The position numbers were made by a program, and so were the translations under genes. Below, in pieces: positions 1-39,797 of a stretch of 39,797 nucleotides of DNA; positions within the stretch are counted from its first letter, which is position 1; each line of letters begins with the position of its first letter. Under the pieces are notes generated by a model that worked only from the letters and a program-made list of their open reading frames with translations, searched no databases and was not told the DNA's origin. Source of the DNA: Candidatus Nitrosopumilus sp. (GTDB taxonomy: Archaea > Thermoproteota > Nitrososphaeria > Nitrososphaerales > Nitrosopumilaceae); assembly GCA_020431995.1 (NCBI GenBank), contig JAGQHE010000055.1:1-39797 (forward strand), written 5' to 3'.

Positions 1-36
1 GCCAAAAGAAAGCCATCTAAAAAGAAATCTAGATGA
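1..36 (+). CDS. C-terminal tail of a gene cut by the window edge (tentative)
   Basis: Frame 1 reads a Lys/Arg-rich tail, AKRKPSKKKSR, and stops with TGA at 34-36. Basic tails like this are common on archaeal nucleic-acid-binding and ribosome-associated proteins. Only 11 residues are visible. Frame 2 is also open over this stretch, so the assignment is weak and no function can be given. Confidence 0.3.
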   Translation, partial: AKRKPSKKKSR

Positions 37-99
37 TATCCCTCTACACTTTTCTAAACTTATTTTCTATGACATAAAAGTAGGTGTTTCCTATTGGCT

Positions 100-705
100 A
101 TGATGGATAAAAAAGGCATCATGATTTCGATTGTTGGTGTTATTATGATTGGAATTTCCCTTTCGATCGCTGCTTTATCCATTCCTTCAAGTATTTCCAA
201 ATCTGACGATTTTTTGGTGCCGTCATTGTTTGAAGGAATGTTTGATAATGTTTCTGAAGAAATTGAAATCCTGTCTGGCAACTCAGCATATGTCTCTTAC
301 AGTGTATCTTCATCTGATGTCCCACTTTTGTGGGGGATTCAGATAGTTGATTACCACCCAAAAGATAAGCTGTCTATAAAAATCTCAAATATTTTTGGTG
401 ATGATTATGGAGTGTTTATTCAGGATGAACCCCTCTCGTTTAAAGTCTTAGAAATCGCCGAGCCTGACACATTGAATTTTGAAATTGAAAACATTGGATC
501 TGAAAATGTGGATGTTGTTATGATGTTTTCAGAAGATCCAGAAAATTCAGATGCTCTTTCTGATCCTAATTCCCCTGTAATGAAAGTTATTTTCCCACTC
601 ATTGTTTCGGGAATTCTGGTCATCTCAGGAATTGTCATATTGTTAGTTGGCCTGCTAGTGATATTTGTCGACTGGAAAAATTATCAAAATAAAAGAAATT
701 ATTGA
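100..705 (+). CDS. Conserved membrane protein with two terminal TM segments
   Basis: A protein of about 201 residues. It has one hydrophobic segment near the N-terminus (about residues 8-28, GIMISIVGVIMIGISLSIAA) and another near the C-terminus (about 163-192), followed by a short basic tail. The middle part (about 30-160) is polar and beta-rich and probably lies outside the membrane. Start codon is uncertain: ATG at 100 and 103 and TTG at 94 are all in frame. An AGGTG stretch at 82-86 is 7 bases before the TTG. I do not recognise a family. The architecture, a membrane hairpin around a soluble beta domain, is common among thaumarchaeal envelope proteins of unknown role. It is convergent with the gene at 722-1036. 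Confidence 0.7.
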   Translation: MMDKKGIMISIVGVIMIGISLSIAALSIPSSISKSDDFLVPSLFEGMFDNVSEEIEILSGNSAYVSYSVSSSDVPLLWGIQIVDYHPKDKLSIKISNIFGDDYGVFIQDEPLSFKVLEIAEPDTLNFEIENIGSENVDVVMMFSEDPENSDALSDPNSPVMKVIFPLIVSGILVISGIVILLVGLLVIFVDWKNYQNKRNY

Positions 706-721
706 GTGAAGATTCCGATCA

Positions 722-1036
722 CTATGGGTTAATTTCCATCTTTCCGTATTTGCCTTTGGTTAAGGAAACCTCTCCTTTGAACTCATTGGTATATCCATTT
801 GTGATGACCACTTTATCTCCAACATTCACTGCCTTGATATCGTCACCCCACAATGTGAGTTTCATTTGGTTGTCTTCTGTCTCATCGCCATTAACTATGA
901 TCGCATCACAGACATCGACGGTTCCACCGCTTTTAAGATTTACAGTTCTTGCGTCTCCTTTGCTTTTGACAACGGCTTCAACATTGACCCCACTACGCAT
1001 TTTCTTTGCATCTGAAATCGGTATGAATTCTGACAT
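722..1036 (-). CDS. OB-fold single-stranded DNA-binding protein (RPA/SSB-like)
   Basis: A 104-residue protein made of a single OB-fold. After a short leader, alternating hydrophobic strands start at VNVEAVVKSKGDARTVNLKSG. They continue through VDVCDAIIVNGDE, then QMKLTLWGDDIKAVNVGDKV, then the closing strands VVITNGYTNEFKGEVSLTKG. The TLWGD...GDKVVI pattern is typical of archaeal RPA-type OB domains. The likely role is binding ssDNA or RNA in replication or repair. The length fits one OB domain without the zinc finger or extra OB copies of larger archaeal RPAs. A TATA-like AGCTTTTAATC on the minus strand at about 1062-1072 lies about 30 bases before the start. Exact binding preference cannot be read from the sequence. 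Confidence 0.75.
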   Translation of the reverse strand: MSEFIPISDAKKMRSGVNVEAVVKSKGDARTVNLKSGGTVDVCDAIIVNGDETEDNQMKLTLWGDDIKAVNVGDKVVITNGYTNEFKGEVSLTKGKYGKMEINP

Positions 1037-1156
1037 GTATTTTCGAATCTTATTAACACGATTAAAAGCTTTGTCTAAAAATCTCTAAAAAATGGAATTA
1101 TCTTTTGATTTATTGCAATAGTAATTGAAAAATAATGGTCATTATCCACTCTCATT

Positions 1157-1256
1157 GCAGAGGTATCGAAGCCCGGTCAACCGAGAGGGACTCAAGATCC
1201 ATGAATAGGAAATCCCTTCTCTCAGGAGTTCGTGGGTTCAAATCCCACCCTCTGCA
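1157..1256 (+). tRNA. tRNA-Leu (CAA) with a 15-nt intron
   Basis: Acceptor GCAGAGG (1157-1163) pairs with CCTCTGC (1249-1255), and A1256 is the discriminator. The T arm is GTGGG-TTCAAAT-CCCAC (1232-1248). The D stem TCG/CGA is at 1166-1168 and 1182-1184. The variable arm (1218-1231) contains CTC/GAG, as expected of a class II tRNA. The anticodon stem AGGGA (1186-1190) pairs perfectly only with TCCCT at 1213-1217, so 15 bases must be removed after CTCAAG. This gives loop CTCAAGA with anticodon CAA (1193-1195). The mature tRNA would be 85 nt, normal for archaeal tRNA-Leu. CCA is not encoded. Confidence 0.93.
1197..1211 (+). other. tRNA-Leu intron at canonical position 37/38
   Basis: Removing 15 bases between G37 (1196) and A38 (1212) restores a perfect 5-bp anticodon stem. 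Both junctions share the bases ATCC, so the cut could slide up to four bases without changing the mature product. The intron has a short self-complementary TCC/GGA element. The bulge-helix-bulge substrate for the tRNA endonuclease is imperfect in my hand folding (one mismatch in the central helix), so it may be a relaxed motif. Confidence 0.8.
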
Positions 1257-1299
1257 TTAATTTTTATTAAAACTGTGAAAATGATGAAAGTATTTGCAA

Positions 1300-1422
1300 T
1301 TATGCTACTATTGCTTTAATTTTGGTTACTGAGTGGGATGAAATTTTTTTGTGTATCCTTGCCAGATCCTCGTCTTTGAAAGTCAGATTGCATCTATAAC
1401 ACTTCCAAATTAACTCTGACAT
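1300..1422 (-). CDS. 40-residue C2H2 zinc-finger mini-protein
   Basis: The protein is essentially one zinc finger: Cys8-x2-Cys11-x12-His24-x5-His30, in MSELIWKCYRCNLTFKDEDL and the following helix with IHKKISSH. The spacing fits a C2H2 finger, so zinc binding is expected. The ligand could be nucleic acid or protein. The reading frame is open a further 29 codons upstream, but that part has no zinc-finger features. The ATG at 1422 has a TATA-like element 26 bases before it, so the short form is preferred. Similar one- or two-finger proteins occur elsewhere in this window (6644-6928). Confidence 0.7.
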   Translation of the reverse strand: MSELIWKCYRCNLTFKDEDLARIHKKISSHSVTKIKAIVA

Positions 1423-1444
1423 GAGTAAGTATGTGCATGAATTG

Positions 1445-1452
1445 CTTATAAG
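1445..1452 (-). promoter_or_regulatory. TATA-like element for the 40-residue zinc-finger gene
   Basis: The palindromic CTTATAAG is centred about 26 bases before the ATG at 1422. That is the spacing expected for a leaderless archaeal transcript and supports the short start. Confidence 0.5.
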
Positions 1453-1610
1453 TATATAGTATGATTGATCCAATTTATCACAAAACATGAACAAAGAATT
1501 GAAAAACATGAAATTTTTTTAATTTTTTAGATCAAAATGAAGTTTTCTTCTGTATGAATCGGGATACAAGGGTTTAGAAACAAAAAAAACAATCTCACTA
1601 TAGAAACATA

Positions 1611-2228
1611 ATGGATATTTTTGAAATTTTTGGAGAATATTCATATTTTGGCATTTTTCTTGTGCTGATCGGAGTAAATGCGGCTCCGATTTTGATGCCC
1701 CCAAGCTGGATTATTTTGACATCCTTTTATCTTCTAGATCCAAATCTGAATGTGATTATTTTGGCAATGGTTGGCGCAACAGGTGCCACAATTGGTAGAT
1801 TCACACTCAAAAAAATAAGCGGATTGTTCAGAAAATTTGTTGGAGAAGAGCAGAAATCTAATCTTGACATAGTAGGTGATTATCTTAATAGAAAAAAATA
1901 TGGATACCTACTTGCATCATTTTTGTTTGGTGCGACTCCTCTACCAAGTAACATATTGTTTATTGCATATGGGCTAATGCGTGCAAAAAGTATTGGAATA
2001 TATGCAGGATTTTGGTTTGGCAGAACTCTTTCTTATATTGCGATGATCTATTTTGGAAATGCTGTACTGAGGCCGTTTTTAGAAATATTTGAAGATCGTC
2101 TTACTGGAATTTTGCTGATTGATGGATTTGGCATCGTGTTGATAGTCTTGTTTGCATCTGTGAATTGGACGGTATTAATTACTCAGAAAAAAATAAAATT
2201 TGTCAAGCCAAAAATATGGAGATTCTAA
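1611..2228 (+). CDS. VTT/DedA-like (SNARE-associated) membrane protein
   Basis: A polytopic protein of 205 residues. Hydrophobic segments lie at about 12-32, 35-62, 100-125, 128-150 and 163-190, with a basic C-terminus. The core resembles VTT/DedA proteins. A first re-entrant-like segment carries APILMPPSWII. A second half contains the LLASFLFGATPLPSNILFIAYG region, where Gly and Pro residues sit as in the family signature, followed by FWFGRTLSY. DedA/VTT proteins include lipid scramblases and flippases involved in membrane homeostasis. The specific substrate here is unknown. The gene ends directly against the next start (TAA then ATG at 2229), indicating cotranscription with the HD hydrolase. 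Confidence 0.7.
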   Translation: MDIFEIFGEYSYFGIFLVLIGVNAAPILMPPSWIILTSFYLLDPNLNVIILAMVGATGATIGRFTLKKISGLFRKFVGEEQKSNLDIVGDYLNRKKYGYLLASFLFGATPLPSNILFIAYGLMRAKSIGIYAGFWFGRTLSYIAMIYFGNAVLRPFLEIFEDRLTGILLIDGFGIVLIVLFASVNWTVLITQKKIKFVKPKIWRF

Positions 2229-2852
2229 ATGACGGTTATTGATTTGATTAAAAGTGACGTGAAAAAAATAATTAAAAATGATCCTTCTCATGATTTTGAT
2301 CATGTTATGAGGGTATACAATAACGCTCAAAAAATATGTAAAAAAGAAAAGGCAAATGAGAAACTAGTCCTGTGTGCTGTGTTATTGCATGATATAGTGT
2401 CTTACCCAAAATCTCACAAAAACTCTGGCCTTTCTTCAACTCATAGCGCAAAAAAATCAAAACAAATTTTGAAAAAATATTCTTTTTCTGATCGTGAAAT
2501 TGTGATCATTTCAGATGCCATCCGTGACCATAGTTTTTCACAAAATAAAATTCCTGAAACTCTTGAAGGCAAGATTCTTCAGGACGCAGACCGACTGGAT
2601 GCCTTGGGCGCAATAGGTATTGCACGAGTTTTTGCCACTGCGGGCTTACTTAAACGACCTTTTTACAATCCGAATGATCCATTTTGCAATAAACGTAAGC
2701 CTGATGATAAAACCTGGACTGTTGATCATTTTTTTCAAAAATTATTCAAACTTGAATCTCTGATGAATACAAAATCTGGCAAAGCAGAGGCAAAAAAAAG
2801 AACTCTGGTGTTGAAAAGATTTCTTAATCAACTGAGGCTGGAATGCTGCTGA
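2229..2852 (+). CDS. HD-domain metal-dependent phosphohydrolase
   Basis: A protein of 207 residues with the HD superfamily ligands in order: His25 in SHDFDHVMRV, His54-Asp55 in LLHDIVSYP, His101 in IRDHSF, and Asp119/Asp121 in LQDADRLDALGAIG. The spacing is like the YedJ/YpgQ group (uncharacterised HD phosphohydrolases acting on nucleotides or other phosphoesters). The ADRLDALGAIGIARVF stretch is highly typical of that group. The start codon abuts the stop of the VTT protein gene with no spacer, so the pair is probably one transcript. Substrate unknown. All metal ligands appear present, so an active enzyme is likely. Confidence 0.85.
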   Translation: MTVIDLIKSDVKKIIKNDPSHDFDHVMRVYNNAQKICKKEKANEKLVLCAVLLHDIVSYPKSHKNSGLSSTHSAKKSKQILKKYSFSDREIVIISDAIRDHSFSQNKIPETLEGKILQDADRLDALGAIGIARVFATAGLLKRPFYNPNDPFCNKRKPDDKTWTVDHFFQKLFKLESLMNTKSGKAEAKKRTLVLKRFLNQLRLECC

Positions 2853-3018
2853 CATCAAATTATTGTTGAAAATATTAAAATATGCTATCTGTTCTACTAT
2901 CTTCGGAAGTCTAAATCAAGATAGCCTACACGATAAAAAAATTAACTGTTATTTTCAAGAAAAAATCTGAAAATGAAGGTATTGCATATGATCAGGATTT
3001 TTAAATCGCTATAAAAAT

Positions 3019-3684
3019 ATGGCCAAAAACCCGCCAGTTCGCACACGTTCAAGTCGTGTGGTCATACGTACTATGACCAAAGATGACATTCCTAAAGTCG
3101 TTGAACTGCAAAAAATTGCATTTCCTGCAATGGCCGCAGAAGGAGTGTACTGGAAACCTGATCAACTAAGCGCACACTTGAAAGTTTTTCCTGAAGGTCA
3201 GTTTGTTGCAGAATATGGTGGAAAAATCGTAGGTTCGTGCAGTAGTTTAATTATCAAATTAAAATCTGAATACCAAGAGCACACTTGGAAAGATGCTTGT
3301 GGTGATAGTTTTTTTAAAAATCATGACCCAAACGGTGACTCTCTGTATGGTGCAGACGTATCATCACATCCTGAACATCGGAGACTGGGTATTGCTACAA
3401 AACTCTATGATGCAAGAAAGGCATTGGCAATAAGGCTAAACTTGCGCAGAATAATTGCAGGGGCAAGGCTAATAAATTACTGTGAAAATGCCAAGGATCT
3501 ATCCCCTTTAGAGTATGTGCACAAAGTTCAGAGTCATGAAGTCAAAGAACCTGTGCTGTCCTTTCAAATACGAAATGGCTTCAAATTCATCAAAATATTG
3601 CCTAACTACATGAAGGATCCAAGATCATTAAACAATGCAACTTTTATTGAATGGAAAAATCCTCATTTTGTAGAAAAATCATGA
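3019..3684 (+). CDS. GNAT-family N-acetyltransferase
   Basis: A protein of 221 residues. The N-terminal beta-alpha unit VVIRTMTKDDIPKVVELQ is typical of GNAT. The acetyl-CoA loop is in motif A, YGADVSSHPEHRRLGIATKL (about 112-131), with RRLGIA in place of the R/Q-x-x-G-x-G/A consensus. The C-terminal part, with FQIRNGFKF, is motif B-like. Between them is an insert (about 70-105) rich in aromatic and charged residues that may shape the substrate site. The stop overlaps the next ATG as ATGA (3681-3684), so it is translationally coupled to an amidohydrolase. A joint pathway is likely, but the substrate cannot be told. Confidence 0.85.
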   Translation: MAKNPPVRTRSSRVVIRTMTKDDIPKVVELQKIAFPAMAAEGVYWKPDQLSAHLKVFPEGQFVAEYGGKIVGSCSSLIIKLKSEYQEHTWKDACGDSFFKNHDPNGDSLYGADVSSHPEHRRLGIATKLYDARKALAIRLNLRRIIAGARLINYCENAKDLSPLEYVHKVQSHEVKEPVLSFQIRNGFKFIKILPNYMKDPRSLNNATFIEWKNPHFVEKS

Positions 3685-4481
3685 TTATTGACTGTCACGT
3701 GCATGTGAATCAATACGAACTGACACAACATATTCCGCTATTGGAAGATCGGTTAAAGATGCTTCAAACTGAAATGGCCAGTAACAACGTTGATTATGCA
3801 ATAATCTTATCTTCTTACAAAATAAATTCTGAAAGACCATCAACTGAGAAAATTATTGAGGGAGTCAAAAAATATGACAATCTTGGTGTTGCAGCTGGAT
3901 TTACCATAGATCATCATACTGACGAAGATCTTAAAAGATATAGACAATTAATTAAAGATGGCAGGATTAAAGCCATGAAAATTTATTCAGGCTATGAACA
4001 TTATTATCCTTATGATGAGAGATACCAAAAAGTCTATGACACTTGTATTGAATTTGATATCCCTGTGATGTTTCATACCGGTGATACCTTTTCTAGTACT
4101 GGCAAACTGCGTTATTCCAGACCTCTTAATCTTGATGATGTGGCTGTGGATAATCCTGAATTAAAAATCGTAATGTGTCATTTAGGGAATCCCTGGATCC
4201 AAGACGCTCAGGAAGTACTCTACAAAAATCATAATGTCTATGCTGACGTGTCTGGTCTTGTTGTTGGATCTTTTGATCACTTTTTTGAAAAAATGATGAA
4301 AGAAAAAGTTGCAGAATTGATAAACTATGCCGGAGAACCACGATATCTGTTGTATGGCACTGACTGGCCAATTAGTAGCATGGACTCGTATCTCAATTTT
4401 GTAGCTAAGCTCACTATCAAAAAAGAATTTAGGGATAATTTGATGTATAAAAATGCCCAGAAGCTATTCAACATCTCTTGA
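3681..4481 (+). CDS. Amidohydrolase-2 family metal-dependent hydrolase
   Basis: A 266-residue TIM-barrel amidohydrolase. Metal-binding HxH lies at the very start (MIIDCHVHVN, His6 and His8). A barrel His is in MFHTGD, another in VMCHLGNPW, and the catalytic Asp is in YGTDWPISS near the C-terminus. The layout matches the amidohydrolase-2 group, which includes ACMSD-type decarboxylases and lactone or amide hydrolases. The frame is open 10 codons further upstream, inside the acetyltransferase gene, but the family begins at the HxH strand and the ATG at 3681 makes an ATGA overlap. I therefore place the start there. Substrate unknown. Confidence 0.88.
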   Translation: MIIDCHVHVNQYELTQHIPLLEDRLKMLQTEMASNNVDYAIILSSYKINSERPSTEKIIEGVKKYDNLGVAAGFTIDHHTDEDLKRYRQLIKDGRIKAMKIYSGYEHYYPYDERYQKVYDTCIEFDIPVMFHTGDTFSSTGKLRYSRPLNLDDVAVDNPELKIVMCHLGNPWIQDAQEVLYKNHNVYADVSGLVVGSFDHFFEKMMKEKVAELINYAGEPRYLLYGTDWPISSMDSYLNFVAKLTIKKEFRDNLMYKNAQKLFNIS

Positions 4482-4646
4482 GACGTTTTAATAACTGTGA
4501 TTGGCACCGATGATTTTATGATAAAAATACCCTCTTCTATCAGGTGCTGAGATGGTGTTAAATGACATAATGTTGTTCAGTGTATTTTAGAATAAAAATA
4601 ATAAAAAGAAAAAACCATGATGTTCTAATTACCTAAACCATATGCA

Positions 4647-4778
4647 TTACTTTTTCTTTTTATCCAAGTAATTCACTTCCGCACTGGTCTCCTTTGATTG
4701 TATAAAACCTGATTTATTTTTGAGGCCAATTGGATTTTTTATAACTGCTTGATCTCGTATGAATTGATGATCAACCAC
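4647..4778 (-). CDS. Possible 43-residue protein or gene remnant
   Basis: A minus-strand frame starting at GTG 4778 reads VVDHQFIRDQAVIKNPIGLK and continues to a Lys-rich end, NYLDKKKK, then TAA. Composition (Asp, Gln, Ile, Asn, Pro, Gly, Lys) looks protein-like rather than random AT-rich translation. The frame continues 10 codons upstream (with TRCGIKE) to a stop without ATG, so it could also be the tail of a damaged gene. No family recognised. Confidence 0.3.
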   Translation of the reverse strand: MVDHQFIRDQAVIKNPIGLKNKSGFIQSKETSAEVNYLDKKKK

Positions 4779-4840
4779 TTCTTTAATTCCACATCGTGTA
4801 TATTGGTTTTAGGCCTAATTAATACAGGAACTCATTCCTT

Positions 4841-4864
4841 ACTGTTTTAGAGGGGGAAAACAGT
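4841..4864. repeat. Inverted repeat, 8-bp stem with 8-base loop
   Basis: ACTGTTTT (4841-4848) is the exact reverse complement of AAAACAGT (4857-4864). The loop is AGAGGGGG. It lies between the two minus-strand micro-ORFs, upstream of the winged-helix gene. It could be an operator, an RNA hairpin or a terminator. No T-run follows directly on either strand. Confidence 0.5.
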
Positions 4865-4873
4865 TCTTGATGA

Positions 4874-4945
4874 TTATTGTTTTTTGATAATTACTGGCAT
4901 TTTTGATCGTTCATCTGACTTTTCATACTCAAATGACCCTAACAT
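4874..4945 (-). CDS. Possible 23-residue peptide
   Basis: ATG at 4945 on the minus strand opens 23 codons: MLGSFEYEKSDERSK, then MPVIIKKQ and TAA. The amphipathic, acid/base-rich sequence looks like a translated product, but the length allows chance. It is divergent from the gene at 4986, whose start is 40 bases away. No family recognised. Confidence 0.3.
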   Translation of the reverse strand: MLGSFEYEKSDERSKMPVIIKKQ

Positions 4946-4985
4946 GCAAGTTTTTATCGTAGGGAGACTATGCTCGATTGTTTAG

Positions 4986-6242
4986 ATGGCACTTTCTTCT
5001 TCTATGATGGATGCTCTGAAACTATTGGAGCCTAACATCCTTAATTCGCCTGCGTTTTCATTTTTTGAATTCTTCAAGTATGACACTGATGATTTAAGAA
5101 ATGAAAATCTTCTCTTAAAGAAAGATTTGATTGAACGATATAAAAAATCCGTACGACAAAAAACAAATGCCCATTCTAATGCACTCAAGAATGACTTCGA
5201 TGCTTTTACAAAAATCCTTGACAAACTTCATCTGGTGGATGATTCTGAAGATGTTTTAGAGAACATTAAATGGGAAAAAATAACTGAAATCTGTAACATC
5301 CTTCGTAAACTTGAAACAAGTAATGAAAAAAAGATTCGATGGGCATTATTGTTTTTACTTTCGAAAGGAAACCAGATTCAAATTGATGATCTTAAGCAAT
5401 TGGTTACAAACTTCAAAATCCCCAATGTTGATAGATTGTTAGAGAAAATAATTAAAACCGAAACAAATTCTGGACTAGATGTAAAATTTGATGGGACAAA
5501 ACTTGTAATGGATACAGAACAAAAACTTACAGAACATTACATCGCAGATGCGATTGAAGAAAAATCTAGACGGTCTCCAGGAGAAATCGAAAAAGAAATT
5601 TTAGAATTACTTGATGAGGGTTCATATTCTAATCAGGAAATTTCTAACATTATTGATATCGATGAAGCAGTAGTATCAAGAGTTATGACCAAACTTCGAA
5701 ATCAAAATAAATTGGTGTTGTCAAGTTTTGGGAACAAGGGATTTAGATACTATACCACAAATTGCCAGAATTGTCCCTTTGGGAAGACCTTGCCTTCTTG
5801 CAGAAAGGATGCTATTTCTGATATTGTCAATGCCATTAAAGACGCGCATGGTGTAGATCTCACCTCTCAGGATTTTGAAAATGTTGAATCCAATCAAGCA
5901 CTACTCAATATTAAAAGGACAATAATGATGTCAAAAAAATATACCATGACAAAGCTAGAGTCAAATATGTATGAAAATTTTGAAAAATTATTAGAAATGA
6001 TAGTGAAAAACTCTATTAGTATTAAACATGAGAAAAATCAGAAAATGCCTGATGTTTTGGTTTCTCCAAATATATCAAAATTACCAAAAATTTTCCAAAT
6101 TGGGTTGAAAATAGGCATCGAGTATGAAATTCAATTAATGAAAACTTTGGCAAGTAAATCCAAAAAGGAGCAACTACAATCAGATATCCTGTCAAAAATG
6201 ATCAAAGACAGTAACAAAATTTTACACTCTCTTGATAATTGA
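4986..6242 (+). CDS. Winged-helix regulator-like protein with a CxxCx8C cluster
   Basis: A protein of 418 residues, mostly helical. The N-terminal third (about 35-185) has charged coiled helices. A winged helix-turn-helix lies at about 200-257: IEKEILELLDEGSYSNQEIS, then DEAVVSRVMTKLRNQNKLV, then a wing with GFRYY. Directly after the wing come Cys260, Cys263 and Cys272 (NCQNCPFGKTLPSC), a spacing able to hold zinc or, less likely, an iron-sulfur cluster. The last 140 residues are helical and unassigned. It is probably a DNA-binding regulator, or a factor with a wHTH used for protein contact. It is monocistronic. The family is unknown to me. Confidence 0.65.
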   Translation: MALSSSMMDALKLLEPNILNSPAFSFFEFFKYDTDDLRNENLLLKKDLIERYKKSVRQKTNAHSNALKNDFDAFTKILDKLHLVDDSEDVLENIKWEKITEICNILRKLETSNEKKIRWALLFLLSKGNQIQIDDLKQLVTNFKIPNVDRLLEKIIKTETNSGLDVKFDGTKLVMDTEQKLTEHYIADAIEEKSRRSPGEIEKEILELLDEGSYSNQEISNIIDIDEAVVSRVMTKLRNQNKLVLSSFGNKGFRYYTTNCQNCPFGKTLPSCRKDAISDIVNAIKDAHGVDLTSQDFENVESNQALLNIKRTIMMSKKYTMTKLESNMYENFEKLLEMIVKNSISIKHEKNQKMPDVLVSPNISKLPKIFQIGLKIGIEYEIQLMKTLASKSKKEQLQSDILSKMIKDSNKILHSLDN

Positions 6243-6374
6243 ATTTCTTTTTAAACTAATTGACTTCGCTAACTCAAGAAATCAAGAAATGACATGTTGA
6301 TATTCCAATTCATCGTGACTTTCTAGAGGATAGGATTTTGACAGATCTTGTGTTTGATGGTTGGTTGATTTAGA

Positions 6375-6527
6375 ATGTCACAGCATAATGAAGCTAATGA
6401 CGACTCTGGTGAAGAACGAGTTGAGAATCGATTCTTGAAACTATATCCAGATTATGATTATTCGGTAAAATCCTCTTCTAAAGAAAAAGATGTGAGAAAA
6501 AAGAAAAAGATGAAAACCATGTATTGA
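6375..6527 (+). CDS. 50-residue highly charged protein
   Basis: ATG at 6375 opens a 50-codon frame. It has an acidic start (MSQHNEANDDSGEERVENRF), an aromatic centre (LKLYPDYDYSVK) and a very basic tail (KDVRKKKKMKTMY). The ordered acidic-aromatic-basic layout is unlikely for random translation of AT-rich DNA. Its Tyr/Asp stretch resembles the tail of the downstream zinc-finger protein (SYPDEYDTQSR), so the two may be related in function. No family recognised. Confidence 0.5.
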   Translation: MSQHNEANDDSGEERVENRFLKLYPDYDYSVKSSSKEKDVRKKKKMKTMY

Positions 6528-6607
6528 CATATTTTAAAAATTCAATCTATTGAATCTGTAATTGTCATTAGATGTGTCGGTTTTCGACTCTGAAATACAT
6601 TATCTAA

Positions 6608-6616
6608 CTTTATAAC
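6608..6616 (+). promoter_or_regulatory. TATA-like element for the two-finger gene
   Basis: CTTTATAAC is centred about 32 bases before the ATG at 6644. That is consistent with a short or absent leader. Confidence 0.45.
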
Positions 6617-6643
6617 TCGCCGGGGCTGTATGTTTGTGTATTT

Positions 6644-6928
6644 ATGAGGAATCCCTTTAATAAAAAAAATAATTGCACTCAATGTGATGCAAAATTTTCA
6701 AATCATGAAGATCTGGTTGTACATGTAAGACGTGACCATCATAAAACTATAGTTAAATGCCAAAAATGTGGTAAGGAATTCATACATGAGAAAGACAGAC
6801 TTCATCATGCAAGAAAAGAACATGAAGAAGAAATGAGAGAGCGCTCTCATAGGAAATCGTATCCTGATGAATATGATACTCAAAGTAGAGTTGATCGATT
6901 CAAAGCTAGATTCAGTGACAAACTCTAG
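6644..6928 (+). CDS. Two-finger C2H2 zinc-finger protein
   Basis: A protein of 94 residues with two tandem fingers of nearly identical spacing: Cys11-x2-Cys14-x12-His27-x4-His32 and Cys39-x2-Cys42-x12-His55-x4-His60. Each has the hydrophobic Phe and Leu positions of a classical C2H2 finger (CDAKFSNHEDLVVHVRRDHH and CGKEFIHEKDRLHHARKEH). A charged tail of about 34 residues follows. Tandem eukaryote-like C2H2 fingers are unusual in prokaryotes but recur as short proteins in Nitrososphaerota. Binding to DNA or RNA is likely. The target is unknown. Confidence 0.8.
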   Translation: MRNPFNKKNNCTQCDAKFSNHEDLVVHVRRDHHKTIVKCQKCGKEFIHEKDRLHHARKEHEEEMRERSHRKSYPDEYDTQSRVDRFKARFSDKL

Positions 6929-6960
6929 TTGATATGTTTTGGACAGTCAAGATGTTAAAA

Positions 6961-8592
6961 TCATTTTGGTAACAAACTGACGTTTTTGGTGTCTGTTAGT
7001 AATTCCATTAATCCCTTATTGGTTACGATTCCTATTATCTTTCCACTGTTTTTAGGATCAATGACTGGAATCATGTCAAATGGATGAGTATTCATCTTCT
7101 GAATTACTGAAAATAGGTATTCATCAGGCAATGCTGTATGGAATTTCTTATACATTATATCTGCAATGGTTGTACTGTCTCGTGTTTTTTTGTGGGATTT
7201 GTCTATTTCATTCTTTGAGACAAGTCCTACAAGATTCTCCTCTTTATCAAATACCAGGAATGGGCTTTTTGTAATCTTGTTGTTCTCCATGAATTCCTTG
7301 ATTGTGATGTCTGCTTTTGTTTTGGAAAACACTGTGCTGATAACTGCAATAACTGGCGTATCTGACACCACTCTTCTGAAATAGATTGGAATGAGACCTA
7401 GTTCTAGAGTTCCTACCTTGACATGTATTATTTTCTTTAATTTACGTTGAAGCTCTACCGTTGATATTATCATGGTTATTAGTGTTCCAAGAACTAAAAG
7501 TGAGAATAGCTTGTCTCCCATTATTTCTGCTTGAAGTAGCGATAACATTAATGCCAAATCCACCGCCCCTTTTGACATTACTCCGTATGCTACCGTCGTA
7601 GCAGGTCGCATATTGGCTATGCGTACTGCAATATATGAACTCAGAAACTTTATTCCTGTCATGATTGCTATGAAAATTATGATTATCCACCATTCTAATT
7701 CTAAAAATGCCATGCTGAAATGAAGTCCGATCCCTGCAAAAAATATTGGAATAAAAATTCCATACCCTACTATGCTGACATTTTTTGAAATTTCATGATA
7801 TTCCTCTTTGTTCATCCTTGACACTGCAATGCCCAAAAGAAGCGCACCTATGGCCCCATGAACTCCACTAATTTCTGCAAAATATGCTACTAGTAGAATA
7901 ACTCCGATCACGATACCGAAATATGCCTGCTTGACACGAAGGTGATTTTTAAGTAGTCTGAAGAATCGAGGCAATCCGAATACTGAAATGAATCCTGCTA
8001 CCGCAAAGAAGAGTATCATTTTTGCAAAAAGCCAAATCATTTCGGTTATGTCTGGAAGTTCAGAATTTGTGTCTATTTGGATAAACACGCTTACAAAAAT
8101 TATAGCGATAAACTCTACAATTGCAGTTACGGTGAAAATTTCAAGCCCTATAGTTGATTTCAGTTTTCCAAGATCACTTAGCACCTTAGCTGTTACTCCC
8201 AAACTTGAGGCTGCAATTACACTTGCAATCGCAAATGCTTTCACAAAATCCATGTCTATTGCTAGTCCAAAAACTCCTGCACACAAAAATGGGATCAGAA
8301 ACGCAATTGCAGAACCTGCAAAAATTTTTCCTCTCATGACTTTGAATAACCCTGCAATGTCTATCTCTTCAAGACCGATTAGAAAGAACAAGAAAAATAC
8401 GCCAATTGAGACAAAAAGTTCTATTGCTTCAATTGGATGAACTATTGCCAAAAATGCAGGGCCTACGATGATTCCTGCAAGAACATTTCCGAGTATCGTT
8501 GGCTGACCTATCCTATGAAGTAATTCCCCACCAAGTTTTGCTGCGATAAGCAGCACTGCTATGAATAAAATTGCTTCAAAAGCCATGTTCAA
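6961..8592 (-). CDS. CPA2-family cation/proton antiporter with C-terminal CBS domains
   Basis: A protein of 543 residues. Residues 1-385 form about 12 TM helices of the Kef/NapA fold, with LHRIGQPTILGNVLAGIIVG near the start and LGVTAKVLSDLGK before the core helix. Residues about 400-540 are soluble and hold a CBS pair (IKEFMENNKI...LVGLVSKNEI and IADIMYKKFHTALP...KIIGIVTNKGL), which in other transporters sense adenine nucleotides. The core helix has Val159-Glu160 where electrogenic NapA-type antiporters have Asp-Asp. Compare Asp168-Asp169 in the second antiporter of this window (35100-36347). Ion specificity is thus uncertain. Role: Na+ or K+/H+ exchange in the cytoplasmic membrane. Confidence 0.88.
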   Translation of the reverse strand: MNMAFEAILFIAVLLIAAKLGGELLHRIGQPTILGNVLAGIIVGPAFLAIVHPIEAIELFVSIGVFFLFFLIGLEEIDIAGLFKVMRGKIFAGSAIAFLIPFLCAGVFGLAIDMDFVKAFAIASVIAASSLGVTAKVLSDLGKLKSTIGLEIFTVTAIVEFIAIIFVSVFIQIDTNSELPDITEMIWLFAKMILFFAVAGFISVFGLPRFFRLLKNHLRVKQAYFGIVIGVILLVAYFAEISGVHGAIGALLLGIAVSRMNKEEYHEISKNVSIVGYGIFIPIFFAGIGLHFSMAFLELEWWIIIIFIAIMTGIKFLSSYIAVRIANMRPATTVAYGVMSKGAVDLALMLSLLQAEIMGDKLFSLLVLGTLITMIISTVELQRKLKKIIHVKVGTLELGLIPIYFRRVVSDTPVIAVISTVFSKTKADITIKEFMENNKITKSPFLVFDKEENLVGLVSKNEIDKSHKKTRDSTTIADIMYKKFHTALPDEYLFSVIQKMNTHPFDMIPVIDPKNSGKIIGIVTNKGLMELLTDTKNVSLLPK

Positions 8593-8630
8593 CTAAATAA
8601 TGGCCATGTCAATAGATAAACTAAACAATT

Positions 8631-9023
8631 CTAAATTGTTGTTATCGTGATGTCATCAAATAATGCCTCTGCCCTTTTTATGATGTATTTATCATCCGCA
8701 TCTGGCTCTGCTGTGATTAAAACTAAATTTTCCCCAATTGGCACACTAATGATCAGTTGTTTTGTTCTTCTTGATGCGATGTAATCTATTGGGCCTAAAA
8801 GTTCATCCAATTCCTGCCTCATTTTAAAATCTAACTGCATTTGCATGTACATCATTCTTATTTTGTCATCCTCCAATGTTGGAGTCAATCCTTTTTTCAA
8901 ACCTCCTGCAATCAATCTTCCGAGCTGATTAATCACTCCTACGTGCCTTACTTTGGCCTCTTCTGACAGCTTTACACATGCTTCTTCCAATTTTTTAATA
9001 TCTCTATCTGTGAGAAGTGGCAT
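8631..9023 (-). CDS. Conserved archaeal protein, possibly DUF6659 / roadblock-like
   Basis: A protein of 130 residues. An N-terminal helix (LTDRDIKKLEEACVKLSEEA) is followed by VRHVGVINQLGRLIAGGLKK, a pattern like the roadblock/LC7 fold where a strand VxGVxxxxGxLIA begins the domain. A helical middle (MMYMQMQLDFKMRQELDELL) precedes two closing strands, TKQLIISVPIGENLVLITAE. Family memory suggests DUF6659, common in Nitrososphaerota, but I cannot confirm it. Roadblock proteins usually regulate small GTPases or motors. The gene lies just upstream of the antiporter on the same strand (38-base gap), so cotranscription is possible. Confidence 0.65.
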   Translation of the reverse strand: MPLLTDRDIKKLEEACVKLSEEAKVRHVGVINQLGRLIAGGLKKGLTPTLEDDKIRMMYMQMQLDFKMRQELDELLGPIDYIASRRTKQLIISVPIGENLVLITAEPDADDKYIIKRAEALFDDITITTI

Positions 9024-9128
9024 GTACCCATTTGGTTTTGTGATTATTTCAACTATTTGATGTACATGTTTTGTACTTTCATAATGCTTATCTAGATATG
9101 TAGTGAAAATCAGTAAGATTGAACATCT

Positions 9129-9362
9129 ATGGTGTTATGTAAATTTAGAAAAATATCTAAAACGTCAAATGATGTGCCTACAACCGTTTTATGTCCTGAT
9201 GATGTAAAATATGTCAAAATTAGTACTGATTTGATATATTATGATGCTAATGGATTCGCAGGACTCAAAATTTCTTTTGACTACTTATCTCCTCTTGAAG
9301 AAAAATCTGGCGTGAAATGGCTATCTCTTTATGTATATTCTATGAGGCAAAAATGGATCTGA
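9129..9362 (+). CDS. Hypothetical 77-residue protein
   Basis: The ATG at 9129 opens a 77-codon frame ending at 9362, overlapping the next gene's ATG (9353) by 10 bases. The sequence has beta-like stretches, DVKYVKISTDLIYYDANGFA and LKISFDYLSPLEE, with a conserved-looking YYDANG turn. No domain recognised. The overlap with the TPR gene points to translational coupling, which supports it as a real gene, but the start and function are uncertain. Confidence 0.5.
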   Translation: MVLCKFRKISKTSNDVPTTVLCPDDVKYVKISTDLIYYDANGFAGLKISFDYLSPLEEKSGVKWLSLYVYSMRQKWI

Positions 9363-10507
9363 ATGGTATGATTGATGTTAATTCTTTACGATATGTGGTT
9401 TTACTGCTTTTGGCAGGATCTTTGTTTTCTTTGATTCATGCGCAAACATCTGACGAACCTGCAATTTTATTTAAAAACGCACAAAATTTTATCAAAGACA
9501 AGCAATATGAAAATGCACTTAACGAACTAAATGTAATTTTGGAAAATGATCCAAGAAATGTAGACGCATTAAATGAAAAAGGTTCGATCCGTTTGATTCA
9601 GGGGAAATATGTCAAGGCTCTTCAAAGTTTTGAAAAATCTTTAGAAGTAAAACCAAAAAATATCTCTGGACTCGTTGGATTGGGCAATTCATTATATAAC
9701 CTTGACAGATATGATGACGCGCTAGATGCTTTTGACTCTGTGTTTGATATCGATGTAAAAAACATCGATGCTCTGCTTGGAAGTGGAAACGTCTTGGTAA
9801 AAAAACAACAATATGATGACGCAATATTATTCTTTAACATTGTGTTGGAACAAAATCCTGAATATGTTTCTGGTTTAATTGCAAAAGCCAATGCCCTTTC
9901 AAACATTAATCAGAATAATGACGCGTTGATCCTTTTCAACAAAGTACTTGAAATTGACCCTGACAATGTTTTTGCATTAAATGGGAAAGGTCTTGTGTAT
10001 TTGGAGTTAGAAGAACATGATTTGTCTAAGGATTCTTTTGCTGATGTTCTTGATACTGATGCAAATAATATCACTGCGTTACTAGGTGTGGCTGAATTGT
10101 ACTACCTTGAAGACAAGAATATAAAATCTGAGCAGCTGTATGATAAAGTACTGTACTTGGATCCCGATAACGTCGACGCACTGCTTGGAAAAGCAAATAA
10201 TCTTCGTAATACTGGGCATTTAGTTGATTCTTTAAAGTATTATGATGAGGCCTTGGAGGTAGATCCAGATAATCTGGAGGCATCAAACGGTAAAGACAGT
10301 ATTTTAAGCAGTGAGGTAAATGACTCGCTTGATTTAATCTTGATTATTACAATTATTGGAAGTGTTACTTCTGTGTTCTCTTTTGTTGTCATGATGATCA
10401 AAATTAAAGAAAATGCTCGTCTAAAAGACAGGATGATTATTGCAGATGAGCAGATTGAAGAGCTTGTTGACAAATTCATGAAAAGTTCGGCAAAATACAG
10501 AGATTAA
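9353..10507 (+). CDS. Membrane-anchored or exported TPR-repeat protein
   Basis: A protein of 384 residues from ATG 9353. It starts with a signal-like segment (RYVVLLLLAGSLFSLIHAQ, about 13-31) and carries eight consecutive 34-residue tetratricopeptide repeats (about 40-315), most ending in the DPDN/KPKN-type turn. A C-terminal TM helix follows (about 326-348, LDLILIITIIGSVTSVFSFV), then a cytoplasmic coiled tail (MIIADEQIEELVDKFM). The TPR solenoid would thus face outside the membrane and act as a protein-binding scaffold. ATG 9368 is an alternative start. An upstream in-frame ATG at 9317 would only add residues before the signal segment. Partners are unknown. Confidence 0.85.
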   Translation: MDLNGMIDVNSLRYVVLLLLAGSLFSLIHAQTSDEPAILFKNAQNFIKDKQYENALNELNVILENDPRNVDALNEKGSIRLIQGKYVKALQSFEKSLEVKPKNISGLVGLGNSLYNLDRYDDALDAFDSVFDIDVKNIDALLGSGNVLVKKQQYDDAILFFNIVLEQNPEYVSGLIAKANALSNINQNNDALILFNKVLEIDPDNVFALNGKGLVYLELEEHDLSKDSFADVLDTDANNITALLGVAELYYLEDKNIKSEQLYDKVLYLDPDNVDALLGKANNLRNTGHLVDSLKYYDEALEVDPDNLEASNGKDSILSSEVNDSLDLILIITIIGSVTSVFSFVVMMIKIKENARLKDRMIIADEQIEELVDKFMKSSAKYRD

Positions 10508-10553
10508 TTACGCGCAATTGACTGGTTTTCGTGATTTTCCAGCGCACTAAAAA

Positions 10554-10865
10554 TTACCCATAATCCACATATCTGTTGTATCTAATCTCGATTTCTTTGT
10601 TTCCTCCTGATTTGATTTTTTTATATTCTTCATTTTTTCTAAATTCGATATACTTGCGAATTTCCATAAATGCTTCTTCGTTAGGATATGATTCAAAGAC
10701 TGGCTCTATAGTTTTTAGATATTCTAGCGTTTTTTCTCTAAATTCTTCTTTTGTGGGTTTTTTGATTCCTTTCATCCTGAACCAAACTGCTGCCCAGCTT
10801 GCACCCACAACGTGTGGCAATAAGTCAAACGCTCTTTGAATTTCAAAACGTTCATCGTTTCTCAT
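10554..10865 (-). CDS. Conserved protein of unknown function coupled to hemB
   Basis: A protein of 103 residues, mostly helical, with a motif-like start: RFEIQRAFDLLPHVVGASWA, then AVWFRMKGIKKPTKEEFREK. The rest is amphipathic helices rich in Tyr and Glu (FESYPNEEAFMEIRKYIEFR). Its ATG overlaps the hemB stop as ATGA (10862-10865), so it is the last gene of the hemA/hemB unit and is probably made in step with HemB. No domain recognised. A role in tetrapyrrole handling is inferred only from position. Confidence 0.7.
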   Translation of the reverse strand: MRNDERFEIQRAFDLLPHVVGASWAAVWFRMKGIKKPTKEEFREKTLEYLKTIEPVFESYPNEEAFMEIRKYIEFRKNEEYKKIKSGGNKEIEIRYNRYVDYG

Positions 10866-11842
10866 GATTCTTGAAGAAACTTTGAAGCTGATTTGGCAAA
10901 GTATGTTACTATCATGTCGGCTCCAGCCCTTTTAATTGAGTATAGAATTTCTTCTGTAATGTCTTTTTCATTCACATATCCTAACTGTGAAGCTGCTTTA
11001 ACTAACGCATATTCTCCAGAAACACTATATGCTGAAACAGGAATGTTGAATTTTCTCCTTGTCTCTGCAATAAGATCTAAATATGATAGCGCTGGTTTGA
11101 TCATTACGATGTCTACTCCTTCGTTGATGTCTGTCTCAACTTCCATCATTGCTTCCCTTGCATTTGTATATGGGACTTGGTATGTCTTCCTGTCTCCGAA
11201 TTTTGGAGCACATTCTGCAGCATCTCTGAATGGTGAGTAAAAGTTTGAGCGATGCTTCGCTGAGTGTGACATTATTGAAACATCTGTAAACCCTTCATCG
11301 TCAAGCGCTTTTCTTATTGCGGCAACTTGACCATCCATCATGGCTGATGGTGATACTGTGTCTACTCCTGCCTTTGCTTGACTTATTGCAATCTTCGAAA
11401 GCGTATCTAAACTGACATCATTATCTATTTTATTTCCATTAACTATCCCGCAATGTCCTGTTGATGTAAATTGACACAGACAAACGTCTGCCATTATCAC
11501 TATTTTATCACCAAAATTCTCTCTGATCTGAGATATTGCTTTTTGAACAATGCCTTTATCTTCAAATGCTGAAGTTCCTGCTTCGTCTTTTAAAGATGGT
11601 ATTCCAAAAAGCATGATTGCAGGAATTCCTAATTCACTAATCTTTGCTACTTCGTCATTTACGTCTTCAAGTGGCAACCTCTCGATTTCCGACATTGATT
11701 CTATCTTGATTCTATTTTTCAGATCTTCCTGAACAAAAACTGGGCATATGAAATCTTTTGAAGATAATGCTGTTTGCTGAACCAGATCTCTCATTTTATC
11801 TGATGTCCTCAATCTACGAAGACGCCTAGTGGGAAATGACAT
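10862..11842 (-). CDS. hemB: Delta-aminolevulinic acid dehydratase (porphobilinogen synthase)
   Basis: A protein of 326 residues, full length for HemB. It joins two 5-aminolevulinate molecules to porphobilinogen. Visible signatures: a three-Cys zinc site at Cys121, Cys123 and Cys131 (ADVCLCQFTSTGHCG), marking the zinc-dependent type, and the two active-site lysines Lys196 (SHSAKHRSNFYSPFRDAA) and Lys249 (VMIKPALSYLDLI). The first Lys motif normally reads SYSAKYASxFYGPFRDAA. The His substitutions here are mild. It lies downstream of hemA (31-base gap) and upstream of a coupled unknown gene. Cytoplasmic. Confidence 0.97.
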   Translation of the reverse strand: MSFPTRRLRRLRTSDKMRDLVQQTALSSKDFICPVFVQEDLKNRIKIESMSEIERLPLEDVNDEVAKISELGIPAIMLFGIPSLKDEAGTSAFEDKGIVQKAISQIRENFGDKIVIMADVCLCQFTSTGHCGIVNGNKIDNDVSLDTLSKIAISQAKAGVDTVSPSAMMDGQVAAIRKALDDEGFTDVSIMSHSAKHRSNFYSPFRDAAECAPKFGDRKTYQVPYTNAREAMMEVETDINEGVDIVMIKPALSYLDLIAETRRKFNIPVSAYSVSGEYALVKAASQLGYVNEKDITEEILYSIKRAGADMIVTYFAKSASKFLQES

Positions 11843-11872
11843 GCTGAAATTCTCTTTGGGTAAAATATAATC

Positions 11873-13144
11873 CTAGTCTGCGTTATTGTGTTTTTTATAG
11901 TCAAATAGCTTGCTTGCAAGTTCAACTATGTCTGAATTCCCTTCCTCTGATGCTTTTCTTATGTTGTTCATTGGAATTGAAACGATGCTTTCTGCTACTG
12001 CTTTAGTTAACTCTTCAATTATCTTGATCTTTTTCTCATCTTTCTCATCTAGCATTTGGAGTGCTTTCTTCAACTCCTTTTCTCTTAGATTCTCTACATT
12101 CTTGAATACGTTTTTTACAAGTGGCTCTGCTTCCAATCTTTTCATCGAGGCTTCTAGTATGCATACTTCCTCATTAATTATACTTTCAACTGTTTTCACC
12201 TTGTTTAATCTTGCATTCATGTTTTTCTCAACCATTTCTGCAATTTGATCCAAATTCATCAATTTCACTCCTTTTATGGTTGCAACTTTTTCATCAACTG
12301 TTCTTGGGTTTGATAAATCCAGAATCATCATCCCTTTCTTCTTGTCTTTCATTGCTTTGGTTATTCTCTCATTTGTCACAAGAAAATATGGCGCAGTGGT
12401 TGCAACAAATATTAGATCATAATAATCAAATCCTGAAAGAATCTGTTCAAATTTAATTGGATTTCCTCCCATTGTTTCACAAAATGCCTCAGATCTTCCG
12501 ATGGTTCTACTTGTAACATCGAACTTGTATCCACGTCTCTGCAGTGATTTTGCAACAAGGGTTGACACTTCACCAGTTCCAATCAATAGGATTTTCTTTG
12601 TTTTTAGCTCATCAATGTTCTCTTCTGCAAGTTTTACTGCCATTGACCCAACTGAAATTCCCCCTGCCCCAATTCCACTTGAATTTCTTATCCGGGTTCC
12701 AATTCTAATTGCCTTGTCGAATAATGTGTTGAGGTGCTGACCTGATGCTTTGATCTCTCTAGCTGTTGTGATTGAATCTTTTATTTGCCCAAGAATCTGC
12801 TCTTCTCCAAGTACCATGGAATCTAATCCAGAGGTCAATTTCAGTAAATGGTGGAATGCATCCTTATTCTCAACGTATTCCATGTTCTCGTCAAACAGAT
12901 CTTTTTCAAGCCCGGTGATCGATGCCCATGTTTTTTTAATCTTGTCTAAATCATTCATTTCTGACTTTCCAAAAAGCTCTATTCGGTTACATGTCTGAAT
13001 AATCACACACTCGTCTAACCCTGAATGTTTTTTGAATAACTCACATGCATTCTCTATGTCTTTAATCGTAAACTGCTCTAGAATGTGGATTGGTGAATTA
13101 CGAAAAGTTACCCTTGCATTGATGATATTTTGATTCATTTCCAA
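11873..13144 (-). CDS. hemA: Glutamyl-tRNA reductase
   Basis: A protein of 423 residues. It reduces glutamyl-tRNA(Glu) to glutamate-1-semialdehyde, the first committed step of C5-route tetrapyrrole synthesis. Catalytic Cys52 is in IIQTCNRIELFG. The substrate domain is followed by GLDSMVLGEEQILGQIK and SVGSMAVKLAEE, and the NADPH-binding Rossmann motif is in KKILLIGTGEVSTLVAKSL. The C-terminal dimerisation domain (about 310-423) is helical and charged. The start overlaps the stop of the upstream dehydrogenase gene by 10 bases. Met1 and Met3 are both possible starts. The operon order is dehydrogenase-hemA-hemB-unknown. Confidence 0.97.
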   Translation of the reverse strand: MEMNQNIINARVTFRNSPIHILEQFTIKDIENACELFKKHSGLDECVIIQTCNRIELFGKSEMNDLDKIKKTWASITGLEKDLFDENMEYVENKDAFHHLLKLTSGLDSMVLGEEQILGQIKDSITTAREIKASGQHLNTLFDKAIRIGTRIRNSSGIGAGGISVGSMAVKLAEENIDELKTKKILLIGTGEVSTLVAKSLQRRGYKFDVTSRTIGRSEAFCETMGGNPIKFEQILSGFDYYDLIFVATTAPYFLVTNERITKAMKDKKKGMMILDLSNPRTVDEKVATIKGVKLMNLDQIAEMVEKNMNARLNKVKTVESIINEEVCILEASMKRLEAEPLVKNVFKNVENLREKELKKALQMLDEKDEKKIKIIEELTKAVAESIVSIPMNNIRKASEEGNSDIVELASKLFDYKKHNNAD

Positions 13145-13788
13145 TTCCTCAATATTGTAATTACTCTCTTTTCAGCTTTTTTCATCTGACCGTCTTTTAT
13201 TAACTGATCAATCTCATTGTCAGCCATGACAATGTGTAGATACTTCCTTCTTTGATCTTGGGTGGGGATAGTCTCTTTTGCCAATTTTCTTGCGATCTTT
13301 TGAATCTTAATTTGAGATATGTCTTCTTTTGAAATAACTCTCTTGAATATTTCTTCTGATTTGTCTTTGATTTTTTTTGACATAATTGGACTCTGACCTC
13401 CTGTGAAGATTGCAATTTGGATGGTGTTTTCAAAATCTATTATTGCGGGATTTGAAAAATCACTGTCTTCCGGGTTGTCTGAGCTATATGCGATGATTCT
13501 TTTCTTTTTTGCAGCGTCTATTATCCTCTGATTTATTTTTTTATCATTTGTTGTTGTAATGATGATGTCTGGTTTAAATCTTGAAATAAACCCCATATTT
13601 TGAATTTTCTGTTTTTCAAATTTGATTTTCTTTGATTTTGATAATTTGCTAATTTTGGTATTGTCTGAATCACTGATTACTGTTATCTTGCAATCTTGTC
13701 TTAACAATGAATTTATTCTTTTTTGAGCCTCTTTTCCACCTCCTATGACGATAACTGTTTTGCCTTGAATATTTAGATCAACTATCAT
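13135..13788 (-). CDS. Precorrin-2 dehydrogenase (siroheme synthase N-domain, Met8/CysG-N type)
   Basis: A protein of 217 residues. It oxidises precorrin-2 to sirohydrochlorin with NAD+, and some homologues also insert iron. The NAD fold is at the start (QGKTVIVIGGGKEAQKRINS), then ITVISDSD, then PDIIITTTNDKKINQRIID and the NPAIIDFENTIQIAIFTGGQSPIMS block that defines this family. There is no SUMT methyltransferase domain, so it corresponds to the free-standing archaeal form. It is the first gene of the hem transcript and feeds the siroheme branch used by AhbA/B, encoded divergently. A TATA-like ACATAAATA (minus strand, about 13813-13821) lies about 28 bases before the start. Confidence 0.88.
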   Translation of the reverse strand: MIVDLNIQGKTVIVIGGGKEAQKRINSLLRQDCKITVISDSDNTKISKLSKSKKIKFEKQKIQNMGFISRFKPDIIITTTNDKKINQRIIDAAKKKRIIAYSSDNPEDSDFSNPAIIDFENTIQIAIFTGGQSPIMSKKIKDKSEEIFKRVISKEDISQIKIQKIARKLAKETIPTQDQRRKYLHIVMADNEIDQLIKDGQMKKAEKRVITILRNWK

Positions 13789-13889
13789 CGATCAAATGGG
13801 CTGGAGTTTCTATTTATGTATTAAATCTAGGAATAAAATACTAGCTACGTTTTTAATTGAATGTATGGGTTACTGTCGTAGTGACTTCT
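13789..13889. promoter_or_regulatory. Divergent promoter between the hem operon and ahbAB
   Basis: A 101-base spacer. For the minus strand, a TATA-like ATAAATAG is centred about 28 bases before ATG 13788. For the plus strand, ATAAAATA (13832-13839) and TTTTTAAT (13850-13857) are candidates 36-54 bases before ATG 13890. The shared spacer would let one regulator set both halves of the heme pathway. Confidence 0.45.
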
Positions 13890-14903
13890 ATGGATGAATC
13901 TGATAAAGAACTCTTAAATGAAATCCAGTGGACGTTCCCTCTTGTAACAAGACCCTTTGATGCTATTGCAAAAAAATTTAACACTACTCCAGATGATATC
14001 AAAAATCGGCTGAACACGCTCAAAGAGACTGGGATTCTAAGACAACTGAGTGCTATATTTGATACTCGCAAACTTGGTTATACTAGTTCCCTTGTTGCAA
14101 TGGAAATTGAAGATGATCAATTAGAGAATGTTGCAAATCAAATTAATCGTCACCCTGGAGTAAGTCATAATTATGAGCGAGATCACCAGTTTAATCTTTG
14201 GTTCACCCTAGCTGTTCCGCCAGGATCTGATTTGAAAGATGAGCTTGACAAATTCAATGTTCTTAAAGGAATTAAAAAAGTTAGGATGCTTCCAACTCTA
14301 CAATTGTTTAAGATTGGCGTCAAACTGGATATGGTTGATGATAAGAAGCATGAGGTCGCACCAACAGAGGCAAAAAAAGAGATCAAAAATATAAAATTTG
14401 AAGCTACAGAAGAAGATAAAGAGTTTATTCGTGAATTGCAAAAAGATATGGCGATAACTGATGAGCCATTTGTAAACGCCGCAAAAAACCTTGGTATTAC
14501 TGAGAACGAGTTATTTGAGAAAATGAAATATTATGAAGACATTGGTGTGATGCGAAGATTTGCTGCTATCTTAAGACATAGACAAGTTGGATTTACTGCT
14601 AATGGTATGATAGTTTGGAAAGTACCTGAGGATAGAATTTCTAAAGTTGGGGAGACATTGGGATCTTTTCCACAAGTAAGTCACTGTTACGAAAGACCGA
14701 CATATGACGACTGGCCATACAATGTATTTTCAATGATTCATTGTAAAACTCAGAGTGAGGCAAATGAGATGGCAAAAAAAATCCAGGAACAAATCCATGT
14801 TGATGATTATAGGATTCTCTTCAGTTCTCGTGAATTTAAAAAAACACGTGTGGAATATTTTGTAGAAAATTCATTTAGTTTAGAAGAAACAGTGCCTGTT
14901 TAG
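13890..14903 (+). CDS. ahbA-ahbB: Siroheme decarboxylase, fused AhbA-AhbB
   Basis: A 337-residue protein made of two AsnC/Lrp-like halves. Each has a winged-helix start (ELLNEIQWTFPLVTRPFDAI at 8-27, and EFIRELQKDMAITDEPFVNA at 178-197) and a RAM-type domain. Half 1 carries VSHNYERDHQFNLWFTL (91-107), and half 2 carries VSHCYERPTYDDWPYNVFSM (263-282). These His/Tyr/Arg motifs are the hallmarks of AhbA and AhbB, which decarboxylate siroheme to didecarboxysiroheme in the archaeal heme pathway. In most organisms they are separate genes. The ATG at 13890 matches the family start. In-frame TTG 13857 and GTG 13881 are alternatives. A plain Lrp regulator is unlikely because of these motifs. Confidence 0.88.
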   Translation: MDESDKELLNEIQWTFPLVTRPFDAIAKKFNTTPDDIKNRLNTLKETGILRQLSAIFDTRKLGYTSSLVAMEIEDDQLENVANQINRHPGVSHNYERDHQFNLWFTLAVPPGSDLKDELDKFNVLKGIKKVRMLPTLQLFKIGVKLDMVDDKKHEVAPTEAKKEIKNIKFEATEEDKEFIRELQKDMAITDEPFVNAAKNLGITENELFEKMKYYEDIGVMRRFAAILRHRQVGFTANGMIVWKVPEDRISKVGETLGSFPQVSHCYERPTYDDWPYNVFSMIHCKTQSEANEMAKKIQEQIHVDDYRILFSSREFKKTRVEYFVENSFSLEETVPV

Positions 14904-15076
14904 AATTCATTTTCATCATGTCCTACTATGTGCACTGTGCAAAAATACTGATCATTCATGTTGCAATAGTATAGAGAACTTTCCTTACAAGTATTGCATG
15001 GTGGTTTCTCATCGTGTTCTGATAATTTTATGTGATGTGCTCTACTTCTACTAGTTATGTTTGAATTTTTGTAAAT
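14900..15076 (-). CDS. Cys/His-rich zinc-binding mini-protein without a standard start codon
   Basis: The minus-strand frame is open for 58 codons and clearly protein-like: AHHIKLSEHDEKPPCNTCKE, then SSLYYCNMNDQYFCTVHIVG and HDENEF. Cys27-x2-Cys30, Cys38 and Cys46 plus His49 and His53 resemble a B-box-like or treble-clef zinc site. No ATG, GTG or TTG precedes the motif in frame. An ATA at 15056-15058 sits where a start would be expected, so either a start codon was lost or the frame is the tail of a frameshifted gene. Its stop overlaps the stop of ahbAB (convergent). Confidence 0.45.
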   Translation of the reverse strand: MYKNSNITSRSRAHHIKLSEHDEKPPCNTCKESSLYYCNMNDQYFCTVHIVGHDENEF

Positions 15077-15237
15077 TCATGTCAGGTTTGTATAGTATTC
15101 CATCTCTCCAAAATTCAATGGCTGGTCTTTTTTGATTTTTTTGATAATTTTCTCCCATTTCTTATATTGCCTATTTTGGCAATCTTCATCCCTTCTATCA
15201 CTTCTAATGTTTTTTCAAAATCTATCGGATTGCTCAT
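15051..15237 (-). pseudogene. Small gene split between two frames (possible frameshift)
   Basis: ATG 15237 opens MSNPIDFEKTLEVIEGMKIA and runs 40 codons, with a low-complexity Lys/Ser end that looks like out-of-frame reading. In another frame, ATG 15158 opens 35 codons, MGENYQKNQKRPAIEFWRDG, then ILYKPDMNLQKFKHN. Joining the first half of one to the second gives a plausible protein of about 60 residues, so an indel near 15156-15165 is suspected. Two separate micro-genes are the alternative. No family recognised. Confidence 0.4.
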
Positions 15238-15244
15238 CTGCAAA

Positions 15245-16243
15245 TTAATTTGCTTGAGGTGTTGCCTTTAACTCGTAAGAAGGCCATGTGTTGTACAAAT
15301 CTTCAATTTCTTTCATGTCTGATGCTGAAATGTAGTTGCCCTTAGTCATCTCTGCATAACTTATTACCTCTTCTTCGCTTATTACCGTTGGGAAAACTGA
15401 TGCAAATCCTTTCTTTGACATGATAAACTTCATTGCTAATTCGGTAATTGTCAATCCATTTCTCTGCGCGATAGGTCTAAGCTGCTCTACTTTTTCTAGT
15501 GATGCTTTAATCCATTCGCCTTTTCTTACTGATCTGTGATCTTTTTCATCTATCTTGGTGTCTGCACTGACTTTTCCAGTTAAAATTCCAGATGCCTCTG
15601 GGACTCTTACTAAAATCCCCACATTCTTTTCTTCAGCTTTTCGCATTAGCTCATTTCCCGGAGTTTGCTCTATGATGTTATACACTGTTTGAACTGCACT
15701 GACGTTTGGCCTGTCCATCGCTTCCAGACCTTCTTGTGTCCATCCAATTGCAGGACCTAATGCAATTTGGTATGTTTTGATCGATTCATCTGCAATAAAA
15801 CTATCAAGCACATTGAAAATAGAATTGTCTCTTATGTGTCTTAATTTTGGATTGTGTAATCCATACATATCAAGGTGATCTGTCTGTAATCTCTCCAGGC
15901 TGTCTCTTAGTGCTTTTCTTGTGAATTCTTCATCAAACCTCTGTGGAAGTTCACTATGTCCAATTTGCTCAACTTCTGAAAAATCGTACCCGTATTTTGT
16001 GGATATGACGATCTCGTTTCGCATATCTTTGAAAGTCTCTCCAATTATTTTCTCGCTTTTTCCTTTTCCATACATATCTCCCGTTTCAAAAAAGTTAATT
16101 CCTAGATCATATGCTTTTTTAAGCATTCTTTTTGCTTCATCTTCTTCAATCTTTTTGCCCCACCAATCAAGTGCAATTGACCATGCACCGAATCCCAATT
16201 CTGATACTTTGATATCTGTTTTTCCTAGTTTATTGTAATTCAA
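15245..16243 (-). CDS. Aldo/keto reductase
   Basis: A 332-residue TIM-barrel NADPH-dependent oxidoreductase. It starts with the typical MNYNKLGKTDIKVSELGFGA. Catalytic residues in order: Asp in FFETGDMYGKGKSE (the Asp-Tyr pair), Lys in ISTKYG, and His in HLDMYGLHNP. The NADP-binding region near the C-terminus (MKFIMSKKGFASVFPTVISE) is more divergent than usual. The start codon is TTG, chosen because the family begins exactly there. It overlaps a preceding in-frame stop as TTGA. It reduces aldehydes or ketones. The substrate is unknown. Confidence 0.9.
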   Translation of the reverse strand: MNYNKLGKTDIKVSELGFGAWSIALDWWGKKIEEDEAKRMLKKAYDLGINFFETGDMYGKGKSEKIIGETFKDMRNEIVISTKYGYDFSEVEQIGHSELPQRFDEEFTRKALRDSLERLQTDHLDMYGLHNPKLRHIRDNSIFNVLDSFIADESIKTYQIALGPAIGWTQEGLEAMDRPNVSAVQTVYNIIEQTPGNELMRKAEEKNVGILVRVPEASGILTGKVSADTKIDEKDHRSVRKGEWIKASLEKVEQLRPIAQRNGLTITELAMKFIMSKKGFASVFPTVISEEEVISYAEMTKGNYISASDMKEIEDLYNTWPSYELKATPQAN

Positions 16244-16383
16244 TTTTTATTCTCCAATTGTTTTGAGTTTATCTCTGTACGTTTCAAAACTATTTTTTCA
16301 GTTAAAAACTGACCATTTATGTTTATCCAAGATTTGCACTCGTGATATTTTGGATCAAAATGGAAATATGTTCTGCTATTGGT
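16240..16383 (-). other. In-frame open stretch after the chlorite dismutase-family stop
   Basis: Directly after the TAA at 16384-16386, the same frame stays open for 47 codons (TNSRTYFHFDPKYHECKSWI and on) and ends with a TGA overlapping the TTG start of the aldo/keto reductase. There is no usable start near its beginning. It may be a former C-terminal extension, a readthrough product, or chance. See findings. Confidence 0.25.
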
Positions 16384-17058
16384 TTATCCCAAACTGGAAA
16401 TAAGAGGCACAATATCTTTTTTTATACACACGATCATTGGGATGTCATTTTTGACATATGATGATACTTGAGTTTCTCTTAAATCCATTATGAGATCTTG
16501 GAAATCTCTAATGTTGTCTACTTCAAATGCTAACATAAAATCCTCATCATGTATGCCGAACGAGTATGTTGTATTGAGCACCACCTGTGGATACTTTTTA
16601 CTTACTTCTATATGTTCATCCATTATTTCTTGACGTTTTTCCTTTGGTAACAGGTACCACTCTCTTGTCTTTGTAAATGGGTACACGATGACATGTTTCT
16701 TTGGCTCATTTCCTGTGACAAATCCATGGGCCTTTTGTTCCTGTACGTACATTGATGATCGTGTGCATGACAAATATGTCCTAGATGGAATAATGTACTT
16801 TCCAAATACTGTCTTGTATAACTTTTCAATCACAATTTGAATTTCTTCAACTGATTTTGCTGCAAACCAAAACAAAAAATCTACATCATCTCTTAATCCT
16901 AAATTTGAATATGATCTAAATCTTATTCCTGAATTATTTATCACGTTTTCCACTTCTTTTGCAGATTCTTCTTTCGCAAGATCTGCCATCCATCTCCATT
17001 TGGGATCTACTTTGAAAAATGAGAAATTAAAATAATACTGTTCATTGCTTCCTGACAT
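16384..17058 (-). CDS. Chlorite dismutase-family heme protein (coproheme decarboxylase-like)
   Basis: A 224-residue protein of the Cld/HemQ (ChdC) family. Family features: an N-terminal ferredoxin-like half (YYFNFSFFKVDPKWRW...), then KKHVIVYPFTKTREWYLLPK with Tyr126 and Lys130 spaced like the Tyr/Lys pair of coproheme decarboxylases. The EIMDEHIEVSKKYP region carries the probable proximal heme ligand His149, and the closing strands are LNTTYSFGIHDEDFMLAFEV. Family roles include chlorite dismutation and the final decarboxylation to heme b. A siroheme-route decarboxylase lies 1.5 kb away. Strong TATA box 27 bases before ATG. Confidence 0.88.
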   Translation of the reverse strand: MSGSNEQYYFNFSFFKVDPKWRWMADLAKEESAKEVENVINNSGIRFRSYSNLGLRDDVDFLFWFAAKSVEEIQIVIEKLYKTVFGKYIIPSRTYLSCTRSSMYVQEQKAHGFVTGNEPKKHVIVYPFTKTREWYLLPKEKRQEIMDEHIEVSKKYPQVVLNTTYSFGIHDEDFMLAFEVDNIRDFQDLIMDLRETQVSSYVKNDIPMIVCIKKDIVPLISSLG

Positions 17059-17080
17059 ACTACCTTCAATTTTGAAACCC

Positions 17081-17088
17081 TATTTAAA
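17081..17088 (-). promoter_or_regulatory. TATA box of the chlorite dismutase-family gene
   Basis: TTTAAATA (minus strand) is centred 27 bases before ATG 17058, the spacing of a leaderless archaeal promoter. It suggests this gene is transcribed separately from the DUF167 gene just upstream. Confidence 0.6.
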
Positions 17089-17103
17089 GAAAAACCTGAT
17101 TTT

Positions 17104-17316
17104 CTACTGTAAGATCTCTGTTGTTTTCTTTTGTGATTTATGTCCTGATCTTATCCGAACTAGTGTTGGAGGTACTCCTAAATGATCTGCAATTTTCTTG
17201 ATGATCTCTCTGTTTGCTTCGCCTTTGAATGGTTTTGATTTTATGCCTATGTTTATCTGATTTTCTTTTATTTCTAAAAACTCTTTGGAAAACTCAACCA
17301 ACACTTTGTAAATCAA
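17104..17316 (-). CDS. DUF167 / YggU-family protein (UPF0235)
   Basis: A protein of 70 residues, slightly short for the family. It has the family core: IGIKSKPFKGEANREIIKKI, with the characteristic PxxGxAN-like turn, and a C-terminal PPTLVRIRSGHKSQKKTTEI matching the family's V-x-x-GxxSRxKxxxI block. Function is unknown despite wide occurrence. It lies 34 bases after the sufC stop on the same strand, so cotranscription with sufC is likely. Confidence 0.85.
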   Translation of the reverse strand: MIYKVLVEFSKEFLEIKENQINIGIKSKPFKGEANREIIKKIADHLGVPPTLVRIRSGHKSQKKTTEILQ

Positions 17317-17350
17317 TATTTTTCCAGAATGCGGTTCTTCTTAAATTTGA

Positions 17351-18121
17351 TTAAATTGTCTGTTCTAATATCCAATCGTAACCTTCAGCTTCTAATTTGT
17401 CCGCAAGCGAAGCATCGCCTGTTTTCAACACTTTTCCCCTAGCAAATACATGTACGTAATCTAGTTTGTCTAAGAATTTTAAAATTCTGGCATAGTGAGT
17501 AATCACAATAACTGTTGCATCCTTACTTGATACTTTACTAATTGCTTTGGCTACTGATTGGACTGCGTCTATATCTAATCCTGAATCTGGCTCATCTAAA
17601 ATTGAAATCTTCGGTTTTAGAACTGCCATTTGTAAAACTTCTGCACGTTTTTTCTCTCCTCCTGAAAATCCTTCATTCAGATATCTTGAAAGGAATTCTT
17701 CTTTTAATCCAACTTTTTCTAGATTCTCTTTTAGGTATTTTTGGAATTCCCTTACTGTGATGAATACCTCTCTATCTTCTCCTTGAAGTGCTTTGCTTAA
17801 TGAGTTGTATGCTGTTCTTAGAAAGTGAGAGAATCCAACTCCTGACACTTCGGTTGGATATTGAAATCCTAAAAACAATCCTTTCTTTGCTCTTTCATCT
17901 GCGGTTAAATCCAATATGCTCTCGCCATCCAATAATATGTCTCCTTTTGTGACTTCGTATTTTGGATGTGCGAGTAATGTGTAAGCTAATGTGCTTTTTC
18001 CTGAGCCGTTTGGGCCCATTATGGCATGTACTTCTCCTGGACCAGTTTTCAAATTCACTCCTTTTAGAATCTCTTTGCCTTCTCTTGTAACATGAAGATC
18101 TCTGATTTCCAGTACTGCCAT
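17351..18121 (-). CDS. sufC: SufC, Fe-S cluster assembly ATPase
   Basis: A 256-residue ABC ATPase, full length for SufC. Walker A is GPNGSGKST (about 36-44), the Q-loop is in FLGFQYPTEVSGVGF, the signature is FSGGEKKRAE, Walker B is ISILDEPDSGLD, and the H-loop is VIVITHYARIL. EGFSGGEKKRAEVLQMAVLKP is SufC-specific rather than transporter-like. SufC drives the SufB-SufD scaffold that builds Fe-S clusters in the cytoplasm. sufB and sufD are not in the window, and the promoter just upstream shows it is the first gene of its unit. Confidence 0.97.
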   Translation of the reverse strand: MAVLEIRDLHVTREGKEILKGVNLKTGPGEVHAIMGPNGSGKSTLAYTLLAHPKYEVTKGDILLDGESILDLTADERAKKGLFLGFQYPTEVSGVGFSHFLRTAYNSLSKALQGEDREVFITVREFQKYLKENLEKVGLKEEFLSRYLNEGFSGGEKKRAEVLQMAVLKPKISILDEPDSGLDIDAVQSVAKAISKVSSKDATVIVITHYARILKFLDKLDYVHVFARGKVLKTGDASLADKLEAEGYDWILEQTI

Positions 18122-18143
18122 GTTACAAATTGTTTTGTTTCTC

Positions 18144-18151
18144 TATATAAT
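18144..18151 (-). promoter_or_regulatory. TATA box of sufC
   Basis: ATTATATA (minus strand) is centred 26 bases before ATG 18121. It is one of the clearest leaderless-promoter patterns in the window. Confidence 0.65.
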
Positions 18152-18219
18152 ACCGACGAAATTTAGCTGATCCTAACCACGCCAAATAGTGCCGTTTATC
18201 TGCTAAATTGCAAAAATAG

Positions 18220-18351
18220 GCCTATGAAGGATACCGAGAAGGGATTGACCAATATCTTGAAAATAAAATTTCAAAATCAAAAAAGAAACAAGAAACTGAG
18301 AACATCTCAAATGATAATAACTGTACGCCTTCTGGGATGCCTGTCCCATAA
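18220..18351 (+). pseudogene. Coding-looking fragment without a start
   Basis: The plus-strand frame is open for 43 codons between stops: AYEGYREGIDQYLENKISKS, then KKKQETENISNDNNC and TPSGMPVP. It reads like the C-terminal end of a soluble protein, but there is no start codon in frame. A different frame over the same DNA has an ATG at 18224 but a less protein-like sequence. It is probably a decayed gene end. Identity unknown. Confidence 0.35.
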
Positions 18352-18486
18352 ACACTTCTCATAAATCCATCTTGGCCAGTTCTGTTATTTGACTAAGATC
18401 TTTCTTATATCGTCTAAAAAACTAAAGAAAAAACACGCTTATTGCCAGTCGGAAAACGAAACATTACAGTAGACTGGATAAAGACT

Positions 18487-18624
18487 CTATGAGTAAAGGG
18501 AATTCACATGTATTCTGACTGTCTGGCTTTGATAGTCCTGATACCTTGTAACAAAATGGTATGTTCCAGGCTTTGATTTGTCATTAAAAAGCATTAGAGC
18601 CTTGGATGGCACGAATTGCCGATA
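18487..18624 (-). pseudogene. C-terminal remnant of an extracellular beta-sandwich protein
   Basis: A minus-strand frame of 45 codons reads YRQFVPSKALMLFNDKSKPG, then TYHFVTRYQDYQSQTVRIHV, then NSLYS. The PGTYHFVTRY...QTVRIHV pattern is typical of the last strands of Ig-like or cupredoxin-like beta-sandwich domains of secreted archaeal proteins. The N-terminal part is missing (stop at 18625-18627), so it is most likely the leftover of a deleted surface protein gene. A 41-residue form from GTG is possible but unlikely. Confidence 0.5.
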
Positions 18625-18699
18625 CTATTGGTGTTTTACGGTGAATAAAGAGAATTTAGCCAAATTATTGGCTTGAAATCTATTTTATTGGTGTTTTAT
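18625..18699. repeat. Near-identical direct repeat, about 15 bases, two copies
   Basis: CTATTGGTGTTTTACGG (18625-18641) recurs as TTATTGGTGTTTTATGG (18683-18699), differing at two positions. The copies are 58 bases apart, in the noncoding gap between the sufC promoter and the tfb terminus. They may mark a small duplication linked with the gene decay seen on either side. Confidence 0.5.
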
Positions 18700-18778
18700 G
18701 GCACGTTTATTGGATACATAATTGGGCGATTACATCTAATCCTGATGTGGATTCAATAAAATGAAGAGGGGGATGGTG

Positions 18779-19735
18779 TTAATATTTGGCCAGAGATGGT
18801 CTTAATGTTATTTTGAGTTTGTAACATGTTAGAATTTCTTTGCATCTGTTTCTGATGGTAACTTCTGTAACTCCTGCAATGCTTGAAACATCTCTTTGGA
18901 GTATGTTTTGCCCAAGTAAGGCAGATGCCACATACAGATATGCTGCAGCAATCCCGTTTGGAGCCTTTCCATCTGCAATGCTGCTACCTTTGGTTTTTTC
19001 TGCAATCTCTAATGCAAGTCTTTCAACTCTTACCTCTGTATGTGTCATGTTTGCTATCTTTGATATGTATTTGTCCATGGTCACCACTGGAGCAGTTAAT
19101 TGCCCCATCTCCATTACCATGGTTCTATAGTATCTTGCTGCAAGTTTTGTTTTTGACTTCACATCTTTAGGCGAACAAATTCCTCGAATGATTTCGTCAA
19201 GAGATCTTACTACTTCGCATTGCTTGCATGCCATATAGATTGTAGCCGCCGTTATACTAGCTACCGATTTACCTTTTACTTCTATGTGCCCATCCAAGCT
19301 TCTGTATATCATGGAAGCAGTCTCTAGCACATTTTTTGAAAGGTTAAGACCATCACATGTTTCACCCATTTTTGTTAAAACATTTGCAAGTCTTCTTTCT
19401 CTTGGAGAGGAAACCCTTACTCTTTGTTGCCATTTTCTGAGATTGTGCATTTGATTTGCAACATCGTGGTTTATCGTTTTTCCACTAAAGTCTTTTGTAC
19501 TGATTGAAATCTCAGTTGTTATCCCCAAATCATGTTGAGAATAAGTTGTTTGACCTGTTGCTCTTGCAAGCTTCATCTTGTCCTCAAAACTTGAGCTTAT
19601 TGTTTCTGGACCAAAATCTGAAATCTGATCATCGACTACTACGCCACAACCAGAACAGATTATTTCGCCATTCTGTGTGTCATCTACTAATGATGATTGA
19701 CATTCAGGGCAGCTTTGTTTTTCTAGTATGTTCAT
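18779..19735 (-). CDS. tfb: Transcription initiation factor TFB (TFIIB homologue)
   Basis: A protein of 318 residues. The N-terminal zinc ribbon uses Cys9, Cys12, Cys27 and Cys30 (SCPECQ and CSGCG). A B-reader/B-linker region follows (about 40-100), then two cyclin-like repeats (about 115-205 and 212-312) and the recognition helix near the end (SSIAGVTEVTIRNRCKEI), which contacts the BRE. TFB recruits RNA polymerase to TBP-bound promoters. Nitrososphaerota carry several TFB paralogues, so this may be one of a set. The start overlaps the gar1 stop as ATGA (19732-19735), the conserved archaeal gar1-tfb arrangement. Confidence 0.95.
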   Translation of the reverse strand: MNILEKQSCPECQSSLVDDTQNGEIICSGCGVVVDDQISDFGPETISSSFEDKMKLARATGQTTYSQHDLGITTEISISTKDFSGKTINHDVANQMHNLRKWQQRVRVSSPRERRLANVLTKMGETCDGLNLSKNVLETASMIYRSLDGHIEVKGKSVASITAATIYMACKQCEVVRSLDEIIRGICSPKDVKSKTKLAARYYRTMVMEMGQLTAPVVTMDKYISKIANMTHTEVRVERLALEIAEKTKGSSIADGKAPNGIAAAYLYVASALLGQNILQRDVSSIAGVTEVTIRNRCKEILTCYKLKITLRPSLAKY

Positions 19736-19980
19736 TTCTGTTTTCTCCTAAATTTTTTTGATTTGTTTACAGGGGATTCTTCGGATGCGAAAACACTTTT
19801 GCCGATGTATTTTTTTATGCTATTTGTTAATGGCATTGCTGACGCAAACGGCCTTTTTACTGGGCCTATCATTTCCATTACTTTTGCAACTCTAGTTCCA
19901 TTTTCGTCACAGAGTATCTGTCCTTCAACTAGTTCCTTTGACAGCTGAATGATTACCCTGCCACTGGCGGCTAGGTGCAT
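19732..19980 (-). CDS. gar1: H/ACA RNP protein Gar1
   Basis: A protein of 82 residues from ATG 19980. It is a single beta-barrel domain: HLAASGRVIIQLSKELVEGQ, then ILCDENGTRVAKVMEMIGPV and KRPFASAMP, followed by a basic tail (KSKKFRRKQK). The GxVxxPxxxxP core of Gar1 is recognisable in MIGPVKRPFASAMP. Gar1 binds Cbf5 and assists H/ACA guide RNAs in rRNA pseudouridylation. An in-frame TTG at 20001 would add 7 residues. GGAGGT and the TATA position both favour ATG 19980. Confidence 0.9.
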   Translation of the reverse strand: MHLAASGRVIIQLSKELVEGQILCDENGTRVAKVMEMIGPVKRPFASAMPLTNSIKKYIGKSVFASEESPVNKSKKFRRKQK

Positions 19981-19990
19981 TATCTCGCCT

Positions 19991-20016
19991 ACCTCCTGCA
20001 ATTAGAGTTTATAATC
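19991..20016 (-). promoter_or_regulatory. TATA box and GGAGG element before gar1
   Basis: On the minus strand GATTATAAAC (20007-20016) is followed by CAGGAGGT (19991-19998), then ATG 19980. The SD-like element would sit about 10 bases before the ATG. However, the TATA position predicts a transcript start near 19985, downstream of the SD. Either reading supports ATG 19980 over TTG 20001. Confidence 0.5.
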
Positions 20017-20075
20017 ATGGTATTGTTATCATAGACTTCTGTCAACTTTACTTTATCTAAGAGCTAGATTTCGTT

Positions 20076-20375
20076 TTATTTTGATTGCTTTGATCTTTTA
20101 GCAACTAGTTTTTCTGAAATTTTGTTAAGTATTTTCGTCTTAGATGAGTCTTTTGGTATGACGACGTAGCCTGACCTGACAAACGGCCTTTTCGGATATC
20201 TTACTTTGTCATCTGATTCTATGATTTGAAACCCTCCAGATGTAGTAGCGTCCATTAATTCTTTAAATGAAGGATCGTACACACATTTTTCTAATCCTAA
20301 TCTTCTGCCTTTTGATTTTCTCAAGTTCTTGTTGAAATAATCCAACCAGATTACGACATGCTCGTAATCCTTCAT
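20076..20375 (-). CDS. srp19: Signal recognition particle protein SRP19
   Basis: A protein of 99 residues, normal length for archaeal SRP19. It starts with the family strand HVVIWLDYFNKNLRKSKGRR, where WxxYxxxxxxxxxGRR is diagnostic. KYPKRPFVRSGYVVIP-like VRYPKRPFVRSGYVVIPK follows, and the end is basic. SRP19 binds the tips of helices 6 and 8 of 7S RNA and prepares the SRP54 site for membrane protein targeting. It lies 1 base after rps8e, so it is cotranscribed with it. Confidence 0.95.
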   Translation of the reverse strand: MKDYEHVVIWLDYFNKNLRKSKGRRLGLEKCVYDPSFKELMDATTSGGFQIIESDDKVRYPKRPFVRSGYVVIPKDSSKTKILNKISEKLVAKRSKQSK

Positions 20376-20376
20376 T

Positions 20377-20760
20377 TCAGTCCTTTAGTAAAATTGCGTT
20401 AACTATTCCGTTTTGTCCTGGCTTTGAAACAACTCTGCATTTTCCCTCCTGTGTCTCTAATATGGCTCCTTTTGTAATGATGCCTCGTCTTTTGTAATCA
20501 TTGTTTGTTGCATTTTCTAACACTTTGATAATTTTTGATTTCTTTACTTTATCTTTACCTGTTGCTAGGTTGACAAAATCAATTGACTTCAAAGCCGTTT
20601 TGTTATTGTTCCCACGAACTCGTCTTGTTATTGTTATTTGAGCCCCGTTGACTGGCTCATTTGGATATCTGTCAATTTCATATTTTCTTCTAATCCTCAG
20701 CGGATGTCTTCTCCCACCTGTGATTTTACTAGTTGCTAAATTCTCTACGGATTTTCTCAC
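20377..20760 (-). CDS. rps8e: 30S ribosomal protein S8e
   Basis: A protein of 127 residues, full length for archaeal S8e. Signatures: the basic start SKITGGRRHPLRIRRKYEID, then RRVRGNNNKTALKSIDFVNL, VLENATNNDYKRRGIITKGA and the closing GKCRVVSKPGQNGIVNAILL. S8e is found only in archaea and eukaryotes. It sits between scpB (67-base gap) and srp19 (1-base gap) on the same strand. Confidence 0.97.
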   Translation of the reverse strand: MRKSVENLATSKITGGRRHPLRIRRKYEIDRYPNEPVNGAQITITRRVRGNNNKTALKSIDFVNLATGKDKVKKSKIIKVLENATNNDYKRRGIITKGAILETQEGKCRVVSKPGQNGIVNAILLKD

Positions 20761-20827
20761 GGATTCTCATCTTAGTTACTCTAATTTATACAAAACGCAA
20801 AAAATTAGCCGTAAATTAAAAATAAGT

Positions 20828-21403
20828 TCAGTTTAGTTCTGTTACTATCTCCTGGCCAGTACTTGTTTGTCTATTGGCAGTTTTTCTTACTTTGGAGAAC
20901 AATCTTTGTTTAAGATCTTCCACATCCCCTTGAATTCCAAAGTATTTCTGGAATTTCTCAGTTGTCATATAAATTTTTAACCTTCCCACATTTTGATGAC
21001 TGATGTAATCCAACTGCCGTAATTCTTTTAGATGTGAATATACGCCAGATCCTCTTGTTTCAACAAGCTGTTTTGATGATATAGGTTGCATGTATGCAAT
21101 ATATGACAGTGTCTTAAGTGTTGCATTTGGAAGCACTGGTTTTGAAGCATATTTTTTAACTGTGGCACTATATTCTGGTTTTAATTGCATTACATACGAA
21201 CCATCTGGAAGAATAACAATTTCAAGTGCTTTGAATGCTGACTTTGTTTTTTTCATAATGATCTCTAACAGTTCAAGAGTCTTTATTCTTGATTCTGTGC
21301 ATGAGGCTCTGACTATGTCTTCAATTTTAAGAGGCCTGCCTGCTGAATATAGGGCGGCTTCTATTCTTGCCGTCGCTTCATCATTATTTTCAATTTTTGC
21401 CAA
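20828..21403 (-). CDS. scpB: Segregation and condensation protein B
   Basis: A protein of 191 residues with two winged-helix units. The first opens with ARIEAALYSAGRPLKIEDIV, the defining ScpB start, and the second has TLKTLSYIAYMQPISSKQLV followed by RGSGVYSHLKELRQLDYISH. ScpB with ScpA bridges SMC heads in the condensin complex that organises the chromosome. The C-terminal 40 residues are charged and divergent. It lies 53 bases after scpA on the same strand. Confidence 0.93.
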   Translation of the reverse strand: MAKIENNDEATARIEAALYSAGRPLKIEDIVRASCTESRIKTLELLEIIMKKTKSAFKALEIVILPDGSYVMQLKPEYSATVKKYASKPVLPNATLKTLSYIAYMQPISSKQLVETRGSGVYSHLKELRQLDYISHQNVGRLKIYMTTEKFQKYFGIQGDVEDLKQRLFSKVRKTANRQTSTGQEIVTELN

Positions 21404-21456
21404 CTATTTCAATCTCCACAAAATTCTAGTTAAAGAGACAATTCCTTCATTTTTGA

Positions 21457-22134
21457 TCAGTTTGTTAACTCTTCTTTTACTATGATAATTTTAATGTCGT
21501 CGTTAATTTGTTCCAAGTCTACTTTTTGATCTCTTGCTAAGAACAATGCTGCAAAGAAACATCTGATGGAATCTACCTGATCTAATTCTGCAATGATCTC
21601 TTGTAGTAGCCCGAACCCTGCTAATGATATTTTCTTCATTATCAAATCCTCATATTTTCCAATTATGCTCTCAAGCGATATGAAATAATCCTGGAAATCT
21701 GGTGCTTCAATTGGCTCAATATCTACTCGTTTGTTTCTTCTTGACTGAGGATTTGCAATTGTCCCAATAAGATTTTGAAGTAATCCTAACAAATCGTCCA
21801 ATGATACTGGGTATGTTGACTCGTGTCTGTATGGGATGTCTATTAGTTCTATGTCCACATCTGTTCTTTGATGCATTGGTTTTTTCTCCATCGCTACTTT
21901 TTGCAATGCAAAAATACTTTCAACTTTCATTCTATAGATCAAGGATGATGATAATGCCGCCATTCCTGCTACTTTGAGATCTTTTTTATCTGTTTTTTCA
22001 AGAATTTTCATTAGTAAATTCAAAATCTGAATTAGATCAATATCCCAAACATCTTTCTTTGCATTAGATAACGGACTAAATAGAATGTTTATTGGTTCTT
22101 GAGAAATACTGGTAGGATTAAGTACTTCGTCCAT
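21457..22134 (-). CDS. scpA: Segregation and condensation protein A (kleisin)
   Basis: A protein of 225 residues. The N-terminal domain has DVWDIDLIQILNLLMKILEK and LKVAGMAALSSSLIYRMKVE, equivalent to the ScpA block that binds the SMC neck. A linker with Pro/Asp follows (about 85-140), and the C-terminal winged helix (about 150-225) ends in the kleisin-type IRCFFAALFLARDQKVDLEQ. It acts as the kleisin linking the two SMC heads, with ScpB bound to its middle. It is the first gene of the scpAB-rps8e-srp19 run and is divergent from the alcohol dehydrogenase. smc itself is not in the window. Confidence 0.93.
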   Translation of the reverse strand: MDEVLNPTSISQEPINILFSPLSNAKKDVWDIDLIQILNLLMKILEKTDKKDLKVAGMAALSSSLIYRMKVESIFALQKVAMEKKPMHQRTDVDIELIDIPYRHESTYPVSLDDLLGLLQNLIGTIANPQSRRNKRVDIEPIEAPDFQDYFISLESIIGKYEDLIMKKISLAGFGLLQEIIAELDQVDSIRCFFAALFLARDQKVDLEQINDDIKIIIVKEELTN

Positions 22135-22228
22135 GCTTTTATTACTTGATTATTCAATAATATCTAAGGGCTCTATTTTTTTCTTATTTCCAGTCAACTC
22201 TTATATTGTCAATATGGAAAACTAACTT

Positions 22229-23281
22229 ATGAAATCTGCTAGAATTACAGGTCCAAACGAGCCTCTTGCAGTATCTTCAACTGAGACGCCAAAACCTCAG
22301 GGCAATCAGGTTTTAGTCAAAGTAAAATCTGTGGGGGTCTGCCATAGTGACTTGCATCTTTGGGAAGGTGGTTATGATCTTGGTGATGGCCAATTTATGA
22401 AAGTGACTGATAGGGGTGTAAAATATCCAGTAACACCAGGACATGAGATTGTAGGTGTTGTTGAAGATTTTGGTGCTGATGCCTCTGGTATATCAAAAGG
22501 AGACGAAGTTTTGGTATTTCCTTGGGTTGGTTGCGGAGAATGCCCTGCATGTGAAGTAGGGGATGAAAACCTATGTGATGCCCCAAAATCTCTGGGGGTC
22601 TTTCAAGATGGCGGATACTCTGATTATGCGATGATTCCCAATTCTAAATATTTGGCAAAGCTTGACGGAGTTAATTCTGATACTGCAACTTCGCTTGCAT
22701 GTTCTGGACTAACTGCGTATACTGCAATTAAAAAATCAAATCAAAACTCCCCCGAGTTTCTTGTGATTGTAGGTGCTGGTGGACTGGGATTGATGGGCGT
22801 CCAAATTGCTAAAGCTATCACTAAAGCCAAAATAATTTGTGTTGATTTGGATGATCAGAAATTGGAAACAGCAAAGGAAATGGGGGCCGATTTTACAATT
22901 AACTCCAAAGATCCTGAAACAGCTAAAAAAATTCTATCTATATGTAATAACAAAGGTGCAGACAGTGTTGTTGACTTTGTAAATGCGCCTCCAACTGCAA
23001 AACTTGATTTCGCAGTTCTTAGAAAGCGCGGTAACTTGATCCTTGTTGGTTTGTTTGGAGGTTCAATTGAACTATCTCTTGTAACAATCCCTCTAAAATC
23101 TATCATGATTCAGGGTGCGTATACTGGAAATTATCATGATATGGTGGAATTGCTTGATCTTGCAAGAAAAGGAATCATAAATCCTGTGATTTCGAAAAGA
23201 TATGCTCTTGATGATGCAAATACTGCGTTGGAGGATCTTAAGGCACGAAAAATAATTGGACGTGCTGTAATCAATCCATAG
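22229..23281 (+). CDS. Zinc-dependent alcohol dehydrogenase, MDR family
   Basis: A protein of 350 residues. Catalytic zinc ligands are in VGVCHSDLHLWEGG and TPGHEIVGVVEDFG. Structural zinc ligands are the four-Cys lobe GCGECPACEVGDENLC (Cys-x2-Cys-x2-Cys-x7-Cys). The NAD(P) Rossmann motif is VIVGAGGLGLMGVQIAK, with an acidic residue after strand 2 (CVDLDDQK) favouring NAD(H). It resembles thermoarchaeal ADHs. In Nitrososphaerota related enzymes are proposed for steps of the 3-hydroxypropionate/4-hydroxybutyrate cycle such as succinic semialdehyde reduction, but the substrate cannot be fixed here. Confidence 0.92.
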   Translation: MKSARITGPNEPLAVSSTETPKPQGNQVLVKVKSVGVCHSDLHLWEGGYDLGDGQFMKVTDRGVKYPVTPGHEIVGVVEDFGADASGISKGDEVLVFPWVGCGECPACEVGDENLCDAPKSLGVFQDGGYSDYAMIPNSKYLAKLDGVNSDTATSLACSGLTAYTAIKKSNQNSPEFLVIVGAGGLGLMGVQIAKAITKAKIICVDLDDQKLETAKEMGADFTINSKDPETAKKILSICNNKGADSVVDFVNAPPTAKLDFAVLRKRGNLILVGLFGGSIELSLVTIPLKSIMIQGAYTGNYHDMVELLDLARKGIINPVISKRYALDDANTALEDLKARKIIGRAVINP

Positions 23282-23620
23282 GTGTGTGTTGCAAATTTTA
23301 CGGCTTAAAAACTAATACTCTTGATAAAAACAAAAACGGTTTGTAAGGTTTTATCTGCATATCTTACAAATAAGTAACACAAACACCAGTAATTTCACTC
23401 TGAGTTATACTGCATATCCTAATCTGGATCTTTATGGCCTCTTTTGTATGCCTCTAATACCGGTGCCACTTTTTTCCATAAAAAGACTTATGAAATAAAA
23501 TTCATTAGCCTAAACGTGTGATTTTGGAATGCAGAAAGTTATGATGTATTAAACCCAAAAAAGAGGATTCAACTAATTTTTAAAAAAACATTGCCTGAAA
23601 AAGATAAGCAGAAACTTTTG
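23282..23620. other. Gap with a short coding-looking fragment
   Basis: There is no gene of normal size. On the minus strand 23419-23487 reads VFLWKKVAPVLEAYKRGHKD before a stop. A second frame just upstream reads NEFYFISLFMEKSGTG. The pair looks like a tiny membrane-anchored protein broken by a frameshift, but at this size chance is possible. The rest shows nothing I can support. Confidence 0.35.
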
Positions 23621-23761
23621 TTATTCTGATTCTTTCCTCTTCTTTTCTTTCTCAGTTTGCAATTTGGCTAATTCTAATTCTTCATTAGTGTGTTTGAATT
23701 TCTTCATTCCTTCTATACTTGACAATTTAGATATAAAAACTGCACATATTGCAGATCCCAA
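23621..23761 (-). CDS. Small membrane-anchored charged protein (uncertain start)
   Basis: From TTG 23761 the frame gives 46 residues: a hydrophobic start (GSAICAVFISKLSSIEGMKK) then a highly charged helix (FKHTNEELELAKLQTEKEKK). The layout is that of a single-TM or membrane-associated mini-protein with a cytoplasmic coiled tail. The only ATG in frame lies at Met19 and would remove the hydrophobic part. The frame is the same as that of the dehydrogenase upstream (stop 23777-23779), so it could also be a split-off extension. No family recognised. Confidence 0.45.
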   Translation of the reverse strand: MGSAICAVFISKLSSIEGMKKFKHTNEELELAKLQTEKEKKRKESE

Positions 23762-23776
23762 ACCTGTGCGTGAAAA

Positions 23777-24745
23777 TCAATACCCAACTGAATAAATTGG
23801 CTTTTTCCCTTCCATCCCAAGATTCAAATTTTTTACTGTGATCTCTGCCATCTTCAATCTGGTTTCTTTTGTTGAGCTACCTATATGTGGCGCAAGAACA
23901 ACATTTTGTAATTGTGTTAATGGGTGATCTTTCCCAATCGGTTCTTTTTCATAAACATCCAATCCTGCGCCTGATATGACTTTTTTCTTTATTGCCGTTA
24001 TGAGATCCCTTTCGTTGATTACTTTGCCTCTTGACGTGTTAATCAAAAATGACGTCTTCTTCATTTTTCTAAAAATCTTCATGTTCCAGAGATGATCTGT
24101 TTCTTTTGTATGCGGCACATGAATTGAAATAGCATCACTCTGAGTTATCAGTTCTTCGAATGAAACATATTTTGCATTTAATGATCTCTCTTTATTTTTT
24201 GAAACCCGCTTTCTGTTGTGATAAATTATTTTCATATCGAATGCTTTTGCTCTTTTTGCAAGTGTTCCGCCAATTCTACCTAGACCTAAAATCCCAAGTG
24301 TTTTTCCTTGAAGATCAACCCCGACATAATCAGATGCACCATACACCATACTCCACTCTCCTTTTCTAATAATTCTGTCCCCTTCTGAGACTCTTCTAAA
24401 AAGATCGAGCAACAATGAGAATGTTAAATCAGCCGTTGCGTCAGTTAGGACTTCTGGAGTATATCCGACACGAATTTTCTTCTTCTTGGCATATTTGATA
24501 TCTATGTGGTCAAAGCCTACGCTGTATGTGCTGATGACTTTGAGGTTTTCTGCTGATTCTATTGTTCTTTTGTCAATTTTATCATATGGGAAGCAAATCA
24601 ACCCCTCAGCATCTCTGATCTTTGATCGAAGCTTTGATTGAGGAATCGGAATTTTTCCAGAATGGATTTCTATCCGGTATCTTTTTTTTAACTCGTTTAA
24701 TGCAAAATCATGTAAGGCTCTTGTAAGAAAGACTCTCTCTTTCAT
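23777..24745 (-). CDS. D-2-hydroxyacid dehydrogenase (glyoxylate/hydroxypyruvate reductase type)
   Basis: A 322-residue NAD(P)-dependent enzyme. The dinucleotide motif is KTLGILGLGRIGGTLAKRAK. The catalytic Arg lies in INTSRGKVINERDL, Glu in GLDVYEKEPI, and His in VVLAPHIGSSTKETR. The Asn-Arg after strand 2 (IIYHNRKRV) lacks the acidic residue of NAD-only enzymes and suggests NADP(H). It reduces glyoxylate, hydroxypyruvate or related 2-oxoacids. Substrate not determinable. Full length compared with the family. Divergent from the 8-Cys mini-gene and oxidoreductase genes (52-base gap). Confidence 0.92.
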   Translation of the reverse strand: MKERVFLTRALHDFALNELKKRYRIEIHSGKIPIPQSKLRSKIRDAEGLICFPYDKIDKRTIESAENLKVISTYSVGFDHIDIKYAKKKKIRVGYTPEVLTDATADLTFSLLLDLFRRVSEGDRIIRKGEWSMVYGASDYVGVDLQGKTLGILGLGRIGGTLAKRAKAFDMKIIYHNRKRVSKNKERSLNAKYVSFEELITQSDAISIHVPHTKETDHLWNMKIFRKMKKTSFLINTSRGKVINERDLITAIKKKVISGAGLDVYEKEPIGKDHPLTQLQNVVLAPHIGSSTKETRLKMAEITVKNLNLGMEGKKPIYSVGY

Positions 24746-24797
24746 TAGTCTTGGGATTCATCTCAAACCATTTATACGATTTCCTTGTAGATCACCC

Positions 24798-24941
24798 ATG
24801 TCTTCAAAAGCAGAAGAAGAGGAATTTGCTATTTGTGTCGAATGTGGAAATTCTATTGAAAAATGTGTATGTGTATGTCCTTATTGTGGTGAGCGTGATA
24901 AGTGTGAATGCGCATTATTTGATGCTGCAACTGGCGGTTAG
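24798..24941 (+). CDS. 47-residue 8-cysteine zinc-binding mini-protein
   Basis: ATG 24798 opens 47 codons with eight Cys: Cys13-x2-Cys16, Cys23-x-Cys25-x-Cys27-x2-Cys30, then Cys36-x-Cys38 (CVECGNSIEKCVCVCPYCGE, then RDKCECALFD). This can hold two structural zinc ions. An iron-sulfur role cannot be excluded. It ends 47 bases before the 2-oxoacid:ferredoxin oxidoreductase start on the same strand, so it may be cotranscribed. It is too short for typical gene callers, yet the Cys spacing makes it very unlikely to be chance. Function unknown. Confidence 0.75.
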   Translation: MSSKAEEEEFAICVECGNSIEKCVCVCPYCGERDKCECALFDAATGG

Positions 24942-24988
24942 AAAAGTTAACCGGATACTATTAATTTTCAAGAAGTGAGATAAATATC

Positions 24989-26899
24989 ATGAGCTCTGTT
25001 GATTTTACTTGGTTAATAGGCGGTCCACAAGGAAGCGGTGTTGAATCTGGTGCAAATGTATTCTCAAAAGTTTGTGCGGAGATGGGCTATCAAGTATTTG
25101 GTAAGAGAGAATTTTATTCAAACATCAAAGGAGAACACAGTTATTTTGCAGTAAGAGTTGCTGATAAAAAAATCCATTCAAACATTAATGATGTGACATT
25201 AATGGTATCTTTTGATGCCGAAACCATTTTTCGTCACTTTGATGAGGTTGCATCAGGTGGAGGAATAATATATGATTCAGAGTTGGAACATATTGATACT
25301 GGCAAAGTTCACACGCTTGATACTCCGTTTAAAGATCGGTTACATGCATTTCTTGAATTAAAAAATAAACCATTTACCATATCCGGTGTACTGGAAGTTG
25401 CCAAAGAAAAAGGTGTTAAACTTTACCCTGTCTCTTTTAAGAATATACTTGAAAAATTATCTGAAGAAGTTGGAAATCCAAAACTGCGAGGTCTAGTTAG
25501 AATGTACAATGTACTTGGAGTCTCTTTATCTTTAGGGTTGATCAAAATGCCTGTTGATTCGTTACTTGATTCTATTGATAACATATTTTCAAAAAAACCT
25601 CCAATTGCTGAAATAAATAAGCAAGCTGCAAATTTCTCCTATTCGTATGCTACGAATAATTTCCAAACTTTCAATTATGCGTTAACTGGAACTCAAAAAG
25701 AACCTGGAACCATACTGGTTCAAGGATTTCAAGGAACTGCTTTAGGAAAAATGGTATGTGGTTGCAGAATGCAGCCTTATTATCCGATTACACCAGCTTC
25801 TGATGAATCTGTTTATCTTGAATCTCACGAACTCTTAGAAATCCTTGATGATAGGCCTGGCTCTGTCGCTGTTATTCAAACTGAAGATGAAATCTGCGCG
25901 ATGGGGATGGCTATTGGTGGTGCATTAACTGGAACACGTTCTGCTACGTGTACGTCTGGTCCTGGGTTTGCGCTAATGACTGAAATGTTAGGATGGGCTG
26001 GAATGAATGAAGTTCCTGTTGTTATTACAAATTACCAAAGAAGCGGGCCGTCAACTGGTTTGCCAACCAGACATGGACAAGATGATCTACTTTTTGCAGT
26101 GTTTGCGGGACACGGGGATTTCCCAAAAATTGTCTATGCCTCAGGAGATATTGAAGAGAGTTTTTACGATACCGGAAGCTGCTTTAACTATGCAGAAATC
26201 TTCCAGGTCCCTGTAATTCACATGATGGATAAATTTCACGCAAGTTCAGTGATTACTTGTAAAAGGTTTGATCCTCAAAAAATCACAATTAATCGAGGTA
26301 AACTCTTGGAGAGAGTAGACGATGGCTATAGAAGATTTGAGTTAACCGACGATGGGGTATCTCCTCGTTCTAGATTGGGAATTGACAATGGAATATTTTG
26401 GAATACCGGTGATGAATCAGATGAATATGGCCATATCACAGAAGACCCCGTTTTGCGTGTAAAAATGATGGACAAAAGAATGTCTAGATTGGGTTTGATC
26501 CTAAAAGAAATTCCTCTATCCCAGCAAGCCACGTCCTTTGGAGTAGAAGAACACACGATCATCTCATGGGGCTCTGCAAAGGGTCCTATTTTGGATGCAA
26601 TTGACATGCTCAAAAAAGAAGGAATCTCAATTGGGTTTGTACAGTTAAAACTAATGCATCCGTTTCCGGCAGACTATGTCAGTTCATTACTACAAAATGC
26701 AAAAATAATAATTGATGTTGAAGCCAATCACTCAGGCCAGCTTGGAAAACTATTCAAACAAAACATTCAACGTGATATTGATTATTCTATCTTAAAATAC
26801 TCTGGCAGAGCAATGACTAGTACTGAAGTCTATGATGCCCTTAAGAAAATTGTCGAAAATAATGCAAACAAAAGGGAGGTTCTAATGCATGGCGCTTAA
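24989..26899 (+). CDS. 2-oxoacid:ferredoxin oxidoreductase, fused gamma-alpha subunit
   Basis: A protein of 636 residues. The N-terminal gamma-type domain (about 1-190) starts with the diagnostic [20 protein letters not shown]. The alpha domain (about 225-625) has [14 protein letters not shown], the YPITP motif of the family, [20 protein letters not shown], and a C-terminal domain with LKLMHPFP. It oxidatively decarboxylates 2-oxoglutarate or pyruvate, or runs in reverse for CO2 fixation, making acyl-CoA and reduced ferredoxin. The gene overlaps the beta gene by 11 bases. Substrate choice (pyruvate or 2-oxoglutarate) is not settled by the sequence. Cytoplasmic. Confidence 0.95.
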
Positions 26900-27851
26900 A
26901 CTATCTGATTACAAAACAGAAGTACACAATGATTGGTGTCCCGGGTGTGGCGATTTTGGAATAGTAAACGCTATTCAAATGGCTTTAGCCGAGATGGGAA
27001 TACAACGTGATAAAGCTGTCATGTTCTCAGGTATTGGTTGCTCTGGCAAAACTTCTCATTATATCAATACTTACGGTATCCACACATTACATGGACGAGT
27101 TTTAACATTTGCACAGGGCGCAAAGATTGCAAATCCCGAGATGACTGTGGTTGCAGTTGGTGGTGACGGTGATGGCTTAGGAATTGGCGCTGGCCATTTT
27201 GTTGCAGCTGGAAGACGCAATGTGGATATGACTTACATAATTTTTGATAACGGTGTTTATGGCTTAACAAAAGGACAAGCATCTCCTACTCTCAAACTAG
27301 GAGAAAAAACAAAATCGCTACCTTCCCCAAATACAAATTCTAATGTTAATCCAATAGGTCTGGCAGTTGCAAGTGGTTTTACATTTGTAGCTCGTGGTTA
27401 TTCTTATGATGTTAGACATCTAAAAGATCTAATAATTCAAGCAGTGAATCACAAAGGTTTGTCATTTCTGGATGTTTTACAACCATGTCCAACATACAAT
27501 GACCTTAACACTAGAGACTGGTATGCTGGAGCAGACTTGGTTGAAGAGGCACAGCAAAGACACTCTCGAATCTACAAACTAGAAGAACAAGGATTTGAAC
27601 CCGTGGTTCATTATAACTCTGAAGCTGAAGTCGATGAGAAACTATCCCAAGCGTTGATTAAATCTCTTGAATGGGGAAATAAAATCCCAATAGGGATATT
27701 CTATAAAAATGAGCTAGTCTCTCCATATGCGGTGAGATTACAAGATAAAATTCCCAACTATTTTGAAAACCCTCCTGCAAAACAAAATATCTCCAAAAAT
27801 GGTCATCCTAATACGGATATCTCAAATATCTTAGATTCTCTAGAAGTATAA
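26889..27851 (+). CDS. 2-oxoacid:ferredoxin oxidoreductase, beta subunit
   Basis: A 320-residue thiamine diphosphate-binding subunit. Cys ligands of the single 4Fe-4S cluster begin at [10 protein letters not shown] and include [10 protein letters not shown] and a Cys near LQPCPTYND. The ThDP motif is [20 protein letters not shown] with [29 protein letters not shown] includes the Lys reported to contact the acyl carboxylate in Sulfolobus enzymes. A GGGAGG ribosome site lies at about 26873-26878, inside the alpha gene and 10 bases before the ATG. That is unusually strong for this window and fits coupled translation at the 11-base overlap. Confidence 0.95.
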
Positions 27852-27902
27852 ATTGCTGTCTTTAACCTAAGAAGTTATAGGCAAGTTTCATAGAACGGTA
27901 TC

Positions 27903-28343
27903 TTGGATTTGAATATCAACGAGTCTAATAGAATATTTAGAACGTCAATTATCAGAGGGTTCTTTGAACCACAACTTGTTAACCTTGATTTTAAAAAGTC
28001 TGCAGTAAAACACCCATCTATAAACGACGATGGTTTAATGCAATCTGACCTTCTTCACATATTTTTCGATGTAGATACAGGGTCTGATTACCCTGATGGA
28101 GATGAGTGGTTTATTGTTGAAATGCTATTTCCTCATGATGTAAAACTTCCTGATGCCTTGAAAGGCACCGATTATTTTACCACTCTCTCATTTGGGGATG
28201 GGAAAACTTTCTGGCATCATCGCGAATTAATTCGCTACAAGTATGGCAAATCAAAAAAATTGGATGATGCTTTAGAGTTTTTAGAATCAAAATACAAGGA
28301 ACTTCATGGGTTGTTAGAACCCTTGCAAAAGGATCTCAAGTAA
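27903..28343 (+). CDS. Hypothetical conserved protein (146 aa)
   Basis: A soluble alpha/beta protein starting at TTG 27903 (TTG 27909 is equally possible). Notable stretches: FRTSIIRGFFEPQLVNLDFK, an acidic loop DVDTGSDYPDGDEWFIVEML, then FTTLSFGDGKTFWHHRELIR and a C-terminal helix ELHGLLEPLQKDLK. No family recognised. The last 8 bases overlap the end of the convergent gene 28336-28875. It starts 51 bases after the oxidoreductase operon and might be its distal gene. Confidence 0.65.
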   Translation: MDLNINESNRIFRTSIIRGFFEPQLVNLDFKKSAVKHPSINDDGLMQSDLLHIFFDVDTGSDYPDGDEWFIVEMLFPHDVKLPDALKGTDYFTTLSFGDGKTFWHHRELIRYKYGKSKKLDDALEFLESKYKELHGLLEPLQKDLK

Positions 28344-28875
28344 TTTCTTTCCAAGAATTCCCCCTAAACTCAAACTTAATATCTCTGGATCTTGCTGTGC
28401 TAAGACGCCATCGGATCGACTCTGAATCAAACTTGTAGGCTATTTCTGTAATCTTTGATGGTGTTTTTGCAGGATCTAGGTGATACGGTAATAATTCTAA
28501 AACAAAATCAATTTTTTCTATGGCATTATCGAACCACTGTCTATCTTCAATGTCTATTACAAATACGATTCTTGGACTTCCAGAAAAATTAATTCTGATT
28601 TTTAAAGCATTGCCCTTGCCTCTTCTGCGTTTCATCTCTTTTAAAACTGCCTTGATTTTTTCCCAGCGCTTAAAATCAAACCATTGAAAAAATCCTTCAT
28701 TAAACGGAAGAGGGATTTCAATATCTAAAGAACTCACAAAATCATCATCATCAGAATCAATTTCTTCTTGAATTACTGTAAAATGTGAATTTAGAAACCC
28801 ATAAAGAACTTCGATTTCCCATGGTGAAATCCCATAATATCTTAATGTGGTTTTCAAATTCCCAACCATATCCAA
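28336..28875 (-). CDS. Hypothetical conserved protein (179 aa)
   Basis: An alpha/beta protein with a helical start, MDMVGNLKTTLRYYGISPWE. It has an acidic patch, EEIDSDDDDFVSSLDIEIPL, then RRRGKGNALKIRINFSGSPR and IVFVIDIEDRQWFDNAIEKI. The C-terminal half ends in IRWRLSTARSRDIKFEFRGN. Nothing matches a known domain by eye. It overlaps the convergent gene by 8 bases. Single-gene unit on the minus strand. Confidence 0.65.
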   Translation of the reverse strand: MDMVGNLKTTLRYYGISPWEIEVLYGFLNSHFTVIQEEIDSDDDDFVSSLDIEIPLPFNEGFFQWFDFKRWEKIKAVLKEMKRRRGKGNALKIRINFSGSPRIVFVIDIEDRQWFDNAIEKIDFVLELLPYHLDPAKTPSKITEIAYKFDSESIRWRLSTARSRDIKFEFRGNSWKEIT

Positions 28876-28973
28876 AAATTTCTAAAATTGTAATTAAATC
28901 TTCAATAATGATGAAAAACAGTCTAAATCCACCTTAAAATTAAAATTATATGGAATGATGTAACAATGTAGGT

Positions 28974-29303
28974 ATGAAAAAAGAATTTGTTGTAAAAAGT
29001 ATTGATTCCGCACCTGATGGAGCACCATACGTGGTGATCTCTTTATCTTCCATTAAAGATCTTAAAGAAGGAACTCAAAACACGTCATCGCCTTTTGGTG
29101 CCCCAAAAGTAATGGGCTTTACAAACATGAATGACATGATGAAAGATCTAAACAAGATGATGTCCGGAATGGGTGGTGGGTTTGGAATGCAGTCTGGCAT
29201 TACTCAATTAAAACTTGAGATGCATGAATACAAAGACATGGGTCTATCAGTTGGAGATAAAGTCTATCTTGAGTTGAGCAAGGCTGAAACTTTGGGTGTC
29301 TAG
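28974..29303 (+). CDS. Conserved archaeal protein with a Met/Gly-rich linker (109 aa)
   Basis: The protein has a beta-strand start (EFVVKSIDSAPDGAPYVVIS), a central flexible, Met-rich segment (FTNMNDMMKDLNKMMSGMGG) and a closing beta unit (ITQLKLEMHEYKDMGLSVGD then KVYLEL). The two beta parts may pack as one small barrel with the Met/Gly segment looped out. The Met-rich loop could bind a hydrophobic surface (as in SRP54 M domains) or metal, but this is speculation. Convergent with 29307-29858. Confidence 0.65.
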   Translation: MKKEFVVKSIDSAPDGAPYVVISLSSIKDLKEGTQNTSSPFGAPKVMGFTNMNDMMKDLNKMMSGMGGGFGMQSGITQLKLEMHEYKDMGLSVGDKVYLELSKAETLGV

Positions 29304-29306
29304 ATT

Positions 29307-29858
29307 TTACCATATTGTATTGAAATACTTCCAACCATAGAAAGCAGCGATTGTTCCAATTACAAATAACATTGGCTTCCATGCAAACACAGGAATACTT
29401 GGTGTTGCTAGTCTAACTTTGTAGTTGTCAACTATAGCATGAATATTTTTCTTGACTTTATCGTGCCAAATATTGTACTCTACTTGATATTTTTTTAGAA
29501 TTTCTTCTACTTCATAAACGACTGGGGTCCTTTGAGAGAATAAATGTTGTAGATAATCCCTTGAAACCTCTACCTCTGCATGGATTCCGATTAGCCCTTT
29601 CTTTAAATCAACCAATCTTACATGCATTTCCCATGGTTTTTTTAATTTTAGATTGAGACCATTTCCTATCTGTCCTGGTTGCTTGTGTTCGAATTTAACT
29701 TTGGTGAACCCCTCTTCTTTGAAAATCTTCATTAGTTCTTCAAAACTTTTCTTCACAACAATATGTAGCTGCTCTACGCCTTTGCTATCCGCGTCAATTT
29801 TATGTTTTAACCCATCAAAAAATGAGACAGTCTTGGGATATGTTGTGATGTACTCCAT
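29307..29858 (-). CDS. Tail-anchored conserved protein (183 aa)
   Basis: From ATG 29858 the soluble part (1-150) begins MEYITTYPKTVSFFDGLKHK and continues alpha/beta with LHIVVKKSFEELMKIFKEEG, GNGLNLKLKKPWEMHVRLVD and IHAEVEVSRDYLQHLF. A helix pair precedes one TM helix at the very C-terminus (about 160-178, MLFVIGTIAAFYGW), so it is a tail-anchored protein with its bulk in the cytoplasm. The frame is open 16 codons further upstream, but a TATA element 26 bases before 29858 supports this start. No family recognised. Confidence 0.65.
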   Translation of the reverse strand: MEYITTYPKTVSFFDGLKHKIDADSKGVEQLHIVVKKSFEELMKIFKEEGFTKVKFEHKQPGQIGNGLNLKLKKPWEMHVRLVDLKKGLIGIHAEVEVSRDYLQHLFSQRTPVVYEVEEILKKYQVEYNIWHDKVKKNIHAIVDNYKVRLATPSIPVFAWKPMLFVIGTIAAFYGWKYFNTIW

Positions 29859-29880
29859 TATCAAATCCAGAAAATACCGA

Positions 29881-29888
29881 TATTTAAA
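29881..29888 (-). promoter_or_regulatory. TATA box for the tail-anchored protein gene
   Basis: TTTAAATA on the minus strand is centred 26 bases before ATG 29858. It lies just after the cofE stop and fixes the start. Confidence 0.55.
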
Positions 29889-29906
29889 GCAGAAGTAAAT
29901 ATGCAT

Positions 29907-30683
29907 CTAGTTGCTTGGAGGATTTGATAGGCCTCTTACATACACACATTGTTCTGGTGATATTGCAGTCTCTGACGGAAATATCTTCCTGTCTGTAAGT
30001 CTTGCCTCTGAATTTCTTACTATTGCAAATGGTTTTGATTCTGCACCCTCTCCCATCACATGATTTGCAATTGTTGCTAGATTGTCCACTGTCGCCTGGA
30101 ATGTGACCTTTAGCGGGTTGCCGTCCAGATCTTTTTTTGCCCTCATATCCAAAACTGGCTCAATCCCTGCACATGCAACCGCAACTCCTGACGTGCCAAT
30201 CCTTGCAGGCATTAGTCTACTGTCTGCCAAAATAATTCCAACATGAATGAATAATTTTAAAAATATCTTTCTACGAATTTGCTCTGCTATCAAGTGTGGA
30301 TATTTTGGGTATAGTATTGCCCTGCCTTTTTTTGCGTTTGATTTGTCAATCCCGGCATTTGGCGCCATTATGTTGTCTGAAGATGTAATTACAAACCCTC
30401 CTATCCCTCCAAAAATTTTGTCTGATTCTCTCATTATGACTTCCGCAATCTCTGGTTTTAACTGATATTCTTTTGAGATTTTTATGCCTTGTTTGGACAC
30501 TCTAATATCTTTCAATTCCACAATTCTTCCCTGTGAGTTTGAGACGTACTTTGTTGAAATTACTACTATATCTCCTTCTTGTAATTTTGTATTGTTTTTT
30601 TCTAGCGTCTTTAGTAATGCATCAAAAACATCAAATTCAGATTCCATTCGGTCCGATAAAAGCGGTATTACAGTCAGATTCAT
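29907..30683 (-). CDS. cofE: Coenzyme F420-0:L-glutamate ligase
   Basis: A protein of 258 residues, full length for archaeal CofE. It adds gamma-linked glutamate to F420-0 using GTP. Signatures: GDIVVISTKYVSNSQGRIVE near the start, FVITSSDNIMAPNAGIDKSN (the family hallmark), then ILADSRLMPARIGTSGVAVA, CAGIEPVLDMRAKKDLDGNP and VDNLATIANHVMGEGAESKP. Shows that the organism makes F420. Other cof genes are absent here. It is the last gene of a minus-strand group whose upstream part looks decayed. Confidence 0.95.
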   Translation of the reverse strand: MNLTVIPLLSDRMESEFDVFDALLKTLEKNNTKLQEGDIVVISTKYVSNSQGRIVELKDIRVSKQGIKISKEYQLKPEIAEVIMRESDKIFGGIGGFVITSSDNIMAPNAGIDKSNAKKGRAILYPKYPHLIAEQIRRKIFLKLFIHVGIILADSRLMPARIGTSGVAVACAGIEPVLDMRAKKDLDGNPLKVTFQATVDNLATIANHVMGEGAESKPFAIVRNSEARLTDRKIFPSETAISPEQCVYVRGLSNPPSN

Positions 30684-30745
30684 GATTATGTGGGATTTTC
30701 TTTTCTTTTTTACTGTTATGTAATGGGCTTTGAAATTATGATCTG

Positions 30746-30983
30746 CTAGAGCATCTTATCGCTAAAATAGAATGCTCCTACGACTCTCTTGAATCCCAAC
30801 ACTCTTAATTCTACTCGAATATCTTCTTTGATCTGATCTAGTTCCATTTTTGGAATGTCAAAACTCACTATCTTTCTTATCTGGTTTAGCATGACTTGTC
30901 CCTCTTGATCATCTGTTAATTTTTGACCCGATTCCTCAAATGTATGTCACGCCTTCATATTTCCAAACGTTGTTTTCTGTCAT
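30746..30983 (-). pseudogene. Frameshifted small gene
   Basis: ATG 30983 opens MTENNVWKYEGVTYI then TGA (30936-30938). A second frame entered near 30940-30950 continues with TFEESGQKLTDDQEGQVMLN, then QIRKIVSFDIPKMELDQIKE, then DIRVELRVLGFKRVVGAFYF and SDKML to TAG at 30746-30748. Together they give a coherent protein of about 77 residues with one indel. An internal ATG would still allow a 48-residue product from MLNQIRKIVSFDIP. It overlaps the end of the equally damaged upstream gene. No family recognised. Confidence 0.5.
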
Positions 30984-31166
30984 CTTTGTCTTCGTTGTTC
31001 ATCCATTCACCAATCATTGTTCTCAAGTTTTGCTGTGTGACTGGTGGAATAGGCCCTGAACTTGTATCAATAAATTCGGTAGTTTGATTCCAAACAAAAT
31101 AACTTCCAGCAATCATATGGATACAATGACTCCTATGCCTACACCTACACAGATTATTTTATTCAT
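30955..31166 (-). pseudogene. Small membrane-anchored protein gene, frameshifted in its TM segment
   Basis: ATG 31166 opens MNKIICVGVGIGVIVSI, the first part of a TM helix, then TGA (31113-31115). Overlapping this TGA, another frame starts at ATG 31116 and reads MIAGSYFVWNQTTEFIDTSS, then GPIPPVTQQNLRTMIGEWMN and NEDKDDRKQRLEI. Joined by one indel they form a normal N-terminally anchored protein of about 70 residues. An intact 53-residue second ORF is the alternative. Confidence 0.5.
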
Positions 31167-31223
31167 TACGCTCCTACTGATGTTTTACTGAGATATGTTC
31201 CTAATTTATCGTGCATCTGTAAA

Positions 31224-31231
31224 GCTTTTAA
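31224..31231 (+). promoter_or_regulatory. TATA-like element of the leu-type operon
   Basis: GCTTTTAA is centred about 28 bases before ATG 31256, fitting a leaderless start for the four-gene operon 31256-35027. Confidence 0.45.
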
Positions 31232-31255
31232 TCTGTAGAACAAGTTTTTTCCATT

Positions 31256-32527
31256 ATGAATATTGTTGAGAAGATTCTTGCGCGTGCATCTAACAAATCA
31301 AAAGTGTCTCCTGATGATGTTGTTTTTGCCAATGTTGACAAGGTGATGGTGCATGATGTGTCTGGTCCAGGCGTAATCAAGGTCTTTGATAAACTGAAGA
31401 AACAGGGCATCTCAGTTGATAAATTATGGGATTCATCAAAAGTCTGGGTAGCAGAGGATCACTTTGTTCCATCTGCTGAAAAAGTATCTGCTGAAAATAT
31501 TGTCAAATTGTCAAACTTTACGAAACAATACGGAATTGAAAAACATTTCAAATACGGAATGGGGCAATACGGAATTTGTCATACCATATCTCATGAAGAA
31601 GCAATGGTAATGCCTGGTGATGTCTATGTTGGTGGTGACTCTCATACCAACACGACAGGAGCACTAGGTGCTTTTTCATGTGGATTGGGGCACACTGATG
31701 TTGCATACGTTTTGTTGAACGGGAAGATCTGGTTCAAAGTTCCAGAGACTTATTACTTCAGACTAAATGGAAAATTACCTGATCATGTTATGGCCAAAGA
31801 TTTTATTTTAAAGATTATTGGCGATATTGGAACTGACGGCGGTGCATATAGGACCATGCAATTTGGAGGAAGTGGAATCGATGAAATGTCCGTCCAGAGT
31901 AGGTTGACTCTATGTAATATGACCACTGAAGCAGGAGCAAAAAATGGAATTGTAGAACCTGATCAAAAAGTAATTGACTATCTTACACGTAGAGGAGCCA
32001 CAAATCTAAGTCTGGTTAAAGGCGATGCTGATGCGGAATATGAAAAAATGTTTGAGTATGAAGGATCTGAGATGGAACCTGTTGTAGCAAAACCCTTCTC
32101 TCCTGAAAATATCTCTATTGTGAGAGAATCACCTTCTGTAGAATTGGACAAATGCTATATCGGTTCATGTACTGGTGCAAAATATGAAGATTTGGAGGCT
32201 GCTGCAAGAATCCTTAAGGGAAGGAAAGTAAAGATTAGGACCGAAATACTGCCTGCAGCAATTTCAATTTATCGACGTGCAATGGAAAATGGATTGTTGA
32301 AAATTTTTTTGGATGCTGGTGTTACCGTTGGACCACCTACATGTGGAGCATGCTGTGGTGCACATATGGGAGTATTGGCAAAAGACGAAATTTGTATTAG
32401 CACAACAAATAGAAATTTTCCTGGTAGGATGGGCCATGTTGAATCTCAGACTTATCTTTCGTCCCCTCTAGTGGCTGCAGCATCTGCAGTCACTGGAAAA
32501 ATCACTGATCCGAGGGATCTGAAATGA
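31256..32527 (+). CDS. Archaeal-type isopropylmalate isomerase / homoaconitase large subunit
   Basis: A 423-residue aconitase-superfamily large subunit, the length of the archaeal LeuC/HacA group. Fe-S ligands: Cys in YIGSCTGAKYEDLEAAARIL and the Cys-x2-Cys in PPTCGACCGAHMG. GDSHTNTTGALGAFSCGLGH and TTNRNFPGRMGH are substrate-site blocks. It interconverts 2- and 3-isopropylmalate (leucine) or homocitrate and homoisocitrate (2-aminoadipate route to lysine). The large subunit alone does not separate these. The 4-base ATGA overlap with the small subunit gene shows coupling. Confidence 0.9.
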   Translation: MNIVEKILARASNKSKVSPDDVVFANVDKVMVHDVSGPGVIKVFDKLKKQGISVDKLWDSSKVWVAEDHFVPSAEKVSAENIVKLSNFTKQYGIEKHFKYGMGQYGICHTISHEEAMVMPGDVYVGGDSHTNTTGALGAFSCGLGHTDVAYVLLNGKIWFKVPETYYFRLNGKLPDHVMAKDFILKIIGDIGTDGGAYRTMQFGGSGIDEMSVQSRLTLCNMTTEAGAKNGIVEPDQKVIDYLTRRGATNLSLVKGDADAEYEKMFEYEGSEMEPVVAKPFSPENISIVRESPSVELDKCYIGSCTGAKYEDLEAAARILKGRKVKIRTEILPAAISIYRRAMENGLLKIFLDAGVTVGPPTCGACCGAHMGVLAKDEICISTTNRNFPGRMGHVESQTYLSSPLVAAASAVTGKITDPRDLK

Positions 32528-33015
32528 AGGGCAACATCATAAAATATGCACAAGACAATGTTGACACTGATGTGATTATTCCTGGACAGTATCTAAAGGT
32601 ACATGATTATGCCGAACTTGCAACTCATGCCATGGAAGGCCTTGATCCTGATTTTCACTCCAAAGTAAAAGAAGGGGATTTTATTTTATCTGGAAAGAAT
32701 TTTGGCTGTGGCTCATCACGAGAGCATGCTCCTATCGCCTTGTCTTATTCTGGAATAAAGGCGGTACTTGCTTTATCTTTTGCAAGAATCTTTTACCGAA
32801 ATGCAGTTGATGGCGCATTTTTGTTACCTATTGAAATTGAACAAGACGCATATGATGCAATTTCTGAAGGTGATGAAATTGATATTGACATCGCAACCAA
32901 TGAAATTAAGAATCTCACCAAAAATCAGACGTATAAAATGAAACCCTTCTCTGAAATCATTGGGAAAATAATCTCTGCCGGCGGCCTCTTCAAGTACAAG
33001 CCAGATCAGGATTAA
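32524..33015 (+). CDS. Archaeal-type isopropylmalate isomerase / homoaconitase small subunit
   Basis: A 163-residue swivel-domain subunit. The substrate loop is in [20 protein letters not shown], with Tyr23-Leu24-Lys25-Val26 at the specificity position where methanogen homoaconitases have YLRT and isopropylmalate isomerases a different sequence. [19 protein letters not shown] is the conserved substrate-binding block. The loop fits neither reference type exactly, so substrate choice is open. Start overlaps the large subunit stop. One base separates its stop from the next gene. Confidence 0.9.
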
Positions 33016-33016
33016 A

Positions 33017-34432
33017 ATGGGGAAGACATTATTTGAAAAAATTTGGGAATCTCATGTTGTTGTTGAAAGACAAAGTGGCCCTTCACTGATTTATGTGGAT
33101 AGACATCTGATACATGAAGTAACATCTCCTCAAGCGTTTGATGGTTTACGTTTAAACAATCGAAAAGTACGTCGACCTGATCTTACTATTGCAACAATGG
33201 ATCACAATGTTCCAACTAATGACAGGTCTCTTCCAATTCTAGACCAAACATCTGCAATTCAAATTCAGACGTTGGAAAAAAACTGCAGGGACTTTGGAAT
33301 AAAATTATTTGATATTAACAGTCCCAATCAGGGAATAGTCCATGTTATTGGTCCTCAGCTAGGGATAACTTTACCTGGTTCCACTATTGTATGTGGTGAC
33401 AGTCATACCTCAACACACGGGGCATTTGGAGCGCTTGCTCTTGGAATTGGGACTAGTGATGTTGAGCATGTACTGGCATCTCAAACATTGTGGCTGGAAA
33501 AACCAATGCCTTTTGAAATTAGAATTGAGGGAAAAAGGAAGAACCCTCATGCGGTAACTGCAAAGGATATCATATTGTCAGTAATCAAGTATATTGGAAC
33601 CGGTGGCGGCACTGGCACTGTGATTGAATACCGTGGTGATGGAATCACTGACCTTTCTATGGAGCAGAGAATGACAATCTGTAACATGTCCATTGAGGCA
33701 GGTGCCAGAGCAGGTCTAATTGCACCTGATGAAAAAACATATGATTATTTAAGACACAGAGAATACACTCCTAAAAATTATGAATCTCTTGTGGATTCCT
33801 GGAGAAATAATCTGAAAACTGATCATGATGCAAAATTTGGAAAGCAATTTCTCTTGCACATTGATGATATTGCACCCCAAGTTAGTTGGGGTACCAACCC
33901 TGGAATGACATGTGATGTAACTGATGCTGTCCCATCTCCAGATGAATTCTCTAAAGGTGATCCTAACCAAAAGAAGGGAGCTCAAAAGGCGCTTGATTAC
34001 ATGAATCTTAAACCTGGAACTCACATAGAGGATATCAAAATTGACCGAGTATTCATTGGGTCGTGTACTAATGCAAGGTTAGAGGATCTCATTGAAGCAT
34101 CCAAGGTGATCAAAGGACAAAAAATTTCTCCTCATGTAAGGGCTATGGTAGTGCCAGGTTCACAGATGGTAAAAAAACAGGCTGAAGAAATGGGGTTAGA
34201 TAAAATTTTCATTGATGCTAATTTTGAATGGCGTGAAGCTGGATGTAGTATGTGTCTAGGAATGAATCCTGACATACTGTCTCCTGGTGAAAGATGTGCT
34301 AGCACTTCAAACAGAAATTTTGAAGGCAGGCAGGGAACAGGTGGACGTACCCATTTAGTAAGCCCAGTAATGGCTGCAGCGGCTGCAATCAAAGGACACT
34401 TTGTAGATGTTAGGAAAATGGATCTGAGCTAA
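33017..34432 (+). CDS. leuC: Bacterial-type 3-isopropylmalate dehydratase large subunit
   Basis: A protein of 471 residues, the length of bacterial LeuC and about 50 longer than the archaeal type next to it. Start [15 protein letters not shown] and [20 protein letters not shown] are typical bacterial LeuC. Fe-S ligands: Cys in [17 protein letters not shown] and Cys-x2-Cys in [32 protein letters not shown] is the classical LeuC end block. It makes 3-isopropylmalate from 2-isopropylmalate in leucine synthesis. It was probably gained from bacteria in the ancestor of this lineage. One-base spacing on both sides places it inside one operon. Confidence 0.95.
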
Positions 34433-34433
34433 T

Positions 34434-35027
34434 ATGGAATCTTTTAAAAAAGTTGCAAGTATGATAACTCCCCTTGATAAAGTCAATGTAGATACTGATC
34501 AAATTATTCCAAAACAGTTCTTAAAATTAATTCAAAAATCCGGATTTGGCAAATTCCTGTTCTTTGATTGGAGGTATGATGAACATGAGAATAAAAGGCC
34601 TGATTTTGTATTGAATGACTCTAGGTATGCCAATTCAAAAATCCTGGTGGCTGGAGATAACTTTGGATGTGGCTCAAGCAGAGAGCATGCAGTTTGGGCT
34701 CTGCTTGATTATGGTTTTTCTGTAATCATCGCCCCCTCTTTTGCAGATATTTTCTTTAGTAATTGCTTCAAAAATGGAATTTTGCCTATCTCTTTGGATG
34801 AAAAAACAGTCGAAAAACTTCAAAAAGAAACTAACCCAATTGAAGTCGATTTAGAAAAACAAACTATCACAACGCCGTCTGAGAAAATATTCTTCAACAT
34901 TGATCCTCATAAGAAAAAAATTCTCTTAGAGGGTTTGGATGATATTGCACAAACTCTGCAATATGAAGACAAAATAACCGAATTTGAGAAAAACTCTGGA
35001 ATCCCACCCATTTTAATTAATGATTAA
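34434..35027 (+). CDS. leuD: Bacterial-type 3-isopropylmalate dehydratase small subunit
   Basis: A protein of 197 residues, matching bacterial LeuD (about 200) rather than archaeal (about 165). Signatures: PLDKVNVDTDQIIPKQFLKL, then [40 protein letters not shown] and VIIAPSFADIFFSNCFKNGI. Pairs with LeuC just upstream (1-base gap). Last gene of the operon. leuA and leuB are not in the window. Confidence 0.95.
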   Translation: MESFKKVASMITPLDKVNVDTDQIIPKQFLKLIQKSGFGKFLFFDWRYDEHENKRPDFVLNDSRYANSKILVAGDNFGCGSSREHAVWALLDYGFSVIIAPSFADIFFSNCFKNGILPISLDEKTVEKLQKETNPIEVDLEKQTITTPSEKIFFNIDPHKKKILLEGLDDIAQTLQYEDKITEFEKNSGIPPILIND

Positions 35028-35099
35028 ATTAACACATGATCTCTAGGTGGTGTACTCTGTACTTGCCTAATTGCTTTTATGGTTTGTCTGTTCTGGTGT

Positions 35100-36347
35100 T
35101 TATTCTAGTTTTTCTTCTTCAGTGGTTTCGGATTTTGTGTTGCCACTTTTTTGTTCTTTTCGGTACTCCATCTTTAACCAAATTGGTGTTATGATGGTTG
35201 TAACTGCTACCATGATTACAATTGTTGAGTATACTTCTGAAGTTAAAATTCCTGCAGTAACGCCGACACCGGCTACAATAAGACCTACTTCTCCTCTTGA
35301 AATCATTCCTATCCCGACCCTCATTCCTTTTTTCTTACTTTTCAAAAACATCATTGCAGGAAGTCCACATCCAAACAATTTTGTTACGATTGCAACCGCG
35401 ATTATCACGCCGCTTAGCATCATAACGTTTACGTCTACTGCTCTGAGATCTACCTGCGCCCCAATTATTGCAAAGAATAATGGCGCAAAAATCAAACCTA
35501 TTTTTCCAATATAATTTTCTACTTTTTCAAATACTTTTGTAGTGGATAATGCCATTCCAACTGCAAATGCCCCCACAATAGGTGAAAGTCCTATGGATCC
35601 AGCTAGCGCCGCTGCACCAAAGAATGATGCAGTTGCTATCCCCTCAACGCTTCCCTTTGCTTTCCAAAGTTTTGGCGTGATTATTTTTGGGATTACCACT
35701 ACTGCTACTATCAGCATTATCGCAAAGAATCCCAACACTTGCAAAATGGTGACTATTATTTCAGAAATGTCAATGTTGCCTATCCCGCCGTCAGATCCTG
35801 CAATAGATGATACTACTGACAATACAGCAATTGCCAAAATATCGTCTACTACAGCTGCGCCTATGATGAGCCTAGCTTCTGGTGTTTTAATCTTGCCAAA
35901 CTCGCTCAACACCTGAATCGAAATTGCGATACTTGTGGCTGTAAGTGCTGTTGCAATTAACATTGATTGCAGTGCGTCAAAACCAAATATTTGAAAAACA
36001 ACAAGGCCTGCAAAGAATGGGACTACTACTCCTAATGTGCCTACTGTGAATGAAGCCTTTCCACCTTTGAGAAATTCTTTTGGTGTCATCTCTAATCCTG
36101 CCATGAATAAAATCACAATTGCTCCCATTTCTCCAAGTATTCGTATCTCGTCGTTGATCTGCAGTATTTGCTTTCCATCCACAACAAAAAAACCTCCCAA
36201 TGCAAACGGACCTACTATCATTCCTGCCAAAAGCTCTCCTAAAACAATTGGAAGCTTTAGTCTGAGGAAAAGTTCAGCCATTAGTTTGGCCGCAAAAAGA
36301 AGAATTCCTATACCGATAATTGTTTCAATTAAGTGGGCTTCTACCAT
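35100..36347 (-). CDS. CPA2-family Na+/H+ antiporter (NapA-like)
   Basis: A protein of 415 residues with about 12 TM helices and a short charged tail, without the CBS domains of the other antiporter. KLPIVLGELLAGMIVGPFAL is the first conserved block. The core helix carries Asp168-Asp169 in GAAVVDDILAIAVL, the ion-binding pair of electrogenic NapA-type exchangers. LTATSIAISIQVLSEFGK forms the crossed unwound region, and GLSPIVGAFAVGMALS a later block. Expected role: Na+/H+ exchange for pH and salt homeostasis. Single-gene unit, convergent with leuD. Confidence 0.9.
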   Translation of the reverse strand: MVEAHLIETIIGIGILLFAAKLMAELFLRLKLPIVLGELLAGMIVGPFALGGFFVVDGKQILQINDEIRILGEMGAIVILFMAGLEMTPKEFLKGGKASFTVGTLGVVVPFFAGLVVFQIFGFDALQSMLIATALTATSIAISIQVLSEFGKIKTPEARLIIGAAVVDDILAIAVLSVVSSIAGSDGGIGNIDISEIIVTILQVLGFFAIMLIVAVVVIPKIITPKLWKAKGSVEGIATASFFGAAALAGSIGLSPIVGAFAVGMALSTTKVFEKVENYIGKIGLIFAPLFFAIIGAQVDLRAVDVNVMMLSGVIIAVAIVTKLFGCGLPAMMFLKSKKKGMRVGIGMISRGEVGLIVAGVGVTAGILTSEVYSTIVIMVAVTTIITPIWLKMEYRKEQKSGNTKSETTEEEKLE

Positions 36348-36418
36348 CTTTCTCTACTATGTTTGAGAAATCTGTCATATAAGGTAAATCAGGTTGAAAA
36401 TTCTTTGTTGTTGTTAAA

Positions 36419-37441
36419 TTAAGCAATTTTTCTTGAGTTTACAAAAACCCCCCTCTTAGAAATTATTCTTCCTATCTCCTGACTCGCAATTTTATGTTTC
36501 TTGAATGTGGATTTGATGCTTGTAGTTTGATCTCTTGGTGCAATTACGCAGAATCCTACTCCCATGTTGAACGTCTTGTACATTTCTTCAGGTTTGACTC
36601 CCTGCTCTTCCACCAATCCCATTATTGGTGGGATTTTTGGCAGTGAATCTATCTCATAACCTATTGTTTTTAGTCGCAATAGTTTGGTAAATGCTCCGCC
36701 TGTTATATGTGCAAGACCATTAATCTTGCATTTTTGAATCATTTCTAGGACCGGCTTCGTGTATATTTCTGTAGGTTTTAGTAATGCATCGCCTATGGTG
36801 CCAACTCCTTTGATTTTGTCCTTTATAGAATATTTTGCAAGGATTGCTTTTCTTGCAAGCGAGTATCCATTAGAATGGATGCCAGAACTATTTGCACCGA
36901 TGATTACGTCTCCAGGCTTTATTTTATTTCCAAGAATCATGTCTTTTTTCTCCAGTAATCCAACTACCATCCCTGCCAAATCAAATGCAAATCCGTTGCC
37001 TTCAATCACATCTGGCATTATTGCCGTTTCTCCACCGACTATTGGCATTGCGGATTTTTTTGCACCTGTTACCAGTCCCTCCACGATTTTTTTGAATATG
37101 GCCGCATCATTTCTATTTGCAGCTATGTAGTCTACAAATGATATCGGTGTTGCACCAATGCAGATTATGTCATTGACGTTCATTGCAATACAATCTATCC
37201 CTATGGTGTTGTATTTTTTCATCATGTTTGCAATTACTACTTTGGTTCCAACTCCGTCAGTATGTGTTGCTAAAAGTTTACCTCCTGGAATTTCTACAAT
37301 GCCTGCATAATGTCCAAACCCCTGCATCGTCTTTGCTTTTGTCTGGAGATGATGAGTCGATGCGATTAACTTGCCAATTGCCTTTTGACTTTGTTTGATC
37401 TGAGAAATATCTACGCCTGACTTTTTGTAGGTTAATGTCAT
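36419..37441 (-). CDS. purM: Phosphoribosylformylglycinamidine cyclo-ligase (AIR synthetase)
   Basis: A protein of 340 residues, full length. It makes aminoimidazole ribotide in purine synthesis using ATP. Signatures: start TYKKSGVDISQIKQSQKAIG, LLATHTDGVGTKVVIANMMK, IGIDCIAMNVNDIICIGATP, then VGGETAIMPDVIEGNGFAFD, ANSSGIHSNGYSLARKAIL and HITGGAFTKLLRL. The Met/Asn/Asp nucleotide-site residues appear intact. It follows the PAC2 gene by 46 bases on the same strand. No other pur genes in the window. Confidence 0.96.
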   Translation of the reverse strand: MTLTYKKSGVDISQIKQSQKAIGKLIASTHHLQTKAKTMQGFGHYAGIVEIPGGKLLATHTDGVGTKVVIANMMKKYNTIGIDCIAMNVNDIICIGATPISFVDYIAANRNDAAIFKKIVEGLVTGAKKSAMPIVGGETAIMPDVIEGNGFAFDLAGMVVGLLEKKDMILGNKIKPGDVIIGANSSGIHSNGYSLARKAILAKYSIKDKIKGVGTIGDALLKPTEIYTKPVLEMIQKCKINGLAHITGGAFTKLLRLKTIGYEIDSLPKIPPIMGLVEEQGVKPEEMYKTFNMGVGFCVIAPRDQTTSIKSTFKKHKIASQEIGRIISKRGVFVNSRKIA

Positions 37442-37487
37442 AGTTTGATGCGCATTTGCTGCGAATAAAAGAATTTCCCATTTTTAA

Positions 37488-38213
37488 TTACATGTACATT
37501 CCAGCTATCTCTTCTCTATGTTCTACATATTTCTGAGACAATTCGCTGAATTCTGAATGAATCCTGTCTCTGTCTTTTCTGAGTTCTGATGTATCGATCT
37601 TCATGTCATAGAATCTGTTAAGTGCTTCAATTAGTGTTGCAGCAGCTGCAGAATCAGGTGACACTCTGTTTGCTTTTGCTAATAGAGTCAAACCTTGAAT
37701 CTCCCTTACCAGGCACTCATTCAGTATGCCTCCTGGTATGCCAGTGATGAATCCTTGTGGAATCATGCTTATGTCTTTTTCTGCCATGGTTCTTACTAGA
37801 TCTTCCTCAGCTGCACAGTATGCCTTATCATCATGTTCTGTACTTGCAACCCCGTCCAAAATCACTATTTCTTTGGAGCCTTTTTGCTCTGCCCAATCCA
37901 AAATTGAAGCCACTAACGAATACAATCCTTTCATATGTAGCGTTATCTCACAAATTATTGCGCAAATTGTCCCTTCCTGATTTGCGTAAAATCTGAACGG
38001 ATGACGTAATCTGCCTCTCATAAAAACTGTCGATGGTGGGAGATACTTTGATCTCATTACTCCAATCTCTGTCATTTTTAATTCCGTAATTATATGATTG
38101 ATGGCAACAGGACCGACAAGACCTGCTCCTACAAAACCCGCAAAAATTATTGGGCTCTTTAATTCTGTTTTTTTTAACTCAAATACTTCTGCTTCTGGGA
38201 AACCTTTTTGCAT
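37488..38213 (-). CDS. PAC2-family protein (proteasome assembly chaperone-like)
   Basis: A protein of 241 residues of the PAC2/DUF75 group. The core has PIIFAGFVGAGLVGPVAINH, ICEITLHMKGLYSLVASILD, KEIVILDGVASTEHDD and IPQGFITGIPGGILNECLVR, each typical of this family. The C-terminal 40 residues form a helix with MKIDTSELRKDRDRIHSEFS. Eukaryotic PAC2 helps assemble the proteasome. The archaeal homologues are presumed to act on proteasome or related complexes, not proven. Overlaps a small basic ORF at its start. Followed by purM. Confidence 0.88.
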   Translation of the reverse strand: MQKGFPEAEVFELKKTELKSPIIFAGFVGAGLVGPVAINHIITELKMTEIGVMRSKYLPPSTVFMRGRLRHPFRFYANQEGTICAIICEITLHMKGLYSLVASILDWAEQKGSKEIVILDGVASTEHDDKAYCAAEEDLVRTMAEKDISMIPQGFITGIPGGILNECLVREIQGLTLLAKANRVSPDSAAAATLIEALNRFYDMKIDTSELRKDRDRIHSEFSELSQKYVEHREEIAGMYM

Positions 38214-38317
38214 GTCTCTGTTTTTTTATTCCGTTTAATTGCTTTCACCCCTAACTTTTGAATGCTTTGAGTCAGCTGCTTTTCAGTAATTTTCTTCAGA
38301 TTCTCTCTAAACTTCAT
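38174..38317 (-). CDS. Small basic protein (47 aa), overlapping the PAC2 gene
   Basis: ATG 38317 opens MKFRENLKKITEKQLTQSIQ, then KLGVKAIKRNKKTETCKKVS and QKQKYLS. The first 30 residues form a plausible basic helix suited to RNA or ribosome binding. The frame runs 40 bases into the PAC2 gene, which is longer than the overlaps elsewhere in the window. The end may thus be accidental. No family recognised. Confidence 0.4.
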   Translation of the reverse strand: MKFRENLKKITEKQLTQSIQKLGVKAIKRNKKTETCKKVSQKQKYLS

Positions 38318-38388
38318 CTTATGTACAATTCAAATTCAATAAAAATCGTATCAAAAACCTATCTTGGACTTGATTTTTGAAATTGTTT

Positions 38389-38757
38389 TCAAGCGCTTAT
38401 GCTCTTTTGATAATTCTCTTTGTGGATGAAAAGATCTAACATGATTCTTCCCTTGTCTGTGATGGTGTATATCATATTTGATCCAATTGCTTCTTTTCTG
38501 ATAAAGTTGTAATCTACACATAGGCGCAGGTAGCTTAGGAATGATTTTTTCATTCTGATTTTTGATTTTGAATACAAATCCGAAAATGTCATGGGATTTC
38601 CTTTCAGCTGATACAATAATTTTAGCAGTGATAATGTACTGTAATCTTTTGTTCTTGCTTTTACTGCATCAAGGATCTGTTCATCTCTCTTTATGATGAA
38701 ATCTTCGAATTGATCTGCCACTTCAAGTGGGATGTATGTTAGTCTTGCTCGCATCAT
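38389..38757 (-). CDS. Winged-helix transcriptional regulator
   Basis: A protein of 122 residues. After a short N-terminal region comes a winged helix: YSTLSLLKLLYQLKGNPMTF, then SDLYSKSKIRMKKSFLSYLR (recognition helix), then LCVDYNFIRKEAIGSNMIYT and ITDKGRIMLDLF (wing and final helix). The YxITxKG ending is typical of archaeal wHTH regulators. ATG 38757 and 38754 are alternatives. A 17-base inverted repeat spans the start codon, so the protein may repress itself. Targets unknown. Confidence 0.8.
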   Translation of the reverse strand: MMRARLTYIPLEVADQFEDFIIKRDEQILDAVKARTKDYSTLSLLKLLYQLKGNPMTFSDLYSKSKIRMKKSFLSYLRLCVDYNFIRKEAIGSNMIYTITDKGRIMLDLFIHKENYQKSISA

Positions 38758-38773
38758 ACCGTATGGTACGGTA
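38757..38773. promoter_or_regulatory. Operator-like inverted repeat over the regulator start
   Basis: TACCGTA (38757-38763) and TACGGTA (38767-38773) are exact inverted copies with spacer TGG. The element touches the start codon of the winged-helix gene and lies between it and a TATA-like ACTAATAAG (about 38780-38788, minus strand) whose centre is 27 bases before the ATG. That is the classical place for repression of a leaderless promoter. Confidence 0.55.
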
Positions 38774-38925
38774 CATTACCTTATTAGTCTTTAACTCGAG
38801 ATTTGTTGATCTTCATAGCTGATTTTTTTACCCACTTCTTACATGCATGTGTTTCCTGCATGTTGTGGATGAGATTTATTCCTAGAATGCGATCTGATTC
38901 TTGTTCTTGGGACTAACCTACTCTC

Positions 38926-38933
38926 ATAAATAA
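38926..38933 (+). promoter_or_regulatory. TATA box for the PII-like gene
   Basis: ATAAATAA is centred 26-27 bases before GTG 38956. It supports a leaderless transcript and the GTG start. Confidence 0.55.
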
Positions 38934-38955
38934 GGCTCTTTTTTGAAAATTATTT

Positions 38956-39537
38956 GTGAAAAAGATAGAAGCTGTGATTAAAAGGAAAAACTTCCCTACG
39001 ATCAAAACCACTCTGAGTGTAATAGGAACATACATTATTGATAAACGAAATTTGGATGATAGTCATATCTATGACGAATCAAGGGGATCGCGTGTTGGGT
39101 CTACTAACTTGAAATCAATACCTTTGGCAAAAATCGAAATGGTAGTTTCAGATAAAGATGCTAGACGAGTGGTTGAAATGATTTCGGCCAATTCAGGTCT
39201 TACTCCCTATCATGGTGGTAAAATCTTTGTCTCAGAAATGGAGGAAGTTGTTGACATGGCAACACTTGATGGAAAACAAGACTTGGAAATACCTGTAGAT
39301 GAAAAATACCATGTAAGATCTTTGCCTAAACGAAGCAGATTGATCCCGTTACAAAAATTTACTCTACATAAACTTCAGGTGCTCTATGAAGAAAACAAAG
39401 AGAAACTTAGAGATGATTATAGAATAAAGTCTTTCAGTGATTTTGTAAACTATTGTATTATGAAATCCGTTCCTACATTAGAAAAACAACTAAAGAACCC
39501 AACCGTTGTCTATGAAAATAATTTTGGTGATTTTTAA
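38956..39537 (+). CDS. Divergent PII-like protein with a C-terminal extension
   Basis: A protein of 193 residues starting at GTG. Residues 1-24 (MKKIEAVIKRKNFPTIKTTL) match the PII (GlnB/GlnK) first strand and helix. AKIEMVVSDKDARRVVEMIS (58-77) matches strand 3/helix 2, and HGGKIFVSEMEEVV (86-99) is the B-loop and last strand (GDGKIFV in PII). The T-loop region (about 30-56) lacks the usual KGHTELYRGAEY sequence and the modifiable Tyr. Residues 115-193 are an added basic/helical module (FTLHKLQVLYEENKEKLRDD, IKSFSDFVNYCI) not seen in PII. It may sense nucleotides or metabolites and act through its tail. PII assignment is by eye. Confidence 0.65.
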   Translation: MKKIEAVIKRKNFPTIKTTLSVIGTYIIDKRNLDDSHIYDESRGSRVGSTNLKSIPLAKIEMVVSDKDARRVVEMISANSGLTPYHGGKIFVSEMEEVVDMATLDGKQDLEIPVDEKYHVRSLPKRSRLIPLQKFTLHKLQVLYEENKEKLRDDYRIKSFSDFVNYCIMKSVPTLEKQLKNPTVVYENNFGDF

Positions 39538-39540
39538 CAA

Positions 39541-39633
39541 TTACATGACTGGCAAAAACAAATACAATCCAATCAACGTCATTCCAATCGATGCAAGCAC
39601 TAGCTTTGCAATTGTTATCTTTGATAGTCTCAT
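39541..39633 (-). CDS. 30-residue single-TM mini-protein
   Basis: ATG 39633 opens 30 codons: MRLSKITIAKLVLASIGMTL, then IGLYLFLPVM. This is one TM helix with a basic N-terminus. Its start overlaps the stop of the upstream gene as ATGA (39630-39633), the same coupling seen for real pairs in this window, which supports expression. No family recognised. Confidence 0.5.
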   Translation of the reverse strand: MRLSKITIAKLVLASIGMTLIGLYLFLPVM

Positions 39634-39797
39634 ATTAAACCAACAATCAATGGAACTACTATGATCCCAATTATTGCAGCAACTTTGAGATAATCTTTGC
39701 CTTGTAGTTTCTGCATCTCTTCTCTGTGAAACAATTTGCTTTCACGTATGGATTTCATGCTCATTCCTATATTGTGGATTCCCCTTCTTCCTCTGAT
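39630..39797 (-). CDS. Partial small membrane protein at the window edge
   Basis: The frame is open to the window end for 55 codons. It has a basic region RGRRGIHNIGMSMKSIRESK, a charged helix LFHREEMQKLQGKDYLK and a C-terminal TM helix VAAIIGIIVVPLIVGLI. It either starts at ATG 39764 or 39758 inside the window or continues beyond it. It is coupled by ATGA to the 30-residue gene. Probable membrane partner pair, function unknown. Confidence 0.55.
   Translation of the reverse strand: MRGRRGIHNIGMSMKSIRESKLFHREEMQKLQGKDYLKVAAIIGIIVVPLIVGLI

Follow-up and report, generated by a model that had tools for sequence, protein, structure and literature searches.

The coproheme decarboxylases (ChdC/HemQ) of S. 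coelicolor and C. diphtheriae belong to the chlorite dismutase (Cld) family, and a tyrosine radical mechanism has been described for ChdC (PMC10548856). A distal histidine, His118, is described as a mark of the actinobacterial branch of ChdC rather than of all ChdC. A Cld-family stand-in for AhbD is already known in an archaeon. Haloferax volcanii has AhbAB and keeps both AhbC and AhbD, and its Cld-family enzyme PitA, which carries an ABM-like domain, serves aerobically while AhbD serves anaerobically (Kosugi 2017; PMC5746218).

For archaea that rely on AhbAB, the 2010 survey of these genes reported AhbAB in N. maritimus and found fused nirDH (AhbAB) to be common in archaea. It listed both nirJ-like genes as absent from N. 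maritimus, S. acidocaldarius and H. walsbyi, doubted heme synthesis, and gave archaeal hemE and hemH as known only from Thermoplasma and Picrophilus (Storbeck 2010; PMC3004389). Ammonia-oxidizing archaea (AOA) were later noted to lack these genes and to have cytochrome b, their heme genes being said to need further screening (Park 2014; PMC4010524). One Cld-like enzyme has been reported in each of seven AOA, its function in archaea being described as not known (Daebeler 2018; PMC5817080).

Here we analyze a 39,797-nucleotide stretch of DNA from Candidatus Nitrosopumilus sp. (contig JAGQHE010000055.1, hereafter the window), in which a Cld gene lies close to heme genes. The following features of the window are relevant.

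10862..11842, minus strand: hemB, porphobilinogen synthase
11873..13144, minus strand: hemA, glutamyl-tRNA reductase
13135..13788, minus strand: precorrin-2 dehydrogenase (CysG N-terminal domain)
13857..14903, plus strand: fused siroheme decarboxylase AhbA-AhbB, 348 aa
15245..16243, minus strand: aldo/keto reductase (AKR, PF00248), 332 aa, candidate AhbC substitute
16261..16353, minus strand: DUF1802 gene remnant (39 bits; E 2.9e-9 for a search limited to this short stretch)
16384..17058, minus strand: Cld/ChdC-family protein, 224 aa, proposed coproheme decarboxylase

Results

The window cluster shares AhbAB, precorrin-2 dehydrogenase, HemA and HemB with the Ahb route (AhbA-D) and differs from it in that AhbC and AhbD are absent from the genome (1.73 Mb, 99.16% complete). 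An initial sequence-only reading had placed the beginning of the pathway at 13890, and the ahbAB gene there, with its start at about 13857-13890, is real: one open reading frame matches AhbA with 282.8 bits and AhbB with 263 bits, both above the NCBIfam cut-offs. That reading had also described a siroheme-route organism, in agreement with the presence of AhbAB and the absence of HemE, for which we found no match in this genome or in any of the other AOA tested (7/7 negative, this genome included). Directly after hemB, at 10554-10865 of the window, lies a gene for a conserved 103-aa protein that occupies this place in many Nitrosopumilaceae regions and has no Pfam or NCBIfam match.

We looked for ahbD in the full genome, and nothing passed the model. 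The best match, at 39.6 bits against a cut-off of 500, is the tetraether synthase Tes, and the same Tes protein is the best match for AhbC (31.5 bits, cut-off 650). A hidden AhbC or AhbD among the radical-SAM proteins was rejected after all 16 PF04055 matches of the genome had been read. BioB, CofH, MqnC, Tes, AmmeMemoRadiSam, CofG, MiaB-like, Elp3, RlmN and TYW1 lie above NCBIfam cut-offs; those below cut-offs or nameless are MqnE-like, KamA-like and QueE-like proteins and three proteins designated L011, L020 and L021, none of which resembles AhbC or AhbD. The last three may be regarded as the candidates left for an unrelated radical-SAM replacement. As a separate observation, the genome carries futalosine menaquinone radical-SAM proteins (MqnC and MqnE-like) as well as Tes (L009, L012, L010).

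The Cld gene had been proposed to complete the heme pathway. This proposal is supported for the AhbD step, ahbD being absent, and fails for the pathway as a whole: because AhbC, the enzyme before AhbD, is missing too, Cld cannot complete the route alone. It can cover the AhbD step only, and the conversion of didecarboxysiroheme to coproheme is without an assigned enzyme.

The open reading frame at 16384-17058 is genuine and runs on the minus strand from 17058 to 16384, the plus strand there being rich in stops. Its 224-aa product scores 200.6 bits against PF06778, the Cld superfamily (E 2.4e-59; Pfam gathering cut-off 25), and is the sole PF06778 match in the genome. With the NCBIfam HemQ equivalog it scores 147.6 bits, under the cut-off of 235, which we count against a ChdC assignment; because the same model gives just 126.6 to a Cld that belongs to an intact HemE/HemH operon of an archaeon, it is too narrow for archaea. 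The best solved relatives by sequence are the coproheme decarboxylases of S. coelicolor (1.5e-28) and C. diphtheriae (9.9e-22), with true chlorite dismutases ranking behind them. When an AlphaFold model of the protein (pLDDT 87.6, pTM 0.84) was compared with the PDB by Foldseek, S. coelicolor ChdC came out on top (4.3e-19, TM 0.84 to query) and Nitrospira Cld appeared from rank 15 on. Chlorite dismutases nevertheless reached TM 0.81-0.87 to query, and the predicted fold alone does not separate ChdC from chlorite dismutase. In a Cld tree (midpoint root, SH-aLRT support only), the AOA Clds share one branch of support 100 with seven archaeal Clds from hemA/hemE operons and four bacterial Clds, and the Sulfolobaceae Clds fall apart from it. 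Because the protein groups with the Clds of archaeal hemA-C-D-B-Cld-L-E-H operons, coproheme decarboxylase is its best reading.

Three codons of the putative active site were located in the window.

16681..16683, minus strand: Tyr126, at the place of the catalytic Tyr135 in C. diphtheriae ChdC
16669..16671, minus strand: Lys130, Arg in actinobacterial ChdC
16612..16614, minus strand: His149, at the place of His158, the proximal histidine in C. diphtheriae ChdC

The motif YPFTK starts at Tyr126 and its lysine is residue 130, as first numbered, and Tyr126 does stand at the catalytic position of a solved ChdC: it falls on chain position 137 of the C. diphtheriae enzyme, and a two-residue tag offset, fixed by the W183Y entry, makes this Tyr135. 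The Tyr/Lys pair had been taken as a mark of coproheme decarboxylases. The tyrosine bears this out; the lysine is not a universal ChdC mark, because both actinobacterial ChdCs carry Arg there. In the same alignment, His149 corresponds to His158, which we take to be the proximal heme ligand, Phe174 to Trp183, and Lys109 to His118; the lack of the distal histidine, with Lys109 in its place, also counts against a ChdC assignment. The AOA Cld is therefore like the enzymes of S. coelicolor and C. diphtheriae in fold, catalytic tyrosine and proximal histidine, and unlike the actinobacterial ChdCs in having Lys rather than Arg at Tyr+4, no distal His118, and Phe instead of Trp183. Its gene stands beside AhbAB rather than beside HemE/HemH.

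Among 42 related archaeal Clds, Trp134 is present in all, Tyr126 and Lys130 in 41 each, and His149 and Arg194 in 40 each, the exceptions at Tyr126 and His149 coming from two reduced genomes (G111 and G134). A further 17 Clds, from AOA and bacteria, keep all five residues without exception. The tyrosine and the proximal histidine are not enough to distinguish ChdC from all other functions within the Cld family. Arg173 of chlorite dismutase has a role in catalysis. The window Cld contains no Arg at residues 143 to 183, the stretch corresponding to this distal residue; the comparison was made by region, with the position of Arg173 in N. defluvii Cld taken from structure titles. The window protein thus shares its fold with the chlorite dismutases (Nitrospira defluvii, Azospira-type), and differs from them in lacking Arg in the Arg173 region and in genomic context.

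We compared the window with 18 other AOA regions, mostly picked for closeness of AhbAB and Cld. The AKR gene follows Cld on the same strand in 19/19, and AhbAB converges on the AKR within ~1.2 kb in 17/19. In 15/19, Cld and AKR are separated by a DUF1802 gene; this gene is decayed to a remnant in the window, absent in three further regions, and intact there in most other AOA. Nitrosopumilus MAGs show the same gene order, and the window AKR shares 91% identity with the AKR from a Nitrosopumilus MAG; the host is accordingly an AOA. Three genomes were picked for separated genes: two keep Cld-DUF1802-AKR with AhbAB elsewhere, and in G076 the AKR stays with AhbAB and Cld lies away. The Cld thus sits in a conserved Cld-(DUF1802)-AKR cluster facing AhbAB, which is new here.

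G111 and G134, genomes of ~0.8 Mb, have no AhbA match and no AKR in the Cld region examined. Their Clds have diverged (62 and 48.7 bits); Cys replaces His149 in both, and one has also lost Tyr126. The loss of the proximal histidine along with AhbAB in these genomes ties the role of Cld to AhbAB. The diverged genes of the reduced genomes lie at L115 8004-8630 and L135 8141-8773.

Profile searches across the class, covering 150 genomes each with their tables read together, detected Cld in 126 genomes and AhbA at E 1e-15 in 124, above cut-off in 119. At 1e-30, an AhbC-like match occurs in 21 genomes, and those 21 are also the ones with an AhbD-like match at that threshold. The positive controls of the AhbC and AhbD searches, H. 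volcanii and M. acetivorans, were both detected; S. acidocaldarius was detected for AhbA and Cld, and not for AhbC/AhbD at 1e-30. Among the 119 genomes with confident AhbA, 118 have Cld, G141 alone being without it, and a single genome, G119, has AhbC/AhbD-like matches. Four Cld-negative genomes are presumed to be those of families f11 and f12.

The AOA genome G119 carries two adjacent AhbD-like radical-SAM proteins (L127 6925-9399), with no hem genes recognised in 16 kb around them. One of the two was scanned, and its best fit is TIGR04053 (240.6 bits, cut-off 395), a name that does not exclude AhbD, because the protein at the AhbD position of the Ahb clusters in family f8 also matches TIGR04053 best.

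In 27 chosen genomes, HemE was found in 8 and AhbA in 19. Seven of the 8 HemE genomes are without AhbA, the other (G280) having a weak 50-bit match only, and 18 of the 19 genomes without HemE have AhbA, G111 having neither. Thus, the HemE and AhbA routes are nearly exclusive. Cld occurs in an operon with hemA, hemC, hemD, hemL and hemE in seven HemE-type loci, accompanied by hemB in 6/7 and hemH in 4/7. L114 has no separate hemB; for hemH the exceptions are two loci of family f23, in which it was not recognised, and L114, which stops at a contig end; the names hemC, hemD, hemL and hemH come from reading the sequences and HemE from the profile search. These loci, from Nitrososphaeria and further Thermoproteota, are heme operons of coproporphyrin type that include Cld and HemE (L111 5072-12910; also L106, L107, L110, L112, L113 and L114).

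A first idea that the Sulfolobaceae as a whole lack AhbC proved wrong, since 15 of 18 examined have it. Two Sulfolobaceae with AhbAB and Cld have no AhbC/AhbD pair (best match 68 bits in G200). No AKR match was found in G200 in 160 kb around AhbAB, a stretch including its hem genes, or in G322 in the stretch around AhbAB, where its hem cluster was not found. The missing step may be solved differently in these Sulfolobaceae (L117, L122).

A scan of genome contigs with the AKR alignment yielded at least 80 loci, in which heme genes were tested by tblastn. In L156, an unclassified bacterial MAG (JADDQE010000146.1), precorrin-2 dehydrogenase, hemA, hemC, SUMT-hemD, hemB, DUF1802, AKR, Cld-AhbAB and hemL stand in a row, a nearly complete hem cluster with a single GNAT gene interposed, and AhbC/AhbD gave no match within 16.9 kb. 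Cld and AhbAB are here one 726-aa open reading frame (9064-11241), a Cld-Rieske-AhbA-AhbB fusion with Cld at 189.5 bits, Rieske [2Fe-2S] at 65.4, two siroheme-decarboxylase HTH domains and two ligand-binding domains. Other bacteria have AKR-Cld-AhbAB-hemA (Poribacteria), AKR-AhbAB (Omnitrophota), Cld-DUF1802-AKR (Proteobacteria) or AKR-Cld (Rubrobacter). Among the matches listed there are 12 bacterial loci, of which 7 (L145, L147, L152, L158, L159, L161 and L172) show the link of DUF1802 to AKR only.

A branch with 100/94 support divides the tree of 72 AKRs: every one of the 21 linked rows (those with Cld, DUF1802 or AhbAB anywhere in the locus examined) falls on one side, which comprises 33 rows, and none of the 39 rows on the other side is linked; some of this clustering is built in, because the query included linked AKRs.

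The AhbC step in AOA has no known enzyme, and the AKR is our first candidate for it because it is the most constant neighbour. As an AhbC substitute it is a testable guess, which we hold with low confidence. Aldo/keto reductases normally reduce carbonyls. AhbC removes two acetates from didecarboxysiroheme, and the chemistry by which an AKR might do this is not obvious, since acetate loss from a saturated ring is no carbonyl reduction; the Rieske domain of the fusion protein hints at electrons being delivered for an oxidative reaction. The closest solved AKR, IolS (3.2e-27), is uninformative about the substrate.

The AKR is not a clean candidate for replacing AhbC in general. AKRs that form a separate, long-branched sub-clade of the AKR tree neighbour Cld in G010 and AhbAB in G235, two genomes that have AhbC-like genes as well (232.6 and 236.2 bits). 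Beside AhbC-bearing routes, an AKR could be an aerobic alternative, by analogy with PitA and AhbD in Haloferax, or have some other role.

DUF1802, considered as an AhbC substitute, was weakened by its ASCH-like model, by its decay in the window and by its absence between Cld and AKR in 3 regions. The nearest structures to the model (pLDDT 88) are ASCH domains (Z 9.7, rmsd 3.6 A over 133 residues; Foldseek 1.4e-4). No tetrapyrrole enzyme appears among the rows of the VIA list from this structure comparison, which says nothing on function.

Discussion

Cld is likely to be the enzyme that finishes heme b synthesis in this AOA, a ChdC-type coproheme decarboxylase standing in for AhbD as the final step of the siroheme route. 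If it works as the ChdCs already studied do, coproheme III would bind through His149 as proximal ligand and serve as both substrate and cofactor. Its iron would be oxidised by peroxide, or by O2 plus a reductant, and a Tyr126 radical would take hydrogen from a propionate, CO2 leaving and a vinyl group forming. The half-product would then turn for the second propionate to be processed. The pathway still broken at AhbC counts against a ChdC assignment, as does the statement that AOA have one heme protein, cytochrome b (PMC4010524). PitA is similar as an archaeal Cld-family enzyme used aerobically in the presence of AhbAB. In contrast to H. volcanii, the genome studied here is without both AhbC and AhbD.

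Could Cld instead be a heme carrier, sensor or peroxidase that performs no biosynthetic reaction, in an archaeon that imports heme or uses other enzymes? The missing AhbC step, which leaves the pathway incomplete on paper, and the 2010 doubt that N. maritimus makes heme (PMC3004389) would fit such a role. We regard it as improbable, given near-invariant Tyr126, Lys130 and Trp134 and a clustering with early and middle heme genes that is conserved across AOA families.

A second alternative, which we consider quite improbable, is that Cld also acts earlier: it would take didecarboxysiroheme and remove two acetates oxidatively, then two propionate carboxyls, with AKR (Rieske in one bacterium) giving electrons for O2 activation. 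A single Cld in a genome missing both AhbC and AhbD, and the fusion in L156 of Cld via Rieske to AhbAB, the maker of didecarboxysiroheme, are consistent with this scheme. However, Clds of the same clade occur in HemE/HemH operons, whose coproheme is made by a route that bypasses didecarboxysiroheme, and we found no residue setting the AOA Cld apart for a second reaction.

That the protein is a true chlorite dismutase or an O2-producing (dark oxygen) enzyme of ammonia oxidizers, as the existing annotation has it and as is hinted by the O2-production passage of a 2023 AOA review, which includes function-unknown chlorite dismutase-like proteins (PMC10432482), is highly improbable in view of the absence of Arg from the distal position of Cld and its vicinity, the ChdCs as nearest solved relatives, the linkage to hem genes, and the loss of the proximal histidine where AhbAB is lost.

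With Cld as terminal coproheme decarboxylase, AOA and scattered bacteria may run an O2-compatible siroheme branch, in which one AKR subfamily, aided by O2 (and by a fused Rieske domain in one bacterium), replaces AhbC, and Cld/ChdC replaces AhbD. We offer this larger scheme tentatively, and it may well prove wrong in its AhbC part.

The absence of both radical-SAM genes in such archaea has been published (2010, 2014), and what is new is the cluster linking Cld, AKR and AhbAB, together with its recurrence in bacteria. In the literature searched, which lay mostly outside subscription journals, we found no publication linking AOA Cld, AKR or DUF1802 to heme synthesis, which is weak evidence of novelty. 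The gene cluster joins two loose ends, the missing heme genes of AOA and a "chlorite dismutase" of unknown function. For the one step that still lacks an enzyme, the genes next to Cld can now be named as candidates, and the AOA "chlorite dismutase" itself is probably a heme-finishing enzyme.
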